Of a DNA stretch of 64,000 nt, positions 1 to 64,000 are shown one piece after another. This DNA is from Natranaeroarchaeum aerophilus (GTDB taxonomy: Archaea; Halobacteriota; Halobacteria; Halobacteriales; Natronoarchaeaceae). The notes beneath the pieces were generated by a model. It was not told the DNA's origin. It ran no database searches and saw nothing but the letters and a program-made list of their open reading frames with translations. The stretch is taken from positions 186,001-250,000 of the forward strand of contig NZ_JAKRVY010000003.1 of assembly GCF_023638055.1 (NCBI RefSeq), written 5' to 3'. Both the position numbers and the translations under genes were made by a program. Within the stretch, counting starts at the first letter, position 1. Every line of letters begins with the position of its first letter.

Positions 1-10
1 ATGTTATAAG

Positions 11-433
11 ATGAACCTCTTCTTCAGTGCCTCGATCCGCGGCGGCCGCTCCGACATTGACATCTACGCTGACCTGGTCGACCACCTCAACACCCACGGC
101 GACGTCCTCACTGAGCACATAGCCGAAGAGAACGTCGAAGCCAACGAACAGGCGCAGGGACTCACGGACGCCGACATCTACGAGCAAGATGTCGAATGGC
201 TCAATGAGGCTGACGCCGTTTTCGCAGAGGTTACTACCCCGAGTCTGGGCGTGGGCTACGAACTCGGGCGGGCCGTCGCCTGGGACAAACCGATACTCGC
301 GCTGTACGGGCCCGACGCCGACCACGAGCTGTCGGCGATGGTCCGCGGGAATCCCGATGTCGACGTGATCGAGTACGAAACGCTCGACGACGCCAAGCCG
401 GCGATCGACGCGTTCCTGACCGAGCACGTCTGA
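11..433 (+). CDS. nucleoside 2-deoxyribosyltransferase-like protein
   Basis: A 140-residue cytoplasmic protein of the nucleoside 2-deoxyribosyltransferase / DNPH1-like superfamily, which cleaves or transfers the N-glycosidic bond of deoxynucleosides or deoxynucleotides. The sequence shows the family's N-terminal beta strand with the SASIRGG segment (residues 6-12) that binds the ribose or phosphate, and the GVGYELG motif in which Glu84 is in the position of the catalytic nucleophile. Length fits the family (about 140-160 aa). The ATG follows an AT-rich box by only a few bases at the window edge, so the promoter is mostly outside. Substrate (free nucleoside versus dNMP hydrolysis) cannot be decided; the extended SIRGG form resembles the hydrolase branch, which is inference. 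Confidence 0.85.
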   Translation: MNLFFSASIRGGRSDIDIYADLVDHLNTHGDVLTEHIAEENVEANEQAQGLTDADIYEQDVEWLNEADAVFAEVTTPSLGVGYELGRAVAWDKPILALYGPDADHELSAMVRGNPDVDVIEYETLDDAKPAIDAFLTEHV

Positions 434-508
434 GCTGCCGAAGACTCGCCCGCAGATTTCTGCCGCCCGATCCTTCCACGTATAGCACTCGCCTACACAG
501 GAACACGG

Positions 509-620
509 GTGGGACTGAAAGGGGCTGGCCGGGTCCGGGACGACGGGCGACCCAAGCACCGAACGAAGTGAGGCGCGCAGCGAGCCCCTCGACCGGAGCC
601 GGCCAGGGGCTTTCGGGCTG
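509..620. repeat. inverted-repeat-bounded intergenic element
   Basis: The gap between the deoxyribosyltransferase and the next gene holds a segment beginning GTGGGACTGAAAGGGGC and ending GGGGCTTTCGGGC. It carries an exact inverted repeat, CTGGCCGG at 525-532 and CCGGCCAG at 599-606, around a GC-rich core that includes GAACGAAGTGAG (561-572). The same core word recurs near 47838 and 47951. From memory, segments of this style are scattered in haloarchaeal genomes; copy number here would need a genome search. It could be read as a short ORF but no conserved protein is evident. Confidence 0.45.
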
Positions 621-714
621 TTAGTACCGTTAGAACCAGAGCCAACCACGTAAACAAATCGTTCTGTGACCCGAAACAACTAACAACCATCCTTACATCT
701 CCTGCAATAACCGT

Positions 715-1245
715 ATGTCTGCCGACGAGATGCCCGACCGGGGCGAGATCTTCGATCTCCTGAGCAACCATCGCCGCCGGTACACCATCCACTTCTGCAA
801 ACAGCAAGGCGAGACGGTAACGGTCTCGGATCTCGCCGAGCAGGTCGCCGCCTGGGAGCTCGACAAGGAGATAAACGAACTGGACTCCAAGGAACGAAAG
901 CGCGTCTACACGTCGCTCCAGCAGACGCACCTGCCGACGCTCGACGACGCCGGGATGGTCGTCTACGAGAACGGCGAGGTGACGCTGACCGAGCAGGCCG
1001 AACGGATGGAAGTCTACATGGACATCGTGCCGGGCGACTCGATCCCGTGGGGGGAGTACTATCTCGGGCTGTCGATCATCGGCGCGCTGGTGCTCGCTGG
1101 GGTCTGGTTCGAGGTATTGCCGACCGAGACGATGCCGGGACTTGGATGGGCGTTTGCGGTGCTGGTGCTGTTTGCGGGCTCGGCAGGATATCACATCTAT
1201 CAGGGACGGCAAAACCGGCTTGGAGAGATGGAACGGCCGCCGTAA
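715..1245 (+). CDS. winged-helix protein with two C-terminal membrane segments (DUF7344-like)
   Basis: A 176-residue protein with an N-terminal winged-helix domain (about residues 8-100: the 'FDLLSNHRRRYTIHF' helix, a recognition helix near VSDLAEQ, and a wing near ENGEVTLTEQ) followed by two hydrophobic segments (about 118-138 and 143-163). This architecture matches the haloarchaeal DUF7344 family of membrane-tethered DNA-binding proteins. The likely role is transcription control from the membrane; target and signal are unknown. It stands alone, transcribed in the same direction as the large secreted protein 300 bp downstream, and could regulate it, but that is a guess. The ATG at 715 is the first good start after an AT-rich box. 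Confidence 0.8.
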   Translation: MSADEMPDRGEIFDLLSNHRRRYTIHFCKQQGETVTVSDLAEQVAAWELDKEINELDSKERKRVYTSLQQTHLPTLDDAGMVVYENGEVTLTEQAERMEVYMDIVPGDSIPWGEYYLGLSIIGALVLAGVWFEVLPTETMPGLGWAFAVLVLFAGSAGYHIYQGRQNRLGEMERPP

Positions 1246-1542
1246 TCGTCAGACCAATCCGTTGATCCGTACTACTCACTGACCGAAGCGCAAATTGGAC
1301 CACTGAAGACGTCTTCGAGCGTAACTACGTTTGTTTTCTAGTTAGTAGTGTTCACAGAAGTTATTATGTTTGAGAATAAACCATTTATTAATGTACCGTC
1401 GTGGGGCATGCTGTCCTCCAGAGAATCCGACAGCGACTCATTTAGCCTCGCGTGGTGTTTCCTGCTCGTTCGAGAGACCGAGACGGCCAGTGCTGTTTGA
1501 CTGTCAAGCAAAATTGCCAGGTGGTAGTTCGGAGTTGCTCGT
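1246..1542. promoter_or_regulatory. AT-rich intergenic region before the large surface protein gene
   Basis: About 297 bp without a supportable gene. The stretch 1330-1400 is clearly AT-rich compared with its surroundings and is the probable promoter zone, although it lies 140-210 bp upstream of the start codon at 1543, which would imply a leader. ORFs reading through it on either strand have no recognisable protein sequence. Confidence 0.35.
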
Positions 1543-4500
1543 ATGAAATCGCGGGTCTTCATGTCTCTCGGTCTGGTGTTCCTTCTCGTCGCGGGTGTCG
1601 TACTGTTCGGACCGACGTTTGGGTTTTCATCGTTTGCCGCAGACCGTGGCGTCTCCGGGGACATCGCCGACGACCAGTCGGAGGCCCTTCTCGGGCTTGA
1701 GACGATCGACGAGTCGATAGACGGGCGGCAGGATGACGCAACAGTCGCTCGGATCACGAACAATTTCGGACAGGAGATCACCGACCTACAGACGACTATT
1801 AGTTTTGCTTCTGGGGACGGTGACGTACGGATCAGTGACGGATTCGACGATCAGCTACAGGCGGCGGAGTCGACTGAACTGGTAATGGAGTGTGACGGTG
1901 GAGGCGGTGAGGGAACGGCGGAACTCACTATCAGTGTCGATCAAGCGGTCAGTGCGGGTATCTCCGTACAGGATGCTTCGTTTACGACGCAGTTCTCGTA
2001 CACGTGTACGGGAGGTGGTGGCGGTGGCGGTCCGCTCCCGCCAGGAGATCCACTCGTCTGGGAAACACAGGCTGACTGGGCAGACGCCGACGAGCAGGAT
2101 GGTGTTGTCCACGAGACGTTCGGCGACCGACAGGACGACGCGATCCAGCTGGGCTACGAGGGAACGGACGACGGGCTTGTGGGATACTGGCCACTGGACG
2201 AGGAGACCGGGACCGTGGCCGAGGATGTCTCTGGGGCCGGTAACGACGGCGATCACGTTGACAGTCCCGTGATCGGCGCTGACGGGCTGCTCGAAACGAC
2301 GAGCTACCAGTTCGACGGGGAGAGTAGTCACGTGGAAGTGCCCCACGACGAGAGCCTGGAGATGAGCGACGGCGACGCCGTGACGGTATCCACGTGGGTG
2401 AATCAGGCGAGCGATCAGAGCGACGAGAACTGGGTCGCGCTCGTTCAGAAGTCCGACACATCGTACAACCTGCAGTTGGCCAACGGCAACGAGCCAACGT
2501 TCACGATCCACGACGGTGACTGGAACGAGGCGAACAGCGGCATCGAGGTAGAGACGGATCGATGGTACCACCTCACTGGCGTCTACGACGGGGATGAGGC
2601 ACGAATCTACGTTGACGGCGAACTGGAAGGAGCTACGACGGTCGATGGCGATATGACCGACGCAAGTGAGTTCGATGTTGGAATCGGTGAGAACCTCGAC
2701 GATTCGGACCGACATCTCGACGGGCGGATGGACGAGGTGCGGTTGTACGACCGGGCACTCACCGAAACCAAGGTAACTGCGCTCGAAGACATTAGTACCG
2801 GAAGCTACACGAGTGGCCAGAGAACTGCTGCGGACCCGATAGACCTCGAAACGCTTGAATTGACGGGTGTCGACGTACTGACCAACAGTGGTGACGCCTC
2901 AGTACGGATCGAAGCATTCTACGACGATGGGTCGACGGCGATCAGCGATCCGATCGAGCTAGATGCTGGCATCGAGACCTATAACGTCGAAGGACTCGTG
3001 GGCGAGGCCGACAGCTTCCGTCTGGTGGTCGAGATGGAGACGCCGGATGTCGAGCGTTCGCCGGTACTGTCCAGAGTCGAACTGGCTGGCGATTCCGCGA
3101 CGGACGAGATCGATCCCGTACGGGTGAACTTCCAGCCACCTGATGGTGAGTTCGACGGCGAGACTCCTGAGGGCTACCTCGCAGATGTCGGCGAGGCATT
3201 TGGCGAACACGATGCGGACGTGGACTACGGGTGGATCGACGGCCCGGTCGAGGAATACCGCGAGCGAAACAGTGTCGAGAACGTCAGATACGACACGCTC
3301 GCACATATGAACTGGGACACTGCCGAGGAGGAATCCTGGGCAGTGGCTGTACCCGATGGATCGTACGACGTGACGCTCGTGATGGGCGATCCGGACCACA
3401 CGGACTCCGATCACACGGTTGCAGTCGAGGACACCACCTTCGTCGATGAGGAGGGCGAAGGCGGTTCGAATTTCGTCACCCATCAGGGGACCGTCGAGGT
3501 GACCGGCGGACAGCTCCGGATCGACTCGGCAGACCTCGGCTCCAATCAGAAGCTCGCGTTCGTTGAGGTTACGCCCGCAGCCGATCCCGGATTGATCGAC
3601 GACTTCGAGTACCCCCCAAGCGTCCTCGATGACCAGTACCGCGTCAACTACGACGGCTCGCCGACTGACTCCCACTCGACCGCGGACGATCAGTTGGTTC
3701 TCGGGGACAGTTCCCGGCTCTACTCGTCACCCGGGCTCGGTGGTCCGGAGCCGTATGCCGAGCGGGATCTGAACTACTACCCAGATCCGGGCGATACGAT
3801 CACCGCTACGACTACGCTCGGACAAGAAGATGTCGTCACGACGTTCGGCTTCGGCGTCGACCGGGACGATCCGATCCGCGGCTACACGGTCAAACTCGAT
3901 CCGACGAGCGAGGAACCTGATAACGACGCAACGGTCCAGTTGTACAGCGAGGACGGCGACTTCGAGAACTACCCGAACCTCGATGACAGGGATATCGATC
4001 TCGACGCCGATACGGAGTACGAGATCATGGTCGACTGGGGTGCAAACACCATTGAGCTTCGACTGTTCGAGGTCGACGGTGCAGAACTCACCGACGAGCC
4101 GCTTCGGATCGACACCGTCGACGAGTTCGACGACTACCGGGGAGTCGCGTTCCAGAACCGGTACCTCGGTGATCCAGCGGACGGTAAAACGGTCTGGGGT
4201 GAGGCCAGTTCCGATATTGGTGAGGGGACGGAACCGAATCCTGCGGAGTTCGCCATTATTGCTGTCGAGCCCGACAGCGGGATGACTGGTGAGACGATTA
4301 CCTCGACGGTCACAGTCGAAAACATCGGTGATCTCGGCGATACACAGACGATCGGGTACGAACTGGAGGCGTACTCTGTCGCAGTCGTCGACGAGGAACT
4401 GGTCCACGGTGAAGATATCGCCGAAACGTTGGACGGCGAACTGCCAGGCGAGTACGACGTCGAGACGATGCGCACCGAGGACATCCTGGGGCAGGTTGAC

Positions 4501-5919
4501 GAGTACGACGTGGTCGTCGTCCAGCGGTTCGGCAGTGACGGCCTGGCAGACGACCTCGTCGACGAGATCGAGTCGACAGATACCGGGGCGGTGTATCTCG
4601 GTCAGTGGGCGGATCGAGAAGGGATCGTAGATGAGCCTCCCGAGTCGTATTCGGACGGCTTGCTCCGGTTGGCGGCCATTCGCGAGGATGTAGGCGGATA
4701 CGCAGAAGTGTACACGGCCGATCCCCCGGTCGTCGTGGATGTCACCGAAGACCATCCCGTGTTCGAGGGAATCGTCGATACTGGTGAACCGTTCACCATT
4801 CACGATGGTTCGACGGATGACTTTGCGGACAGGGTATGGATCGACCAGTACAGTGGGACGACTGTCGGGTCTGTCCGATCAGCTGATGGCGAAACTGATG
4901 GGCCGACGGTGCTGGTCGAGGACGAACGAGACGAAGTGTTGCTCGGAATCGGGCGGTCGAACTTCGTCTCGGAGGACCAGTACACCGACGATGCAGACCG
5001 GCTTCTCGGCAACGCAGTGTCCTACGTTGCCAGCCCGGAAACCGTGACACAGGAACTCGAACTCGACGGGGGAGAGAGCGATACCGTCGAGTTCGAGATC
5101 GAGCTTCCAGATGCGACTGGGACGTACGACCACCGCGGAACAAGCGACGACGACGAACGGACCGACAGTATCGAAGTGCGTGATGCTATCGAAGGCACAG
5201 TCACGGACCAGTTGACCGGCGATGGCATTGATGGAGCGACAGTTTCCGCGCTGGATGGCGGAACGGTAGTCGAGGAGACACAGACTGATAGTGACGGCTC
5301 GTATGCTCTCACTGTTGCTCCTGGCACCTACGAGGTGACTGTCGAAGACGAAAACTACGAAACAGAGACCGTCCCCGACGTCGAGGTAGCTACGGACGAC
5401 CCGGCGATCGTCGATGTCGAGTTGGTCGACGATGGCTGGATCGAGTACGTACCCGACACCGCAACCGCGTTCGATTTCACCGAGGACGGTGAGCGAGCGA
5501 CAGTCGGCTTCGACGTCACGAACACCTATACTGAAGACTTGCTGATCACAGACATCGAGGTACGTGGAACAACTGCCGACGCTGACTGGCTAGAATACGA
5601 AACCGAAGACCGGGATGAGGTGCTGCTGGACGCGACTGGAGATTTAGCTGCCGAAGCGAGTACAAGCGGGACCTTCGAGGTGGGTGACGGAACGAGCGGT
5701 CAGGTGATCGAATTGAGTTACGGTACTGAAACGCCCCTCGACCCGGATACCGATGGCCGATTCAATGTGGGCGAGTTCAGGGAGCAGGCAGGAGCAAGTG
5801 ACAATACTAACCCGGTCGACATGGAGGACGAGGACATCACTGTTGTCGTCTACTTCGAGGACGATTCGGGTGTCGAACGGTCGGCAGTCCTGGAATTCGA
5901 ATCAGTTCCGTCATCTTGA
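1543..5919 (+). CDS. giant secreted multidomain protein (LamG, malectin-like, CARDB, GATase-like insert, carboxypeptidase-regulatory-like)
   Basis: A 1458-residue secreted or surface protein. In order: hydrophobic signal segment (residues 5-30); an N-terminal beta domain shared with the next gene (about 35-155); a Gly-rich linker (about 157-168); a LamG-type jelly roll (about 207-415, starting GLVGYWPLD); a galactose-binding-like region (420-515); a malectin-like domain (about 522-680); another beta-sandwich (about 685-895); a CARDB-like Ig fold that seems split (about 905-941 and 1166-1212) by a class I glutamine-amidotransferase/ThuA-like alpha/beta domain (942-1165); a carboxypeptidase-regulatory-like domain (about 1213-1295); and a C-terminal beta domain (1299-1458) again shared with the next gene. 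Such domains bind carbohydrate or act as spacers. There is no clear C-terminal anchor, so it may be released or held by partners. Function is inferred: polysaccharide binding or surface assembly. Confidence 0.8.
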   Translation: MKSRVFMSLGLVFLLVAGVVLFGPTFGFSSFAADRGVSGDIADDQSEALLGLETIDESIDGRQDDATVARITNNFGQEITDLQTTISFASGDGDVRISDGFDDQLQAAESTELVMECDGGGGEGTAELTISVDQAVSAGISVQDASFTTQFSYTCTGGGGGGGPLPPGDPLVWETQADWADADEQDGVVHETFGDRQDDAIQLGYEGTDDGLVGYWPLDEETGTVAEDVSGAGNDGDHVDSPVIGADGLLETTSYQFDGESSHVEVPHDESLEMSDGDAVTVSTWVNQASDQSDENWVALVQKSDTSYNLQLANGNEPTFTIHDGDWNEANSGIEVETDRWYHLTGVYDGDEARIYVDGELEGATTVDGDMTDASEFDVGIGENLDDSDRHLDGRMDEVRLYDRALTETKVTALEDISTGSYTSGQRTAADPIDLETLELTGVDVLTNSGDASVRIEAFYDDGSTAISDPIELDAGIETYNVEGLVGEADSFRLVVEMETPDVERSPVLSRVELAGDSATDEIDPVRVNFQPPDGEFDGETPEGYLADVGEAFGEHDADVDYGWIDGPVEEYRERNSVENVRYDTLAHMNWDTAEEESWAVAVPDGSYDVTLVMGDPDHTDSDHTVAVEDTTFVDEEGEGGSNFVTHQGTVEVTGGQLRIDSADLGSNQKLAFVEVTPAADPGLIDDFEYPPSVLDDQYRVNYDGSPTDSHSTADDQLVLGDSSRLYSSPGLGGPEPYAERDLNYYPDPGDTITATTTLGQEDVVTTFGFGVDRDDPIRGYTVKLDPTSEEPDNDATVQLYSEDGDFENYPNLDDRDIDLDADTEYEIMVDWGANTIELRLFEVDGAELTDEPLRIDTVDEFDDYRGVAFQNRYLGDPADGKTVWGEASSDIGEGTEPNPAEFAIIAVEPDSGMTGETITSTVTVENIGDLGDTQTIGYELEAYSVAVVDEELVHGEDIAETLDGELPGEYDVETMRTEDILGQVDEYDVVVVQRFGSDGLADDLVDEIESTDTGAVYLGQWADREGIVDEPPESYSDGLLRLAAIREDVGGYAEVYTADPPVVVDVTEDHPVFEGIVDTGEPFTIHDGSTDDFADRVWIDQYSGTTVGSVRSADGETDGPTVLVEDERDEVLLGIGRSNFVSEDQYTDDADRLLGNAVSYVASPETVTQELELDGGESDTVEFEIELPDATGTYDHRGTSDDDERTDSIEVRDAIEGTVTDQLTGDGIDGATVSALDGGTVVEETQTDSDGSYALTVAPGTYEVTVEDENYETETVPDVEVATDDPAIVDVELVDDGWIEYVPDTATAFDFTEDGERATVGFDVTNTYTEDLLITDIEVRGTTADADWLEYETEDRDEVLLDATGDLAAEASTSGTFEVGDGTSGQVIELSYGTETPLDPDTDGRFNVGEFREQAGASDNTNPVDMEDEDITVVVYFEDDSGVERSAVLEFESVPSS

Positions 5920-5965
5920 TCGTCTAGCCGAAGCGAATATGGTTGCTGAATACATATAGTTAGTT

Positions 5966-6838
5966 ATGAAGCGGCGTGCGTTCATGGGGCTGGGGGCCAC
6001 TTCGATCTCCGTTGGCGCGCTGTACGGCACTGGCGCATTTAGCTCCGTGAACGCCGGGCGCGGGATCTCGGTGAATGCCGTCGATGACTCGGAGGCACTC
6101 CTCAAGATCGACAATATCGATTCGACTGACGACCCCATATTTACGAACAAAACCGGGCTGGGAATGGTTGTAACGTTAGAAGAAGTAGATACTACAGTGA
6201 CCTTCAACGGGGAGTCCTCACCGTACACGTTCCCCGACGATGGAACACTGGATCCGGACGCAAGTCGAAGTGTAGAGATCGAGTCTGACGACGATTCCGA
6301 GGACGTACTCGTGGATGTTACAGCGGAACTGTACGAAGACGAAACGAAAAAGGGGACGATCGAGCTACGTCGTGACTTCTCGGTTCCACAGTCGGAGATC
6401 GTCAATTTTACTGGGAGAGCAAAAGCGCCGGGTGGGAGCGGAAAGTTCGAGTTTGATATCGAGAACACGGGTACCAAAAACGTGACGTTTACAGGAGTCG
6501 GCATCAACGCAACGACACGGGACGACGCTGATCGAGTCGCAGACAAAAAGAACCGAGACGAAGGGACCAGCTTCGTCGGTGACGGTCAGGATCTGGTCAC
6601 TACTTCGATTCCGATTGATAGCTCGGATCCGGACACTTACACACGCCGAGACTTTGACAGTGATCTCACTCTCCCTGAGGGAGAAGAGTTCGAGTTCGAA
6701 TTTGACCGGTTCCGAAATGAGGCTGGAGATCAGCTCAAAATGGAAGGCGAAAACGTTCGCATCACGCTGTACTTCGGCGACGATAGCTCCAAAACTATCA
6801 ACCTCTGCCTCGACAACGCCACCTGTGGCGAGTACTGA
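5966..6838 (+). CDS. secreted two-domain protein related to both ends of the upstream giant (DUF1102-like)
   Basis: A 290-residue exported protein. The N-terminus MKRRAFMGLG has twin arginines followed by a hydrophobic stretch, so Tat export is likely. The mature part has two beta-rich domains: residues about 33-140 match the N-terminal domain of the upstream 1458-aa protein (RGISVNAVDDSEALL against RGVSGDIADDQSEALL), and residues about 150-290 match its C-terminal domain (FDIENTGTKN against FDVTNTYTED; VRITLYFGDDSS against ITVVVYFEDDSG). The gene begins 47 bp after the giant stops and is probably co-transcribed. Its family resembles haloarchaeal DUF1102-type secreted proteins, of unknown function. 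It may be a subunit that assembles with the giant. Confidence 0.75.
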   Translation: MKRRAFMGLGATSISVGALYGTGAFSSVNAGRGISVNAVDDSEALLKIDNIDSTDDPIFTNKTGLGMVVTLEEVDTTVTFNGESSPYTFPDDGTLDPDASRSVEIESDDDSEDVLVDVTAELYEDETKKGTIELRRDFSVPQSEIVNFTGRAKAPGGSGKFEFDIENTGTKNVTFTGVGINATTRDDADRVADKKNRDEGTSFVGDGQDLVTTSIPIDSSDPDTYTRRDFDSDLTLPEGEEFEFEFDRFRNEAGDQLKMEGENVRITLYFGDDSSKTINLCLDNATCGEY

Positions 6839-6890
6839 TCCCGCCCCGAACTAGTAGCTCTTTTTGTCATCTACTCCTGACCGACACGTA

Positions 6891-7844
6891 GTGACAACCC
6901 TCCTCCTCTCCGACGTCCTCCCCCGAATCCTCACCATCGCCCTCGCCATCGGCGTCGGCGTCACGCTCGCGAACCTCGCCGTCGAGTTCGGGGCTGTCGA
7001 GTACATCGCCGTCCTCTCGAAACCACTGACCAGCCCGGCAAATCTCCCCGACGAGGTCGGCACGGCCATCCTCACCACCGCAACCTCGACTACCGCGGGG
7101 TACGGCATGCTCGCGGAGTTTCGCGAATCTGGGCTGCTCGACGACCGGGCGACCCTGGTCGCCGTCATCATCAACACGTTCTTCGGCTTCGTCCAGCACA
7201 TCTTCACGTTCTACGTTCCGGTGCTCATCCCGATCCTCGGCGTGCAGGTCGGCGTGCTCTACGTCGGTGCGCGCGCTGGTATCGCGCTGGCGATCACGCT
7301 CACCGGGATCCTTGCCGGGGCGTTCTTGCTCTCCGACCGAAACGTCAATCCGACCGCGATGGATGCGGTCGAGGGGCCGGAGAGCGAGGAGCGCACCCGA
7401 CGAGAGAAGGTCCGCAGCGCGCTCGAACGCACCTGGAAACTCCTCCGGAAGGTCGTCCCCCGGCTGGCTATCATCTACGCCCTCGTGGTCGTGCTGATCG
7501 AGTCCTACGACATCGCCGAAGCACTGGATTTCGCCGCGCCGCTGTCGGGGCTGCTCGATTTACCACCGGAAGCGATCCCGGTGATCGCGATCTACGCAGT
7601 CGACACGACGGCCGGGGCGGTCGCCATCGCGCCACAGCTCGGCGATCCGTTTACACCGACGCAGGCGGTGATCGCCATGCTCGTCGGCGGCGTCGTCTCC
7701 TTTGCCTTCTCGACGTTCAAGCGATCGATCCCGTTCCAGTACGGCATCTGGGGTGCGGAGTTCGGGACGAAGGTGATCGTGGTAAATACGGTCATGAAAA
7801 TCGTGTTTATCAGCCTGACCGTCGGATTGCTCTTGCTCGTCTAG
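6891..7844 (+). CDS. GATE / nucleoside-recognition domain membrane protein
   Basis: An integral membrane protein of about 317 residues with roughly eight hydrophobic helices and two copies of the nucleoside-recognition (GATE) type fold: residues from ATLVAVIINTFFGFVQHIF and from the AIYAVDTTAGAVAIAP segment. Related bacterial and archaeal proteins (YjiH/SpmA-like) are presumed transporters or channels, but the substrate is not established. The reading frame is open from a TTG at 6864; the GTG at 6891 is the start I prefer because it leaves a short hydrophilic N-terminus before the first helix. It ends convergently, overlapping the 3' end of the following minus-strand gene by 4 bp. No obvious partner gene. 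Confidence 0.75.
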   Translation: MTTLLLSDVLPRILTIALAIGVGVTLANLAVEFGAVEYIAVLSKPLTSPANLPDEVGTAILTTATSTTAGYGMLAEFRESGLLDDRATLVAVIINTFFGFVQHIFTFYVPVLIPILGVQVGVLYVGARAGIALAITLTGILAGAFLLSDRNVNPTAMDAVEGPESEERTRREKVRSALERTWKLLRKVVPRLAIIYALVVVLIESYDIAEALDFAAPLSGLLDLPPEAIPVIAIYAVDTTAGAVAIAPQLGDPFTPTQAVIAMLVGGVVSFAFSTFKRSIPFQYGIWGAEFGTKVIVVNTVMKIVFISLTVGLLLLV

Positions 7845-8257
7845 CGGTCCTCGCTCGTGATCGGCTTGCCGTCCTCGGTCGGCGGCGCGACGGCATCGAT
7901 AAACTCCTCGACTGACGGCTCGTCGACGTACACGCGAACGTGCATATCGCCGAGCTCGTCCGGGTTGCCAACCGCGAAGTTGACGACACCCTCGAAGGCG
8001 GGCTGTTTTTTCAGCTCGAAGGTGAAGACGTCGCGGTTATGGTTCTCGAAGAAGGCCCCGCGGGCGGTGTCGAGGATCTCCTGGCGGTGGAGCTGTTCGG
8101 AGAAGTGGTCCATCGAGTGTGCTTCGGCGCGGATCTCGCCGGGCTCCTCTGTAACCTCCGCTTCGGGAAAGAGGTTCGTCACCGCGTCGGCGACGCGGTC
8201 GGTTACTTCGGTATCCCGCACCGGTGCCGTGATCTCGATGTCGATGCTGTAGATCAT
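7841..8257 (-). CDS. UPF0201 family protein (putative RNA-binding, COG1325)
   Basis: A 138-residue archaeal protein of the UPF0201/COG1325 family, thought from its fold and genomic contexts to bind RNA; its biochemical role has not been settled. The sequence has the family's alternating beta strands (IYSIDIEITAPVRDTE at the N-terminus) and the FSEQLHRQEILDTAR helix near residue 53. It overlaps the upstream UPF0200 kinase-like gene by 4 bp (stop/start ATGA), so the two are translationally coupled. This pairing is common in archaea and is known context, not proof of a joint function. Confidence 0.85.
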   Translation of the reverse strand: MIYSIDIEITAPVRDTEVTDRVADAVTNLFPEAEVTEEPGEIRAEAHSMDHFSEQLHRQEILDTARGAFFENHNRDVFTFELKKQPAFEGVVNFAVGNPDELGDMHVRVYVDEPSVEEFIDAVAPPTEDGKPITSEDR

Positions 8258-8805
8258 GCGAGTTCACCCTCGATGACACGCTTGACTTGCTCGCGGAATG
8301 CGTCCAGACTGTCGGTGTTCTCGATCGTCAGGTCCGCTCGATCCATCGCCCGATCCATCCCGAAGCCGAGTTCGCGCTCGTCGCGCTCGCGGAGTGACTC
8401 GCCACCGCTCTCAGCGTCCGCATCGCGACCGCGGTCGGTAACCCGCTCCGCTCGGACCTCGAAGGGGGCCTCGATACTGACGAGGTAGAACGCCTCGCCG
8501 AAGGCCTCCTTGAAGACGTCGACCTCGACGTCGCTCCGGATGCCGTCGACGAGGACGGTGTCGTTGTCCTCCAGCGCGTCCCGCAGCAGCGGCAGGGAGC
8601 GCTCGGCGACTGCCGCGGGACCGTTCTCCTCGCGGAGCGCTTGCGCGACGGTGCCGTGCTGGGTGGCCGGATCGAACCCCCGGTCCCGACACTCCTCGCG
8701 GATCACGTCGCCCATCGTCACGACGGGGACGCCCTGTTCCTCGGCGACGGTCGCGGCTTCGCCCTTGCCGCTCCCGGCGAGGCCGACGGTTCCGATTACT
8801 CTCAT
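8254..8805 (-). CDS. UPF0200 family P-loop kinase-like protein
   Basis: A 183-residue P-loop NTPase related to dephospho-CoA kinase and adenylate-kinase-like enzymes (UPF0200 family). The Walker A motif GLAGSGKGEAA is at residues 8-18. A LID-like basic region (RVTDRGRD, then LRERDEREL) lies around residues 120-145, and VDGIRSDVEV near residue 95 resembles the acidic substrate-side motif of nucleotide kinases. The substrate is unknown. It is the first gene of a two-gene unit with the UPF0201 protein. The ATG at 8805 is supported by the start of the conserved strand RVIGTVGLAGSGK immediately after it. Confidence 0.85.
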   Translation of the reverse strand: MRVIGTVGLAGSGKGEAATVAEEQGVPVVTMGDVIREECRDRGFDPATQHGTVAQALREENGPAAVAERSLPLLRDALEDNDTVLVDGIRSDVEVDVFKEAFGEAFYLVSIEAPFEVRAERVTDRGRDADAESGGESLRERDERELGFGMDRAMDRADLTIENTDSLDAFREQVKRVIEGELA

Positions 8806-8853
8806 TGAAAACGGATAGCGCCGACGTGCGCTTAAGCGCTGTGAATCGGCGAC

Positions 8854-9732
8854 TTACCGCCCGCTCATCTCGGCGCTGAGCTGATTCAGCTGTTCGATGC
8901 GCTTCTCGGTCGGCGGGTGCGTGCTGAACAGTTTTGCGATCGAGCCCTTCGAGATCGGGATGATGAAGAAGGCGTTCATTTCGGCCTCATCGCGCATGTC
9001 GTTGGTCGGGATCTTCTCCATCTCGCCCGAGATCGTCATCAGCGCCGAGGCCAGCGCGTCGGGCTTGCCGGTGATCGACGCCGCGCCGCGGTCGGCCGCA
9101 TACTCGCGGTAGCGGCTCAGCGCGCGGATCAGGATGTAGCTGATGATCCATACCACGAGCGAGATCAGGATGGCGACGATGATGCCGCCGCCCTGTCGGT
9201 TTCGTCCGCCGCCGAAGAACGCGCCCCACCGGACGATCATAAAGGCGAGCGTCGACAGGAACGAGGCGATGGTCATCACCATGACGTCCCGGTTCTTGAT
9301 GTGGGCGAGTTCGTGGGCGATCACGCCTTCGAGTTCGTCGTCGTTCAACTGTTTGAGGAGGCCGGTCGTCACACAGACCGCTGCGTTGCGCTGGTTCCGC
9401 CCGGTCGCGAAGGCGTTGGGAACCCTGTCGTCGGCAACCGCGACTTTCGGCTTTGGCAGGTCGGCCTGCTGTGAGAGGCGGGCGACCTGTGCGTGTAGCT
9501 GTGGGTACTCCTCCTCGCTGACCGTTTTCGCACCCATACTTTTGAGTGCCAGCTTGTCGCTGTAGAAGTACTGGATGAGAGAGAAGCCGCCGATCAGCAT
9601 GGCGGCGAGCAGTATGCTTTGTCCCTCAGTAACCACAATAATCGCCGCGAAGAAGACGATATAGAGGGCAAACAGGAGGAACATAGTGAGACCCATTCGG
9701 GCGCGGAGACCCCAGTCGGCTTTCCACTGCAT
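8854..9732 (-). CDS. htpX: zinc metalloprotease HtpX
   Basis: A 292-residue membrane-bound M48 metalloprotease that degrades misfolded membrane proteins. Two hydrophobic helices lie at the N-terminus (about 12-35 and 38-52), followed by the zinc motif HELAH (about residues 139-143) on the cytoplasmic face, then two more hydrophobic segments (about 155-200) and the downstream YREYAAD segment that supplies the third zinc ligand. The C-terminal FSTHPPTEKRIEQL is a family signature. Length matches the family. It is a single-gene unit, transcribed away from the small membrane protein at 9846. Confidence 0.93.
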   Translation of the reverse strand: MQWKADWGLRARMGLTMFLLFALYIVFFAAIIVVTEGQSILLAAMLIGGFSLIQYFYSDKLALKSMGAKTVSEEEYPQLHAQVARLSQQADLPKPKVAVADDRVPNAFATGRNQRNAAVCVTTGLLKQLNDDELEGVIAHELAHIKNRDVMVMTIASFLSTLAFMIVRWGAFFGGGRNRQGGGIIVAILISLVVWIISYILIRALSRYREYAADRGAASITGKPDALASALMTISGEMEKIPTNDMRDEAEMNAFFIIPISKGSIAKLFSTHPPTEKRIEQLNQLSAEMSGR

Positions 9733-9845
9733 ACCCGTATCTATGTGCTGGACGACATTAAGGCGTCCTACATCGACTGGCTGTTACGGTATTCGCAGGA
9801 ATCATCACCGTCACATTTTTATCAAACTATAGTCGAATAGAAATA

Positions 9846-10094
9846 ATGGGCTCGTCGGAACACAGTCAGGACAACCCCACGCGACAGGTGCTACGTGAGG
9901 AGTTGCGGAGACACCGCCGAAAGCTCCTCGCCCTCGTGCTCGGTGTGGTGGCTCTGGTCGGGGGGCTTGTCCAACTACCTGCGGTACCGTATGCTGCACC
10001 CTCCCTCGGGCTCGTCTACCTGGTCATTGGTAGTACACTGGCGATAGTCGGAGTCACTCTACTCTGGTGGTCGACGAAGCCAGTGTCATCGTGA
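9846..10094 (+). CDS. small two-helix membrane protein, unknown
   Basis: An 82-residue protein with a basic N-terminal segment (residues 10-28) and two hydrophobic helices (about 29-46 and 54-75). I do not recognise a family. A clear AT-rich box (TTTTTAT, about 9815-9821) lies 27 bp before the ATG, as expected for a leaderless haloarchaeal transcript, which supports it as a real gene. It is divergent from htpX. A membrane-accessory role is possible but nothing in the sequence is specific. Confidence 0.6.
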   Translation: MGSSEHSQDNPTRQVLREELRRHRRKLLALVLGVVALVGGLVQLPAVPYAAPSLGLVYLVIGSTLAIVGVTLLWWSTKPVSS

Positions 10095-10197
10095 ACGGGG
10101 GAACCGGGCTCCTGACTACATCACGGGAACAGTCGTTACGTAGTCTGAAACGCGCGGATTGTGCAAAATCGGCGAGGATGAGCCGCTATAGCCAGGA

Positions 10198-10581
10198 TCA
10201 GTAGCACACAGTCTGAAGGCCCTCGACGTGTTCGAAGTCGCCGTCGCAAGTAACGAGACGTGCACCATTGTGACGACACACACCCGCAATGAGCACGTCG
10301 CCGAGATTGATCGGAGTGCCAGCAGCGAGTAGTTCGGCTTCGATTGCCGCGGCCTCCCGAGCGGCCCCGTCGGTTACCGCCAGCGGCTCGATCCAGTCCA
10401 GACTGGTTGCAACTCTGTCTACTCCATCGCGACCTGCCGAGGTGGCCGCGCCGCGATACGCCTCAAACAGCGCCAGCGACGGAGCGTAAAACGGTTTGTC
10501 CCTGCGCGGTTCGAGGAACTCCTGGACTGCGGAATTGCCGTCGAGATAGTCCACGAGAAACGTGGTGTCCAGGGCGATCAC
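10198..10581 (-). CDS. VapC-type PIN domain toxin
   Basis: A 127-residue PIN-domain ribonuclease, the toxin of a type II VapBC pair. Acidic metal ligands are visible: Asp5 in MIALDTTFLVDYL, an acidic residue in the middle helix (FEAYRGA), the INLGDVLIAG aspartate near residue 97, and TCDGDFEHV near the C-terminus. The start is GTG, overlapping the antitoxin stop by 4 bp (GTGA), so toxin synthesis is coupled to antitoxin translation. These toxins cleave tRNA or rRNA; the target here is unknown. Confidence 0.88.
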   Translation of the reverse strand: MIALDTTFLVDYLDGNSAVQEFLEPRRDKPFYAPSLALFEAYRGAATSAGRDGVDRVATSLDWIEPLAVTDGAAREAAAIEAELLAAGTPINLGDVLIAGVCRHNGARLVTCDGDFEHVEGLQTVCY

Positions 10582-10802
10582 CGCGTGTCACGCTCCCGGA
10601 GATCGGCATCCAGTTCATCGCGCGTTGTGGTCACAGCCGCACGGAATCCCTCGACATCCTGCATTGCTCCGAACCCTTTCATTACATCCTTGTCACTTCC
10701 CGTAAGTCGAAGGATCGTGTCCGTAAAGCTCTCATCCTCTCGTTTATGCGCTTTCAATCGTTCGTACGCCTCCTCGGTGATCGTGAGACTTTTCGTGGCC
10801 AT
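10578..10802 (-). CDS. VapB-type antitoxin (DUF217-like)
   Basis: A 74-residue antitoxin of the archaeal VapB/DUF217 (COG1753) family. It begins MATKSLTITEEAYERLKAHK, a short N-terminal DNA-binding beta strand and helix typical of the group, and ends in an acidic tail that would wrap the PIN toxin. The frame is open further upstream, but the ATG at 10802 is chosen because conservation begins there and an inverted repeat (ACATGTAG at 10803-10810 with CTACACGT at 10819-10826) lies directly upstream. Autoregulation by the TA complex at that repeat is the likely control. Confidence 0.85.
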   Translation of the reverse strand: MATKSLTITEEAYERLKAHKREDESFTDTILRLTGSDKDVMKGFGAMQDVEGFRAAVTTTRDELDADLRERDTR

Positions 10803-10826
10803 ACATGTAGGTATACGTCTACACGT
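10803..10826 (-). promoter_or_regulatory. operator-like inverted repeat in front of vapB
   Basis: ACATGTAG and CTACACGT form a near-perfect inverted repeat (7 of 8 positions) centred on an 8-bp spacer and abutting the antitoxin start codon. Because VapBC complexes bind repeats at their own promoters, this is a good candidate autoregulatory operator. Confidence 0.5.
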
Positions 10827-10932
10827 ATTTATTCGTGAGGGAGTGATGACCGGGAGCTGACTCGTCCTCATACTGCGATATCCGATCGAACGGCTATATG
10901 ATACTCAGCGTACCGTTACATCTAACACGTAT

Positions 10933-10954
10933 CGTAACGTAGGTTCTCGTAACG
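10933..10954 (+). promoter_or_regulatory. direct repeat CGTAACG x2 abutting the antitoxin start
   Basis: Two exact CGTAACG words (10933-10939 and 10948-10954) are spaced 15 bp apart and touch the ATG at 10955. A ribbon-helix-helix antitoxin would be expected to bind such repeats, so they are a candidate operator for the second toxin-antitoxin pair. Confidence 0.45.
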
Positions 10955-11248
10955 ATGAAGACGGTCACAACGCGGATTCCCGAGGACGACGCGGAGGCAC
11001 TCGCCGAACTCGAAGCGGAGCTAACGGCCGATCGCTCGGAGGTTCTTCGGCGTCTCATCGGTGACGGACTTGCGGAGTGGAAACGCGAAAAAGCGCTGGA
11101 GGGCCTACGGAACCACGAGCTAACGCTCCGCAGTGCGGCCGAACTCGCAGAGACGAGCTACGTCGAGATGGTCACCCTCGCCGCAGAGGAGGGAGTCGAC
11201 GGGGGCTATACGACCGACGATCTCGAACGGGATCTAGAGCGTATCTGA
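10955..11248 (+). CDS. RHH / UPF0175-type antitoxin
   Basis: A 97-residue antitoxin. Residues 1-45 (MKTVTTRIPEDDAEALAELE onward) form a ribbon-helix-helix DNA-binding unit, and residues 50-97 (RNHELTLRSAAELAETSY and the EMVTLAAEEGV helix) resemble the UPF0175 helical antitoxin domain. It immediately precedes a PIN toxin gene with a 1-nt stop/start overlap. The gene probably has little or no leader because candidate operator repeats touch the start codon. It lies head to head with the neighbouring VapBC pair, sharing about 150 bp of control region. Confidence 0.85.
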   Translation: MKTVTTRIPEDDAEALAELEAELTADRSEVLRRLIGDGLAEWKREKALEGLRNHELTLRSAAELAETSYVEMVTLAAEEGVDGGYTTDDLERDLERI

Positions 11249-11757
11249 TGGTCGTGGTCGATTCATCTGCACTGATCCCACTCGCGCGAGTTGGTCGGCT
11301 CGACCTGATCAGTGCAGTATTCGAGGAGATACGGATGATCGAAGCCGTCCGCGAGGAGGTACTCGAAGCGGGCAAGCCCGGTACCGCATCGCTGAAATCG
11401 TTCCTCGACGACATCGAAATCACTGAGACGCCCGCAGACGCAGACGAGATGGCCGAGCTTGAGGGAATTACACCGGCTGACGCGGGCGTGATCATTGCTG
11501 CCAGAGATGAGGAAACGGTCCTGCTCGCAAACGACAAGGGGCTTATCGAAGTGGGCCGGACACAGGGAGTCGAGTGCTGGTGGGTGACGACGCTGCTGCT
11601 CAAGTGTACGAAAGAGGGAGTCATCGACGCCCGGGCGGCCACCGATCTGCTATATGACCTCGTGGATCGGGGGATGAATCTGCATCCGAAAGTGTATACG
11701 AAGGTCGAAACGCAGCTTCGAGAGCTCGGTGAGAGTGGGGAAGAACGCGGCGTTTAA
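11248..11757 (+). CDS. PIN domain toxin (DUF3368-like)
   Basis: A 169-residue PIN-like ribonuclease partnered with the preceding antitoxin. It begins MVVVDSSALIPLARVGRLDL with Asp5 as the first metal ligand, has conserved acidic positions in the middle (ITPADAGVIIAARDEE near residues 78-93) and a LLANDKGL segment near residue 96, as in DUF3368-type PIN toxins that pair with UPF0175 antitoxins. The frame stays open upstream through the antitoxin gene, but the ATG at 11248 is the sensible start because it overlaps the antitoxin stop by one base and begins the PIN fold. The cellular target is unknown. Confidence 0.85.
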   Translation: MVVVDSSALIPLARVGRLDLISAVFEEIRMIEAVREEVLEAGKPGTASLKSFLDDIEITETPADADEMAELEGITPADAGVIIAARDEETVLLANDKGLIEVGRTQGVECWWVTTLLLKCTKEGVIDARAATDLLYDLVDRGMNLHPKVYTKVETQLRELGESGEERGV

Positions 11758-11783
11758 ACGACATCCCGCCGTACGATCGGTCC

Positions 11784-12914
11784 ATGACCGATTCTCGTGC
11801 CTTCTGCCCGCGCTGTGGCGACTCGATCGAGACGCCACTTGACGTCCGCGAGGCCCGCCGCGGCGACGCCGCCCTCTGTGATGACTGCTACTTTGAGGAG
11901 TTCGAACTGATCAACGCGCCCGACCGCGTGCAGGTCCTGGTCTGTGCGACCTGCGGGGCGGTCCACCGCGGTAACCGCTGGATCGACATCGGCGCGGAGG
12001 ACTACACCGACGTCGCCATCGACGAGGTAACCGAAGCCCTCGCCGTGCATATCGATGTCGACGAGTTCTCCTGGCAGGTCGAGCCCGAGCAGGTCGACGA
12101 GACGACGATCCGGATGCACTGTTACTTTACTGGGCTCGTCGGCGAGGAACCGGTCGAGGAACAGGTCACTGTCCCAGTGAAAATCTCCCGCCAGACCTGC
12201 CAGCGCTGCGGGCGTATCTCGGGCGATTACTACGCCAGCATCGTCCAACTGCGCGGGGTCGATCGGACGCCGACTGCCGAGGAGATCAGCCGGACGAAAG
12301 AGATCGCCAACGAGGTCGTCGCGGAGATGGAGGCGACGGGCGACCGGGACGCCTTCGTCACCGAGATGACCGAGAACGACGACGGGCTGAACATCCGCCT
12401 GTCGACGAACAAGATCGGGATGAAGGTCTCCCAGCGCGTCGTCGACGAGTTCGGCGGACACTTCACCGACGCCGAGACGCTCGTCACCGAGGATTCGGAC
12501 GGCAACGAGGTGTATCGCGTGACCTACGCGATCCGCCTCCCTCCCTATCGGCCGGGCCACGTCATCGACCCGAAAGAGGACGACGAGGGACCGGTACTCG
12601 TCACCAGCGCCCGCGGCAACCTCAAGGGGACCTACCTCACCACCGGCGAGCGCTACGAGGCGTCCTACGAGGACGGCGACTCCCCCGACGCCCGCCGACT
12701 CGGCAGCATCGAGGACGGAGAGGAAACCACCCTCGTGACGGTCGAGGACGACCACGCGGTACAGGTGCTCGACCCCGAAACCTATCGCGCGAATACGATT
12801 TCCCGGCCTGACTACCTCGATCCGGACGCCGAGACGGTGATAGTACTGAAAAGCCGGGCCGGACTGCACGTCCTGCCGGAGGACGGACGGGGGCGACAGA
12901 CTGCCGATGAGTGA
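11784..12914 (+). CDS. nmd3: NMD3 homologue (60S export / ribosome-associated protein)
   Basis: A 376-residue archaeal relative of eukaryotic NMD3, the adaptor of large-subunit export. In archaea, which lack a nucleus, it is thought to act in large-subunit maturation or quality control. The sequence shows the zinc-binding N-terminus: CPRCG (residues 8-12), CDDCY (about 32-36), CATCG (about 54-58) and CQRCGR (about 140-145). The C-terminal part (from about 250) contains OB-like beta strands. It overlaps the following Trm5/Taw2-like gene by 8 bp, forming a translation-related operon. An AT-rich box near 11752 fits a promoter about 30 bp upstream. Confidence 0.9.
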   Translation: MTDSRAFCPRCGDSIETPLDVREARRGDAALCDDCYFEEFELINAPDRVQVLVCATCGAVHRGNRWIDIGAEDYTDVAIDEVTEALAVHIDVDEFSWQVEPEQVDETTIRMHCYFTGLVGEEPVEEQVTVPVKISRQTCQRCGRISGDYYASIVQLRGVDRTPTAEEISRTKEIANEVVAEMEATGDRDAFVTEMTENDDGLNIRLSTNKIGMKVSQRVVDEFGGHFTDAETLVTEDSDGNEVYRVTYAIRLPPYRPGHVIDPKEDDEGPVLVTSARGNLKGTYLTTGERYEASYEDGDSPDARRLGSIEDGEETTLVTVEDDHAVQVLDPETYRANTISRPDYLDPDAETVIVLKSRAGLHVLPEDGRGRQTADE

Positions 12915-14004
12915 AGACGCTCCGCCAAACGACCTTGCCGCCCTCGTCGAGAAACCCAGTGCCGAGGCGGCGATCGACTCCCTGCAGGCGGAGGGCGTGT
13001 ACGATGCCGACCGGAAGGTCACGGAACACGACGATGGTACTGTCGCGCTTCCGGTGACTGGGCCACCGCAGGAAACGAACGTGCTCGACGTGATGCGCCA
13101 GACGGACCCGGAGTTGCGCGCACCCGAACTCAACGACCTGCTCGCAGACCGGGGCTGGACCGACGAGGAACTCGCCCTCGCGCCGTCGTCGTGGGCGGTG
13201 ATCGGCAGCGTCCTGACAGTACGTCTCAACGGGGACTGCCCCCGCGAAGAGGAGGTCGGGGAAGCACTCCTCGAACTCCACGGCGAGGCAGACACCGTGC
13301 TCGCTGACGGCGGCGTCTCGGGCATCCACCGCGAGCCCACCGGCCGTGTAATCGCGGGGATCGGCGAGACGGAGACGATCCACACCGAACACGGGACGCG
13401 CTACGCGCTCGATCTCGCGGAGGTGATGTTCTCGCCGGGCAACAAGGCCGAGCGCGCCCGGATGGGTAGCGTTGTTGCGGGCAATGACGGTCCCGAACCG
13501 GAGACCGACAACGACGGCCCCGAGCGTGTCTTCGACATGTTCGCCGGGATCGGCTACTTCACGCTCCCGATGGCCCGCGCCGGCGCACAGGTCACCGCGG
13601 CGGAGATCAACCCCACCGCCTACCGCTTCCTGATCGAGAACGCCGTGCTCAACGACGTGACGGCGAACGTCGAGGCCTATCGCGCTGACTGCCGGGACGT
13701 CGACGTCTCGGACGTGGATCGCGTCGTAATGGGCTACTACGGCGTCGAGACCGAGGACGAGGATGGATCGCGCTCGCTGGAAGCCCACGAGTTCCTCGAT
13801 ACCGCATTCGATGCCGTCGCGCCCGGCGGGATCGTCCACGTCCACGCGGCGACGCCCGACTCACGGCTCTGGGACCGGCCGATCGGGCGGATCGAGGACG
13901 CCGCGGGGCGGGCCGGACGTGACGTCAAGATCGTCGAAAAGCGACGCGTCAAGAGCCACTCGGAAGGCGTCTGGCACGTCGTCTGTGACGTGCGGGTCCG
14001 GTAG
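12907..14004 (+). CDS. Trm5/Taw2-family tRNA-modifying SAM enzyme
   Basis: A 365-residue class I SAM-dependent enzyme of the Trm5/TYW2 family acting on position 37 of tRNA-Phe and related tRNAs. The SAM motif FDMFAGIGYFTLPMARAG is at about residues 211-228 and AAEINPTAYRFL at about 231-242. Where Trm5 methyltransferases carry a Asn-Leu-Pro type motif, this protein has VVMGYYGVE (about 275-283). That change favours Taw2 (the aminocarboxypropyl transferase of wyosine synthesis) over Trm5, but the assignment is inference. It overlaps nmd3 by 8 bp and abuts the 3' end of the cupin gene convergently. Confidence 0.75.
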   Translation: MSEDAPPNDLAALVEKPSAEAAIDSLQAEGVYDADRKVTEHDDGTVALPVTGPPQETNVLDVMRQTDPELRAPELNDLLADRGWTDEELALAPSSWAVIGSVLTVRLNGDCPREEEVGEALLELHGEADTVLADGGVSGIHREPTGRVIAGIGETETIHTEHGTRYALDLAEVMFSPGNKAERARMGSVVAGNDGPEPETDNDGPERVFDMFAGIGYFTLPMARAGAQVTAAEINPTAYRFLIENAVLNDVTANVEAYRADCRDVDVSDVDRVVMGYYGVETEDEDGSRSLEAHEFLDTAFDAVAPGGIVHVHAATPDSRLWDRPIGRIEDAAGRAGRDVKIVEKRRVKSHSEGVWHVVCDVRVR

Positions 14005-14476
14005 CTACTCGTCCCAGTACTCAACATCGTCGTCCAGCTCGTAGTAGCCGTGCAGCGACCGCTCCTCGTCCGCCGGGGGGTGACCCGACGAAGACGCCGA
14101 AGCGGCCCGTCTCGGGATAGATCGTGACGTCCGGTTCGGTCATCGTCGAGAGCATCAGATAGCGGAGCGTCCCGTCGCCGTCGTTGACGATCCGGTGACC
14201 GCCGCGCTCGTCCGCCGGAAACGTCACGAAGTCGCCGGACTGGAGCGGTTCAAGCCCGCCCTCGCGTTTGAGTTGCCCGCTCCCGGAGAGCACGTAGAGT
14301 GCTTCCTCGTTTGCGGTATGGTAGTGATACGGCCACGACCGGCTTCCCGGGGCTAGTTCGTAGAGGCTACAGCCCAGACGCTGGCTTCCGACCGCACCCG
14401 ATAGCTCCTTGCGCCGGAACTGGGCATCGCCGCGGTCGTACTCGGTCCAGTCGAGGTCCGACTCGTTGATTTTCAT
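14005..14476 (-). pseudogene. cupin-domain protein gene with a frameshift in its last quarter
   Basis: A small cupin (single beta-barrel) protein. The intact part has the cupin motifs: HYHTANEEALYVLSG (about residues 50-64) and the later GDFVTFPADERGGHRIVNDG. In the uninterrupted frame the protein would run 151 aa with an atypical basic tail. Shifting frame by one base in the run of six G (14075-14080, plus strand) restores a normal acidic end, PPADEERSLHGYYELDDDV to WDE, and a stop at 14005-14007 directly abutting the opposing gene. So either the chromosome carries a real frameshift or the homopolymer was miscalled. Cupins of this kind often bind a metal or a sugar; the substrate is unknown. 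Confidence 0.8.
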
Positions 14477-14598
14477 GCCAGAATCATCGCGATCCAGTTA
14501 CTTGTGTCTGTACTGACTGCTCGGTAACACTCGTGTTACGTAGTGGCTCCACTGTCGCCAAACGCATTTAATGGTTTCAGAACGAACCAAGTAACGTA

Positions 14599-14670
14599 AT
14601 GAAACTAACTTCCCGACCCGCACTACAGCGCGTATCGACGACAACCAACACGACGACGGAGGGGATCTAA
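14599..14670 (+). other. possible 23-codon leader ORF before the NmrA gene
   Basis: An ATG directly following AAGTAACGTA opens a 23-codon reading frame (MKLTSRPALQ start) that stops one base before the ATG of the NmrA-family gene. A GGAGGGG sequence (14658-14664) inside its end sits 7 nt before the downstream ATG. It may be a translated leader, or a chance ORF in the 5' leader. I see no known family. Confidence 0.3.
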
Positions 14671-14671
14671 A

Positions 14672-15571
14672 ATGACGAGCGTACTCGTCACCGGCGCGAC
14701 CGGCAATCAGGGCGGTGCAGTGGTCGACCACCTGCTCGCGTCCGACACCGAGTTCGACGTGCTCGGCCTGACACGCGACGCTGACAGCGACGCCGCGACG
14801 GCACTCTCGGAACGTGGCGTCGCGATGGTCGAAGGGGACCTGAACGAGCCCAACTCGTTCCGTCAGCACGTCGCCGCGGCCGACGCCGTCTTCGCGGTCA
14901 CGAACTTCTGGACCCAGGGCTACGACGCCCAGGTCCAGCAGGGCAAGAACCTCGCGGACGTTGCCAGCGAGGAGGGCGTCGAACAGTTCGTCTTCAGCGG
15001 CGTCGGCAGCCATCACAAGGATACTGGCATTCCCCACTTCGATTCCGCAGACGAAATCGAGACCTATGCACAGGAGCTCGATCTCCCGCTGACGACGCTT
15101 CAGCCCGTGTTCTTCTTCCAGAACCTCGAAGCGTTCGTCGAGGATATCGTCGAAGACGAGACACTCGCACTCCCGCTTGCCGAGGGCGTCCCGCTCCAGA
15201 TGGTCGACGTCGACGACGTCGGCCACGCCGCCGCAGTGGCCTTCGAGCGCCCGGACGAGTTCGTCGACGAGCGCATCGACCTCGCGGGCGACGAGCTGAC
15301 GCTCGCCGAGACCGCCGCCGTCATCTCCGAGGTGACCGGCCTCGACGTCGAACCGTATCACGTCCCGATCGAGGACGCCTACGAGAGCTTCGGCGAGGAG
15401 TTCACCGTCATGTGCGAGTGGTTCAACGAGGTCGGCTACGAGGCCGACATTGATGCCCTGTCCGGACGCTTCGGCTTCGAGTTCACCACGCTTCCGGAGT
15501 ACCTCCGCGAAAACGGCTGGGAAGACAAAGAGGGCATGGCGTCGGTTCCGGGCTGGGTCAAAGCGCTGTAG
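14672..15571 (+). CDS. NmrA-family NAD(P)-binding protein
   Basis: A 299-residue atypical short-chain dehydrogenase of the NmrA/HSCARG type. The dinucleotide-binding motif TGATGNQGG is at residues 7-15, followed by a TRD segment (about residues 35-37) that contacts NADP phosphate. The canonical Tyr-x-x-x-Lys pair is not evident, as is usual for NmrA-like sensors, so it may act as an NADP redox sensor instead of an enzyme; some relatives are quinone or isoflavone-type reductases. A strong ribosome-binding sequence GGAGGGG lies 7 nt before the ATG, which is unusual among largely leaderless haloarchaeal genes and supports this start. Confidence 0.85.
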   Translation: MTSVLVTGATGNQGGAVVDHLLASDTEFDVLGLTRDADSDAATALSERGVAMVEGDLNEPNSFRQHVAAADAVFAVTNFWTQGYDAQVQQGKNLADVASEEGVEQFVFSGVGSHHKDTGIPHFDSADEIETYAQELDLPLTTLQPVFFFQNLEAFVEDIVEDETLALPLAEGVPLQMVDVDDVGHAAAVAFERPDEFVDERIDLAGDELTLAETAAVISEVTGLDVEPYHVPIEDAYESFGEEFTVMCEWFNEVGYEADIDALSGRFGFEFTTLPEYLRENGWEDKEGMASVPGWVKAL

Positions 15572-15707
15572 AGCGCCGACTGACTCGCTTCGCTGCACGG
15601 GCTGTGAGTTCCCTTCCTCGAATCTATTTTGACAGATTACAATGAGTTCCACTGGGAGAGACACACAGACCAGCAGAATTATTTCAAGCTACGAAGTACG
15701 TTAGAAT

Positions 15708-15896
15708 ATGTCCGACAACGAGTTTGGTCAATTTTTTATTTCGGTCGTTGTTTTCACTATGATTGGATTCATGCTTGCCATGCTGCTCAGTCCCCCAGAT
15801 CCATTTACGCAGATCATCGCAATTATAACACTTCTACCGGTTATTCTGGCAGCCTCCTACGTCCTCACATACAGAATCGGGTATCGATGGACATAG
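15708..15896 (+). CDS. small two-helix membrane protein
   Basis: A 62-residue hydrophobic protein with two predicted helices (about residues 8-28 and 32-54) joined by a short PPDP turn and ending in basic residues. It resembles the many small haloarchaeal membrane proteins with no assigned function. Its base composition is AT-richer than its neighbours and it lies 11 bp from the duplicated tRNA-Leu 3' end, so it may have arrived with the element that used that tRNA as attachment site. Confidence 0.6.
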   Translation: MSDNEFGQFFISVVVFTMIGFMLAMLLSPPDPFTQIIAIITLLPVILAASYVLTYRIGYRWT

Positions 15897-15906
15897 ACGC
15901 GGAAAC

Positions 15907-16026
15907 TGCGAGGGCTGGGATTCGAACACGTCGAGACGGTCGCTCACATTCGTTCGCGCTGCGACTCGTCTGCTCGAATCCCATTGGTAGATTTTCACGG
16001 CTCTCCCGTACGGTCGAGCCGGAAAA
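15907..16026 (-). repeat. tRNA-Leu 3'-end duplication with T-arm palindrome
   Basis: Bases 15907-15927 are identical to 16027-16047, the 3' end and T-arm of the tRNA-Leu gene, at a distance of 120 bp. Within the spacer, TCGAATCCCA (15974-15983) is the exact reverse complement of TGGGATTCGA (15916-15925), so the spacer can form a hairpin whose stem is tRNA T-arm sequence. The inner part adds AGACG/CGTCT and a GCGAACGAATGTGAGCG-like core on the minus strand. Such duplications mark attachment sites of integrated elements; the palindrome is not explained by integration alone. Confidence 0.75.
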
Positions 16027-16111
16027 TGCGAGGGCTGGGATTCGAACCCAGGAACTCCTACGAGAGCGGGTCTTAAGCCCGCCGCCTTTGGCCTGGCTCA
16101 GCCACCCTCGC
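16027..16111 (-). tRNA. tRNA-Leu (anticodon TAA)
   Basis: An 85-nt tRNA with a long variable arm. The acceptor stem GCGAGGG pairs with CCCTCGC, followed by discriminator A at 16027. The anticodon loop CTTAAGA gives TAA, decoding UUA. The T-arm has the canonical GGTTCGAATCC core. The extra arm (CTCGTAGGAG region) identifies it as a class II leucine tRNA. CCA is not encoded. No intron is visible. Confidence 0.95.
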
Positions 16112-16165
16112 GCAGGATGCACTCGTCGGTACTGCCCACTATGACAAGTGGGTTTCGTTCAGCAC

Positions 16166-16510
16166 TCACCGCTCCAGACTGAACGTCCCATCGCCGTGGG
16201 GATCCGGTGCGACCTCCTCGTCGGTGCGGCGGTCGATAACGTAGATACAGCCAGCACCCTTGTTGGCGGGACAGACCTCCGCAGCACGGATGTTTTCGTC
16301 GAGGTCGTCCTCGTCGATGTAGTACGATCGGGGCTTTGCCATCCCGCTTTTGATGTCCATCTCCCAGTTTTTTGCTACCTCGGCACACTTTCCGGCACCG
16401 AAACACGCGCTGGCGTCGAAGATGATCTTGTACGGCTTCTCCTCGATCGGTGGCGCGTCGCTGTCCCCGAACGTGGACGGATCCTGCAGTTCGGCGTCGA
16501 GATCGCTCAT
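16166..16510 (-). CDS. ferredoxin with a C-x2-A-x2-C cluster motif
   Basis: A 114-residue acidic, soluble electron carrier. Four cysteines are seen: CFGAGKC (about residues 36-42), CPANKGAGC (about 80-88). In ordinary [4Fe-4S] ferredoxins the first motif is C-x2-C-x2-C followed by a distant C-P; here the middle cysteine is replaced by Ala, a pattern seen in [3Fe-4S] ferredoxins. The cluster type is therefore inferred, not certain, because the extra Cys at the end of the second motif might contribute. It stands alone between tRNA-Leu and a membrane protein gene; the partner enzyme is not identifiable. Confidence 0.8.
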   Translation of the reverse strand: MSDLDAELQDPSTFGDSDAPPIEEKPYKIIFDASACFGAGKCAEVAKNWEMDIKSGMAKPRSYYIDEDDLDENIRAAEVCPANKGAGCIYVIDRRTDEEVAPDPHGDGTFSLER

Positions 16511-16616
16511 TACCCGACCGAAGGAACCCCACGGTCTTTCGGTTTACGATCGACTTCCCAAAGGAGCGGGCACCGACCGAAAAGAGTTTACTTACCAACA
16601 TGAACTGGGTTAGTGT

Positions 16617-17072
16617 ATGTCAACTGCCCTGATTACAATCGGTGTTGCCCTCCTCCTCGCTGGCGTCGCGTGTGCGTGGTGCTCATCGATACCGATCGCA
16701 GGAGTGGTGAGCGTGTTCAGTGGTGTCGCTTTTCTCGCGGGTTCGACACTCGCGGAACTGTACGGCTGGTCCCCAGCAGTAGTCGCTACAGGCGTGTTCA
16801 CGCTGACTGGCGTCTCGCTGATCGTGATCGGTTGTACCCTCCATTTCGACGAGCAGTGTCGGTTGCTCGGTCGCCTCGATGCGGGTGAGCGGGCTACCGA
16901 TCAGCGTCGGATTCTCGGCTACTGGTCGACAACGCTCGGCGTGCTCGTCGTAGTGCTGGGAGTGGCAGTCTACTGGACAATGACTCCAACACCGCTCTGG
17001 TTGGCGTTCGCGATCGGTTGCGTCGTCCTCTCGTGGTGGCCCGTGATGGGACTCCGGGGCAGCGTTGCCTGA
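16617..17072 (+). CDS. four-helix membrane protein, unknown
   Basis: A 151-residue integral membrane protein with four hydrophobic segments (about residues 4-24, 27-46, 55-75, then 105-145 as a pair) and a hydrophilic loop around residues 78-100 (FDEQCRLLGRLDAGERATDQ). I do not recognise a family. It is convergent with the cyclophilin gene, whose stop lies one base beyond this gene's end, and divergent from the ferredoxin gene. Confidence 0.6.
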   Translation: MSTALITIGVALLLAGVACAWCSSIPIAGVVSVFSGVAFLAGSTLAELYGWSPAVVATGVFTLTGVSLIVIGCTLHFDEQCRLLGRLDAGERATDQRRILGYWSTTLGVLVVVLGVAVYWTMTPTPLWLAFAIGCVVLSWWPVMGLRGSVA

Positions 17073-17588
17073 TCAGTCCTCGACCGTCACCGACTCCATG
17101 ACTGCCTCTTTCTGGGGCTTGTCGTTCCGGTCGGTCGGCAGGTTGCCGATCTCCTCGACGACATCCATCCCGTCGACGACTTTCCCGAAGACGGAATGTT
17201 TCCCGTCGAGGTGGGGCTGGGCGTCCAGTGTGATGAAAAACTGCGAGCCGTTGGTGTCGGGGCCGCGGTTTGCCATCGAGAGGACGCCGGGGCCGTCGTG
17301 GGAGAGCTCGTCGTCGAACTCGTCGTCGAACGTGTAGCCCGGGCCACCGCGGCCGGTGCCGGTCGGATCGCCGGTCTGGAGCATGAAGCCGTCGATGACG
17401 CGGTGGAACTCGACATCGTCGTAGAGGGGTTCACCGTCGACGGTCTCGCCCGTCTCTGGATCTTCCCACTCTTTCTCCCCGGTGGCGAGGCCGACGAAGT
17501 TGCCGACTGTCTCGGGTTTTTTGTCCTCGTAGAGTTCGACCTCGATGTCGCCGCGGTTCGTGTGGATCGTCGCAGTCAGTTCGCTCAT
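17073..17588 (-). CDS. cyclophilin-type peptidyl-prolyl cis-trans isomerase
   Basis: A 171-residue single-domain cyclophilin that catalyses Xaa-Pro isomerisation during protein folding. The family core is present: FHRVIDGFMLQTGDPTGTGRG (catalytic Arg in FHR, about residue 63), then MANRGPDTNGSQFFITL (about 105-121) and HLDGKHSVFGKVVDGMDVV (about 126-144). No signal peptide, so it is cytoplasmic. Length is normal for prokaryotic cyclophilins, and the start follows directly with MSELTATIHTNRGDIEVELY. Confidence 0.95.
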   Translation of the reverse strand: MSELTATIHTNRGDIEVELYEDKKPETVGNFVGLATGEKEWEDPETGETVDGEPLYDDVEFHRVIDGFMLQTGDPTGTGRGGPGYTFDDEFDDELSHDGPGVLSMANRGPDTNGSQFFITLDAQPHLDGKHSVFGKVVDGMDVVEEIGNLPTDRNDKPQKEAVMESVTVED

Positions 17589-17636
17589 ACCAGTATCGAG
17601 GGGCGTCGACGGGAAAAAGGCTTGTAGTCCAGTCGG

Positions 17637-18560
17637 TCAGAGTGTCCGCAGTTCGGGCCCGGCAAAGGCCGTGGCGACGTCCTCCGGGGGCGCGTCCACC
17701 ACGTCCGGGTGTAACACGCCTGCGAGGTGTTCGAGGGTATCGACGAGACGCGGCCCCGGCCGATTGACATAGTGGTGGCCGTCCATCGCGTAGACACGAC
17801 CCGTTTCGACCGCGTGGAGGTCTGCCCAGCCCGGTCGCTCGATCAGATCAGTCCGGTTCTCGGCGGTCTGTTCGAGGTCGAACCCACAGGGGGCGGCGAT
17901 CAGCACGTCCGGATCATATTCCTGAATCTGTTCCCACTCTCGCGGCGTCGAACGCTGGCCGTGGTCAGCAAGTCCGTACTCGCCGCCCGCCCACTCGACG
18001 ATTTCGGGCATCCAGTGGCCCGCCACCATCACGGGATCGAGCCAGTCGAGGATCGCGACCTCGGGGCGCTCTTTGACCTCGGCGGTGGCTGCCCGGACGC
18101 GCTCGATTCGCGCCTCCAGATCGGTAACCAGTTCCGCGGCGCGCTCCTCGCGGCCCGTCGCCGCGCCCACTGTCCGGATATCGTCGAGCACGTCCCCCAC
18201 GCTGTGGGGATCGGTCGTCAGTACCTCTGGATCGGCCTCGATCTCCTCGATGGCGTCGGCCACCAGCACCTCGTCGACCGCGCAGACGTCACAGATCCCC
18301 TGTGTGACGATCAGGTCCGGATCGACCCGATCCAGCGCGTCGATGTCGATGCCGTAGACGCCGCCGTGTTCGGCCTCGGCTTCGAGCACCTGCGCGTCGA
18401 TCTCCCCGCTGCTGGCCGTCGGATCGACGTGTGCGTAGTTGATCGAGGGGTGGTCGGTGGCCTCGGGCGGGACGTCACACTCGTGGGAGACGCCAACCGG
18501 CTCGATGCCGAGGGCATAACAGATCTCGGTCGCCGAAGGGAGCAGTGAGACGACGTTCAT
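17637..18560 (-). CDS. periplasmic-binding-fold cobalamin-type protein lacking a signal peptide
   Basis: A 307-residue protein of the BtuF/ABC-type cobalamin-binding family with two lobes joined by a long helix (about residues 135-165). It starts MNVVSLLPSATEICYALG, directly at the first beta strand of the fold, with no signal peptide or lipobox. Family members of this cytoplasmic subtype exist in archaea and bacteria and are annotated as cobalamin-binding, but without an exported form the transport role is uncertain. There is no BtuC or BtuD gene adjacent. ICDVCAVDE (about residue 90) contains two Cys that may bind a ligand or metal. Function is inferred only. Confidence 0.8.
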   Translation of the reverse strand: MNVVSLLPSATEICYALGIEPVGVSHECDVPPEATDHPSINYAHVDPTASSGEIDAQVLEAEAEHGGVYGIDIDALDRVDPDLIVTQGICDVCAVDEVLVADAIEEIEADPEVLTTDPHSVGDVLDDIRTVGAATGREERAAELVTDLEARIERVRAATAEVKERPEVAILDWLDPVMVAGHWMPEIVEWAGGEYGLADHGQRSTPREWEQIQEYDPDVLIAAPCGFDLEQTAENRTDLIERPGWADLHAVETGRVYAMDGHHYVNRPGPRLVDTLEHLAGVLHPDVVDAPPEDVATAFAGPELRTL

Positions 18561-18601
18561 CAGGCCGATGTACGGGCGGGGGCGGCTAAACGCTGACGCC
18601 C

Positions 18602-20311
18602 TCAGTAGTAGATTACTGACCAGAGACGCTCGGCCACGCTTGGGTCGCCAAGTTCGTCGGGCCGGTCGACCGTTGCCGTGGTGTACTCCTCAAAACGGGC
18701 CTCGGATCGTGCCATCTCGCCGTCATCCATTCTAATTGCCCACTGTATCTCCGTTGCCAATCCAGTCTCGGAATCGATCGTGACTGTGTAGTGGTTTTCG
18801 TGCACCGTGTCGTTTGCTGGGCCGACACCGCCCCAGACGGCCATCGGTACGTCTTCCCCGGTCGCTTCGAGTTCGATCATACCATCGGCCCGTTCCGTTC
18901 GTTCCCAGTCGATCGCTGCCGGGTCATCGGGGAAGGCGTAAAGCCCAACGTGTGAATCCGCTGCAATCCCGGGCTCTGCAGCTACAAACCAGCCGTCCTC
19001 GCATCGCTGGAACTCGAGGGAAACGCCGGGATCATCGTCCACTGGTTGCTCGCAGTCCGGAACCATAAAGTTGCCACCGGGGTATTTTGCGCTGGTACCA
19101 CTCGACACGTACGCTCGCCTCCAATCTCCCTCTGCCTCGTGGGCGGCGAAGTTCGCTGCGAAATATTCCTTTCGGTTGTCATGGTCGATCACCGCTGTCC
19201 ACTCTTCAGTCTCACCGTCTGTACTCGATGCATTCGTCGGTGAGATGCTGGACCACCGATGATTCGTCGTCAGTGTGTACTCCGCAGCGTTCTCGATCAG
19301 CGTCGCCGCATCAGCCTCCCCATCGATCGGTTCCGGGGTCGGTCCCTCGTCCGGCCTCACATCGAGCGCCCGGATCGTACTTGCCCCAACGAGTACGCCG
19401 AGAACGAGGATGATCACGAGCGCGAACCGTGCCCGATGCTCGATGAGCGGACTAATAACGAACTCTCCCGCCCGGGTTGTGCGTTCGGAACTCACATCGT
19501 CAGTGCTGGCTGTGGCCCTCACTGCCGGTCGGACGACTCGCTCGTACGTTTCCGAGTGGACTGCTGCTGCGGCCGAGAGAGAGAATCCCCCAAGTGGAAC
19601 CACGATGACGCCCGCGACAAGCGGATCGAGAAGGTACCATGCCACCCAGAAGATGCCGACCGGCACGGCGACGAGCCCGAACGAAACGAGCGCGTAGCCA
19701 CAGATCGTCACCGGGTGCTTGCGCGCCGCGATCACGCTAGGTCGCCACGCTGACCAGGGCGATACATCGCCGTCAAGGACCGCCAGATCGTAGAATCGGG
19801 CGGGCGCGAGTGCCAGGATGGACGATGCAGTAATCGTACCGAGGAGGAGTGGCGCGTACAGTACTGGTGGGAGAGTCAATCCGATACCCGCTGCATATCC
19901 GGCGTAGCTAACGACTGTATCGACGGCCAGTACAGCCGTCAGTACGGTGACAATCGTCGGTACGAGGAGCACGTACGAACAGAGGAGATACGCCACCGTG
20001 GCGGCGAGGAGTCGGCGATCCTCGTCCTGACGTAGTACTACCAGTTCGCGGAGACCGTCTCCAAGACCTGTGTTTCGTTCCGGCACTCGTTCACGGTGTC
20101 GACGCACGATGCGACCAAACACCGTTGCGATCAGAACCGCCACCGCTGCCGGGACGAGGAAAATCCCAACGACTCCCGGTAGCCCTGGAAACGAGTGCGG
20201 CGTGAGCAGACGCCACAGACCCAGGATAGCAACCATCGCCACCACACCACCAAGATACGCCGGCACGTCATCGGCTGCAGCCACGACAGCCGACCATGTG
20301 ATCCTGATCAC
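18602..20311 (-). CDS. membrane protein with C-terminal extracellular domain, unknown
   Basis: A 569-residue protein. The N-terminal half has about six hydrophobic helices (roughly residues 18-36, 45-65, 100-150, 165-185, 200-235), then a short cytoplasmic stretch and a further helix (about 290-310). The C-terminal part (about 330-569) is soluble, beta-rich and contains two Cys in a short loop (MVPDCEQPVDDD, then FQRCEDG), probably a disulfide outside the cell. The C-terminal domain has a loose resemblance to lipoprotein-type beta sheets (LolA-like) but I cannot assign it. It is monocistronic; its expression control is not visible. Confidence 0.65.
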   Translation of the reverse strand: MIRITWSAVVAAADDVPAYLGGVVAMVAILGLWRLLTPHSFPGLPGVVGIFLVPAAVAVLIATVFGRIVRRHRERVPERNTGLGDGLRELVVLRQDEDRRLLAATVAYLLCSYVLLVPTIVTVLTAVLAVDTVVSYAGYAAGIGLTLPPVLYAPLLLGTITASSILALAPARFYDLAVLDGDVSPWSAWRPSVIAARKHPVTICGYALVSFGLVAVPVGIFWVAWYLLDPLVAGVIVVPLGGFSLSAAAAVHSETYERVVRPAVRATASTDDVSSERTTRAGEFVISPLIEHRARFALVIILVLGVLVGASTIRALDVRPDEGPTPEPIDGEADAATLIENAAEYTLTTNHRWSSISPTNASSTDGETEEWTAVIDHDNRKEYFAANFAAHEAEGDWRRAYVSSGTSAKYPGGNFMVPDCEQPVDDDPGVSLEFQRCEDGWFVAAEPGIAADSHVGLYAFPDDPAAIDWERTERADGMIELEATGEDVPMAVWGGVGPANDTVHENHYTVTIDSETGLATEIQWAIRMDDGEMARSEARFEEYTTATVDRPDELGDPSVAERLWSVIYY

Positions 20312-20495
20312 AGTAGATAAATTCTATTTTATATCCACTGTAATGTATATTCCCCTTTTGACGAAAATCAGGCACTCCCCACCGGACGTTCCCTTTTCGA
20401 GGGCTGCTCGGTGGGCGAGGGAAGCAGGGGGACAACGTTCATCAGGGTCGTGTAAGAGTGGAGATGGCTAAACGCTGACGCCAGCGGAGCCGGTG

Positions 20496-20915
20496 CTATA
20501 CCCCATCCGTCCGGAACCGAACGAGGTCAATATCGTCCACCTCGTCGTAGTCGTCGTCCGCGCCGATCAGAAGCATCCCGTCAACATGTGCGGCCGTCGC
20601 CAGCGCAAACGCATCGCCGAGCGCGGGCGAATACCGGGATTTGAACGCTGCCGCCCCGGCCCACGTCTCGCCGGTGTCGACGCGCTCGATCCCGCTTTCT
20701 TCGAGGACCTCGACGACGGTGTCAGCTCGTTCCTTTCCGGCGATCGACCGTATGACGTAATGCAGTTCAGCGAGATTGACAGCGGAGATGTAGCCGTCAG
20801 CCGCACCTTCGACGGCTGTGAGATAGCTCTCGACAGTATCGCTCCCCGGTTCGTTACAAAAGTACGCGACGAGCGGTTCGGTGTCAAAGACGATCGATTT
20901 AGGACCGTCCGTCAT
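20496..20915 (-). CDS. PIN domain toxin
   Basis: A 139-residue PIN-domain ribonuclease and toxin of a type II pair with the AbrB-type antitoxin upstream. Acidic ligands are at Asp10 (IVFDTEPLVAYF), Glu in NLAELHYVIR (about residue 50), and Asp in ALGDAFALATAAHVDG (about residue 100), with GADDDYDEVDD near the C-terminus. It overlaps the antitoxin stop by 4 bp (ATGA), so translation is coupled. Target RNA is unknown. Confidence 0.88.
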   Translation of the reverse strand: MTDGPKSIVFDTEPLVAYFCNEPGSDTVESYLTAVEGAADGYISAVNLAELHYVIRSIAGKERADTVVEVLEESGIERVDTGETWAGAAAFKSRYSPALGDAFALATAAHVDGMLLIGADDDYDEVDDIDLVRFRTDGV

Positions 20916-21214
20916 CGCTCGTCTCTCCCGCCGTACTCCTGCTCCAGGGCTGATTCGCTGGCACGGTCGCGTTCGCGCTCATCGCGAAGATGTTCGGTCG
21001 CAGACCGACCCTGATCGTCGGTCTTCCCTGTGAGGACGCCACGTAGGTCGGTCACCGACCGAATCGGACGGACGACAATATCCCCTGACTCGGTTCGGAC
21101 GAATTTGACACGTCCGGGCGCGTCGATCCCGAGTTCCTCCCGGTACTCCTTCGGAATCGTCGCCTGTCCCCGAGCAGACACTGAGACGACCTTTTCAGAA
21201 TCGGATTTGCTCAT
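20912..21214 (-). CDS. AbrB/MazE-type antitoxin
   Basis: A 100-residue antitoxin whose N-terminal swapped-hairpin AbrB domain is recognisable in VVSVSARGQATIPKEYREEL (about residues 8-27), followed by an acidic and basic C-terminal tail that would bind the PIN toxin. The ATG at 21214 is preferred to an upstream in-frame start because the conserved sequence begins a few residues in. The pair is probably autoregulated through repeats in the AT-rich leader (21215-21250), which contain CGTATGAATACG-like inverted elements. It is divergent from nothing and faces the carboxypeptidase gene across a short gap. Confidence 0.85.
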   Translation of the reverse strand: MSKSDSEKVVSVSARGQATIPKEYREELGIDAPGRVKFVRTESGDIVVRPIRSVTDLRGVLTGKTDDQGRSATEHLRDERERDRASESALEQEYGGRDER

Positions 21215-21272
21215 ACTTTCTCTACGTATGAATACGGAGAATTCGTACAAGAAGCTGTCGCCAAAACGCGCC

Positions 21273-22787
21273 TCAGACCCCGTATAGCTCGCCGAACTTC
21301 GCCTCGGCGTACTCGACGAAGTAATCGGCAGTAAACGGCTCGCCGGTGGCTTCCTCGATCAGGTCGTCGGTCGTGTACAGACAGCCGTGGCCGTGGACGT
21401 GCTCGTTGAGGTAGTCCATGATCTCGCCGAACTCTCCGTCACGAACCAGCGTGTCGACGTCGAGTTCCTCGCGCATCGTCGCGTCGATCTGGGCGGCCAG
21501 CACGCTCCCGAGCGAGTAGGTGGGGAAGTAGCCGAAACTCCCGTGGCTCCAGTGGATGTCCTGCAGACAGCCCTCGGCGTCGGTGTCTGGCCGGATCCCG
21601 AGGTACTCCTCGTACTTGTCGTTCCAGACCTCGGGGACGTCCTCGACGTCGAGGTCGCCGCTGATCAGTGCCTGCTCGACCTCGTAGCGGATGATGATGT
21701 GCATGTGGTAGGTCAGCTCGTCCGCCTCGACCCGGATGAGGTTGTCATCGTAGACCTGGTTGGCGGCCTCGTAGGCCTCCTCGACGGTCACGTCGTCGAG
21801 TTGGGGGAACTCGGCCTGCATCTGGGGCAGGATCAGCTCCCAGAACGCTCGCGTGCGGCCGACGTGATTCTCCCAGAACCGTGACTGGGATTCGTGGACC
21901 GAGAGGTCACGCGACTGGCCAAGCGGCGTCCCGTAGTGGTCGTCGGGCAGCCCCTGCGTGTAGGTCGCGTGGCCGAACTCGTGGATCGTGCTCGTCAGCG
22001 CGCCGAGGGGATCGGACTCGTCAAAGCGCGTCGTGACGCGGGCGTCGAACTGCGTCCCCGACGAGAACGGGTGGGGAGCGGTGTCGAGCCGCCCGCGCTC
22101 CCAGTCGTAACCCAGTTCGTCGAGGACATCCCGGACGAACGACTCCTGTTCGTCCTCCGGGAACTGCCCCGAAAAAGCGCTGGTCGCGAGGTCGACGTCG
22201 CTGTCGGCAATGTCGTCGATCAGCGGGACGAGCTCTTCTTTGAGCCGCGTCAGGACGCGATCCGCCGTGTCGAGATCCAGATACGGCTCGTACTCCGCAA
22301 ACAGGACGGCGTAGGGGTCGGCGTCGGGATCGACGTGTTCGGCGTACTCGCGTTTGAGTTCGACCAGCCGTTCGAGTGTCGGCGCGAAAATAGAGAAGTC
22401 GTCCTCTTCTTTCGCTTGCTTCCACTTCGGGTGTGCCTCGGTGGTCGTCTTCGAGATCTCCTCGACGAGTTCGGTCGGGACGCTGGTTGCCCGGTCGTAC
22501 TCTCTGCGCACCTCGCGGACGACTGCGGCCTGTTCCTGATTCAGGTCGGCGTCTTCGAGCGCGTCCAGTTGGTCGCCCGTCTCCTCGTCGGTCAGCATCT
22601 CGTGGGTGACTGCAGATAGCGCGGAGAGCTGCTGGGATCGGGCCGGTGTCCCGCCCTCGGGCATCACGACTTCCTGATCCCATCTGAGGACGCCCGCAGC
22701 GTTCCCGACGTTCGTGTAGCGCTGGATCCGTTCGAGGAACAGTTCGTACTCCGATAGCTCCGTCTCGGCGGCAGCATCCGTGGCCAT
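21273..22787 (-). CDS. M32 family carboxypeptidase (thermostable carboxypeptidase Taq type)
   Basis: A 504-residue zinc metallocarboxypeptidase that removes C-terminal residues from peptides. The zinc motif HEFGH is at about residues 268-272 (TIHEFGHATYTQGL), with a downstream Glu in the HESQSRFWEN segment (about 295-305) as third ligand, both typical of M32. The helical N-terminal lid (residues 1-150) is intact. Length is normal for the family (about 500 aa). Monocistronic; transcribed away from the acetyltransferase gene at 23007. Confidence 0.93.
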   Translation of the reverse strand: MATDAAAETELSEYELFLERIQRYTNVGNAAGVLRWDQEVVMPEGGTPARSQQLSALSAVTHEMLTDEETGDQLDALEDADLNQEQAAVVREVRREYDRATSVPTELVEEISKTTTEAHPKWKQAKEEDDFSIFAPTLERLVELKREYAEHVDPDADPYAVLFAEYEPYLDLDTADRVLTRLKEELVPLIDDIADSDVDLATSAFSGQFPEDEQESFVRDVLDELGYDWERGRLDTAPHPFSSGTQFDARVTTRFDESDPLGALTSTIHEFGHATYTQGLPDDHYGTPLGQSRDLSVHESQSRFWENHVGRTRAFWELILPQMQAEFPQLDDVTVEEAYEAANQVYDDNLIRVEADELTYHMHIIIRYEVEQALISGDLDVEDVPEVWNDKYEEYLGIRPDTDAEGCLQDIHWSHGSFGYFPTYSLGSVLAAQIDATMREELDVDTLVRDGEFGEIMDYLNEHVHGHGCLYTTDDLIEEATGEPFTADYFVEYAEAKFGELYGV

Positions 22788-22886
22788 ACCCTTCGTTTCG
22801 GGCCACTACCTATCAATCTCCTGCAACCGGTAGTTCGTTCTGACCAGTCTCATTTCAGCACTGACCGTATACCGTCTTGTACATGC

Positions 22887-22909
22887 CAGTAGGAGAGTCT
22901 TCCCTACTG
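22887..22909. terminator. 7-bp hairpin in the gap between carboxypeptidase and acetyltransferase genes
   Basis: CAGTAGG (22887-22893) and CCTACTG (22903-22909) form a perfect 7-bp inverted repeat with a 9-nt loop in the divergent gap. There is no strong T run, so a terminator role is doubtful; a regulatory site is equally possible. Confidence 0.25.
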
Positions 22910-23006
22910 ATGGTTCAACCAACCCCGATTCAGTAGCTTGATTACTCGATCGTCCTGCTCGCTACGCCGGGGATTACTATGACGATCACCGCAGTGTATC
23001 TGAGCA

Positions 23007-24119
23007 ATGGACAGTACTGCGATTACGGACTATCAGATACGTCAATATCGACCAGCCGACCAGGATGGTGTACTGGCTCTCGATTCGATCGTCTGGGATC
23101 GTGACCGTGGTGGCGACTGGCTCGAGTGGAAGTACCGGCAGAACCCCTACGTCGATCACACGCCGCTGTTTGTCGTCCGCAAAGACGGTGAGGTCGTCGG
23201 TGCGCGCCCGTTCATGGCTTTCGAGATGCGGACGAACGGCGGTACTGTCCTTGCACTGCAGCCGTCGGACACGATGGTACATCCGGAGCACCGTCGACGC
23301 GGCATTTTCACCCGGATGACCGAGCACGCGATCGAATACTACCAGGGGACGGACGTCGACTTTTTCTTCAATTTTCCGAACGAGGCGTCCCTCCCCGGGT
23401 ACGAGAAGCTCGGCTGGCGGCAGATCGACGACAAACGCACGTACTACCGGGTGCAACACCCCGAATCGCTCGCACCCGAGTACGTCAATTCGGATGTGGC
23501 GCGAGTCCTCGGCGTTCTGTTCGGACCGTTGCTCAGGAACTACTACGATCGCCGCGTCGCGTCACCGGATCCTGATTCGGACGTACATATCGAGGTGACA
23601 CCCGGCCTTGCCGTCGACGAGCTCGTCGACCTGTACGACCGGCGGCCACCCGATGCCATCCACGCACACCGGACAGGTCAGTTCTACGAGTGGCGCTTTG
23701 GCAGTCCTGTCTGGTCCCGCTCAACGTATGTTGCCGAGGCAGGTGGCGACACGACAGCTGCCCTGATCGTCCGTACTCGCCGGACGAGTGACGCCGTGAC
23801 GATCACACAGATCGTGGATATCGTCCCGATGACTGGCGGGAAGGCGTGGGAGACCGCACTTGCGAACCTGCTCGATGCTGTCCTTGACGATCATCGAAGC
23901 TCTGATCTCGTTGCCATCTCGGGGACGGTCGTCCCCGCGGAACTACTGAAAACCTACGGCTTCCGGCCGGACGATCGACTCCCGCTGTCCTCGTTTTCCG
24001 GCCATCGCTGCACACTGGTCTCACGTCCCGTCGACGGCGTCTCGTGGAGGCTCGACGACCGAACGCTCGACGACGCCGAAAACTGGGCACTGACCTACGC
24101 GGAACGCGACACGACGTGA
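23007..24119 (+). CDS. GNAT family N-acetyltransferase, long form
   Basis: A 370-residue acetyltransferase with two GNAT-like halves. The N-terminal half (residues 1-150) shows the acetyl-CoA signature region MVHPEHRRRGIFTRMTEHAI (about 91-110), with the Q/R-x-x-G-x-G/A style turn as RRRGIF. The C-terminal half (about 200-350) resembles a second, degenerate GNAT fold. Proteins of this type in haloarchaea often sit in cell-surface polysaccharide or glycosylation loci. The next gene encodes a TylF-type methyltransferase, consistent with sugar or surface modification, but the acceptor is unknown. Confidence 0.8.
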   Translation: MDSTAITDYQIRQYRPADQDGVLALDSIVWDRDRGGDWLEWKYRQNPYVDHTPLFVVRKDGEVVGARPFMAFEMRTNGGTVLALQPSDTMVHPEHRRRGIFTRMTEHAIEYYQGTDVDFFFNFPNEASLPGYEKLGWRQIDDKRTYYRVQHPESLAPEYVNSDVARVLGVLFGPLLRNYYDRRVASPDPDSDVHIEVTPGLAVDELVDLYDRRPPDAIHAHRTGQFYEWRFGSPVWSRSTYVAEAGGDTTAALIVRTRRTSDAVTITQIVDIVPMTGGKAWETALANLLDAVLDDHRSSDLVAISGTVVPAELLKTYGFRPDDRLPLSSFSGHRCTLVSRPVDGVSWRLDDRTLDDAENWALTYAERDTT

Positions 24120-24283
24120 TATCCTCCGCGCTCTGAAGGGCGGTCCTTTCTCCGTGACGCACGGTAAGCCGAATATATCCATGGGGATAACGACGCCGTA
24201 ACCCGATCGTAACAGCAGGTAACGCAGGCCACACCGGAACAAACCCCTTCGTTACAAACCCCACTCGCCCCCTCCGACCTGTA

Positions 24284-25231
24284 ATGCAATCCCAACAGCG
24301 AACGGGAACGGAAACCGACGAACCACGCCCGTCGAACACAAGCAGTTCACTGCTCGATACGGTCTCACGACTGTACCGACTGGGACTGCTCGCCCTGAGC
24401 CTTCCCGTCCTTCTCTCGACGTACTTCGCTCGCGAGACCGGCAAACAGTACGGCGTCGGCCTCGCCGACAAACTCCTCCTGATCGGCCGTATGATCCGGA
24501 ACAACCGGTCGATCGAGACCGGCTCCTCCTTTGTCGAGCACCTCGCGATAGCGACGCGCATCCTGTCGATTCCGCGTGACGTCGAGGGAGCTATCGCCGA
24601 GTGTGGCTGTTACAAGGGCGGGAGCACGGCGAACCTCTCGCTGGTCGCCGGACTCTGTGACCGCGAACTGGCCGTGTTCGACTCCTTCGAGGGGATGCCC
24701 GATCCGGACGACGATGACACAGAGCACCTGTTAGTCGCCTCGGAGCGAGTCCACACGTACGAGGCCGATTCCTGGAGCGCGCCCCTGGAGGAAGCGAAAT
24801 CGAACGTCGAGCAGTACGGCGATCCATCGATCTGTACGTTCTATCCGGGCTACTTCGATACAACGATCCCCGCGTACGACGAGCCAGTCGCGCTCGTGTT
24901 TCTCGACGTTGGACTCCGGTCGTCGGCCGAGACTGCGATCGAGGGACTCTGGCCGCTGCTCGGGGACGACTGTGCACTGTTTACCCACGAGGCGAAACAC
25001 ATGGAGATCGCATCGCTGTTTTTCGAGTCCGAATGGTGGCACGAGCGTCTCGGCGTCGAGCCGCCGGGGCTGATCGGTGCAGGAAGCGGTCTGGGCCTTC
25101 ATCCAACGCCCGACGGCTTCTCCAGCCTGCTCGCGTACACGATCAAGAATCCGGACCGGAGCGCCTTCGAGGTCGTCGCGGAGACCGGCGAGGATAACAC
25201 AATCGACGCAAGCCTGCGAAAAGACCAGTGA
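24284..25231 (+). CDS. TylF/MycF-type SAM-dependent methyltransferase
   Basis: A 315-residue class I methyltransferase of the TylF/MycF macrocin-O-methyltransferase family, which methylate sugar hydroxyls. The SAM-binding segment AIAECGCYKGGSTANLSLVA is at about residues 100-120, and FDSFEGMPDPD (about 131-141) matches the acidic substrate-side segment of the family. A hydrophobic stretch near residues 33-50 might be a membrane tether. The usual DADLYEST motif that follows in sugar O-methyltransferases is here DVGLRSSAETA, so metal or substrate contacts may be altered. It probably modifies a surface glycan with the neighbouring GNAT. Confidence 0.8.
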   Translation: MQSQQRTGTETDEPRPSNTSSSLLDTVSRLYRLGLLALSLPVLLSTYFARETGKQYGVGLADKLLLIGRMIRNNRSIETGSSFVEHLAIATRILSIPRDVEGAIAECGCYKGGSTANLSLVAGLCDRELAVFDSFEGMPDPDDDDTEHLLVASERVHTYEADSWSAPLEEAKSNVEQYGDPSICTFYPGYFDTTIPAYDEPVALVFLDVGLRSSAETAIEGLWPLLGDDCALFTHEAKHMEIASLFFESEWWHERLGVEPPGLIGAGSGLGLHPTPDGFSSLLAYTIKNPDRSAFEVVAETGEDNTIDASLRKDQ

Positions 25232-25324
25232 TTATGGCCGATAGTATCTGACGGGTGTCATACACCTCTCAGGTTTTCTTTCATTAACCATATCTTATTT
25301 ATAATCACCGAGCAAGTATAGAAC

Positions 25325-25930
25325 ATGAACTGGCGAGTCGGGGGATTCGTCGCTGTCGGGATGCTGGCAGTGCTTCCCTCTATTGTGGCCGCACAGAGCG
25401 TTCCGACGGAGTCACTCGTCGAGTTGACCCAGCTCGAACGGGTTGCGATCGAGACGAGCGTGGTGCTGTTCATGGGGATCGCCATCCTCGGCCTGTTCCC
25501 TTCCTGGGGCACCTCGGCCATCGAGACGGCACGGGGAAGCGTCTTCGTCTCCGGGTTTTTTGGCGTGCTGGTTGCCGTCACGCTGGTTCTGCTCGGGGCA
25601 TCGGCGTGGATCTTCTCGCAGGTGATGCTGGGCTGGCTGGCGGCCTACCCACTCGCCCTGCTCGTCCTCGGAACGACGTTTATCGCCCGCGCGATCGGCT
25701 TTATCGCCCTTGGAAATACGATCATCGCTCGGTTCGGCGTCGATCACAACTGGGTCGGTCTACTCGTCGGCGTCGCAATCGCCGCCGTGCTCGCCCTGAT
25801 CCCGCTCGTCGGCGCTGTGTTCGGGCTCTTGCTCACGGTCGTCGGACTTGGAGGGATGGCGCGAACGGCGCTCGGGAGCGGCAAACGAACGGAGCGCGAA
25901 CAGAGTATGCCGCCCGCCCACCGACTCTGA
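25325..25930 (+). CDS. polytopic membrane protein with signal-like N-terminus
   Basis: A 201-residue membrane protein with a signal-peptide-like first helix (residues 6-23), then four further hydrophobic segments (about 40-62, 70-95, 98-125, 140-175). A TATTTATAA-type box is centred about 30 bp upstream of the ATG, in good position for a leaderless promoter. The sequence resembles haloarchaeal proteins of unknown function (a DUF8173-like family is my recollection, not verified). It is transcribed toward the PIN-ATPase gene 53 bp downstream. Confidence 0.65.
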   Translation: MNWRVGGFVAVGMLAVLPSIVAAQSVPTESLVELTQLERVAIETSVVLFMGIAILGLFPSWGTSAIETARGSVFVSGFFGVLVAVTLVLLGASAWIFSQVMLGWLAAYPLALLVLGTTFIARAIGFIALGNTIIARFGVDHNWVGLLVGVAIAAVLALIPLVGAVFGLLLTVVGLGGMARTALGSGKRTEREQSMPPAHRL

Positions 25931-25983
25931 CTGTGGCGTCCGCCGCTTGAAACCCTTTTCACCCCGCGGAGCAAAGCAGGGGT

Positions 25984-27846
25984 ATGAACGTTGTACCGGA
26001 CACGAGCGTGGTCATCGACGGCCGCGTGTCCGATCGAGTAGAAGACGGCACGTTTGCCGGGGCCACGATTTCGATCCCCGAAGCCGTCGTCGCCGAACTG
26101 GAAGCACAGGCTAACGATGGCATCGAGAGCGGCTGGGACGGTCTCTCCGAATTACAGCGGCTCGCGGAGCTGGCCGACGACGGCGAGGTCACACTCGAAT
26201 ACGTGGGCGACCGCCCCGACGCGATCGAGCGAGGCCATGCCAGCGAGGGCGAGGTCGACGCGCTGATCCGAGATCTGGCCGACGACATGGGCGCGACCTT
26301 CGTCACGAGCGACATCGTCCAGAGCGAGGTCGCCGAGGCGAAAGGGCTGGACGTCGAGTACATCTCCCCGCGCGTCGAGGACGTCGGCACGCTCTCGATC
26401 GAGGAGTACTTCGACGAGCTGACGATGAGCGTCCATCTCAAGACGGGCGTCGTGCCGATGGCCAAACGCGGCGAGATCGGCGAGATGCACTACGAGGAGA
26501 TCCGCGAGGACGTCCTCTCGGAGTCGACGATGAAAGAGTACGCCGACGAGATCGAAAACAGCGCCAAAGAGTCCCCGGAGGGCTTCATCGAACTCTCGGA
26601 ACCGGGCATGACGATTGTCCAGTTCCGTGACTACCGGATCGCAATCGCGCGCCCACCGTTCTCGGATGGGATCGAGATCACCGCGGTCCGACCGATCGTC
26701 CAGACCGATCTGGACGACTACGAGTACGATCAGGAACTGCGTGATCGGTTGCTCGAACAGCAACGCGGCGTCCTGATTTCGGGGTCGCCCGGCGCAGGGA
26801 AGTCCACCTTCGCACAGGCGGTCGCCCGATTCCTCGCCGACAGCGATTACTCCGTCAAAACGATGGAAAAGCCACGGGACCTGCAGGTCGGCCCGGAGAT
26901 CACCCAGTACACCGAACTCGACGGCCAGATGTCCCTGACCGCCGATTCCCTGCTGATGGTCCGGCCCGACTACACCATCTACGACGAGGTCAGAAAGACC
27001 GACGACTTCGAGGTCTTCGCGGACATGCGACTGGCGGGCGTCGGGATGATCGGCGTCGTCCACGCGACCCGCGCGATCGACGCCCTCCAGCGCCTCGTCG
27101 GACGCGTCGAGCTGGGGATGATCCCGCAGGTCGTCGACACCGTCGTCTACATCGAGGACGGCGAGGTCCACACCGTCTACGACGTGACGACCGAGGTCAA
27201 GGTGCCCCACGGCCTGATGGAAGAGGACCTCGCACGCCCCGTCATCGTCATCCGAGACTTCGAGACCGGCAAGCCGGCCTACGAGATCTACACGTTCAAC
27301 CGGCAGGTCGTCACGGTGCCGATCGGGGAAGACGAGGATGGCGAGTCAAGCGGCGTCGATCGGATCGCCCGCCAGGAGATCGAACGCGAGATCCGCTCGA
27401 TCGCACAGGGCCACGTCGACGTCGATCTCAAGAGCCCGAACACGGCGGTCGTCTACGTCGAAGATCGGGACATCTCATCGGTCATCGGCAAGGGCGGTGG
27501 CCGAATCACGGACGTCGAGAACAGGCTTGGTATCGACATCGACGTCCGGACTCACGACGAGAAGCCAAACAGTAGCGCGGGAAGCGGTGGCGCGGGCGGT
27601 ACGTCGCCCGCTGCAGCCGATCGCACGGGACAGATCGTCAAACCGGAGATCACGTCCCGGCACATCGTCGTCCCGGTCGACGGCGAGGCCGGAGAGACCG
27701 TCGAAGTCGAGGCCGACGGCGAGTACCTGTTTACTGCGACGGTCGGCCGCGGTGGCGAGGTACAGGTCTCGCGGGGCAGCGCCATCGCCGAGGAGCTGGA
27801 GCTGGCGATCGACCGCAAACAGCAGATCACCGTGACGCCGTCCTGA
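25984..27846 (+). CDS. PINc/VapC-like ATPase with KH domain
   Basis: A 620-residue archaeal protein fusing an N-terminal PIN-like nuclease (residues 1-145; MNVVPDTSVVIDGRVSDR with Asp7), a PilT/VirB11-like AAA ATPase (about 190-420; Walker A GSPGAGKST at about 268-276, IYDEVRKTDDFEVFADMRLA as the Walker B/catalytic Glu region) and a C-terminal KH domain (about 455-540; VIGKGGGRITDVENRLGIDI) with a trailing beta domain. The family is conserved in archaea and is proposed to act on RNA; its substrate is not established. The linker rich in Gly and Ser (about 533-545) is typical. Confidence 0.92.
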   Translation: MNVVPDTSVVIDGRVSDRVEDGTFAGATISIPEAVVAELEAQANDGIESGWDGLSELQRLAELADDGEVTLEYVGDRPDAIERGHASEGEVDALIRDLADDMGATFVTSDIVQSEVAEAKGLDVEYISPRVEDVGTLSIEEYFDELTMSVHLKTGVVPMAKRGEIGEMHYEEIREDVLSESTMKEYADEIENSAKESPEGFIELSEPGMTIVQFRDYRIAIARPPFSDGIEITAVRPIVQTDLDDYEYDQELRDRLLEQQRGVLISGSPGAGKSTFAQAVARFLADSDYSVKTMEKPRDLQVGPEITQYTELDGQMSLTADSLLMVRPDYTIYDEVRKTDDFEVFADMRLAGVGMIGVVHATRAIDALQRLVGRVELGMIPQVVDTVVYIEDGEVHTVYDVTTEVKVPHGLMEEDLARPVIVIRDFETGKPAYEIYTFNRQVVTVPIGEDEDGESSGVDRIARQEIEREIRSIAQGHVDVDLKSPNTAVVYVEDRDISSVIGKGGGRITDVENRLGIDIDVRTHDEKPNSSAGSGGAGGTSPAAADRTGQIVKPEITSRHIVVPVDGEAGETVEVEADGEYLFTATVGRGGEVQVSRGSAIAEELELAIDRKQQITVTPS

Positions 27847-27864
27847 TCGGGGTCAACAGTCCGA

Positions 27865-28392
27865 CTACGCTATGGGTCGTCGCATGATCGTCGACGGATA
27901 GGGGAGACTGAACAGTTCGACGACGCGCTCGTCGACCGGGTCGAAGCCTTCCGAGCGGTAGAATTTTCGCCCACCTGTGTTATCGCTGAGTACTTCGACC
28001 AGCACGGCGTCCGTGTCCCCTTGTAGCCGTTCAATCCCCGCCTCGACCAGCTCGGAGCCCACGCCCGCCCGCCAGTGGTCCGGATCGATGTACAGCGACT
28101 GGAGCTGTGTCTCCCCCTCGTCGGGTGCAACGAACGAGTGCGTCTCGGGTCCGGTGGCGAACTGGACCTCGCCGATGACCGCGCCGTCGACGATCGCTAC
28201 CAGAAACCACAGCTCGTCGGTATCCATCGCCTGTTCCAGCGAATCCGCAGGAAGGAACCGTTCCTCGTCCCCGATAAACGAGAGTGCGTCCGGAGAGAGG
28301 AGATCGGCGTACGCGGCCCGCCAGGAGTCGCTGACGACGCGCTGGATCGTTGGAATATCCTCGCGCCGCGCCGGGCGGATCCTGACTCCCAT
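27865..28392 (-). CDS. GNAT family N-acetyltransferase
   Basis: A 175-residue single-domain acetyltransferase. The acetyl-CoA motif YIDPDHWRAGVGSELVEAGI is at about residues 100-119 and the C-terminal NTGGRKFYRSEGF (about 141-153) is the usual GNAT closing motif. The reading frame is open far upstream through another gene's antisense, but the ATG at 28392 is preceded by no conserved residues and gives a normal GNAT length. It lies 38 bp downstream of the membrane protein gene at 28431 on the same strand. Acceptor unknown. Confidence 0.88.
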   Translation of the reverse strand: MGVRIRPARREDIPTIQRVVSDSWRAAYADLLSPDALSFIGDEERFLPADSLEQAMDTDELWFLVAIVDGAVIGEVQFATGPETHSFVAPDEGETQLQSLYIDPDHWRAGVGSELVEAGIERLQGDTDAVLVEVLSDNTGGRKFYRSEGFDPVDERVVELFSLPYPSTIMRRPIA

Positions 28393-28430
28393 CCCGTAAG
28401 ACAACGATTTCGCCGCGGATATATCACCGC

Positions 28431-28850
28431 CTACTCCGAGCTCCTTGCAGCCGCGTAGTAGCGCAGGTTTCTGGCGCTGAAGACGCCGAAGGCGGTGAAG
28501 TAGCCGATCACACCGATCACCAGCAGCCGGGGTGTGCTGTTGAGTCCGATCCACTGGACCGTCTGTGCGGTCAGTAGCGTCGCGAGCAGACAGACGGCGA
28601 GGATGACGGCGGCATCCGCAAGAATACCGTCGACGCCCTTCTGCTCGTGGTACTCCCGAAACGGGAACTGTCCGGTGACCAGTGCGCCGAAAAAGACGAC
28701 CGGGACGACGACCAGCGAGAGTCCGATCGCGTCCGCCGTTGCCGGGGTGATGCCGTAGGGCAGCGTCTGTGCGACCACCGCATACGCGATCGCGGCGGCG
28801 ACCATGGCGAGGATCGTGACGAGGAGTCGCTGGAGCCGAAACGGGTTCAT
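28431..28850 (-). CDS. four-helix membrane protein, unknown
   Basis: A 139-residue integral membrane protein with four hydrophobic helices (about residues 9-30, 41-60, 76-97, 103-122). I do not recognise a family. Its promoter region contains a 34-bp semi-palindrome (28937-28970) about 87 bp upstream of the start, nearly identical to one in front of the threonine aldolase gene. It is followed closely by the GNAT gene in the same direction. Confidence 0.65.
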   Translation of the reverse strand: MNPFRLQRLLVTILAMVAAAIAYAVVAQTLPYGITPATADAIGLSLVVVPVVFFGALVTGQFPFREYHEQKGVDGILADAAVILAVCLLATLLTAQTVQWIGLNSTPRLLVIGVIGYFTAFGVFSARNLRYYAAARSSE

Positions 28851-28936
28851 GCCCGCGTCTGCTCGCCGAACCGTGATAAAATCCGCTATCCCCGCCGGCC
28901 GAGGTGGTCGGTCCCAGCCTGTTTTCGATCACGGGA

Positions 28937-28970
28937 GTGTAACATTGTAACATTATTTACAACGTTACAC
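28937..28970 (-). promoter_or_regulatory. 34-bp semi-palindrome, copy 1
   Basis: The sequence begins GTGTAACATTGTAACATT and ends TTTACAACGTTACAC. The outer 14 positions of each arm match in 13 places (consensus GTGTAACRTTGTAA). It also contains a direct repeat of TGTAACAT. Copy 2 at 35878-35911 is identical in 30 of 34 positions. Two such sites at similar distance (about 90 bp) upstream of unrelated genes suggest a shared transcription factor. Confidence 0.6.
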
Positions 28971-29019
28971 GCCCGCAGAGCTATCGATCGAAGTCCTATT
29001 CCGGCCGGGAGTGAGTCGG

Positions 29020-29066
29020 AGAACCCGTACGCCACGCCATAGTGAGACCAGAACCCGTACGCCACG
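29020..29066. repeat. direct repeat of about 25 bp, period 30
   Basis: AGAACCCGTACGCCACG occurs at 29020-29036 and again at 29050-29066, each preceded by GTGAG 5-7 bp upstream. It lies just after the 3' end of the DUF-type gene at 29078. Its role is unclear; a duplication in the termination region is the simplest reading. Confidence 0.55.
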
Positions 29067-29077
29067 TCACTTCGTTT

Positions 29078-29380
29078 TCAGTCCGCCCGCTCGTCGAGCC
29101 GCGTCTCGACGTCCTGAACCAGCACTGTCACCGCCCGTGCCCGCTTCCGTTCGGCGTCGGTCGAGTCCCGCGCGGCCGTCACTTCCTCAACGAGTTCGGC
29201 GTCAGGTGCCGTCGTCGAGAGCGACAGGATCTGGTCACAGACATCGCCGGTCAGATCGGGGACCCTGTCGCTCACACTCGCCCAGACCTGCTCGTTTTCC
29301 GGTGGGTCGGCCCGCGCTCTGGCGTCGGCCACGAGGTCGTCGATCAGCGCGTCGTAGGCGGCTCTGGTGTCTATGTCCAT
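29078..29380 (-). CDS. small helical protein in the alaS operon
   Basis: A 100-residue, mostly helical, acidic protein beginning MDIDTRAAYDALIDDLVADA. I cannot name a family. It starts one base after the alaS stop codon, so it is almost certainly co-transcribed with alaS. The AT-poor context and abundance of Asp/Glu/Arg are normal for haloarchaea. Conserved placement next to alaS would be the best lead on function. Start is fixed by the ATG adjacent to the alaS stop; an in-frame ATG farther upstream overlaps alaS. Confidence 0.65.
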   Translation of the reverse strand: MDIDTRAAYDALIDDLVADARARADPPENEQVWASVSDRVPDLTGDVCDQILSLSTTAPDAELVEEVTAARDSTDAERKRARAVTVLVQDVETRLDERAD

Positions 29381-29381
29381 C

Positions 29382-32159
29382 TCAGGCGTCCTGTACCTGC
29401 TGGAGCACGTCCGGGGCGCTGGCGAGGGCGTCCTCCAGCTTCTCCGTGTCGGGGCCGCCGCCCTGTGCGAAGTCCGGTGGCCCACCGCCGCCGCCGCCGA
29501 CCTCGCTCGCGAGTTGGCTGACGACCTCGCCCGCGTTGACCGCCACGTCGTCGGGGACCGCGACGACGAACTGTGCGCCGTCCGCGGTACTGCCGAGCAC
29601 GGCGACTTTCCCCTCGTCGACGATGGCGTTGGCCGTCGCCCGGAGCTCGTCGACGTCGCCGTCGAGACGCTGGACCACGGCGGTCACGTTGCCGATCTCG
29701 AACTCCGAGGCGTCCGCACCGCCGCCAGCTCGCACTTCCGCGAGCTCTTCCTGTAATTCCTCGATGCGCTTGCCCCGGGCTTTCCACTCGGTGAAAAAGC
29801 GCTCTGCCGTTTCGGGCACCTCGGTCGGCGTCACGTCGAGGATCTCGGCGGACTCATAGAGGGCGTCTTCGGTCTCCTGGGTGCCCTCGATCGCGGCCTG
29901 TCCGGCCGAGAACACGAGTCGCTCGACGCCATCCTGGACGCGCTCGGCCGACCGGATCTTGATCGTGCCGATCTCGCCAGTTCGACCGACGTGCGTGCCA
30001 CCGCAGGCTTGCACGTCGTCCTCGACGTGGATCAGTCGGATCTTCTCGCCCGGCGGGATGCCGCCCTGATAGAGATCGAAGCCGTACTCGGCTTCCGCGT
30101 CGTTACGGTGGGGCCACTCCTGGGTGATCTGGTGGTTGCCCATCACGAGGTCGTTGGCGACGCGCTCGATCTCCTTGACGTCCTCGCGGGTGATCCGCTC
30201 GTAGTGGCGCATGTCGATCCGCGAGGAGTCGACGCCTTTCTGCGCGCCAGCCTGTCGGATGTGCTCGCCGAGGACACGCCGGGCGCTATGGATCACGAGG
30301 TGGGTCGCCGTGTGATTTCGCATGAGCTGTCGGCGGCGCTCGCCGTCGATCTGTCCACGAACCATCGACCCCCGATCGAGCGCGTCGTCGGCGCGGTGGA
30401 CGACAACACCGTCCTCGCTCTGGGTATCGGTGACGCTCACCGTCGCGTCGTCGGTCGAGAGCGTCCCGACATCGCCGGGCTGGCCACCGCCCTCGGGGTA
30501 GAACATCGTCTGGTCGAGCACGATATCGTAGCCGCCCTCGCGCTCGAACACGTCGAGGACGACCGCCTCGAACTCGGTCCCCTGCTGGTCGTCGTAGTAC
30601 AGTTTCTCCGTTTCTGGCAGGTCCTCGAACCGGTCGTCGATGCTGTCAGCCGACAACCCTCCGCCGGTTGCGTCGTCGTGACGCTCGGCGACGAGACTGT
30701 AGAAGTCGTCCGGTACGGCGACGCTTGCACCCTTTTCGGCAGCAATCTCCTCAACCATATCGGGCTGGATCCCATGGGAGTCGTACAGTTCGATCAGCTC
30801 CTCGGTCGGCACCGGCTCGCCCTTCTCGCTGTACTCCTCGGCAAGCTGTTCGACCCGTCGTGAGCCGCGTTCGAGCGTCTCGCGGTACTTTTCGACCTCG
30901 CTGCGGACTACGTCCCGGATCGTATCGCGGTTCTCGTAGCCCAGTCGTTCCGCCTGCATGTCGACGAGTTCGTCGAGGGGGGCGTCGACGCCGACGCTGT
31001 CGACCAGCCGCTTTGTCCGGCGAAGGACCATCCGTGCGAGATAGCCCGTCCCGACGTTCGAGGGGACGATCTCGTCGCCGAGCATGTACGCAAGCGTCCG
31101 GCAGTGGTCAGCGATGGCGTAGATGTCTTCGAGGGGTTCGAGCAGGTCCTCAAGCTCCGCGACGTCGACGCCGACCTGTTCGGCGATCTCGCCGCGGGCT
31201 GCTTCGAGATCCTCGGCCTCGTCGATGTCCATCTTCCCGGCGAGCTTCGAGGCCTCGTGGATGATCCGCGCCTCCTCGTCGGTGTGGTCGATCCCGGCGT
31301 TGTCTTTCAGGAACTCGATGGCGTCGGGGTAGACGGCCTCGTAGACCGTCGGCGTGCCCTGGCTGACCCAGGTCCACCGTTCCAGTCCATAGCCGGTATC
31401 GACGACGTAGGTGTCCATCTCGGAGTAGCAGTTGCCGTCTTTCATCTCGTACTCACCGTCGGGATCCTGTTCGAGCGACATGAAGACGAGCGTCGCCAGC
31501 TCGACGCCCCGATAGATGACCTCGATGGCGGGCCCGGCGTTGCCGCCGCCGACCCACGGGTCCTCGATGTAGATCACTTCGTCGAGGTCGACGCCGACCG
31601 CCTCGAAGAGGCCGTCACAGTACTCGACAGTTTCGTTCTTCCAGTAGACTTCGCCGTGGTAGGCGTACTCGTCCTCGTCGACCTCCGCTTTCGTGTTGAA
31701 CGCGTGATGGGCCATCATCTCGAAGGCCATCGTGTGGCGGCCCGTCTTGCCCACGTTGTCGATGTCCTGCATCCGGATGCAGGGCTGGGAGATGGTAAGC
31801 GGGTTCGCGGGCGGCGGCGTCTGCCCGCTCGTAACCAGCGGCTGGAAGTCGTAGATCGACGCCTGCGTGAGCAAGACGTCGTCGCGCCAGCGGTTCGCCG
31901 CAACGGGGTAGGGGTCGACGCGCTCGTGTCCCTGCTCCTCGAAGTAGGTGAGGAACTGCTCGCGCATCTCGGTCAGGCTGAACTCATCCTCGAAGCCGGT
32001 GTCGTCCATGAACGAGTACTCGCCACACGGCGGCTCGCCACACGTCTCCCGCTCGTGATCGCGGGTCCAGAAGTGTGCACCACACTCCGGACACTGCTTG
32101 CGGACGAAGTCCTCCTCCTCGAAATACTCGAGGCGGTACGCCTCCTCCAGTTGACTCAT
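29382..32159 (-). CDS. alaS: alanyl-tRNA synthetase
   Basis: A 925-residue class II synthetase charging tRNA-Ala. The N-terminal [12 protein letters not shown] (about 22-33) and CGEPPCG segments form the archaeal zinc-binding N-terminal extension. The catalytic core follows ([20 protein letters not shown], about residues 127-146). The editing domain has [13 protein letters not shown] (about 613-625) and CGGTHVG (about 718-724), and the C-terminal part (about 750-925) is coiled and GGG-rich before the dimerisation domain. Length is normal for archaeal AlaRS. The ATG at 32159 follows naturally; a longer in-frame ORF upstream contains no conserved sequence. Confidence 0.96.
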
Positions 32160-32265
32160 TACTCGCACGTGGCTTCGCAGAGAGTAAAACTGTTCCGCAC
32201 CGGCGCTGGCGGGCGTGACAGCGTCGTCGAGCGGGCTGCGGTCGGCAATGGTAGTCAGCCACAGA

Positions 32266-32838
32266 TCAGTCGACGATCCGCCACGTCCCATCGTCCCGCC
32301 CGACGCCGGGCAGTTCGGCGAGCCGTGGTTCGATGCAGTTCCACCACGCCCCGGCGCTCCCGTATCCGGCGCTGTGTGCTGGGTAGACGTCCTCGCGGAA
32401 CGCGCCCGCATCGACCGGTCCCTGCTCGCGCAAGTACTCGTAGGCCGCTCGAACGGCGTTACGCCGCCACTCGCGCATCAGCTCGCTCGCCCCGGGGAAC
32501 GACAACTCGTCCAGCGCGTCCTCAATAGCCTCGCTGTCGTCGACCACGAGGTTGACGGAGCCGCCAGCGAGTCGTTCTTCGGGGAGATACCATAGATCCA
32601 CTGTGAGAGCGTCGAGCTCCTCGCTCGTGAGCCGCTGTTCGGGGTCATCACGGCCCCGTACCGCTCTGTGACACAGTGCATCCCGATCGACCAGCGCTGC
32701 GAGGGTCGCCCGGGCCGTCTCGACGTCGAGTCCTGATTCGGCGGCGACGCTCTCGGCAGTCCGGGGCGTCGCGTCCTCGAACGTCGCGAGTACCCGGTCG
32801 GCGTGGTCGAGTGGCGTCTCCTCGCCCTCGGTCGGCAT
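32266..32838 (-). CDS. winged-helix-type hypothetical protein
   Basis: A protein of about 190 residues (start chosen at [14 protein letters not shown]; the frame is open further upstream). Residues about 15-70 ([20 protein letters not shown], then [20 protein letters not shown]) have the pattern of a winged-helix DNA-binding domain. The remainder has a helical region with a YGSAGAWWN segment near the C-terminus. It is near alaS on the same strand, 106 bp upstream, so may or may not share a transcript. Function unknown; transcription factor is possible. Confidence 0.55.
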
Positions 32839-32927
32839 ACGCGCCCGTTCTGGGGCCGCGTTCATGGACCTTCGGGTTCCCGACGCGAGCCGAAAGACAG
32901 GTTTCGGTCGCACGCGTCGGTTCGGAT

Positions 32928-33437
32928 ATGCTCACTATCTGTTCGGACACGCACAGCCACGATGGCCATGCACTTACCGGCCGGACTCTCGAAGCGGTCC
33001 GCGACGCCGATCACGTGATTCACGCCGGAGATTTCACGTCGACGAGCGCGCTCGACGCCTTTCAGCAGGAAGCGCAACGACTGGATGCGGTGCATGGAAA
33101 TGCCGACCAGATGGCGGTACGGGACCGGCTCCCGACGGATCGAACTGTCGAGTACGAGGGTGTCAGATTCGCCGTCACGCATCGCAAGCGTGGCGGTGCG
33201 ACCGCGCTTGCCCTGTTCGGTCGTCAGCGTGACGCCGACGTGGTCGTCTCGGGCCACTCCCACCAGCCGTCGGTCGCCGACGCGGACGGGCTCACGCTCC
33301 TCAATCCGGGCAGCCACGCCGACCCGCGGGGGAATAGGCCGAGTCATGCCGAACTGGAACCAGCTGCTGGTGGACTGGATGGGCGGCTCTGCCAGCCGGA
33401 CGGAACCGTCTTCGAGGAGTTCAGAATCGAGCCGTAG
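32928..33437 (+). CDS. YfcE/MJ0936-type metallophosphoesterase
   Basis: A 169-residue phosphodiesterase of the calcineurin-like metallophosphoesterase superfamily. Metal-binding motifs are visible: CSDTHSHDGH (Asp/His, residues 5-14), HAGDFTSTSAL (GD motif, about 36-46), VHGNADQ (about 60-66), VTHRKRGG (about 88-95) and VVSGHSHQPS (GH-x-H, about 114-123). Family members hydrolyse bis(p-nitrophenyl) phosphate and perhaps cyclic nucleotides in vivo. The ATG at 32928 is the start adjacent to the first motif. Its stop codon lies in the first unit of a 28-bp tandem repeat. Confidence 0.88.
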   Translation: MLTICSDTHSHDGHALTGRTLEAVRDADHVIHAGDFTSTSALDAFQQEAQRLDAVHGNADQMAVRDRLPTDRTVEYEGVRFAVTHRKRGGATALALFGRQRDADVVVSGHSHQPSVADADGLTLLNPGSHADPRGNRPSHAELEPAAGGLDGRLCQPDGTVFEEFRIEP

Positions 33438-33507
33438 TGTCAGCGAAGACGGAACCGGGCCGTAGCGTCAGCAGGGACAGAATCGAGCCGGAGCGTCAGC
33501 GAGGACC
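33424..33507 (+). repeat. 28-bp tandem repeat, three units, spanning the stop codon
   Basis: Three adjacent 28-bp units (33424-33451, 33452-33479, 33480-33507) match the pattern GAATCGAGCCGTAGTGTCAG and variants. Units 1 and 2 contain CCGTAG (in-frame stop for the phosphoesterase in unit 1), while unit 3 has CCGGAG. The repeat begins within the last codons of the phosphodiesterase gene. It looks like slippage or unequal exchange. The rest of the gap to 33734 contains no supportable gene. Confidence 0.7.
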
Positions 33508-33734
33508 GGTCGAGAGTGACCAGTGCGGCCCGGCGGCGTTGCGGGCCAGCGACGACGCCGGGCCGCGAGGTGGAGGGCTATGGGCCGCGGGGGTGGGCGG
33601 CAGCGACCGTTCGTCGCTGTCAGGGCAGCGAAACGGCCGCACGGAGAGCCGGTCGGCAGCTACGTCCAGTATCGGACGCAACCATGCATACGGGGACAGG
33701 GGAAAAGTAGCCACCGTAGACTCAAAGAGCAGTT

Positions 33735-34526
33735 TTACCTATTGATCCGGACGTACCAGAGCAGGAACCACGCGGCCATAACGGTCGCGCCACCCGCGAA
33801 AAAGAGCGCGCCGGGTGGTAATCCCGAGATACCGATCAGCCCGAAGTCGTCCTCGACGAACGGAATGTCGAATCCATCGTCTTCGGCTGTCGTCGGCTCG
33901 GCATCATCGTCTTCCTCCACGTCGTCGGCTGGCGCATCGTCACCGGGTGGGGCATCCTCCTCGTCGTCGGTTGCGATATCGAACTCCTCCTCTTCTTCCT
34001 CCGGAGCCCCCGCGTCTCCGTCTGTCGGTTCCTCTTCGTCGTCTTCCGCGGTCGCCGGAGCACCGTCATCAGCGCCCCCGAGTATCCCTTCGCCCGCGAG
34101 CGCCTGGACGAACAGGCTCCCGGCTGCAAGCGCGCCGATGCCGCCGACCAGTCGCTTGAGCGCGGCTCGGAGACCGGTCTCTTTGGACTCGTCGCCAGCG
34201 AAGACGACCAGCGGCTGGTCGGTCGGGCCGTAGACGTTCATCTCGCGACCCTTCTCGGAGTAGGCGGTGTCGATTACGCGGACGACGTTTGCGTCCTCCA
34301 GCTTGCCGAGGTGATACTGGGCGTTCTGCAGGGAGGTATCGACGCGGTTGGCCAGCTCCGAGGGCGTTCCGGGATCGTCGTGCAGGGCGGTCAGCAGCTG
34401 CCGCGCGGTGTTCGCCGAGAGCGCGGCGAGCACGTCGTCGGCTTCGTCGCTGTCGATCCCGACTACTCTGGGGGCCCCGTCGTCGGCCGTGGAGGTGTCG
34501 GGGAAGGAGGGCAGTAGATCGGCCAT
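33735..34526 (-). CDS. winged-helix protein with acidic linker and C-terminal membrane segment
   Basis: A 263-residue protein. Residues about 25-100 form a winged-helix domain (ARQLLTALHDDPGTPSELAN, QYHLGKLEDANVVRVID) of the type common in haloarchaeal ArsR-like regulators. A hydrophobic helix at about 118-135 is followed by a very acidic linker (about 140-220, long runs of Glu and Asp) and a final membrane helix (about 235-258). The DNA-binding domain would sit at the membrane. The start at 34526 is preferred over an upstream in-frame start because the family begins with MADLLPSFPDT. Signal and targets unknown. Confidence 0.8.
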   Translation of the reverse strand: MADLLPSFPDTSTADDGAPRVVGIDSDEADDVLAALSANTARQLLTALHDDPGTPSELANRVDTSLQNAQYHLGKLEDANVVRVIDTAYSEKGREMNVYGPTDQPLVVFAGDESKETGLRAALKRLVGGIGALAAGSLFVQALAGEGILGGADDGAPATAEDDEEEPTDGDAGAPEEEEEEFDIATDDEEDAPPGDDAPADDVEEDDDAEPTTAEDDGFDIPFVEDDFGLIGISGLPPGALFFAGGATVMAAWFLLWYVRINR

Positions 34527-34616
34527 AGTACGGATTCGACGGTCTATCGGCATGAATTTTCTGCACGCTCACGGCACGCCGAAACGCATTAGTTCGGCCC
34601 GGATGAACTCGGTAGT

Positions 34617-34742
34617 ATGCTCACAGATCCGTTCTTCCTCGGCCTCGTCGGCATCTTCGTCGGCCTGTTCCTGTTCTTTTTCCTGTTAATTCGCAGGACC
34701 ATGCTGTCGTTCAAGGAAGGCGTTGACAATTCACAGCGCTGA
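34617..34742 (+). CDS. 41-residue single-helix membrane protein
   Basis: A 41-aa reading frame, MLTDPFFLGLVGIFVGLFLF at its start, with one long hydrophobic helix (about residues 6-25) followed by basic residues (RRTMLSFKEG). It resembles small haloarchaeal membrane proteins (a DUF7859-like family by memory, not verified). A weak AT-rich box precedes it. It is wedged between the winged-helix gene (divergent) and threonine aldolase (convergent). Too short for ORF callers with a length cut-off. Confidence 0.55.
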   Translation: MLTDPFFLGLVGIFVGLFLFFFLLIRRTMLSFKEGVDNSQR

Positions 34743-34748
34743 TCCGGG

Positions 34749-35783
34749 CTACGATTTTTGGACTGTCGCCGCAACCGTCTCGACGGCATCGACAGCTTGC
34801 TCGATATCTTCACGATCGACGTCGAGATGCGTACAGAACCGAACCGTCGACTCACCGAACTCGCTCGCCAGCACGTCCCGGGATTCGAGCGCGTCACAGA
34901 ACGCCGCGACACTCATCCCCAGCCCGCTCGTCTCGGCGAGTACGATGTTTGTCTCCGGCTCCTGCACGTCGAGTCCCTCGATTACCTCCAGTCCCTCGGC
35001 GAGTAGCCGGGCATGGTCGTGATCCTCGTCTAGCCGATGGCGGTTCTCCAGCGCCTCCAGACCCGGCGCGGCGATAATCCCCGCCTGGCGCATCCCGCCG
35101 CCGAAGAGCTTTCTCACTCTGCGTGCCTCGGCGACGAAGGACTCGCTCCCGGCCAGCATCGAGCCGACCGGCGCGCCCAGCCCCTTCGAGAGACAGAACA
35201 TGACCGAGTCGACCTCCCGGGTGAGCCGCTCGGCCGGGACGTCGTGGGCGGTCGCGGCGTTGAACAGGCGCGCGCCGTCGAGATGGACTGGTACGTCGAG
35301 GTCGTGGGCCGCATCCGCGGCAGCGTCGATCAGCCCGGGGGCGATGGCGATCCCGCCCCTGCTGTTATGGGTGTTTTCAAGGGTTAGCAGTCCGGTTCCG
35401 GGTCGGTGAAGATCTTCGTCGACATGGCCTGCCCGGATCGCGTCGGGCGAGGGGATCCCCCGATCACCACCGTCGATGGTCCGCGTCTGGACCTGTGCGT
35501 GCTGGGCCAGCCCGCCGAGTTCCCACTTGTAGACGTGACTCTCCTCCTCGATCAGCACCTCCTCGCCTCGCTCGGTGTGGACGCGCACCGCGATCTGGTT
35601 ACCCATCGTCCCGCTCGGTACGAACAGCGCGGCCTCGAAGTCCGCGATCTCGGCCGCCCGGCGCTCTAGCTCGGCGACTGTGGGATCTTCCTCGTAGACG
35701 TCGTCGCCGACCTCGGCATCTGCCGCGGCGGCGCGCATCGACTCGTCGGGCGTCGTGACCGTGTCGCTGCGGAGATCGATCAT
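34749..35783 (-). CDS. ltaE: threonine aldolase (PLP-dependent)
   Basis: A 344-residue PLP enzyme of the low-specificity threonine aldolase family, cleaving threonine or allo-threonine to glycine and acetaldehyde. The sequence starts MIDLRSDTVTTPDESM, a family signature, includes EDPTVAELE (about 31-39), and the Schiff-base lysine in MFCLSKGLGAPVGS (Lys about 200). Length fits. A 34-bp semi-palindrome (35878-35911) lies about 95 bp upstream. The ATG at 35783 is chosen over an in-frame start further upstream, since the extra residues match nothing in the family. Confidence 0.9.
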   Translation of the reverse strand: MIDLRSDTVTTPDESMRAAAADAEVGDDVYEEDPTVAELERRAAEIADFEAALFVPSGTMGNQIAVRVHTERGEEVLIEEESHVYKWELGGLAQHAQVQTRTIDGGDRGIPSPDAIRAGHVDEDLHRPGTGLLTLENTHNSRGGIAIAPGLIDAAADAAHDLDVPVHLDGARLFNAATAHDVPAERLTREVDSVMFCLSKGLGAPVGSMLAGSESFVAEARRVRKLFGGGMRQAGIIAAPGLEALENRHRLDEDHDHARLLAEGLEVIEGLDVQEPETNIVLAETSGLGMSVAAFCDALESRDVLASEFGESTVRFCTHLDVDREDIEQAVDAVETVAATVQKS

Positions 35784-35877
35784 GGGGCATTTTCGGGCGT
35801 CCACCGCAAATAGCCTTGGTCGGGATGACGGCTGGCCGCGGTGCTGTCCCGAACCAGCCGACAAGCGTGCGTATATA

Positions 35878-35911
35878 ATGTAACATTGTAACATTATTTA
35901 CTACGTCACAT
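35878..35911 (-). promoter_or_regulatory. 34-bp semi-palindrome, copy 2
   Basis: Begins ATGTAACATTGTAACATT and ends TTTACTACGTCACAT. It matches copy 1 (28937-28970) in 30 of 34 positions. The outermost base pair differs in both arms together (G...C in copy 1, A...T in copy 2), which keeps the palindrome, as expected for a binding site. It is about 95 bp upstream of the threonine aldolase start on the minus strand. Confidence 0.6.
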
Positions 35912-36028
35912 GCCGGTCGAGCAGGGGTCTGGAACCGATTGAGCAGCTACGTCGGCGGGGAGTTCCTCGAACGTCCCTGCCCCAGTATCCATCCGATAGC
36001 GCCCCGTCCCCCCAGCCGTCTGCGACAC
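35906..36028 (-). CDS. possible 40-residue small protein
   Basis: A GTG-started frame of 40 codons with a plausible amino-acid pattern in its middle (RYRMDTGAGTFEELPADVAA, acidic and non-repetitive). Its stop overlaps the 34-bp semi-palindrome. It would lie upstream of threonine aldolase on the same strand. No family is recognised, and no promoter is evident, so it may be a chance frame. Confidence 0.25.
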   Translation of the reverse strand: MSQTAGGTGRYRMDTGAGTFEELPADVAAQSVPDPCSTGM

Positions 36029-36220
36029 TCACTCGACAGAGGGAGACAGACCTGTGGTACGGAGCCAGGGGGTATCTGATAGAGTTGGCGAGCAAAACAA
36101 GGCAGATAGTTTCATTTTGATCAACGTGAACTGGCTATTAGCCAGCCGTGCATACTTCCTGAACTGGAGAGATTATCCGATACCAATATCACCATCATAC
36201 CTTCTGAAAAAATATCATAC

Positions 36221-36997
36221 ATGCCTGATTCTGACCCCCGCGTTGCTGAGCACTACGATGACCTCGCGGGCTACTGGGTACAGATTACTGATTCGCCATC
36301 TCGACAGCAGCTACTCTGGCCAACGCTGACGGAACTACTGCCAAACTTGGCTGACCGCCGAGTCCTTGATGCAGGCTGCGGTTCAGGCGTTTACACGGCG
36401 AAAATCGCTGAGAGGGGAGCTGATGTCGTCGGTGTCGATATCAGTGAGCAAATGGTACGGGAAGCACAAAATCGAGCCCCAGATGCAGAGTTTCGGCAGG
36501 CAAATCTCGGGGAACCTTTGGAATTCATCGAAGACAGTTCTGTTGATGTGGTTCTGTGTCAACACGTCTTCTCACATCTCGAAGAATTATCGACTCCGCT
36601 GGCCGAATTCGCTCGTATCTTGTCCGAAGATGGCGTTCTCGTAGTTTCCACGCATAACCCAGTCCACGATTATTCTGTCGTTCGGGATGGACAGTATCCG
36701 ACGACTGGGGAGGAAGCCGACGTAGAGGCGGTCGTTGAAACCGGCCCAGACGCCCCACAATATGATGCGACCGAGCGATATGATATACGCTGGATCGCCG
36801 AGGGTGGCGAAAACCGGGGCACGTACTATCGTCGGTCGATCGAGGAGCTATTCACATCAATTATCGACGCCGGGTTCAGTATTCAGAGTGTCGTAGAACC
36901 AACCCCCGATAATACGTTTAAACGCGATTATCCACAACTTGCCCAAGCGCTTCAAAATCATCCGCCAGAGTCTATTTGCCTCCGAGCACAACGATAA
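36221..36997 (+). CDS. class I SAM-dependent methyltransferase, AT-rich
   Basis: A 258-residue methyltransferase with the classical motif I VLDAGCGSGVYTAKIAERGA (about residues 48-67), motif II VVGVDISEQM (about 70-79), and motif III VDVVLCQHVFSHL (about 107-119). The fold and length match generic small-molecule methyltransferases; the substrate cannot be told. Base composition is noticeably AT-richer and codon choice freer than neighbouring genes, and an AT-rich zone precedes the gene, so it was probably acquired by transfer. A short DUF433-type antitoxin follows on the same strand. Confidence 0.85.
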   Translation: MPDSDPRVAEHYDDLAGYWVQITDSPSRQQLLWPTLTELLPNLADRRVLDAGCGSGVYTAKIAERGADVVGVDISEQMVREAQNRAPDAEFRQANLGEPLEFIEDSSVDVVLCQHVFSHLEELSTPLAEFARILSEDGVLVVSTHNPVHDYSVVRDGQYPTTGEEADVEAVVETGPDAPQYDATERYDIRWIAEGGENRGTYYRRSIEELFTSIIDAGFSIQSVVEPTPDNTFKRDYPQLAQALQNHPPESICLRAQR

Positions 36998-37141
36998 TTG
37001 AGTTGCCTTTGTCGAACGATCGGCACATCTGGTCTGTTGGTGGCACCCCTGTACAGCATACGTGCCCTGAACCCCACAGATCCCCCGGACTGACAGCCTC
37101 TCCGGCAAAGACTGAAGCTCACTGCAATGATATTCTACAGT

Positions 37142-37447
37142 ATGTCGAAGCAGATGAACACCGTCGTCTCAGGTGACGAGTCGGAGATTCACGACGAACC
37201 CCATATTCGAGACCGACGAATCACCGTGAGCCACGTCCATGGGCTGGTCGAAGAGCGCGGCCTCGACGCCCAGACGGTTGCGGACCGTTTTGACCTCACT
37301 GCTTCGGACGTCTACCACGCACTGGCGTACTATCACGATCACCCCGAAAAGATGCGGACGGTCGAAAAACGCCGTCGAGAGCTACACGAAGCCGCTGAAG
37401 AGGACCCGAGAATTGTCACCGGCCCGGAGGATCTTCCAGAATCGTAA
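37142..37447 (+). CDS. orphan DUF433-type antitoxin
   Basis: A 101-residue protein with the DUF433 helix-turn-helix pattern (RRITVSHVHGLVEERGLDAQ at about 25-44, then ADRFDLTASDVYHALAYYHD at about 47-66), a family that acts as antitoxin to DUF5615/Mut7-C-type PIN toxins. The partner toxin gene normally follows directly; here only about 220 bp with no recognisable PIN sequence precede the aminopeptidase gene. So it is a solitary antitoxin or a decayed pair. The start at 37142 (MSKQMNTVV) is preferred; an ATG 15 bp upstream also works. Confidence 0.8.
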   Translation: MSKQMNTVVSGDESEIHDEPHIRDRRITVSHVHGLVEERGLDAQTVADRFDLTASDVYHALAYYHDHPEKMRTVEKRRRELHEAAEEDPRIVTGPEDLPES

Positions 37448-37671
37448 TCATGGGGGTGTCGTTTATATCATCCAGCGCGTTCCGGAAGCGTTCCCCAATC
37501 GGGACGCGATGGACACAGTGACGTACCTTACTACGGATTGGCTTTGATTCAGGAGTGAAGTCAGTGGGCAGTGAGTTCGTGACGAGGTAGCCGACCTCTG
37601 TGCGGCCCATCCCCTGTACGAGTAGTTCCGGGAACCGAACGATTTTCCACGATGCCGGACCAGATGCGGGT

Positions 37672-38751
37672 ATGGACCCGCGAATCCGCGAACACGCAGA
37701 GATCATCGCGCATCACTCCGTTGACCTGCAGGCGGGCGACGACGTCGTCATCACCGCGCCGCCGGTCGCCGACGATCTGGTCGTTGCGCTTCACGAGGTT
37801 ATCGGCGACGTGGGCGCGAACCCGATCAGCCTCTCCAGCGACGATCGCGCCCAGCGCGCGTACCTTCGCGCGAGCGAGGAGGACGACTTCGAGACGCCGA
37901 GTCACACCGAGGCGCTCATCGAGGAGACGGACGTCTACATCGCCATCCGGGCCAACGAGAACGTCACCGAGACCAGCGACGTCGACGCCGAGATCAACGC
38001 CGCCTACCGGCGCGCCCAGAAGCCGATCACCGCCGAGCGGCTCTCCAAGCGCTGGTGTCTCACGCAGTTCCCCGCGCCCGCGAACGCCCAGCTCGCCGAA
38101 CTCTCCACCGAGGGCTACGAGAACTTCGTCTGGGACGCCGTCAACAAGGACTGGGACGAACAGCGCGAGTTCCAGGCCAACATGGTCGAGATTCTCGACC
38201 CCGCAGACGAGGTCCGGATCAAAAGCGGCGACACCACCGACGTCACGATGTCGGTCGCGGGCAACCCCGTGCTCAACGATTACGGCGAAAAGAATCTCCC
38301 CGGCGGCGAGGTCTTTACCGCGCCCGTCGCCGACAGCGTCGAGGGCGAGGTGCTGTTCGACAAGCCGCTCTACCATCAGGGCCGCGAGGTCACCGGCGTC
38401 TACCTCGAATTCGAGGACGGCGAAGTCGTCGATCACGCGGCCGACAAGAACGAGGAGGTCCTGACAGAAGTGCTCGAAACGGACGAAGGAGCGCGTCGGC
38501 TCGGCGAACTCGGGATCGGAATGAACCGCGAGATCGACCAGTTCACCTACAACATGCTGTTCGACGAGAAGATGGGCGATACCGTCCACATGGCGGTCGG
38601 GCGCGCCTACGAGGATACCGTCGGCGAGGACAACGAACAGAACGACAGCGCGGTTCACGTCGATATGATCGTCGATATGAGCGAAGACTCGCGGATCGAG
38701 GTTGATGGTGAAGTGGTGCAGGAAGACGGGAGCTTTGTGTTCGAGGAGTAG
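37672..38751 (+). CDS. M29-type aminopeptidase
   Basis: A 359-residue metal-dependent aminopeptidase of the M29 (thermophilic aminopeptidase T) family. The N-terminal half has the family's DPRIREHAEIIAHHSVDL start and a Rossmann-like lid; the C-terminal half contains the metal-binding region LPGGEVFTAPV (about residues 206-216), the GIGMNREIDQF segment (about 282-292) and the HMAVGRAYED/HVDMIVD segments (about 306-345). Length is slightly shorter than typical (about 370-410). The ATG at 37672 is favoured over the in-frame upstream start because the conserved DPRIREHA follows immediately. Confidence 0.88.
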   Translation: MDPRIREHAEIIAHHSVDLQAGDDVVITAPPVADDLVVALHEVIGDVGANPISLSSDDRAQRAYLRASEEDDFETPSHTEALIEETDVYIAIRANENVTETSDVDAEINAAYRRAQKPITAERLSKRWCLTQFPAPANAQLAELSTEGYENFVWDAVNKDWDEQREFQANMVEILDPADEVRIKSGDTTDVTMSVAGNPVLNDYGEKNLPGGEVFTAPVADSVEGEVLFDKPLYHQGREVTGVYLEFEDGEVVDHAADKNEEVLTEVLETDEGARRLGELGIGMNREIDQFTYNMLFDEKMGDTVHMAVGRAYEDTVGEDNEQNDSAVHVDMIVDMSEDSRIEVDGEVVQEDGSFVFEE

Positions 38752-38818
38752 GACCGCGAGCGGAGCGAGCGGCTTTTTGGCCGAAGGCTCTGTGAGTTGC
38801 TCATATCTCTGGTGAACC

Positions 38819-38895
38819 GCCTCGGGGTCAAGTGGTTCGAGACGCAGAGCGCCTCGTCATCACGGAAGCCGAAGTCTTCCGGACGACCCCGAGGC
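38819..38895. repeat. 11-bp inverted repeat bounding a hairpin-rich segment
   Basis: GCCTCGGGGTC (38819-38829) and GACCCCGAGGC (38885-38895) are exact reverse complements, enclosing 55 bp that includes an inner GGAAG...CTTCC hairpin. Just upstream a GCTTTTTGG stretch follows the aminopeptidase gene. The structure may be an RNA terminator region or a small non-autonomous repeat. Nothing else is coded between 38752 and 39004. Confidence 0.45.
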
Positions 38896-39004
38896 ACTCG
38901 GTCTGCTCAACCTGTAGAACTGTACGTAGCTGATAGTCGACTCGCAACTAACTGGTACAAACGAATGACCGTCACGCAACGGATATCGACACAGGGAGAC
39001 ACTG

Positions 39005-40198
39005 ATGCAAGCAGAACGCAAGTTTGGAGAGACGGTCATCGTCCCGGAGGGAGGTCCAAGCTCGGTCGCCTGCCTCCGGGCACTCGGCGAGCACGGGATC
39101 CGGACGATCGGCATCTCGGAATCGGAGCAGGCACCTGCACTCGCCTCAAAACACTGTACTGAACGTCGGACCGTCCCGGACCCGAAAAAAGACCGGGAGG
39201 GGTTTCGAGACGCACTGCTGGAGCTTGCAGCACGTGCAGACGTCAGAGCGATCGCGCCGATGCGCGAGGTGGACGTGTTCACGCTGGCACGGTATCGCTC
39301 CGAGTTTACCGACCATCTGCTGCCGACCTGGCCCGACTTCGAGACGCTCCGGGATGTCCACGACCGGACGCGGCTGGTAGAGATCGCAGCAGACGCTGGC
39401 GTGGCGACGCCGAGGACGCGCCTGCTCAGCGAGACCGACGACTGGGACCGAAAACAGGTTGTCAAGCCTCGATTCGCGCTGCTGGCGGAGGAGTACGAGG
39501 AGTCGATGCCGCCGGATCGGCTCGGCAGTCCGGGATCGGCCGAACTCCTCCAGCCCGGCGTCGAGCCAAATCGCGAACAACTCCGCGAACAGATGGGTCA
39601 CGAGCCGATCGTCCAGGAGTACGTTCCGGGCTCGGAGTACGCGCTCTGGGCGCTGTACGATGACGGCGAGGCGGTGGCAACCTGCGGCAAACATCAGTTG
39701 CGGGCCTACAAGTACAGCGGCGGGACGAGCATCGCCCGGGAGACGACATCGATCCCCGCACTGGAGCGTGCTGGCCGGGCAGTGCTCGACGCGCTGGAGT
39801 ACGACGGCCCGGCATCGGTCCAGTTCGTCAGGAACGAGCGGACCGACGAGTTCACGCTACTGGAGGTGAACCCCCGGTTCTGGCTCTCGCTGTCCTGTCC
39901 GGTCGTCGCCGGACTCGACTTTCCGCAGCTGTTCTGGCAGCTTGCCGGGGGCGAAACGGTTGACAGCGTGCCCTCGTACGAGGACGGCGTCGCGACGCAT
40001 CTACTTCGCGGCGAGGCAGTCCACCTCCACAGCGTGCTCCGAGACGAGTTCCCGCTGGTCGATCCCCCGCCGTTCACCGAGGCGCTCCGGGATGTCGCGG
40101 TCTCACTCTACGAGGAGCCGAATTTCGATTATCTGAGTCTCGATGACCCCCGTCCGTTCGTGAAGGACGTGCAGAACGTCGTGCCGTTCGGCGAGTAG
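39005..40198 (+). CDS. ATP-grasp domain ligase
   Basis: A 397-residue ATP-grasp enzyme of the carboxylate-amine ligase type. Domain order: an N-terminal Rossmann-like pre-ATP-grasp part (about 1-110), then the ATP-grasp fold with a LLQPGVEPNREQL region and the ATP/Mg segment QFVRNERTDEFTLLEVNPRF (about 276-295), whose Glu-x-Asn-Pro-Arg matches the conserved EINPR-like metal site. The substrate pair is unknown; it could ligate an amino acid or sugar acid. Alone in its transcript; an AT-poor leader precedes the ATG. Confidence 0.8.
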   Translation: MQAERKFGETVIVPEGGPSSVACLRALGEHGIRTIGISESEQAPALASKHCTERRTVPDPKKDREGFRDALLELAARADVRAIAPMREVDVFTLARYRSEFTDHLLPTWPDFETLRDVHDRTRLVEIAADAGVATPRTRLLSETDDWDRKQVVKPRFALLAEEYEESMPPDRLGSPGSAELLQPGVEPNREQLREQMGHEPIVQEYVPGSEYALWALYDDGEAVATCGKHQLRAYKYSGGTSIARETTSIPALERAGRAVLDALEYDGPASVQFVRNERTDEFTLLEVNPRFWLSLSCPVVAGLDFPQLFWQLAGGETVDSVPSYEDGVATHLLRGEAVHLHSVLRDEFPLVDPPPFTEALRDVAVSLYEEPNFDYLSLDDPRPFVKDVQNVVPFGE

Positions 40199-40205
40199 CG
40201 AGGGG

Positions 40206-40613
40206 TTAGCCGGAGACGGATTCGAGGAAATCCATCCACTGCTTGTAATCGTTGACATTTACCGAGTGTGATCGCTTGCCGTAGCGCTGGCCCCGAAGGC
40301 TATCGAGCGCGTTGAGCGCGCGGTCGATCCCGACGATGGTATCGGCAATCTCCTGTCCCTGCTTGTAGCTCATCTCCTCGGTTTCCAGTTGCTCGACCAG
40401 TTCCATGCGCTCGGCTTTCAGTGCCCGCTTCGTGTCAAGCACCAGTTCTTTGGCGTCATCGGGAATCCCCTCGACGCGACGCGTTTCGATCAGGAACTCC
40501 TGGAGGTCGAGCTCCTCGCCGTTGACGGTGATTGTGTCGGGCGTCTTGGCGCCGATCGTCGAACTCTGTCTGTTGATCCGCTTGAGTAGTCGTTCGCGTT
40601 CCGACTCGTCCAT
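40206..40613 (-). CDS. DUF5788-type helical protein
   Basis: A 135-residue haloarchaeal protein matching DUF5788, of unknown function. It has a basic, helical N-terminus (MDESERERLLKRINRQSSTI), a short beta insertion (TVNGEELDLQEFL), and a long helical C-terminus. Its end is 8 bp from the ATP-grasp stop on the opposite strand, so the genes converge. Small size and charge suggest a cytoplasmic regulator or nucleic acid binder, but no domain is diagnostic. Confidence 0.75.
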   Translation of the reverse strand: MDESERERLLKRINRQSSTIGAKTPDTITVNGEELDLQEFLIETRRVEGIPDDAKELVLDTKRALKAERMELVEQLETEEMSYKQGQEIADTIVGIDRALNALDSLRGQRYGKRSHSVNVNDYKQWMDFLESVSG

Positions 40614-40673
40614 ATGCGGGCATTGCTACGCGCGAGCAAAAGCGTTCGCCGCGTCCCCAACTGCTGAGAACGC

Positions 40674-41354
40674 TCAGACGAACCCTCGAATGTCGAACGC
40701 GCTATCGTACTCCGCGAGATCGAACCACTCGGCGGGCGTTTCGGGCGAGCCCCGGAGGCGAACCTGCCGTTTGCCCCCTCGCTTTCTGACCTCGATCATC
40801 CCTTCGGACAGGTGTTTGAGTTTTGTGACGTCGCTCGTGGCGGTGACGTTCGTAAACACCGGGAAGAGCTGCAACCCGGTCGTCGAGCCGCCTTCGAGCA
40901 TCACCTGGTGTGCAAACCGCATGAGTGTTGACGAGTCGGCACTAACCAGCGGCGTGGTTAGCGTATCAAAGAGCAGGTGAACGGTGTCGTACTCGACTGC
41001 GAGCGATTCGTAGCCACGCCGTAGCGCAAGCATTGCTCCACTGAAGTCGACCGGCGAACTCGTCTTCCAGACGTTCCGCTCGGGCTCCGCGTGTCGGCGA
41101 TCCTTCGGCGTCCCGTCGACGACTGCGAGTCCGGATGTCGACGCGAACCGGCGTGATCGGTCGAACCGCTGCTGTACCCTGGCAGCTGTATCCTCGGTCG
41201 TAACGACGACCGCCCCCTCGTCGTTGTCGACGGCGCTACAGAGCAGTTTCTGATGGAGCGATCCGATTGTTTCGGCACACGTACCAGTAATAAGTACGCT
41301 GGCATCCGCGGGGAATGCAGCTCTGAGTTCGCTGATCTGCTTGGTTCTGGACAC
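40674..41354 (-). CDS. DUF7504-type RecA-like protein with degenerate P-loop
   Basis: A protein of about 226 residues from the haloarchaeal DUF7504 family, related to KaiC/RecA-like ATPases. The segment FPADASVLITGTCAETIGSL corresponds to the Walker A strand-loop but lacks the GKT/S signature, so ATP binding may be lost. A later DTVHLLFDTLTTP stretch corresponds to Walker B. Start is uncertain: a GTG at 41354 is favoured because a TATTT-type box lies about 45 bp upstream; an alternative GTG is at 41420. Function unknown; these often neighbour regulators or chemotaxis-like genes. Confidence 0.65.
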   Translation of the reverse strand: MSRTKQISELRAAFPADASVLITGTCAETIGSLHQKLLCSAVDNDEGAVVVTTEDTAARVQQRFDRSRRFASTSGLAVVDGTPKDRRHAEPERNVWKTSSPVDFSGAMLALRRGYESLAVEYDTVHLLFDTLTTPLVSADSSTLMRFAHQVMLEGGSTTGLQLFPVFTNVTATSDVTKLKHLSEGMIEVRKRGGKRQVRLRGSPETPAEWFDLAEYDSAFDIRGFV

Positions 41355-41440
41355 GCCGACACCTGTACGCTGAGTAAACGTTCGCAACTCCCTGAAATAA
41401 ATGTTGTGGGTCGTTCGCACAGTGGCGTCATCGGGGATCT

Positions 41441-42505
41441 CTAGTGAGCCCCATCAGCCTTCGCAAATTCGACGAAAGAGTCGACGTACGACTCGAACGG
41501 TGGTACCTCGATTTCGGTGCCCGAGAGTGCCTGACGCGTGTTCGGGCAGGCGTACCGTGTCGGGTGATCGAGATAGTCAAGCGCGGCTGGCTCGACGTTG
41601 ATCTCGTAGGTGCCGAGCCACCGGGAGACACGTCGCGCGACTGACTTGGTCGTCGGCAGCCTGACGGTCCGGTGACCCGCCGCGGCTGCCATCGCATCGA
41701 TGAACGCCGGAACCGAGAGGGGAGCGGGATCGCAGAGCTGGTAGACCTGACCGACCGAGTCGTCCTGTGTTCCGATCGCCGCAATGGCGTCGATGACGAA
41801 ATCACGCGGCACGACGTTTAGTTCGGCGTTCGCCGATCCTGGTACGGTGAACAACAGCGATCCCCACGTCGGCTGGGCCAGTAGTAACGATAGCAGGTAG
41901 TACGGACCGTCGTATTTGTCCGTCTCTCCGGTTTCGCTATCGCCGACGACGATCGCTGGCCGGTAGATCGTTGCCGGGAGCCCCGCGGCCATCCGCTCTT
42001 GCACCGCGACTTCGGCACGATACTTCGACTCCTCGTAGTGGTTGTTGAACTTCTGGCCTTCCTGCAAGTGATCCTCGGTGAACACGCCGTCGTAGCGCCC
42101 GCTCACGTAGCAGGTGCTGACGTAGTGGAACCGTTCCACGTCGATATCTTCGGCGACGTCGAGAACATTTCGAGTCCCGCGAACGTTCACTCGATCGGCG
42201 AGTTCGGCGTCGACGGCGAGATCGTACACTGCAGCGAGGTGGTAGAGCTCCTCGATGCTCGCGAAGATCTCCGTAGAATTCTCGATGTCCAGACCAGTCA
42301 TCGTGATGTCGCCCTCGTACAGCTGGATCTGCCCATCCGGGCCGACCGCGTCTGTGAGCTCACAGGCGCGCCGTGTTGCCTGATCGTAGTACTTCGGCTC
42401 GACGAGACAGGCAACTGGACCGTCGCCCCGCTCCAGCAGGCGTTCGACGAGCCCCGAACCGAGAAACCCGGGGAAGCCGGTGAGCAGTACGCGGGGGTCG
42501 GTCAC
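41441..42505 (-). CDS. SDR-type reductase resembling fatty-acyl reductases (NAD_binding_4)
   Basis: A 354-residue extended SDR protein. The Rossmann motif LLTGFPGFLGSGLVERLL is at residues 7-24, and the catalytic YEESK (about 157-161) is present. The overall pattern (VYDLAVDAELADRVNVRGTRN and FHYVSTCYVSGRY) fits the fatty-acyl-CoA reductase/NAD_binding_4 branch, which reduces acyl thioesters or related substrates. The GTG start at 42505 overlaps the stop of the upstream aldehyde dehydrogenase (GTGA), making the two coupled. A likely shared aldehyde or acyl intermediate is inference. Confidence 0.8.
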   Translation of the reverse strand: MTDPRVLLTGFPGFLGSGLVERLLERGDGPVACLVEPKYYDQATRRACELTDAVGPDGQIQLYEGDITMTGLDIENSTEIFASIEELYHLAAVYDLAVDAELADRVNVRGTRNVLDVAEDIDVERFHYVSTCYVSGRYDGVFTEDHLQEGQKFNNHYEESKYRAEVAVQERMAAGLPATIYRPAIVVGDSETGETDKYDGPYYLLSLLLAQPTWGSLLFTVPGSANAELNVVPRDFVIDAIAAIGTQDDSVGQVYQLCDPAPLSVPAFIDAMAAAAGHRTVRLPTTKSVARRVSRWLGTYEINVEPAALDYLDHPTRYACPNTRQALSGTEIEVPPFESYVDSFVEFAKADGAH

Positions 42506-44088
42506 GACAACCACCGACGAACCCGCGTCTGTGCCCGGAGTGCTCCCGACGCAAGCCGGACGAACCACCGCCTGGGAAGGCTCGCTGGCCGTTCCATCGG
42601 GCCGAATGCCGAGGTGGCGATCGTGCGCGATTCGACATACCGGAGAAGACCGACCTCTCCGTGGCGACGTCCGAGTCCGGACTCCCCAAACCCGCCCATC
42701 GGCGCATCCATCGACGACCAGCCCACGGTGAACGGGTCGTTCACGCAGACGGTCCCGCAGTCGATCCGCCGGGCAACTGCGCGTCCGCGTTCGGTATCGC
42801 GTGTGTAGACGCTCGCGTTCAGCCCGTATTCGGAGTCGTTGGCACGGCTGACTGCTTCCTCGACACCCGAGACTGGGTAGACCGAAACGACCGGTCCGAA
42901 CGTCTCCTCGCAGGCGACCTGTGAGTCTTCCGGGACACCCTCCAGCACTGTTGGCTCGTAACAGAACGGCCCCACGTCCGGGCGATATCGTCCGCCAGTG
43001 AGCACCGACGCGCCATCCTCGACTGCGCCGTCGACGTGTGCCCGAACTCGCTCCAGCTGTCGCCCGTCGATCAGCGATCCGACGTCCCCATCGTAGCCGA
43101 CCCCGACGCCAAGCGAGAGTTTGCGCGTTTCGCCAACGAAGGCATCAAGGAACTCGTCGTAGACGGATTCGTCGACGTAGATCCGTTCGGGCGCGAGACA
43201 GAGCTGTCCAGCGTTCGTATACGCTCCTTTCACCGCGCCGCGGGCCGCCACCCCGATGTCGGCATCGCCGAGCACGAGCATTGGGTTTTTGCCGCCCAGC
43301 TCGAGCGAGCAATCGATCAGGTTTCGGCCCGCGCGCTCGGCGACGGTTCGTCCGGTCTCGGTGCCCCCCGTGAATGCGATGTAATCGATCCGATCGATCA
43401 GTGCAGGCCCCACTACCTCGCCCTTGCCGGTGACGACCGCGAGGACGTCGTCGGGCAGTCCGGCCTCTTCGAGCAGTTCGGCGAGCATGAGCGTCGCAAA
43501 TGGGGTTCGCTCGTCGGGCTTGCAGACGACGGCGTTGCCCGCGAGCAGGGCGGGGAGCAGATCCGCCATCGAGAGTGTCATCGGGTAGTTCCACGGGCTG
43601 ATCACGCCGACGACGCCGACCGGCTCGTACGTCTCGACGGCGCTCGTGAGTCCCGGAGCGGGACCGGTCCGATCGCGCTCGTCGAGCAGTCCCGGGCCGT
43701 CTTTGCCGTAGTAGCCAGCGGTGTTGACGACATCCAGCACTTCCTCGAATGCGTGTTCGCGCGCTTTCCCCGTCTCGACCTGAATCGCGTCGAGAAGTTC
43801 CTCGCGACGATCCAGCACGAGGTCGGCGAACCGATAGAGCACCTGTGCTCGTTCCTCGGGCCGACGCTCCGCCCACGCATCCTGCGCACTTTGCGCACGC
43901 TCGACGGCAGCGTCGACGTCCGCAGCCTCGCAGGCAGGCACGGTCCCGACCACTTCGTCGGTCACCGGGGTCCGGACATCGATCGACTCTCGCTCTCCGG
44001 CCGTCGATATTCGATCACCAAGCACGTCGAGGTGGGAACTGGAGAGCACTGCCGAGGCGAGGATCGTCGACTGCAATCGAGAGGACAT
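42502..44088 (-). CDS. aldehyde dehydrogenase with basic amphipathic C-terminal tail
   Basis: A 528-residue NAD(P)-dependent aldehyde dehydrogenase. The family motifs are clear: VGVVGVISPWNYPMTLS (about residues 165-181), FTGGTETGRTVAERAG, the general base in ELGGKNPM (Glu about 264) and the nucleophilic Cys in NAGQLCLAP (about 296). Sequence type is near succinate-semialdehyde and long-chain aldehyde dehydrogenases. The last 25 residues are basic and amphipathic (LPRRWFVRLASGALRAQTRV...), unusual for haloarchaea and reminiscent of membrane-associated fatty aldehyde dehydrogenases. It is coupled to the SDR gene. Lipid-related aldehyde is a hypothesis. Confidence 0.88.
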   Translation of the reverse strand: MSSRLQSTILASAVLSSSHLDVLGDRISTAGERESIDVRTPVTDEVVGTVPACEAADVDAAVERAQSAQDAWAERRPEERAQVLYRFADLVLDRREELLDAIQVETGKAREHAFEEVLDVVNTAGYYGKDGPGLLDERDRTGPAPGLTSAVETYEPVGVVGVISPWNYPMTLSMADLLPALLAGNAVVCKPDERTPFATLMLAELLEEAGLPDDVLAVVTGKGEVVGPALIDRIDYIAFTGGTETGRTVAERAGRNLIDCSLELGGKNPMLVLGDADIGVAARGAVKGAYTNAGQLCLAPERIYVDESVYDEFLDAFVGETRKLSLGVGVGYDGDVGSLIDGRQLERVRAHVDGAVEDGASVLTGGRYRPDVGPFCYEPTVLEGVPEDSQVACEETFGPVVSVYPVSGVEEAVSRANDSEYGLNASVYTRDTERGRAVARRIDCGTVCVNDPFTVGWSSMDAPMGGFGESGLGRRHGEVGLLRYVESRTIATSAFGPMERPASLPRRWFVRLASGALRAQTRVRRWLS

Positions 44089-44188
44089 GTCGATACCAAA
44101 GAACTACACGGACTACTGTCTACCGCCCGGATCCGAGAGGAAAGACCGTCACGTCGACGGGGTACTAGAGAAGAGCGGGCCGAACGGA

Positions 44189-45931
44189 TCAGTCGTCCGC
44201 CGGCGATGGGCTCGCGTCGAGGCTGTCGTCCTCGGCGTAGGGGTACCAGGTCCGTTTGGTGTTGTGCATGTACGGATCCTCGTAGCTCGTCTCCTCGGGA
44301 TCGATGATGTCGTCGAGCGTCTCGTCGTCGAGTCGAGCGATGTAATCACGGAACGTCTCCTCACCGTTGCGCTCCGATTCGAATTTCGCCAGCAGGTTCT
44401 CGATGGCGCCAGGCACCTCGTCGGCCGGGACGCGCTCGGCGACCCACTCGGCGAACTGCGGGTTCTCTCCGAGGCCGCCACCGAGGCCGATGTCGAGCGC
44501 TTCGACCGGCTCGCCGTCCTTGCGCGTCTTCATGCCGCGCAGGGAGACGTCGGCGATCTGGGGCTGGGCACACGATGCCGTACAGCCCGAGAGGTGGATG
44601 TGGAAGTCCTCGACGCCCCCGGGAAGCTCGACGTTCTCCTTGAGCCAGCGGGCGTAGCGAACCTGCCGGTTCTTCGTCTCGACGATCGAGAGCGAACAGA
44701 ACTCCGTCCCTGTACAGGCGACCGAGCCGCGCATGAACGGATGCGGATCCGGCGAGTAGTCCTCGAGCAGGTCCTCTTCGAGCAGGGCGTCGAGGTCGTC
44801 CTCGGGGACGTCGGTGATGATCACGTTCTGTCGCTGGGAGACCCGGACCTCGCCGGAACCGTACTCCTCGGCGAGGCGGGCGAGTTCGTGGGTATCGTCC
44901 GCTCCCATCCGGCCGACCAGAACGTTGAGACCGACGTAGTAGTTGCCGTCGCGCTGTTCGTGGACGCCGACCAGATCGCCGTGTTCGTTGCCGCCGGCGT
45001 TGTAGGTGTACTGCTCGCGGAGATCCGTCCCCGCGGTTTCGAGCTCGAAGTTCACGAAGTCGTCCTGAAGGACGCGGCGGAACTTCTCGGGCCCCCATTC
45101 GTCCATCAGGAACTTGATGCGGGCGTTGTAGCGGTTCTCGCGGTCGCCGTGCTCGCGGAACAGCGCGGAGATGCCACCGGCGACGTCCGCCGCGTTCTCG
45201 GGCCGGGTGAACACGTCGAGTTCGCGGGCCAGTCGCGGCTCGTTCCGCGAGAGGCCGCCGCCCACGCGGACGTTGAACCCGCGGACTTCCTCGCCGTCGA
45301 TCTCCTTGAACGCCGGTTCGAGCGCGAGGTCGTTGATGTCACCCTGTCCGGAGCCGTCCGCTGCACCAGTGACCGACACCTTCCATTTTCGTGGGAGGTT
45401 CGAGTGGTCGTCGTTGCCCTTGAACCGCTCGTTGAGCTCCATGATGACTGGCAGCGCATCGACGAACTCGGGGGCCTTTCCGGCCATCGGGTTGCCGACG
45501 ATGTTCCGCCAGGAGTCACCACAGGCCTGCTGGGTCGAGAGGCCGACGGATTCGAGCTTCTCGAAGACGTCCGGAATGTCCTCGAGCCGGATCCAGTGGA
45601 GCTGGATCGACTGGCGCGTCGTCCAGTCGACGTAGGCGTTTCCGAATTCCGGGTTCGAGGCCGGGCCGGTGGCGTACTCGTTTGCGACTTCGGCGACGAC
45701 CTCGGTCTGTCCCGGTTCGAGTACGCCGTTTGGCGTCCCGATCCGCATCATGAAGTAGCTCTCCTGGCCTGCGCGCTGGTGGTAGAGACCCCACCATTTG
45801 AACCGCTCGAACCACTCGTCGTGTTCCTCCTCCGGGATCGACTCCCAGCCCTCCTCGGCGAACTCCATCAGGTGCTCCCTGATCTCGTTGCCGTAGATCT
45901 CGTCTTTCCACTTTTCGACGTCAGTTGGCAT
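44189..45931 (-). CDS. siroheme-dependent nitrite/sulfite reductase
   Basis: A 580-residue ferredoxin-type assimilatory reductase with two siroheme-binding halves. The 4Fe-4S/siroheme cysteines are in ACTGTEFCSLS (about residues 403-413) and SGCTASCAQ (about 446-454). The sequence starts MPTDVEKWKDEIYGNEIREH, typical for haloarchaeal nirA-type proteins. It reduces nitrite to ammonium or sulfite to sulfide; without the neighbouring nitrate reductase or sulfate genes the choice is unclear. It is followed on the same strand by nothing close; the small zinc-ribbon gene is upstream at 46058. Confidence 0.88.
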   Translation of the reverse strand: MPTDVEKWKDEIYGNEIREHLMEFAEEGWESIPEEEHDEWFERFKWWGLYHQRAGQESYFMMRIGTPNGVLEPGQTEVVAEVANEYATGPASNPEFGNAYVDWTTRQSIQLHWIRLEDIPDVFEKLESVGLSTQQACGDSWRNIVGNPMAGKAPEFVDALPVIMELNERFKGNDDHSNLPRKWKVSVTGAADGSGQGDINDLALEPAFKEIDGEEVRGFNVRVGGGLSRNEPRLARELDVFTRPENAADVAGGISALFREHGDRENRYNARIKFLMDEWGPEKFRRVLQDDFVNFELETAGTDLREQYTYNAGGNEHGDLVGVHEQRDGNYYVGLNVLVGRMGADDTHELARLAEEYGSGEVRVSQRQNVIITDVPEDDLDALLEEDLLEDYSPDPHPFMRGSVACTGTEFCSLSIVETKNRQVRYARWLKENVELPGGVEDFHIHLSGCTASCAQPQIADVSLRGMKTRKDGEPVEALDIGLGGGLGENPQFAEWVAERVPADEVPGAIENLLAKFESERNGEETFRDYIARLDDETLDDIIDPEETSYEDPYMHNTKRTWYPYAEDDSLDASPSPADD

Positions 45932-46057
45932 ATACCCACCATATGCCCTCCTTTCATAAACCACGACCTCTCGCGTCAGTTCTCCCCCCATCTACAGTGT
46001 AGCGGAAATCTTTGCCAGACACGAGACCACATGCCACGAACCGGGGATCCGTCGTGA

Positions 46058-46411
46058 TCAGTACCGGCCGGAGAGTCGGTGTTCGCCTGCGATGGGGTCC
46101 TCGACGGGTTCGAGCAGTGACTGGACCTGGCCGGAGTCGTACGCATAGAAGTCCCCGTCGATGATCCGACCAACCGGCAGCGTGTCGATCGACCCCTCAG
46201 TACCGCAGTCGATACACTGCCCGACGACGCCCGCGACGATCCGGTGTTCGTCAACCCCGACGTCGTAGAACGCCTCCAGCAACAGATGTGCGACTTCGCA
46301 CTCACAAAAGCCGTGTCGAGCGATGGGCCAGATCTGGCTCACACCGACGGCCCGCGAGTCGTTGACGCTAATCCAGGCACCGTCGTCGAGCGTCCGCACG
46401 GAAACTACCAT
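46058..46411 (-). CDS. small Cys-rich protein, possible zinc ribbon
   Basis: A 117-residue protein with two Cys pairs: CECE near residue 36 and CIDCG near residue 67, spaced as in zinc beta-ribbons, although a four-ligand site with this spacing is not a well-known pattern. The remainder is acidic and beta-like. I do not recognise a family. It is upstream of the siroheme reductase in the same direction with a 127-bp gap, so a role with that enzyme is conceivable. The start at 46411 is chosen among several in-frame codons. Confidence 0.6.
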   Translation of the reverse strand: MVVSVRTLDDGAWISVNDSRAVGVSQIWPIARHGFCECEVAHLLLEAFYDVGVDEHRIVAGVVGQCIDCGTEGSIDTLPVGRIIDGDFYAYDSGQVQSLLEPVEDPIAGEHRLSGRY

Positions 46412-46628
46412 ACTGACATACTGACGCTCCGGACCCCTTAGCGACTCGTCGGTAACAATGCTTACCGGAGCTGTGACGGTGAAAACACCGTCAAAACGCG
46501 GTATGACGGCCGATTCGATATCATCCAGCCCGTCAGAGATGTCGGAAAGGAACACTGGTAATCTGGAGTTCGGGTAGGGATTGTTGCTGAACGCTCTTTT
46601 AAGCGGCTGCCTGTACAACGGTCGCGTG

Positions 46629-46733
46629 ATGACAGACGAGTCGCACGTCGAGCGAGTATCGACCAGCCAACATACGTCAGCGGATGTCGCACCCGAGCTC
46701 TACGAGTCGGATGCACTGGAGGTCGGCCGATGA
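46629..46733 (+). CDS. possible 34-residue small protein, overlapping the next gene
   Basis: A 34-aa acidic frame (MTDESHVERVSTSQHTSADV start) whose stop overlaps the ATG of the next small gene by 4 bp (ATGA). The coupling with the conserved 42-aa protein downstream is the main reason to list it. No family is recognised and no promoter is clear. Confidence 0.4.
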   Translation: MTDESHVERVSTSQHTSADVAPELYESDALEVGR

Positions 46734-46858
46734 CGAACGCAACGATGACAGAGCCAGACGAGGACGATGAACAGCAGGACGACCATCTGTCGGACATCGA
46801 AGAAGGAGCAGGCTGCACCGAAATCTGGGAGCACCTCTCCGAACAACGCGAAGAGTGA
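46730..46858 (+). CDS. 42-residue acidic small protein
   Basis: A 42-aa protein, ending DIEEGAGCTEIWEHLSEQRE. The C-terminal AGCTEIWEHLSE segment looks like a conserved haloarchaeal small protein (from memory; not verified). It contains one Cys and is strongly acidic. It overlaps the preceding 34-codon frame by ATGA, suggesting coupled translation. Function unknown. Confidence 0.6.
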   Translation: MTNATMTEPDEDDEQQDDHLSDIEEGAGCTEIWEHLSEQREE

Positions 46859-46927
46859 CTCCGCGCACGCTTCTGGCCGACGGGAGAGTGGAAGGTTTTT
46901 CTATGCTGCCGCTGCTATGGAAGGATA

Positions 46928-47641
46928 ATGACTGCTGACTGGTCGAAAGACCAGGGTGACGATCCATACCAGCGCACGCGGGGATCGCAGACTCCACCCG
47001 CGGACCGCGAGGAACCGGTTGGGGACCCGGTCGTCCGTGGCGACGAGCGCGTCACTGGCGAGCACGCCGACGAGGCTGTCCAGTTCGACCCCGACGACCC
47101 CGAGAGTCTCGAACGTGCTGCAGAAACCGTCGCCGCGTTCGCGGAGAACACGGCAGGTGCGCCCGACAACGTGTACATGCTCCGCGGTGCGGCAGCGTGT
47201 GCGGCGCTCGTCAGAGGCGAGGGGTCGTACAAGGTTGCCGCCGAACGCGCAGGTGGCGAGGCGACGGTTGCGTTCATCCGCAAGTGGGCTCGCGTCCACG
47301 ACCTTCCCCAGTCAATCCGCCGTCATGTCGCGATGGGACATATCGCGCCGACCGCCGCGAAACACATCGCTCGGGTCAGCGGGACTGCCCGATTCGACCT
47401 TGCATGGGCCGCACTCGACAACGATCTTACCGTCAGGGAGATCCGGACGCTCGCAAGCGAGATCAACGACGGGAACACTGTCGAGGAGGCGCTCGATGCC
47501 CACGGAATCCAACTGGGCGAAATACCGCTCCAGCTCCCACCGCACGTCTACCGCGAACTCCGTCGACGCGCCGCAAACGAGGGCGTCTCTCCCGACCAGC
47601 TCGTCTACCGCGCACTCGACAGCGAGTTTCGGGACCACTGA
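46928..47641 (+). CDS. DUF7119-type protein with a ParB-like helix-turn-helix
   Basis: A 237-residue haloarchaeal protein of unknown function (DUF7119 family by recollection). The N-terminal 50 residues are disordered and polar. The middle contains a HTH-like segment, ESLERAAETVAAFAENTAG then SIRRHVAMGHIAPTAAKHIA (about residues 128-147), reminiscent of ParB/KorB DNA-binding helices. The C-terminus (ELRRRAANEGVSPDQLVYRA) is a ribbon-helix-like motif. Two DNA-binding elements suggest a DNA-binding regulator. It ends 51 bp before tRNA-Lys. Confidence 0.7.
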   Translation: MTADWSKDQGDDPYQRTRGSQTPPADREEPVGDPVVRGDERVTGEHADEAVQFDPDDPESLERAAETVAAFAENTAGAPDNVYMLRGAAACAALVRGEGSYKVAAERAGGEATVAFIRKWARVHDLPQSIRRHVAMGHIAPTAAKHIARVSGTARFDLAWAALDNDLTVREIRTLASEINDGNTVEEALDAHGIQLGEIPLQLPPHVYRELRRRAANEGVSPDQLVYRALDSEFRDH

Positions 47642-47692
47642 CCGCCGCGCATCATAAGGGTTTAATTGTCCCTCCCCCAATCGAATGATGTA

Positions 47693-47766
47693 GGGCCGGT
47701 AGCTCAGTTAGGGAGAGCGTCTGGCTTTTAACCAGACGGTCGAGGGTTCAACTCCCTCCCGGCCCG
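47693..47766 (+). tRNA. tRNA-Lys (anticodon TTT)
   Basis: A 74-nt tRNA. The acceptor GGGCCGG pairs with CCGGCCC, with discriminator G at 47766. The anticodon stem CTGGC... encloses TTT (loop CTTTTAA), decoding AAA. The T-arm GAGGGTTCAACTCCCTC is standard. An AT-rich TTTAATT box about 30 bp upstream fits a promoter. CCA is not encoded. Confidence 0.95.
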
Positions 47767-47888
47767 CTTCTGCGAGGAACGAACGTGACGAGCGAAGCGG
47801 ATACTGAGGGAGTTGAATCCGGGGAGTCGCGCACAGCGAACGAAGTGAGCGAGCACGTCTCCACTCGGTTCAACTCCCTCCCGGCCCG
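47767..47888 (+). repeat. tRNA-Lys 3'-end duplication with T-arm palindrome
   Basis: Bases 47867-47888 are identical to 47745-47766, the last 22 bases of tRNA-Lys, at a distance of 122 bp. The spacer contains GAGGGAGTTGAA (47806-47817), the exact reverse complement of TTCAACTCCCTC (47869-47880), so it forms a 12-bp (extendable to 14 with a G-U) stem made of T-arm sequence. The core includes GCGAACGAAGTGAGC and GCGAGCACGTCT (47849-47860), the latter shared with the tRNA-Arg module. Same overall plan as at tRNA-Leu and tRNA-Arg. Confidence 0.75.
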
Positions 47889-48078
47889 GATCTTCACTGA
47901 CAGCAACGAATGGATGGAGCAAGCAGGTTGGATGCGGAAACTCGCGCGCAACGAAGTGAGCGGAGCAGGCGTTCATACCCGGTCGTCCGCCAAGCCGACT
48001 GGTGGGTTGACGTACTTGAGAGACTCAGGAAGGTGCGACTGTATCCGAAGCTCGAGTCGAAAAGGCCGCAAACGCCGG

Positions 48079-48876
48079 CTATTCTTTGCGCGGCAGGTAC
48101 GCCATCCCGACCAGCAGGAACGCGGACAGTCCGGAGAGAATCATCGCAACGGTCAGGCCGTCCGTCCGCTCATCGAAGTACGCGATTTCGTCGGCCTGTT
48201 CGTTGTAGGAGTCGTGGTCAGACGTAAACTGTAGTCGGTCTCCGGCGGTAAAGTGTGCGATGTAGATCGGGTCTTCGGATAGCTGTGGGACCTCAAGACC
48301 TTCACGGATCGTGAGGTCATCGGTCGCTTCTTCGGTCCACTCGATACGCACCTCGTCTTCCGTCACTTCGGCGACGGTAGCGTCGTGCTCGTTGTACTCG
48401 ATAGCGTCATCTTCGGCGAACGTCTGTCGGTCGAGCGGCTCGTACTCGTCGATCGGAATGAACTCCTCTTCGCCGTCTTCCTCGACGCGGATCACACGAT
48501 CGTCACCTTCGCCGACTACTTCGACGTCGTCGCCGGGCTCCTCACGGAGCGTGAACTCGGTGGGGTCGGTCTCGTTCGGGATGAGTACCTCGTAGTTCGA
48601 CTCCTGATACTCGATTACCTCTCCATGTTCCCAGCTTTCTTCTTCATCAACAGTGATGTTCCACTCCAGTGTTCCAGTCGGGACACCGTCGTCACGCGTC
48701 ACTTCCGTGAGCGTGTAGGTCACGCCCTCGGCCTCGAACTGGTCACCCTCTTCGACGTCATACTCGGGGTCTTCAAGCGTTATTTCTGGACTTTCGGCTG
48801 TTACGACAAGTCCGTAGGCTCCGACCGCGATGACGAGGAAGAGCGCGACGTACCCGGCCGCTGCTCGTCGTTGCAT
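48079..48876 (-). CDS. membrane-anchored protein with two membrane helices, unknown
   Basis: A 265-residue protein with an N-terminal hydrophobic helix (residues 7-25), a long acidic extracellular-type middle (about 35-225: VEEGDQFEAEGVTYTLTEVT and similar beta segments, no cysteines), and a C-terminal helix (about 238-258). I recognise no family. It may be exposed at the surface. Start at 48876, with a TATA-like TTATACG box about 30 bp upstream. It is in the AT-poor part of the region next to the tRNA-Lys repeat. Confidence 0.65.
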   Translation of the reverse strand: MQRRAAAGYVALFLVIAVGAYGLVVTAESPEITLEDPEYDVEEGDQFEAEGVTYTLTEVTRDDGVPTGTLEWNITVDEEESWEHGEVIEYQESNYEVLIPNETDPTEFTLREEPGDDVEVVGEGDDRVIRVEEDGEEEFIPIDEYEPLDRQTFAEDDAIEYNEHDATVAEVTEDEVRIEWTEEATDDLTIREGLEVPQLSEDPIYIAHFTAGDRLQFTSDHDSYNEQADEIAYFDERTDGLTVAMILSGLSAFLLVGMAYLPRKE

Positions 48877-49274
48877 ATCTGGGAGGTGGAACGCATACCG
48901 TATAACGATTACTTTTCGGCGAACGTCTCTTCCCCTGCACTGGCGTCGGTCCCCAACCAGTGGTTGTTTCAGGATGAGACCCGACGTAGCAAAGGTTCTT
49001 TATTCCTCAATGACATACTATACCATGCCAGCGCTCGCTGGGATGCCATATCAATACGTGTATCCTCGCGTTCGGTAACCGTGATGTGGCATCGGGCGTA
49101 ATACGCGATCCTCGCGGGCGGGCACGTCCCGCCGTCCCGTTTCTGGAACAGTCTATGTCGCCAGCGCGTCGCTACTCGACATCACGTCGACGCGGTCACT
49201 TCAGCGCTGGATCCAGACTGCCGCCAGGACGAAACTGAAGAGGTTGGCTGGAACAATCTCGGGGTTCTGATCTC
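48877..49274. other. intergenic region with no supportable intact gene
   Basis: About 400 bp. Contents: promoter zone of the divergent gene, then a 6-bp hairpin GGCGGG-CACGT-CCCGCC (49117-49133) and further GC-rich sequence. Reading frames here are short and unlike any protein I know. It leads into the integrase remnant. Confidence 0.4.
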
Positions 49275-49444
49275 CGGCGCAGCTGGGCCACCTCGCTCCC
49301 CAACGCCGATGTCGACGCCCTGATGGTCTGTGGTTGGGCGGTTGGAATAAGCTGGAGACGTTGCTGGAGCACTATCGCGGGACGCACAGTCCAGAGGCTC
49401 AGCAGCGGGAGCGGGGGAAGGTCGACTGGCTATATTACGAATGA
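49275..49444 (+). pseudogene. C-terminal remnant of a XerC/D-type integrase, frameshifted
   Basis: Two frames in series read as the end of a haloarchaeal tyrosine recombinase. From 49275: RRSWATSLPNADVDALMV; then after a frame change near 49325-49340: LGGWNKLETLLEHYRGTHSP followed by AQQRERGKVDWL and a stop at 49442-49444. HYRG carries the Tyr nucleophile position and the Leu-Gly-Gly-Trp context is typical of the family. The N-terminal part is missing. It shows that an integrated element once lay here, between tRNA-Lys and tRNA-Met/Asn. Confidence 0.7.
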
Positions 49445-49548
49445 AACCTCCAGAAATCTGGCCTAGTAGTAATTTTAAGCCTATATTTGGGCATTGATTA
49501 TGTCGGCTTCCAATTACCAGTAGATTAATATCAAGACAGTCAAGTTTT

Positions 49549-50160
49549 ATGACAGTGAGACGGAGAGAATTCATCACAGGGGCGACCACAGTAGGTGGCA
49601 CTGTCTTGGCAGGGTGCGCTGGACTAAATGAGCCGGAAATGGAATTTCAGAATTTCGTTGTTCCAGATCCAAACGTGGTCTCAGTAAATGAAGAAGATCG
49701 GGAGTATTTTGTCACGATTCAAAACAGTCGCGGGAGCGGTCAAATTAGAGTAGAACTTTGGTACTTCCAAGATTCAAATGTCCCCGACCCATCTGCAGCG
49801 TCGATTTATTTGGAGAATTCACGTGAAGGGCGTCAATTCGATTTAGACAGGTCTTTTTATTTCAACTCTGAAGAGAGAAGAGAAGAATCGATAATAGGAA
49901 GTGAAAACGCGCCAGAACAGTCAGAATTCCCTGAATACGCCCTGATGGTGTGGCCAGCGTCTCATGGAGCTGTTTTTGAGAATACAGGTGAGTCTGGAGA
50001 GGTTGAATTTAGATTTGAGTACCGGGATACAGCAGGATACGATCCAGTAGAACCAGCGGACAAACTGGAAGCAGTGGGTAGTGATTCAACAATTGAAGTA
50101 GTATTTGAGACTGTAGTTCCGCCTAGATCTGAATACGAAATTCTGGCCGAGCCAGTCTAG
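49549..50160 (+). CDS. Tat-exported lipoprotein, AT-rich
   Basis: A 203-residue exported lipoprotein. The N-terminus MTVRRREFITGATTVGGTVL has twin arginines and a lipobox LAGC near residue 21, so Tat export and lipidation are expected. The mature part is beta-rich with VSVNEEDREYFVTIQNSRGS and similar sequence, resembling an Ig-like or C2-like fold; no family is recognised. Base composition is AT-rich relative to flanks, and an integrase remnant precedes it, so it is probably part of an imported segment. Confidence 0.75.
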   Translation: MTVRRREFITGATTVGGTVLAGCAGLNEPEMEFQNFVVPDPNVVSVNEEDREYFVTIQNSRGSGQIRVELWYFQDSNVPDPSAASIYLENSREGRQFDLDRSFYFNSEERREESIIGSENAPEQSEFPEYALMVWPASHGAVFENTGESGEVEFRFEYRDTAGYDPVEPADKLEAVGSDSTIEVVFETVVPPRSEYEILAEPV

Positions 50161-50236
50161 AATAGTATATTATTCTCACTATTGCTGTATTTCGTCACCG
50201 TGTGGCTGACCAACGGTCAGACGAGCGTCGCCTGAC

Positions 50237-50488
50237 TCATACCGACCACCCTTCGGCCTGTTCATTACTGCGATGCGCGGCTGATTCTTCGGGATCAGTA
50301 ACCGCGACCTCGACCCCGGCGGCGCTCCCGCGGCTCAGTCGGCGCGTGGTATCGCACTCGGGACAGCGGTGGGCAACGTGATCCTCGTCGCCGAACACCC
50401 TCCTGAAGTCCTCCGATACGTGGGCGCCACAGTTCCGGCAGGTGGGGGACTCGTCGCTCTCGGTGACGAGTTTTAGCACGAGAACCAC
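50237..50488 (-). CDS. small zinc-ribbon protein (DUF7563-like)
   Basis: An 83-residue protein with CRNCG (about residues 17-21) and CPECD (about 42-46), a typical zinc-ribbon pair, and a VSEDFRRVFGDEDHVAHR segment between. It resembles the haloarchaeal DUF7563 family (putative zinc ribbon, function unknown). The start is GTG at 50488; a second GTG at 50479 is possible. It sits between the AT-rich lipoprotein gene and tRNA-Met. Confidence 0.65.
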   Translation of the reverse strand: MVLVLKLVTESDESPTCRNCGAHVSEDFRRVFGDEDHVAHRCPECDTTRRLSRGSAAGVEVAVTDPEESAAHRSNEQAEGWSV

Positions 50489-50657
50489 CCCCGGTTTCGG
50501 CTATATGTATCGCACGACGGGATCGGGTACCGCTTCGTGCCGAAGCGAACTTCGCACAGAGGGCGGCAAATCCGAATGTCGTAAACTGCTGATTTCGATT
50601 GTTCTGGGTACTGTAGCTCCTAAATCGTGTACAGCTACTGAACGATTCCGAAGGAAG

Positions 50658-50732
50658 TGGGCCCGCTCGGATTTGAACCAAGGACGAAGCGGTTATGAGC
50701 CGCTCTCTCTAACCAGACTGAGATACGGGCCC
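50658..50732 (-). tRNA. tRNA-Met (anticodon CAT)
   Basis: A 75-nt tRNA. The acceptor GGGCCCG pairs with CGGGCCC, discriminator A at 50658. The anticodon loop CTCATAA gives CAT; elongator rather than initiator is likely because the anticodon stem lacks three consecutive G-C pairs typical of the initiator. No intron is visible in the sequence read here. A hairpin GTAGCT...AGCTAC (50613-50638) lies downstream of its 3' end. Confidence 0.93.
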
Positions 50733-50832
50733 TCGGTCACCAGTTGATGGACCTGAAACTAAGACCTGTCGCATCCGAACGCGGCCCCTGACCGACAGCA
50801 GGTACTCCGATCATCGAGTTCCAGAGAAGATA

Positions 50833-50905
50833 CGCCACCGCCAGGGCTCGAACCTGGGACAACCTGGGTAACAACCAGGTGCTCTACCAACTGAGCTACG
50901 GCGGC
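50833..50905 (-). tRNA. tRNA-Asn (anticodon GTT)
   Basis: A 73-nt tRNA. The acceptor GCCGCCG pairs with CGGTGGC (one G-U), discriminator G at 50833. The anticodon loop TTGTTAC gives GTT, decoding AAC/AAU. D-arm and T-arm (CCAGGTTCGAGCCCTGG) are canonical. It lies 100 bp from tRNA-Met on the same strand; the pair may be co-transcribed. Confidence 0.95.
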
Positions 50906-51007
50906 CCGTGTGCATCTCATCGTAGTCGACGTCTTTTGAAATGGCTTTCGTTTTCCCCCGGCCGTACACCGGTATCCTTTCCCTCACCAAGCGTGAACAG
51001 GAGGATG

Positions 51008-52366
51008 ATGAGCGAGGCCGAGACGTTCGAGGATATCGTAGCTGCCGTCAGCGAATCGGTCGATCCGTCGCCCGAAGAGGTAGAGCGCATGGAACGAGTG
51101 GCGACCGCGCTGATCGGCCGAGTCGAGGCAGCGATCGAAACGCTGCCGGTCGAGGCGGACGTCGTTCGCGTCGGCTCCACGGCTCGCGAGACGTGGATCA
51201 GCGGCGACCGGGATATCGATCTGTTCGTCCGCTTTTCGCCCTCAATCGAACGTGACGCGCTAGAGAAGTACGGTCTCGCCGTTGGACACGAGGTGTTGCC
51301 CGACGGAGCCGAGGAGTTCGCCGAACATCCCTACGTCAAAAGTACCGTCGATGGGTTCGATATCGACCTCGTCCCGTGTTACGACGTCGACGACCCCGGA
51401 GAGATCAAATCCGCTGTGGATCGAACACCGTTCCACGCGGAGTACGTCCAGTCACGGCTCACGAACGAGCTCGCACGAGACGTCCGCCTCGCAAAGCAGT
51501 TTTTCACCGGGATCGGTGTCTACGGTAGCGATCTCAGGACGGAGGGGTTCAGCGGCTACCTGACGGAACTGCTCGTCCTCGAATACGGTGGGTTCCGACC
51601 AATGATCGAGGCCGCTGCGGCGTGGCATCCGCCGATCGACCTCGACCCGGAGGATCACGGCCGGGTGACCTTCGACGACCCACTCACTGTGATCGATCCG
51701 ACTGACCCCGGGCGGAACGTCGCTGCGGTCCTCTCGACCGAGAACGTCGCCCGACTCCAGCATTACGCTCGCGAGTTACTCGAGGACCCACGGGCCGAGT
51801 TGTTCACGGCGGTCGAACCAGACCCACTGGACGAGCGCGCACTCCGAGCAGAACTCCAGAACCGGGGGACGACACCAGTAGCGATCAGGTTCGATGCGCC
51901 CGATATCGTCGAGGATCAGCTGTACCCACAGCTCAGACGATCCCGGCTGGGCGTCATCGAGGAACTCGACCGACGCGGCTTCGATGTCTGTCGGTCGATG
52001 GCGATCGCCGACGAGACGGCCGTCCTGTTCGCCGAGCTCGCCGTCACCGAACGGCCGCGGATCGAGCGTCACGTCGGCCCGCCTGTTCACGTGCGGGACC
52101 ACGCCGAAGGCTTCTTTCGGAAGTACGAGGGGACTGATGCGTATGGGCCGTTCATCGAGGAGAACAGATACGTCGTCGAGCGTTCCAGAGAGTACACGAC
52201 TGCCGAGGCGTTCCTGAACAGCGAGGATCTCTTTACTGTCAGGCTAGGGACGCACGTCGAGACGGCACTCGAAACAGGGTACGATGTACTCGTCGGTGAA
52301 GAAATCACGGCGCTTATCGACGAGTTCGGCGTCGAACTCGCGGCATACTTCGACCCGACGCCCTAG
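51008..52366 (+). CDS. cca: CCA-adding enzyme (archaeal class I tRNA nucleotidyltransferase)
   Basis: A 452-residue enzyme adding CCA to tRNA 3' ends, needed because the tRNAs in this window lack encoded CCA. The nucleotidyltransferase motif GS...DxD is seen in VRVGSTARETWISGDRDIDL (about residues 50-69). Further family segments follow (YVKSTVDGFDIDLVPCYDV, then LRTEGFSGYLTELLVLEYG). An AGGAGG sequence lies 3 nt before the ATG at 51008, which favours it over the adjacent ATG at 51005. It overlaps the HDAC gene by 4 bp at its end and follows the tRNA pair. Confidence 0.95.
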   Translation: MSEAETFEDIVAAVSESVDPSPEEVERMERVATALIGRVEAAIETLPVEADVVRVGSTARETWISGDRDIDLFVRFSPSIERDALEKYGLAVGHEVLPDGAEEFAEHPYVKSTVDGFDIDLVPCYDVDDPGEIKSAVDRTPFHAEYVQSRLTNELARDVRLAKQFFTGIGVYGSDLRTEGFSGYLTELLVLEYGGFRPMIEAAAAWHPPIDLDPEDHGRVTFDDPLTVIDPTDPGRNVAAVLSTENVARLQHYARELLEDPRAELFTAVEPDPLDERALRAELQNRGTTPVAIRFDAPDIVEDQLYPQLRRSRLGVIEELDRRGFDVCRSMAIADETAVLFAELAVTERPRIERHVGPPVHVRDHAEGFFRKYEGTDAYGPFIEENRYVVERSREYTTAEAFLNSEDLFTVRLGTHVETALETGYDVLVGEEITALIDEFGVELAAYFDPTP

Positions 52367-53382
52367 TTCGGTGGCGTGACGCCGCGGTGACGGGTCTGGA
52401 TGTCGCCGATCAGCGCTTCGACGTCTTCGTCCACGTCCCCGTCAGGCATCGATGGTTCGAGCCCATCGAACACCTCGTGAACCATCACGATGCCGTCCGC
52501 GAGGACATCAAGCCCGTAGCCACCTTCGAGGACGAACGCAAGCGCTGCCCCGGTCCTGTCCGTGAGGTTGCGCATCCGCTGGGTGAGCACACCGTAGCCG
52601 TCGGTCGTGAGCCGCATCCGGGAGATGGGGTCGTGCCGGTGGGCGTCGAAGCCAGCGCTGATGAGCAACAGGTCCGGGTCGAACTCCTCGATCGCCGGTT
52701 CGAGCAACTGCTGGAACACTGCCAGGTACTCGGTATCGCCGCCGCCTGCTGGAAGCGGAACGTTCAGCGTCGACCACTCGCCTGCCCCCGTCCCCGTCTC
52801 ACCAGCCCGTCCCGTACCGGGATAGATCCCGTCCTCGTGAACCGAGGCGACGAGGACATCCTCGCGGTCGTAGAAGATCTCCTGAGTACCGTTCCCGTGG
52901 TGGACGTCCCAGTCGAGGATTGCAACCGACTCGGCGTCAGTAGTCTCGAGTGCGTGCTGGGCGGCAACCGACACGTTGTTGACGAAACAAAATCCCATCG
53001 CGTTGTCGGTGACCGCGTGGTGGCCCGGCGGCCGACCGAGCGAGAACGGTGTGTTGCGACCCGACTCCCCAGAGAGTGCACGCTCTGCGGCCCACGACGC
53101 CAGTCCGGCGCTCTGGAGGATCGCATTCCAGGACTCCTCGACCGCGACCGTGTCAGGGTCCCAGTCACCGCCACCGTCGGCACAGAACTGCCGTAGTTCC
53201 TCGATATACGCGTCGTCGTGAACGGCGGTGACCGAATCGACCGACGCCGGGGGACTCTCGACGTACTCGACGCCGTGTTTTCGCTTGAGTCCTTCGCGAA
53301 CTGCCAGTAGCCGGTCGGCTGCCTCCGGGTGGCGTTCGCCAGTATCGTGGTCGAGGCACGTCTCGCTGTAGCCGAAGTTCAT
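52363..53382 (-). CDS. class II-type histone deacetylase family protein
   Basis: A 339-residue zinc-dependent deacetylase of the HDAC/AcuC superfamily. Active-site motifs are visible: RPPGHHAVTDNAMGFCFVNN (about residues 118-137), DWDVHHGNGTQ (about 155-165), SAGFDAHRHDP (about 245-255) and EGGYGLDVLADG (near 290). It may deacetylate proteins or acetylated small molecules. It begins 1 bp after the histone gene on the same strand, so the two are probably one transcript with RPA upstream. Confidence 0.92.
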   Translation of the reverse strand: MNFGYSETCLDHDTGERHPEAADRLLAVREGLKRKHGVEYVESPPASVDSVTAVHDDAYIEELRQFCADGGGDWDPDTVAVEESWNAILQSAGLASWAAERALSGESGRNTPFSLGRPPGHHAVTDNAMGFCFVNNVSVAAQHALETTDAESVAILDWDVHHGNGTQEIFYDREDVLVASVHEDGIYPGTGRAGETGTGAGEWSTLNVPLPAGGGDTEYLAVFQQLLEPAIEEFDPDLLLISAGFDAHRHDPISRMRLTTDGYGVLTQRMRNLTDRTGAALAFVLEGGYGLDVLADGIVMVHEVFDGLEPSMPDGDVDEDVEALIGDIQTRHRGVTPPN

Positions 53383-53383
53383 C

Positions 53384-53815
53384 TCATTCGAACAGCTCGA
53401 AGTACGTTTGGATGTCCTCAGCCTTTACTGTTCGGCGATCCGCGTGTCTGGCTAGTTTCGCGGCCGCAGTCGCCACGTTGTCCGCGTAGTCTTCGAGAAT
53501 ATCCGCAAGCGCGATTCGTGCGTTCATCGAGACACGATAGGAATCGTCGATATCGAGGCGCGCGATCCGATCGATCGGTGCAATCGGTAGTTCAAGGGCG
53601 TCCCTGTCGATCACCTGCTCGACGCCAAAGTCCTCGGCCATCAGCGTCTTCCGGCCGTCCCTGGTCGCCTCGATTGCGGCGTCGGCTGCGAGATCTGCCC
53701 CGTGTGTCTGGATCCGGCGCGCGAGTTCCTCTGCGGCCTCGGCGCTCACGCGCAACTGCCCGGCGTTCCGTCGAATAATAGTGTCCACGGGAGCAAACGG
53801 TAACTCAACGCTCAT
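53384..53815 (-). CDS. archaeal doublet histone
   Basis: A 143-residue protein of two fused histone folds, the haloarchaeal form. The first fold (about residues 1-66) has the helix start FAPVDTIIRRNAGQLRVSAE, the second (about 77-143) IDRIARLDIDDSYRVSMNAR, each with the typical central long helix. DNA-wrapping residues are acidic-adapted. It lies between RPA and HDAC on the same strand. The ATG at 53815 is preferred over the TTG at 53821. Role: chromatin or gene regulation. Confidence 0.92.
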   Translation of the reverse strand: MSVELPFAPVDTIIRRNAGQLRVSAEAAEELARRIQTHGADLAADAAIEATRDGRKTLMAEDFGVEQVIDRDALELPIAPIDRIARLDIDDSYRVSMNARIALADILEDYADNVATAAAKLARHADRRTVKAEDIQTYFELFE

Positions 53816-53877
53816 ACCCAATTTCGGGCAAGTCGGGACCTTAACCTTTTCCGTCGCGGCGTTCCGTGAAATCGAGT

Positions 53878-55326
53878 CTACACGATGTCGTCCGCGTCGA
53901 TCGTCCCGTCCTGCAAGCGCCCGCGGGCGGTGACTTCCTGTCCGAGGTGGACGTCAGTGTCGGTCTCAACGCTTACCGTTTCCTCACCGTTATCGAGGAC
54001 AATCGGATTCCCGGCCTGTACGACTGTTCCGGTGAACTCGGTTCGTTCACCGTCGGCCATCGCCGTCGCAGCGCTCCCCTCGTTCGCGGTGGCCCCGCCT
54101 GCATCGCTGGCAGCTGTCGATGTCACCTTGGTGTCGTCCGCTGTCCCGTCGTCTTCACTTCCGTCGAACGAGCCCAGCGTCGCGTCACCGTCCGCTGTCG
54201 GCTCGTCGGCCTGTGTGGTCGTATCCCCGAGTACGGTCACCGATGACTGCCAGCCAGCAGAGGCTTCGAGGTCGTCCTGCCAGCCGTCCTGAATCTCGAC
54301 ATCCGCAAGCGCCACCTCGTCGCCCGGCGCGATCTCCTTGTCGGCTTTTTCGCCCCACAGCGCGACCCGGATATCTCCCGTATCGTCCTGCACGCGGATG
54401 TTACGGACCTGCCCCTCGCTGCCGTCGTCCCGGTCGAAGGTCCGTTTCGGGTCCGCAGAGCGCACGACACCCGCAATATCGACGGTCTGTCCGATTTCAA
54501 GCGTCTCGATCGGCGTTCGCTCGGGGTCGTACTCGATCGCCTCGTCGATCTCCTCGACAGCGCCGCGGTCCCCGACGTGCAGTTCGATGTCGCCGTCGCG
54601 CTCGCGAACGTACCCGTCCACAACCTCGACGCTCGTCCCCGACTCGATCTCTGTCGCGCGGTCGGCCTTCTCGTCCCACAGCGTTACCCTGATACGTCCC
54701 GTTGGATCCCCGAGCACGAGGTTCGACACTTTCCCCTCGCTTCCGTCGTCGCGGTCGAACGTCCGGACAGGCTCGGTGTCCAGCACGATCCCCGCTAGAT
54801 CGACGTCCGAGAGGCCCATCGAGAGATCTTCGACCTGATAGGTGTCGGTCGCCGAGACGTCGATCTCGACCTCGGCGTCCGGTTCGGCGTCCTCGACGCT
54901 CACTTCGAGGCCGTTGTAGCCGTCCTTCGGTCGACCTTTCACCCGCAGCACATCGCCGACTTCTAGCTCCTCGGTCGCTGCCTCGGCCTGCCCGTCCCAG
55001 AAGGCCGCGCGTAGGCTGCCAGTCTCGTCGGCTAACTCGACGTTGACGACCTGTCCTTCGGGCTGTTCTTCGTCGTCGCGGTCGAAGGTCCGTACCTCAC
55101 CGACCCCCATGACCTTGGCGAGGAATTTCACCTCCTCCATTCCCGGTTCGATATCCGCGATCCCGTTCACCTCGTTGTCCGCAATTTCGTGTGCAACGAG
55201 CATCGCGGCGGTCTCCTCGTCCGCTAACCCCCCCATCTGTTCCACCTTGGCCTCGACGGCCTCGCGGAACTTCTCCTGGGGGACGTCCGCCTCCAGATCC
55301 TCGTATACGTCCTCGATAGCACCCAT
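53878..55326 (-). CDS. rpa: replication protein A-type single-stranded DNA-binding protein
   Basis: A 482-residue ssDNA-binding protein with an N-terminal helical segment (about 1-55), three OB folds (about 65-155, 170-260, 275-370), an acidic low-complexity linker (about 380-430) and a fourth OB-type domain (about 430-482). The phrase RTFDRDDGSEG recurs in OB folds 2 and 3 and in a variant form in OB fold 1, suggesting internal duplication. No zinc-finger Cys pairs are seen. It heads the RPA-histone-HDAC cluster (62 bp to the histone gene). Confidence 0.92.
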   Translation of the reverse strand: MGAIEDVYEDLEADVPQEKFREAVEAKVEQMGGLADEETAAMLVAHEIADNEVNGIADIEPGMEEVKFLAKVMGVGEVRTFDRDDEEQPEGQVVNVELADETGSLRAAFWDGQAEAATEELEVGDVLRVKGRPKDGYNGLEVSVEDAEPDAEVEIDVSATDTYQVEDLSMGLSDVDLAGIVLDTEPVRTFDRDDGSEGKVSNLVLGDPTGRIRVTLWDEKADRATEIESGTSVEVVDGYVRERDGDIELHVGDRGAVEEIDEAIEYDPERTPIETLEIGQTVDIAGVVRSADPKRTFDRDDGSEGQVRNIRVQDDTGDIRVALWGEKADKEIAPGDEVALADVEIQDGWQDDLEASAGWQSSVTVLGDTTTQADEPTADGDATLGSFDGSEDDGTADDTKVTSTAASDAGGATANEGSAATAMADGERTEFTGTVVQAGNPIVLDNGEETVSVETDTDVHLGQEVTARGRLQDGTIDADDIV

Positions 55327-55577
55327 TCTAGTACGGTGTGGTAGTTTGGCCCCCGGTTAAGCGTTGTCCTTGCCACAGGCGGCGGCGCTGTCTCGTGGTT
55401 TTGTTCGGTGTGCTGGACGCCGTCTGTGGGTCGCGGTGCGGGCACTGCGGGTTTCTCTGGGGCGGCATGGTCCCCGATTGCCTCGTGTTCATGTATAAAC
55501 CTCCGGCTCCGTGAGGCGTTGACAGAGACGGCTCGGATCGTAACCGCTTTACGTGACTCGGCGATACGTAGAGATGA

Positions 55578-55650
55578 GTCCGGGTAGGGTAGTGGACTAT
55601 CCTCTTGGCTTGCGGAGCCAGGGACCGGAGTTCAAATCTCCGTCCGGACG
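55578..55650 (+). tRNA. tRNA-Arg (anticodon GCG)
   Basis: A 73-nt tRNA. The acceptor GTCCGGG pairs with TCCGGAC (one G-U), discriminator G at 55650. The anticodon stem TTGGC/GCCAG encloses loop TTGCGGA, giving GCG for CGC/CGU codons. T-arm CGGAGTTCAAATCTCCG is canonical. Downstream lies an unusual array of repeats of its own 3' half. Confidence 0.93.
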
Positions 55651-56063
55651 CTCACTGCGTTCGCGACCGGACGTGCCTTACGCTCGCTTTGCTCGCGTAA
55701 GACTCCGTCCGGACGCTACATTTTGCGCGAACAACACGGCGAGCGACCTCTGTGTCGCTCGCCTCGTGAGCGCTTATGCGTCTGACACGGAGATTTGATC
55801 AGATCAGACGCGCGCAGCAACGCGAGCACGTCTGAGCGAGTTCAAATCTCCGGGCGACCGCAGGTCGCCCGTGCCTCACGCTACGCTCGCGTGAGACGCC
55901 ATCTGATCGACGATCAGATGTGCCCCGGAGTCGAAGACTCCGGGACTCCGTCCGAACGCTACAGTTTGCGCGAACAACATGGCGAGCGACTGCCGTGTCG
56001 CTCGCAAGCTACTGCCTCCTGAAAATCGAGTGAAAAGCCGGCAGCGCCAGCGGGACCGTGTCG
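55651..56063 (+). repeat. tRNA-Arg 3'-end copies, duplicated 60-bp unit and hairpin array
   Basis: A 413-bp gap without a gene. It contains a 15-bp copy of the tRNA 3' end (CTCCGTCCGGACGCT at 55703-55717), a copy of the T-arm (GAGTTCAAATCTCCG at 55838-55852) and a near copy at 55946-55960. A 60-bp unit, 55703-55762, recurs at 55946-56005 with few changes, each ending in a 9-bp stem GCGAGCGAC/GTCGCTCGC with different loops. Further perfect hairpins: GGGCGACC/GGTCGCCC, CTCACGC/GCGTGAG, CATCTGATCG/CGATCAGATG and CCCGGAGTC/GACTCCGGG. CGGAGATTTGA (55788-55798) mirrors TCAAATCTCCG (55842-55852). Confidence 0.75.
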
Positions 56064-56669
56064 TTATTCGTCGTCTTCCTCGTCGTCGTAGTGGACCTGA
56101 ATCCCTTCCGGAACCGGTCGGAGGATGTACCGGTTCGTCTGTCCCTGTCGGACGGGCGCGAAGTCCGCGGTAAAGGAGGTCCGGACGTCCTCGCGGATCT
56201 CGAACGGTTCGTTGAACGTCAGCGGAGCCTCACCGGGCGTGTCCATCTCCGCCGTATCGCCGTCTTCGAGCGTGCCGACGATGTCGCTGACGTCGAGCTG
56301 CAGGAACTCGTACTCGGCGGTATCGAGGTCGCGATCGTCGATCAGTTGAGTCTCCTCGCCCTGAAGCTGGACCAGGTCGGCTTCCTGTGGCTCGTCAAAC
56401 TCGTAGTACTCGCGTCCAGCGGGCTCTCCGTCCTCGTCGTCTCCGGTGTCGCCAGCGTCGGCGTCGTCGGGGCCGAGCCAGATGCCCTCGATCGTGACGA
56501 TACAGGACTCGAAGTCGCCGATGTCCTCTGGCTGGTCGGTGACACTGGTCGCGAGTGTCCCTGTCGCGTCGCCGAGGCAGCCAGCCAGTCCGGTTGTGGC
56601 GATGGCCGCGGCGCCTCCTGTCATCTTGAGATACGAACGTCTGTCAGTCGTGCGGATGTCGTTAGTCAT
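56064..56669 (-). CDS. DUF4382 domain lipoprotein with Tat signal
   Basis: A 201-residue exported lipoprotein. The N-terminus has RRSYLKMTGGAAAI (twin arginine, then hydrophobic segment) and lipobox LAGC near residue 31. The mature part matches the DUF4382 family (beta-sandwich, FESCIVTIEGIWLGP start; later YEFLQLDVSDIVGTL), found in archaeal and bacterial surface proteins, function unknown. Acidic C-terminus (DDEEDDE). Start is the ATG at 56669. It precedes another secreted protein on the same strand. Confidence 0.85.
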   Translation of the reverse strand: MTNDIRTTDRRSYLKMTGGAAAIATTGLAGCLGDATGTLATSVTDQPEDIGDFESCIVTIEGIWLGPDDADAGDTGDDEDGEPAGREYYEFDEPQEADLVQLQGEETQLIDDRDLDTAEYEFLQLDVSDIVGTLEDGDTAEMDTPGEAPLTFNEPFEIREDVRTSFTADFAPVRQGQTNRYILRPVPEGIQVHYDDEEDDE

Positions 56670-56715
56670 TGCTATTGGATTCTGGTTGGGTAATTGGAAG
56701 TGTTTTCTGGCCGTG

Positions 56716-57081
56716 TTACAGCATCCGATCGACGACGTCTTCGGCCTCATCATCGGCGTCGTCTGCGACGTCGCCGCTACCGATCTCGTCGGCCGCGGAG
56801 ACGATCCCACTCACCGCGTCACCGAGCCTATCGGTCCCGTCGTCGAGGTGCTCGCCGATCGTGTCGTGAATATCGCTCACGTGATCAGGTACCTGTTCGG
56901 GCATGGAGCCGGGCAGTCCGGCGTCGTCACCGACTGCCGGTCCGGGGTCGTCGGCTGCGTGATCGTCTGCGGTTTCGTTTGCGTTCGATGCGTCCGCGGG
57001 GGCGGCGGCTCCGACTGCCGCCGCGCCGCCGATCAGGACGACCGCGGCGATCGCGATCGTGAGTAGCGTTCGAGCGTTCAT
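56716..57081 (-). CDS. secreted acidic protein, unknown
   Basis: A 121-residue protein with a Sec-type signal peptide (MNARTLLTIAIAAVVLIGGA, cleavage near AAA-PAD about residue 28) and a short, very acidic mature part with a possible coiled helix (VPDHVSDIHDTIGEHLDDGT, about residues 64-83). No family is recognised. It lies 46 bp upstream of the DUF4382 gene on the same strand, so the two may be co-transcribed. Confidence 0.65.
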   Translation of the reverse strand: MNARTLLTIAIAAVVLIGGAAAVGAAAPADASNANETADDHAADDPGPAVGDDAGLPGSMPEQVPDHVSDIHDTIGEHLDDGTDRLGDAVSGIVSAADEIGSGDVADDADDEAEDVVDRML

Positions 57082-57286
57082 TGCATCCGGATCGGGGAGT
57101 GGGAGACAGTTAACCCCCTGAAACACTCAACCCGAATTCGTGGCAATTAACCGGTTGTACCCGACGATTAAGCCGAATTAACTGGGGTTAGTTGGATTCA
57201 GGAGTGCGTCCCCAGTCGACCGGAGAAACCGAGCGGTGAGACGGCCGATTCACGGTTCGCGCGCGCTGCTCGACGTCCGCAGTCAA
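57082..57286. promoter_or_regulatory. promoter gap with AATTAAC repeats
   Basis: The gap holds AATTAACCGG near 57146 and AATTAACTGG near 57177, about 30 bp apart, in a locally AT-rich setting between two minus-strand genes. They could be binding sites for a regulator of the secreted protein gene. No gene is supported. Confidence 0.3.
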
Positions 57287-57736
57287 TCAGTGGCCGAGTC
57301 GACTGCGAAGCCGTGGCGTCAGCTCCTCGTGGACGACGCGGTCAACGACTGGACGTACCAGTACGACGACCGCAAGCGGGATGGCGACGACAGCGACCAG
57401 AATATGGCCCATAAAAACGCCGCCGTCGGTCGGGAAGATCAGTGCCGCAAGACTCAGGGCAGTCAACGCGAGCGTCAGTACTGCCAGCGTTGCGGTGAGA
57501 ATAGAGCCAACACTCAGACCATTCAGTAGCGCGTTCGCGAGTGCGGCGAGCGCGAGCGCGGTGGGCGGGGCGAACATGAGCATTGGCCCCAGTGTCCCTG
57601 GAGCCGATACGGTGCCCAGTGTAGTTTCCAGCGTCCTCATACCCGGTATCAGTTCGATCGTCACCGCAATCAACAACAGCAGGCCGACTGCGAGCGCCGC
57701 TTCGAGGACGCGCAATCGGGATCTGTCGGAGGGCAT
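57287..57736 (-). CDS. four-helix membrane protein, unknown
   Basis: A 149-residue integral membrane protein with four hydrophobic segments (about residues 10-28, 45-75, 76-98, 105-128). No family recognised. Its promoter region includes three TTCGAA motifs spaced 22 bp (57843-57892) shared with the divergent DUF5807 gene. Confidence 0.6.
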   Translation of the reverse strand: MPSDRSRLRVLEAALAVGLLLLIAVTIELIPGMRTLETTLGTVSAPGTLGPMLMFAPPTALALAALANALLNGLSVGSILTATLAVLTLALTALSLAALIFPTDGGVFMGHILVAVVAIPLAVVVLVRPVVDRVVHEELTPRLRSRLGH

Positions 57737-57842
57737 ACATGAGACGTTTCCGCCGGATGCAAAATAGGTTCGGGTCGGATCGATCGGCTGCTCGTGCCGT
57801 GTCGAAACCAGGGTGAATCGGAGAGGACAGCTTACTACAATT

Positions 57843-57892
57843 TTCGAACCTAATTACTATATTATTCGAAGTGAGTCGCTATAGTTTTCGAA
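57843..57892. promoter_or_regulatory. three TTCGAA motifs at exact 22-bp spacing
   Basis: TTCGAA occurs at 57843-57848, 57865-57870 and 57887-57892, each preceded by a T and in a strongly AT-rich stretch. The exact 22-bp spacing (two DNA turns) between divergent genes strongly suggests binding of a protein on one DNA face. The nearest gene is DUF5807 at 57962; the other is a membrane protein at 57736. Confidence 0.6.
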
Positions 57893-57961
57893 GTATCGTG
57901 TCTTTCCACCGGTCTCGCTCGCTGTCGCGGTCCTTTTGAGTGTCGAAGGAGAAAGGAGGGT

Positions 57962-58390
57962 ATGACCGACGCACGTGCGGAGTTTCTGGCGGGCGAACGA
58001 ACCGAGGACGTCGCCTTCTTTCTCGCCGACGAGGCGGTCGACGACCCTGACAAACTCGACGGGTTCGGCGAGCGCGTCGACGGGGGGCACCTGCTGATCG
58101 TCGACGGCGAGGCGGGTCGAGCGGCGTTCCAGTCGGCGACAGGCACTGACGCGATGGGCTTTGCCAAAGAGGCGATGGGCACCGAAGGAGAAATTGATCT
58201 GTCGCTCACTGGTGGGGCCTGTCCGGACGCCGAGGACGACGATGTGCGCTTCGTCTTCGCCTTTGCCGAGAAACAGAACGAGGAGGTCGGCGGACTCTAC
58301 GGCGAGGGTGACGTGATCCACGCCTACGCCCAGTGTACCTGTGGGACCGCCTACTCACACAAATGGGTCGTCGGGGAGCGAGACGAATGA
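57962..58390 (+). CDS. DUF5807 protein
   Basis: A 142-residue haloarchaeal protein of the DUF5807 family. It has an acidic N-terminus, a beta/alpha core (GGHLLIVDGEAGRAAFQS about residues 41-58) and a conserved CTCGTAYSHKW near the C-terminus, with paired Cys that may bind metal. Function unknown. It overlaps the next gene by 4 bp (ATGA), indicating translational coupling with a membrane protein. Promoter probably the TTCGAA-containing region 70 bp upstream. Confidence 0.8.
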   Translation: MTDARAEFLAGERTEDVAFFLADEAVDDPDKLDGFGERVDGGHLLIVDGEAGRAAFQSATGTDAMGFAKEAMGTEGEIDLSLTGGACPDAEDDDVRFVFAFAEKQNEEVGGLYGEGDVIHAYAQCTCGTAYSHKWVVGERDE

Positions 58391-59073
58391 GCGAGCATCC
58401 ACAGGCAACCGGGCGCGGCTTCCTGCTCAACGGCCGTGAGTGGCGCATCGTCGGGATGGCGACGCTATTGATGACGATCAACGTCGCGCTGATGTACGCG
58501 TTCGTTCTGACGCCGCTCGCGGTCGTCAACGACTACCTCTTTGCCGCGCCGATCGTCGGAGTGCTGGTGTACGGTGCCGCACTGATGGTGGGCGAGATTA
58601 TCGCGGAAAAGGGCGTCAAAAACGGCAGTATGGGCACCGCGATGGCGGGCGTTGCCTTGCTCCAGTTGGCCTTTGGCACGCTCGGCGCTGGCATCCTTTC
58701 GTATGCCCCGCGTGACGTGCAGGTCACCGCCCTGGGCATCGCCGGGGTCATCACCGTCCTCATCACCTTCCTGATCGCCACCTACGTCTACGCCCGCTCG
58801 AAGAGCTTCGACTCCTGGAGCACCTACGCCAACGGTTCGTTCATCCTGGGCGTCGTCGGCGTCGGCCTCGGAATGGTTGTTCCAGTCATCTCCCTTCTGG
58901 GCTTCGTCTTCATCTTCCTCGGCTTCCTCCTCCGGCTTGGCTGGGAGATCTGGCGGATCCGCGAGCGCCGCGGCACGTCGGAGTTTCTCAGCGCGATCGG
59001 TGTCTACATCGCCATCGCCGGCGTCTTCGTCCACGTCCTGCAACTCGTCCTGCGAGTGATGGCCCGGGACTGA
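58387..59073 (+). CDS. polytopic membrane protein coupled to DUF5807
   Basis: A 228-residue membrane protein with about seven hydrophobic segments (roughly residues 21-45, 53-72, 80-104, 112-136, 145-172, 180-190 and 200-225). It resembles BAX-inhibitor/DUF-type polytopic proteins in general pattern only; I cannot assign it. The ATG at 58387 overlaps the DUF5807 stop, so these two probably form a complex. It ends close to the DHH gene on the opposite strand (6 bp gap). Confidence 0.65.
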   Translation: MSEHPQATGRGFLLNGREWRIVGMATLLMTINVALMYAFVLTPLAVVNDYLFAAPIVGVLVYGAALMVGEIIAEKGVKNGSMGTAMAGVALLQLAFGTLGAGILSYAPRDVQVTALGIAGVITVLITFLIATYVYARSKSFDSWSTYANGSFILGVVGVGLGMVVPVISLLGFVFIFLGFLLRLGWEIWRIRERRGTSEFLSAIGVYIAIAGVFVHVLQLVLRVMARD

Positions 59074-59079
59074 TCCGCC

Positions 59080-60171
59080 CTACTCGTCGTTCTCGTCGGC
59101 GTCGTCCTCCCACTCCAGATTCCGGAAGGCGTCGAGGATAACCTGCTTCGTCGTCGCGCCGCGGCTCGTCCAGTGGTGGGCGTAATCGAGCATGTCGTCG
59201 TAGATGTCGGGTTTACAGCCCGCGGCCTTGGGGTGGCCACCACCGTTTACCTGTCCGGCGACCTCGTGACAGCGTTCGAACTCGTCGGTGCCGCGGATCG
59301 ACGCCGAGCCGGCGGGTTTGACGATCACGGAGGCGTCGGCGTCCTGTTCGCGCATTGCTTCGGCGACCTCGTTCTGTGAGCAGCGACCATAGGTGACGCC
59401 GACGGTCCACGGGCCGATCGAGACGAACTCCGCCCGGTTGACGGCGCGCTCGATTAGATCGTTCTTTTCGATCCGCTGTTCTTCGAGAAAGTCCAGTACC
59501 GCCGCGGGCAGGTCTGGGCCGTGCTCGGCCACCGTCTCGACGTACTCGTCGGGCTCCGACCAGTAGGAGTAATCCGCCAGATCGTCGCTGCGCTCGTCCT
59601 CGCGGATCCAGAGATCGTGATCCCGCGTGACGACGGCAAGTTCGCGCAGGTGTTCGGGGAACTCGTAGTCGAGCGAGCGGACGGCGACGTCGGCGGTACA
59701 CTCCTCGTCGGAGTCGCCGACGACCAGATCGACGCCCGCCTCGCGGACGGCAGCGGCGACATCCTCGTCCCACTGGTGGTGGTCGAACCAGCGTACCTCA
59801 CTGGCGGTGTCGAGCAGTGCGTCGAGCTCCTCGTCGACGTACTCGAACTTGTCCGGACAGAGATCACAGACGAAGGCTGTAACTCCCTCTTCGCCGTACT
59901 CGGCGACGTACTCCATCCCGTCTTCGAGGTCGTGGGGACCGGCGGGGATCAGTGCGGCCTCGCCGTACACCTCCTGCAAGAGAGCGACACAGGCCAGACC
60001 GTCGGCGTCGGGATCCGCCACGACGGCGACTTCGACGCCATCGAGTTCCTCGGCCGCCTCCTGAGCTTCGAGTTCCTCCTCGAACGAGTCCGGAACGAAA
60101 AATCCCTCGCCCGGCAGCACGGATCGTCGCGGCGGGGCGAGCTCGCTATCGTCGATAAGTGAATCGTCCAT
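59080..60171 (-). CDS. DHH family phosphoesterase (RecJ/NrnA-like)
   Basis: A 363-residue DHH phosphoesterase. Motifs: DPDADGLACVALLQEVY (about residues 53-69) and the DHH motif in WFDHHQWDED (about 135-144), with a conserved GGHPKAAG segment in the C-terminal DHHA1 domain (about 313-320). Family members degrade short oligoribonucleotides, pAp or cyclic dinucleotides, or act as archaeal RecJ-like nucleases. Which one is not decidable here. The start at 60171 (MDDSLIDD) is preferred over a TTG two codons upstream. Confidence 0.9.
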   Translation of the reverse strand: MDDSLIDDSELAPPRRSVLPGEGFFVPDSFEEELEAQEAAEELDGVEVAVVADPDADGLACVALLQEVYGEAALIPAGPHDLEDGMEYVAEYGEEGVTAFVCDLCPDKFEYVDEELDALLDTASEVRWFDHHQWDEDVAAAVREAGVDLVVGDSDEECTADVAVRSLDYEFPEHLRELAVVTRDHDLWIREDERSDDLADYSYWSEPDEYVETVAEHGPDLPAAVLDFLEEQRIEKNDLIERAVNRAEFVSIGPWTVGVTYGRCSQNEVAEAMREQDADASVIVKPAGSASIRGTDEFERCHEVAGQVNGGGHPKAAGCKPDIYDDMLDYAHHWTSRGATTKQVILDAFRNLEWEDDADENDE

Positions 60172-60273
60172 ACCCACTCCTGTGGTCCCGGCTCAAAGAA
60201 CCCGCCGATCCGTGGTTTCTCACTCTCGTCGCGGAACCACTACAGAGCTCACGGCGTCAGCCGTGGGAGGATG

Positions 60274-60696
60274 TCAAGCCAGCTGGCGAACTGTCAGGAC
60301 GGGGATCGGACTCGACCGCACGATCCGCTCGGCGACGCTCCCGAGGAGAAAGCGGTGCTCGCCGTGACGTCCGCGGGTGCCTGTCGCGATCACGTCGGCA
60401 TCGACCGCCTGTGCGTACTCCTGAATCTCCGTCGCGGGTCGCCCTTCACGGACCGCGGTACGCACCTCCCGGTCCGTACACTCCCTGACCCTCTCGAACG
60501 CGTCGTCGGCGGTCCGTTCGAGCGCGCCCCGGAGGTCTTCGCGCAGCTCGTCGGGCGATCCCTCGACCTCCGTTTCGTCGATGACGTACAGGGCGTGGAC
60601 GCTCGCATCGAACCGCTCCGCGAGATCTAGAGCGACGTTGATCGCCCGCTGGACGCTCTCGGAGCCGTCCGTCGCGACGACGACTGTCTCGATCAT
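60274..60696 (-). CDS. universal stress protein (UspA), ATP-binding type
   Basis: A 140-residue UspA protein. The ATP-binding signature is complete: TRGRHGEHRFLLGSVAERIV (G-x2-G-x9-G-[ST]) at about residues 112-131. The N-terminal VVVATDGSESVQRAINVAL is the start of the fold. Universal stress proteins of haloarchaea respond to diverse stresses; the regulator is not visible here. It is divergent from the next UspA gene at 60812. Confidence 0.9.
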   Translation of the reverse strand: MIETVVVATDGSESVQRAINVALDLAERFDASVHALYVIDETEVEGSPDELREDLRGALERTADDAFERVRECTDREVRTAVREGRPATEIQEYAQAVDADVIATGTRGRHGEHRFLLGSVAERIVRSSPIPVLTVRQLA

Positions 60697-60811
60697 ACCT
60701 ACCCCTTCCCCCGCCGGTCGCATAAAGCTCCGGTCCGCCGCCCGCTCGGTGTTCCGCCGCGCCGATCCCGTGGCAGGTGGCTTTTTGACCGCGGCCCCCG
60801 TTCGTCCCCGT

Positions 60812-61318
60812 ATGTCACCACGCTCGACTCAGCCTCGATCTAGCTTCGAGGAGCCCGCCGTCGATGACCCCGACCGGATCCCAACTGTCGAAACCGTTCT
60901 CGTGCCGGTCGACGGCAGCGAGGAGTCGACCCAGGCTGTCGAGTACGCGGTCGCGGTCGCCGACCGCTACGACGCCGACCTGGAGGTGCTATACGTGCTC
61001 GGCGAGGAGGTCGTTCGGGCGATCGAACGGGAACGGATCGACGGTGACGCCGTCGCCGCGGACAACCGGGCGTATCTCGAGCGGGTAGAGGAGCTGGCCG
61101 CCGACGGTGACGTCCCGGTCAGTACGATGGTTGCCTACGGGTTCTCGGTCGAACGCAAGACACAGCACCCTGGTAGCGTCGTGCTCGACGTCGCCGACGA
61201 CATCGGTGCGGACTTTCTGGTCATCCCGCGGGAGCCACAGACCGACGAGCCGGATGTCCTCGAAAAGGCCGCCGAGTACACTCTGTTGTACGCCAGCCAG
61301 CCAGTCCTCTCAGTCTGA
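60812..61318 (+). CDS. universal stress protein (UspA), degenerate ATP motif
   Basis: A 168-residue UspA protein. It has the fold's start (VLVPVDGSEESTQAVEYAVA, about residues 29-48) but lacks the G-x2-G-x9-G-S motif: the corresponding segment reads REPQTDEPDVLEKAAEYTLL. It also has an extra N-terminal 25 residues. It may not bind ATP and may dimerise with other Usp proteins. It overlaps the 3' end of the convergent GNAT gene by 9 bp. Confidence 0.85.
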   Translation: MSPRSTQPRSSFEEPAVDDPDRIPTVETVLVPVDGSEESTQAVEYAVAVADRYDADLEVLYVLGEEVVRAIERERIDGDAVAADNRAYLERVEELAADGDVPVSTMVAYGFSVERKTQHPGSVVLDVADDIGADFLVIPREPQTDEPDVLEKAAEYTLLYASQPVLSV

Positions 61319-61843
61319 GAGCCGGAGCGCCATCTCGAGCTCGAAGCTCTCCGAGCCGCTCTTCTCGAAGCCGACTTTCTCGTACAGCGAGACTGCTGCC
61401 GTGTTCCAGCGCTCGACGGTGAGCCAGACGCACTCGACGCCTTGCTCTCGGCCATGGCCAAGCAGGTGCCGGAGTAACGTCCCGCCGATCCCGGCCCGCT
61501 GGTACTCCTGTGTGACGAAGATCGCCAGCTCGTACGCATCACCCTCGGTATCCTGTACGAGCGCCGCGTGTCCGACGATGTCGTCCCCGTGGCTGGCGAT
61601 GACACTGTAGCCCTCGCCGAGAATGACGTCGAGCCAGTCCCGGACCCGCCGCTCCGAAGACGGGGGGATGCCCTGTGCGCGGTCGGCAGGGTCGAAGCCG
61701 ACGTACATCTCGACGAGGGCTTCCCTGTCCTCCGCATCATACGATGTCATCCGGATCTCCCGGCCCTCCCGGTCCTCGAACGCCGTCGGTGGGGCCGGGA
61801 ACGATCCCGCGACCTCGTCGGGATAGAGGCGGTCGTCGCTCAT
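61310..61843 (-). CDS. GNAT family N-acetyltransferase
   Basis: A 177-residue acetyltransferase. The acetyl-CoA motif TQEYQRAGIGGTLLRHLL is at about residues 112-129, and WNTAAVSLYEKVGFEKSG (about 146-163) is the closing motif. Acceptor unknown. The gene overlaps the following UspA gene by 4 bp (ATGA at 61840-61843), so the two are translationally coupled; this UspA-GNAT coupling suggests a shared stress response or regulation by acetylation, which is inference. Confidence 0.88.
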   Translation of the reverse strand: MSDDRLYPDEVAGSFPAPPTAFEDREGREIRMTSYDAEDREALVEMYVGFDPADRAQGIPPSSERRVRDWLDVILGEGYSVIASHGDDIVGHAALVQDTEGDAYELAIFVTQEYQRAGIGGTLLRHLLGHGREQGVECVWLTVERWNTAAVSLYEKVGFEKSGSESFELEMALRLSD

Positions 61844-62208
61844 CGTATCAGCTTCACCGTCACCTGTGCGTTTACGAGCACGAACTCGGTGATCGGCCCG
61901 AGCTTGATCTTGCCCATCGGACTGGCACGCCCTCCTCCGATCACGATCTGGTCGAAGCCCTCTTCCTCTGCGATACGGAGGAGTTCGCTTTCGGGTGCCT
62001 CCTCTATGTGCCGGATCGTCGCGTCGAGGCCTGCCTCGTCGAGTTCGGCTCTCACGTCCCTCTCGATCTCCTCGCGTCCCCCTTCTCGCTCGTCAGTCTC
62101 GAATATCGCAATCGTCAATTCGTCGCCTGCTTCCACCGCTCGGTCGACTGTCTCCGCCAGCGCGCGCCGGGACTCGTCGCTACCACCAACCCCGAGCAGG
62201 ACTTTCAT
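61840..62208 (-). CDS. universal stress protein (UspA), short form
   Basis: A 122-residue UspA-like protein. It starts MKVLLGVGGSDESRRALAET and ends GGGRASPMGKIKLGPITEFV, with a partly degenerate nucleotide-binding loop (GGGRASPMGKIKLG instead of G-x2-G-x9-G-S). Start at 62208 is preferred over an in-frame TTG upstream. It lies directly upstream of the GNAT gene with a 4-bp overlap. Regulation is not visible. Confidence 0.8.
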   Translation of the reverse strand: MKVLLGVGGSDESRRALAETVDRAVEAGDELTIAIFETDEREGGREEIERDVRAELDEAGLDATIRHIEEAPESELLRIAEEEGFDQIVIGGGRASPMGKIKLGPITEFVLVNAQVTVKLIR

Positions 62209-62440
62209 ACCATCCAGTTTTATCGGCCCCTTCAAAACTGTTGTGTCGCGGGACTGATCGATCAGACATGCGACTCGCCAACCACGTCGCTCGACCGATC
62301 ACACCATCCGAACGACCAGGCAGACGTGATATCAGGGGCGTACGATATACCCAAGAGTAGTACTGCAAACGTACAATATTACTCGGGAAGAACGCGTCTC
62401 TGTCCGTTACTGTACGGTTTCGGGGTCCGGATTCACGAAA

Positions 62441-62472
62441 ACCATATAACCCGAGCGATTGATGATTATGAT
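62441..62472 (+). promoter_or_regulatory. TATA box region of the 2-oxoacid dehydrogenase operon
   Basis: A CATATAA box near 62442-62448 lies about 27 bp before position 62473. Transcription is expected to start near the ATG of a 7-codon mini-ORF (62473-62496), leaving a 20-nt leader that carries GGAGG (62480-62484) 8 nt before the GTG of the E1-alpha gene. Confidence 0.45.
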
Positions 62473-62492
62473 ATGCAACGGAGGTATCTCCG

Positions 62493-63602
62493 GTGAGCAC
62501 GATACAGCGTGATCCCGACGACCGGGTACAGATACTGGACGTGGACGGGCATGTCCGGGAGAACGCCAGCGTCCCGGAGCTATCCGACGACCGGCTCGTG
62601 GAGATGTACCGTGATATGCGGCTCGCCCGGCATCTCGACGAGCGTGCCGTGAGCCTGCAGCGACAGGGACGAATGGGGACGTACCCGCCGATGTCGGGAC
62701 AGGAGGGCGCACAGGTCGGGAGCGCGTACGCGCTGGGCGACGAGGACTGGCTGTTCCCGAGCTACCGCGAGCACGCCGCGGTGACGGTGCACGGAATGCC
62801 GCTTTCCCGGACGATGCTGTACTGGATGGGCAGCGAGGCAGGGGGACGGATTCCCGACGATGTCAACGTCTTCACGGTCGCCGTCCCGATCGCAACCCAG
62901 ATCCCCCATGCGACGGGGATGGCATGGGCATCGAAGCTCAAAGGCGAGAACCGGGCCTTCCTCTGTTACTTCGGTGACGGCGCGACCAGCGAGGGCGACT
63001 TCCACGAGGGACTGAACTTTGCGGGCGTCTTCGACACGCCCACCGTCTTCTTCTGTAACAACAATCAGTGGGCGATCTCGGTGCCACGGGAGCGCCAGAC
63101 CGCCAGCGAGACGCTTGCACAGAAGGCGACTGCCTACGGCTTCGAGGGCGTGCAGGTCGACGGGATGGACCCGCTGGCGGTGTATCAGGTGACGAAAGAG
63201 GCCATCGACAAGGCGAAAGATCCGGGGCCTGGTGAACTCCGTCCGACGCTCATCGAGGCGGTGCAGTACCGCTTTGGCGCACACACGACCGCGGACGATC
63301 CGTCAGTCTACCGTGACGAGGACGAAGTCGAGCGCTGGAAACAGAAAGATCCCCTGCCACGGATGGAGACGTTCCTTCGATCGACGGGACGGCTCGACGA
63401 CGAGACGGTCGAGGCGATCGAGGCCGAGATCGAGGACCGCGTGGCCGAGACGATCGAGGAGGTGGAGTCGATGCACCGACCCGAACCCGCCGAGATGTTC
63501 GAGTCCGTCTACCGAGACATGCCCGACCGGCTCGACGAACAGCTCCGCTATCTGCAGCGGCTCAGAGAGGATCACGGCGACAACGCGCTACTGGAGGGTT
63601 GA
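62493..63602 (+). CDS. pdhA: 2-oxoacid dehydrogenase E1 component, alpha subunit
   Basis: A 369-residue thiamine-pyrophosphate-dependent E1-alpha of the pyruvate/branched-chain 2-oxoacid dehydrogenase complex. The TPP motif is GDGATSEGDFHEGLNFA (about residues 162-178) followed by NNNQWAIS (about 189-196). GSAYALGDEDWLFPSYREH (about 72-90) is typical of E1-alpha. The start is GTG at 62493, 8 nt after a GGAGG. Beta subunit follows after 2 bp. In haloarchaea these complexes have been linked to branched-chain substrates or to unclear roles since pyruvate is oxidised by ferredoxin oxidoreductase. Confidence 0.93.
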   Translation: MSTIQRDPDDRVQILDVDGHVRENASVPELSDDRLVEMYRDMRLARHLDERAVSLQRQGRMGTYPPMSGQEGAQVGSAYALGDEDWLFPSYREHAAVTVHGMPLSRTMLYWMGSEAGGRIPDDVNVFTVAVPIATQIPHATGMAWASKLKGENRAFLCYFGDGATSEGDFHEGLNFAGVFDTPTVFFCNNNQWAISVPRERQTASETLAQKATAYGFEGVQVDGMDPLAVYQVTKEAIDKAKDPGPGELRPTLIEAVQYRFGAHTTADDPSVYRDEDEVERWKQKDPLPRMETFLRSTGRLDDETVEAIEAEIEDRVAETIEEVESMHRPEPAEMFESVYRDMPDRLDEQLRYLQRLREDHGDNALLEG

Positions 63603-63604
63603 TT

Positions 63605-64000
63605 ATGGCGAGCAAACAACAACCGGCCACCGCGCCGGATCCGGCCGACGTATCGAGCGAGTCGCTTACCCTCGTTCAGGCGGTACGGGACGGGCTGGCG
63701 ACCGAGATGGGACTGGACGAAGACGTCCTCGTGATGGGCGAGGACGTCGGGAAAAACGGCGGCGTCTTCCGCGCCACCGAGGGACTCTACGACGAGTTCG
63801 GCGAGCACCGTGTGATCGATACGCCCCTGGCGGAGTCGGGGATCGTCGGCACAGCGATCGGCATGGCCGCGCACGGCCTGCGACCGGTCGCCGAGATGCA
63901 GTTCATGGGATTCATCTATCCCGCGTTCGATCAGATCGTCTCCCACGCGGCCCGTCTGCGGAACCGATCGCGCGGCCGTTTTACCTGTCCGATGGTGATC
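63605..64000 (+). CDS. pdhB: 2-oxoacid dehydrogenase E1 component, beta subunit (cut by window edge)
   Basis: The first 132 residues of the E1-beta subunit, starting MASKQQPATAPDPADVSSES. ESLTLVQAVRDGLATEMGLD leads to VLVMGEDVGKNGGVFRATEGL and DTPLAESGIVGTAIGMAAHG, all typical of E1-beta. The gene starts 2 bp after the alpha subunit stop. The rest, and probably the E2 and E3 genes, lie beyond the window. Confidence 0.93.
   Translation, partial: MASKQQPATAPDPADVSSESLTLVQAVRDGLATEMGLDEDVLVMGEDVGKNGGVFRATEGLYDEFGEHRVIDTPLAESGIVGTAIGMAAHGLRPVAEMQFMGFIYPAFDQIVSHAARLRNRSRGRFTCPMVI

Follow-up and report, generated by a model that had tools for sequence, protein, structure and literature searches.

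Nearly half of the tRNA genes in the genome that contains the window (the whole 64-kb stretch of DNA analysed here) are followed by units that apparently constitute a family of very small mobile elements not described before, gene-less and integron-like in organization. tRNA genes are classic landing sites of mobile DNA, and an order-wide family of gene-less cassettes lodged at them seems to lack a prior description; the units would rank among the smallest known mobile elements. Each is laid out in the order T3' (tRNA positions 53-73), a first hairpin region (HP1), an inverted T-loop (invT) and a core hairpin (HP2), and is closed by another copy of positions 53-73, giving a length of about 90-140 bp with medians of 52 nt for HP1 and 38 nt for HP2. 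A prior sequence-only reading of the window had pointed out that the 22-nt end of tRNA-Lys recurs downstream with its inverse in between, and that the same palindromic plan is found at tRNA-Leu and tRNA-Arg; all three cases were borne out (Table 1), the T copy of the Arg unit being split by a further insertion. The plan is not present at the tRNA-Met and tRNA-Asn genes of the window.

Table 1. Coordinates of the tRNA genes and unit parts at the three loci of the 64-kb window.
Feature	Position	Strand	Basis
tRNA-Lys(ttt), host gene; T-loop is the proposed insertion site	47693..47767	+	ARAGORN; Rfam RF00005
T3' (tRNA positions 53-73), left part of the cassette; also serves as the functional tRNA's 3' end	47746..47766	+	boundaries from 183 loci
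HP1 hairpin region, ggaacgaacgtgacgag type, Lys unit	47767..47805	+	
Inverted T-loop/T-stem strand GAGGGAGTTGAA, Lys unit	47806..47817	+	
HP2 core hairpin GGAGTCGCGCACAGCGAACGAAGTGAGCGAGCACGTCTCC, Lys unit	47818..47866	+	covariance model (CM) R1 hit 47807-47879, 58.7 bits
Displaced direct copy of the tRNA-Lys 3' end, 22 nt	47867..47888	+	
tRNA-Leu(taa), host gene	16027..16111	-	ARAGORN
Inverted T-loop, Leu unit	15974..15983	-	CM hit 15916-15983, 44.0 bits
HP2, Leu unit	15928..15973	-	
Displaced copy of the tRNA-Leu 3' end	15907..15927	-	
tRNA-Arg(gcg), host gene	55578..55651	+	ARAGORN
Acceptor-part-only copy CTCCGTCCGGACGC, second, nested insertion type, Arg locus	55703..55716	+	
Inverted T-loop/T-stem, Arg unit	55787..55798	+	CM hit 55789-55851, 50.3 bits
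HP2, Arg unit	55799..55837	+	
T copy, Arg unit, ending after the T-stem, cut by nested insertion	55838..55852	+	

The second hairpin-bearing insertion type interrupts displaced T copies within their T-stem (e.g., GCAAACAAACCGCGTTTGCTCAC and then TCCC..), and such splits were seen at 55703-55954 of the window, at locus L189 and, in genome G000, at tRNA-Ser(tga), Gly(tcc), Ala(ggc) and Arg(tct).

We surveyed all readable tRNAs of the window's genome (3.29 Mb in 32 contigs) and found complete T/inverse/T units behind 19 of 42 tRNA genes, with 26 units in all and at least two at six genes; a 300-bp control stretch upstream of each of these 42 genes held no complete unit. Of 393 genomes searched in the phylum, 46 matched the exact pattern GGATTTGAACN{20,50}GTTCAAATCC, every one of them in the window's order, and the reversed pattern gave zero matches in the same 393. 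With a covariance model, 23 of the order's 24 members gave 1-32 hits each, the exception being G145, and the 124 genomes from elsewhere in the phylum gave none. Hits in GTDB contigs were mostly haloarchaeal, and nearly all of these lay 20-260 bp 3' of a tRNA and in its orientation; the few bacterial hits did not share the plan. The module had been suspected to be recurrent, and the search of the genome and its relatives showed an occurrence near tRNAs that is order-wide and far broader than first noted. In the phylum Woesearchaeota, the exact pattern was found in 2 of 237 genomes and the covariance model had hits in 1 of 194. Two Woesearchaeota show the unit plan at several tRNAs, and one has an HP2, TAGACCAGCCTCAGCTGGGCGTT, that is close to the haloarchaeal TAGAC..GGCGTT type. 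In two Woesearchaeota genomes (L327, L334, L344, L347, L355, L356), a variant direct copy begins inside the T-loop (AATCC..) and not at position 53.

Across 183 loci, the direct copy corresponds to tRNA positions 53-73 with sharp edges, identity being 0.98 at position 53 versus 0.38 at 51, and 0.87 at 73 versus 0.51 at 74. The specificity of the inverse was assessed with 164 haloarchaeal tRNAs, for which the presence of a direct copy was the sole selection criterion. The stretch from tRNA to copy matched the inverse of the tRNA's own 12-nt T core at a mean of 10.04 of 12 positions, as against 8.92 for the cores of other tRNAs, 7.10 for shuffles and 7.11 for the 5' flank; with tRNA identities permuted 500 times, the score was 1514.6 +- 9.5 (maximum 1550), compared with 1647 observed (z ~14). 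The match is not a matter of chance, which the sequence-only reading had named as one outcome that would undo it. Examined position by position, invT is strong only at tRNA positions 54-62, mostly the universal T-loop, and fades at 63-65; it is specific to its tRNA at position 57 (0.97 versus 0.80 for other tRNAs), at 59 and partly at 63-65. The universal T-loop accounts for most of the inverse "copy", and genuine tracking is seen at the positions where tRNAs differ. The initial description of a 12-14 bp copy of the host tRNA was thus right as to the tracking but overstated the typical case, and rather than copying its host tRNA, the unit is better seen as a cassette whose own tRNA 3' end and inverted T-loop have to correspond. 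An inverse of the whole 22-nt end was rejected, the ungapped test having no signal past position 65; a weak signal appears in gapped alignment only, where detection is biased. The peak of invT identity covers the 7-nt T-loop plus 2, a profile that would be expected of a recombinase overlap region.

Of the outer stem, 98.6% is paired in the genome that holds the window, and double-change cells number 14, whereas shuffles give 2.8 +- 1.4. On the tRNA-sense strand, a tandem GA/GA interrupts the stem in 108 of 159 HP1 hairpins (68%) and 102 of 159 HP2 hairpins (64%), while shuffling gives about 10 (6%) and about 7 (4%), respectively; because the opposite strand would read TC/TC, this points to the tRNA-sense strand as the folding one. 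As a single strand, the unit would be predicted to form a dumbbell, with T3' and invT paired in the stem and HP1 and HP2 as caps. Close matches between loci involve different tRNAs, including those of different genomes, in 34 of 56 cases for HP2 and in 0 of 13 for HP1, and from this pattern HP2 appears to behave like a recognition site and HP1 like a body particular to each cassette. Where positions differ, invT sides with the preceding T in 20 cases and with the following T in 4, a comparison confounded by the decay of the following copy. No coding cargo lies between tRNA and module within about 8 kb, no intermediate sizes occur, and there is no recombinase gene inside any unit.

The mobility of the units is well supported by genome comparisons. 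G019 and G044, which belong to one genus, show whole-unit differences at about 16 of 41 tRNAs, and the strain comparison proposed at the outset for locating the boundaries returned exact single-unit differences and a clean empty site. At this site, tRNA-Glu(ctc), G044 reads ..gtcggagca directly followed by TGCGAGACACG, and G019 has one 102-bp unit, a tRNA-end copy and then the same TGCGAGACACG; tRNA-Lys provides a second filled/empty pair (L189/L193). Loss of units could alternatively come about by homologous deletion between the 20-bp repeats. Within arrays, the first copy retains 19.3 of 20 positions and the last 17.8 of 20 (29 versus 7 arrays, p = 3e-4), a gradient that entry of new units at the tRNA, together with decay of the older ends, would produce. 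Some cassettes carry the end of a foreign tRNA: an 89-bp unit in the Leu(taa) array of G044 has a Leu(tag)-like end, with 4 mismatches to its own tRNA and 1 to Leu-tag, and one unit in the Thr(ggt) array of L211 has an exact tRNA-Asp end (20/20). Both adjoin a displaced copy and neither is at the tRNA itself, where a foreign end would damage that tRNA. These two clear examples, on which the case rests, indicate that T3' travels with the cassette, and they rule out that T3' is a duplication of the target site generated by the host tRNA.

Taken together, we consider it probable that the units are non-autonomous mobile cassettes, inserted site-specifically at T-loops by a recombinase that acts in trans on an attC-like hairpin, a reading that builds on their anatomy, the exact indels of units, the empty site, the arrays, the foreign-tRNA cassettes and the base-pair covariation. 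Of the explanations originally offered, a minimal mobile element is the likely one given the gain and loss, empty site, arrays and cross-tRNA cassettes, whereas a one-off fold-back product is at odds with the uniform unit ends, the recurrence of HP2 types across tRNAs and genera, and the foreign tRNA ends. Integrases use three regions of tRNA genes, of which the T-loop is one (PMC8371274). Site-specific recombination at T-loops fits the borders at 53/54, the arrays and the need for invT to match within the 7-nt T-loop. The cut position, the single-strand folding and the enzyme are the parts of the cassette model that we infer. A cassette would enter the tRNA T-loop at its 5' edge (G53/T54), where its own T3' would rebuild the tRNA 3' end and the old 3' end would be displaced downstream; repeated insertion would then yield tandem arrays in which the oldest copies decay. 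Since a double-stranded circle of 90-140 bp is stiff, a single-stranded intermediate must be assumed: invT and the T copy would pair across HP2, such that one strand, putatively the tRNA-sense strand, furnishes a duplex equal to the T-loop site of the tRNA for a recombinase provided in trans, probably of the tyrosine family. In integron attC and in CTX phage attP, it is likewise a hairpin folded from one strand that presents the recombination duplex. Under the cassette model, cassette-type recombination can arise outside integrons, and cassettes would account for many partial tRNA ends in haloarchaeal genomes; annotators should bear in mind that a repeat of a tRNA 3' end is not necessarily a provirus. 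Haloferax volcanii would offer a directly testable system for these cassettes.

More tentatively, we entertain as a possibility an integron-like system without IntI, in which gene-less cassettes of ~100 nt enter tRNA T-loops as folded single strands in Halobacteria and some Woesearchaeota, driven by a XerA-like recombinase of the host. Tyrosine recombinases are present in all 6 haloarchaeal genomes checked and in both Woesearchaeota, whereas Y1_Tnp (PF01797) is absent from the module-bearing G001, G043, G424 and G425 (two of these four being metagenome-assembled), which favours a tyrosine recombinase acting in trans; a Y1 transposase as the driver was rejected for its absence from several module carriers. 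No clear common enzyme emerged when recombinases were compared across carriers. The candidate, P0001, is a single-copy XerA-like protein of 349 aa (G000:C4:224061-225107) found in all 26 order members tested and in none of 132 others (1e-20). Its scores are 105.9 bits on the archaeal XerA model, below the cut-off of 220, and 19.4 bits on the integron-integrase model TIGR02249, for which the cut-off is 265; it is closer to archaeal XerA. This TIGR02249 scan covered P0001 among the tyrosine recombinases and identified no integron integrase. An archaeal XerA has been reported to bind stem-loop att structures (PMC8371274). G145, of the same order, constitutes a natural negative, with the XerA-like gene present and no module by the covariance model. 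P0001 therefore stays a candidate for the driving recombinase, also because any order-specific core gene would show such a correlation.

Integron gene cassettes and CALINs (attC clusters without integrase) have been reported in archaea too (PMC9668308). The tRNA units resemble them in forming tandem one-way arrays at a fixed site with gain and loss of single cassettes, and in consisting of an entry-site end, a body and a hairpin site that has AAC..GTT boxes and varies at its tip; they differ in having no gene cargo and in entering at a tRNA T-loop. The attC boxes read RYYYAAC / GTTRRRY, whereas the units have AAC/GTT within a box that reads GTTCRAAY (GTTCRAAT), and membership among the integrons fails on both box sequence and cargo. 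CTX phage and IMEX have a hairpin site formed from one strand and use a host-encoded recombinase and the dif site; the hairpin site and the host-encoded recombinase are what we propose for the units too, but these use a tRNA instead of dif and are without phage genes. Larger tRNA-integrating elements that cross over in the T-loop (PMC8371274) likewise repeat the tRNA 3' end while keeping the gene whole and accumulate in tandem, and the filled and empty sites of the units have exact borders as those of such elements do; the units are distinguished from them by a size of ~100 bp, the lack of an integrase gene, and the inverted T-loop and two fixed hairpins in each. In the open-licence literature we found no prior description of these units, the nearest being SMR-A of Haloquadratum (HqIRS42/43/55), gene-free elements of about 110 bp with inverted repeats that insert at palindromes and whose mobilisation is enigmatic (PMC3119063). 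Judged by that description, they are alike in size, inverted repeats and absence of a gene, and set apart in that SMRs target IS605/PATE palindromes and have no flanking repeats (PMC3119063).

Single-strand transposition by an HUH/Y1 enzyme of the IS200/IS605 kind is, in our view, unlikely, though it is the least improbable of the alternatives. HP1 and HP2 would be the two subterminal hairpins, and invT, lying 5' of the HP2 foot and pairing with the T site 3' of HP2, would act as a right-end guide to the T-loop cleavage site; on one strand both hairpins share the tandem-GA motif, subterminal hairpins with stem mismatches and a possible pairing guide are also features of IS200/IS605, PATE and REP-type elements, and haloarchaea commonly carry IS605-type elements and palindrome-carrying PATEs (PMC3119063). 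However, this would have to be reconciled with the carriers without Y1_Tnp, the lack of a matching guide 5' of HP1, a pairing of 9-14 nt rather than 4-6, and the direct repeat of 20-21 bp that flanks each unit, in which the units differ from IS200/IS605 and PATE.

We give little credence to a host structural element, namely a hairpin retained downstream of tRNA genes to serve transcription termination, 3' processing or the control of replication, whose stem would track the tRNA by compensatory change. Such an element would have a conserved fold with covariation and an order-wide occurrence, as the units do, but more than half of the tRNAs have no unit, units are present or absent between close relatives, some carry foreign tRNA ends, distal copies decay and no Rfam family corresponds to the unit. 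The related suggestion of a maintained structured RNA is not supported either, in view of the strong presence/absence variation, the decay of displaced copies and the Rfam search, which returned only tRNA at gathering score and no other family above the cut-off.

Comparably improbable is the view that the units were left behind by ordinary large viruses or plasmids that integrate at tRNA genes and had the hairpin in their attP. Repeats of tRNA 3' ends are the usual mark of such elements (PMC8371274), but the units are uniform in length, cargo and intermediate sizes are missing over the distance given above, and scans of viral contigs with three patterns recovered no haloarchaeal module, giving bacterial palindromes or chance matches only, on which ground a viral origin was rejected; BLAST in phages and plasmids returned mainly tRNA matches. 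Moreover, a provirus-sized insertion in G000 parts tRNA-Val(gac) from a pre-existing module by way of a different 13-nt site. This apparent insertion of ~17 kb, which has a 342-aa tyrosine recombinase and the 13-nt site TGCCCAAACCCAC, separates tRNA-Val(gac) at C1:496380-496454 from the older module at about 479147-479212 on the minus strand (L400, G000:C1:472000-491000), and it explains the seeming lack of a module at that tRNA. The poorest prospect is that DNA-polymerase template switching or quasipalindrome correction makes the inverse copy and tandem slippage multiplies it: invT does follow its own tRNA at variable positions, and template switching may fine-tune it, but the locus is not the source of HP1 and HP2, similar types of HP2 turn up at different tRNAs of different genomes, and foreign cassettes exist.

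Several further arrangements came to light in the searches. In Nitrosocosmicus (L086, L168), an inverted T-arm lies directly 5' of partial tRNAs that extend from the anticodon region to the 3' end. Long perfect palindromes with arms GGATTTGAACC(A/G)TG..CTCTGG were found in viral contigs and two Bifidobacterium genomes (L049, L051-L055, L075, L076), and these arms resemble inverted tRNA pieces. Finally, locus L122 of Haloferax larsenii has identical modules at 44-88 and 3650-3694, 3.6 kb apart and flanking a 578-aa ORF, with a partial tRNA just before the second module.
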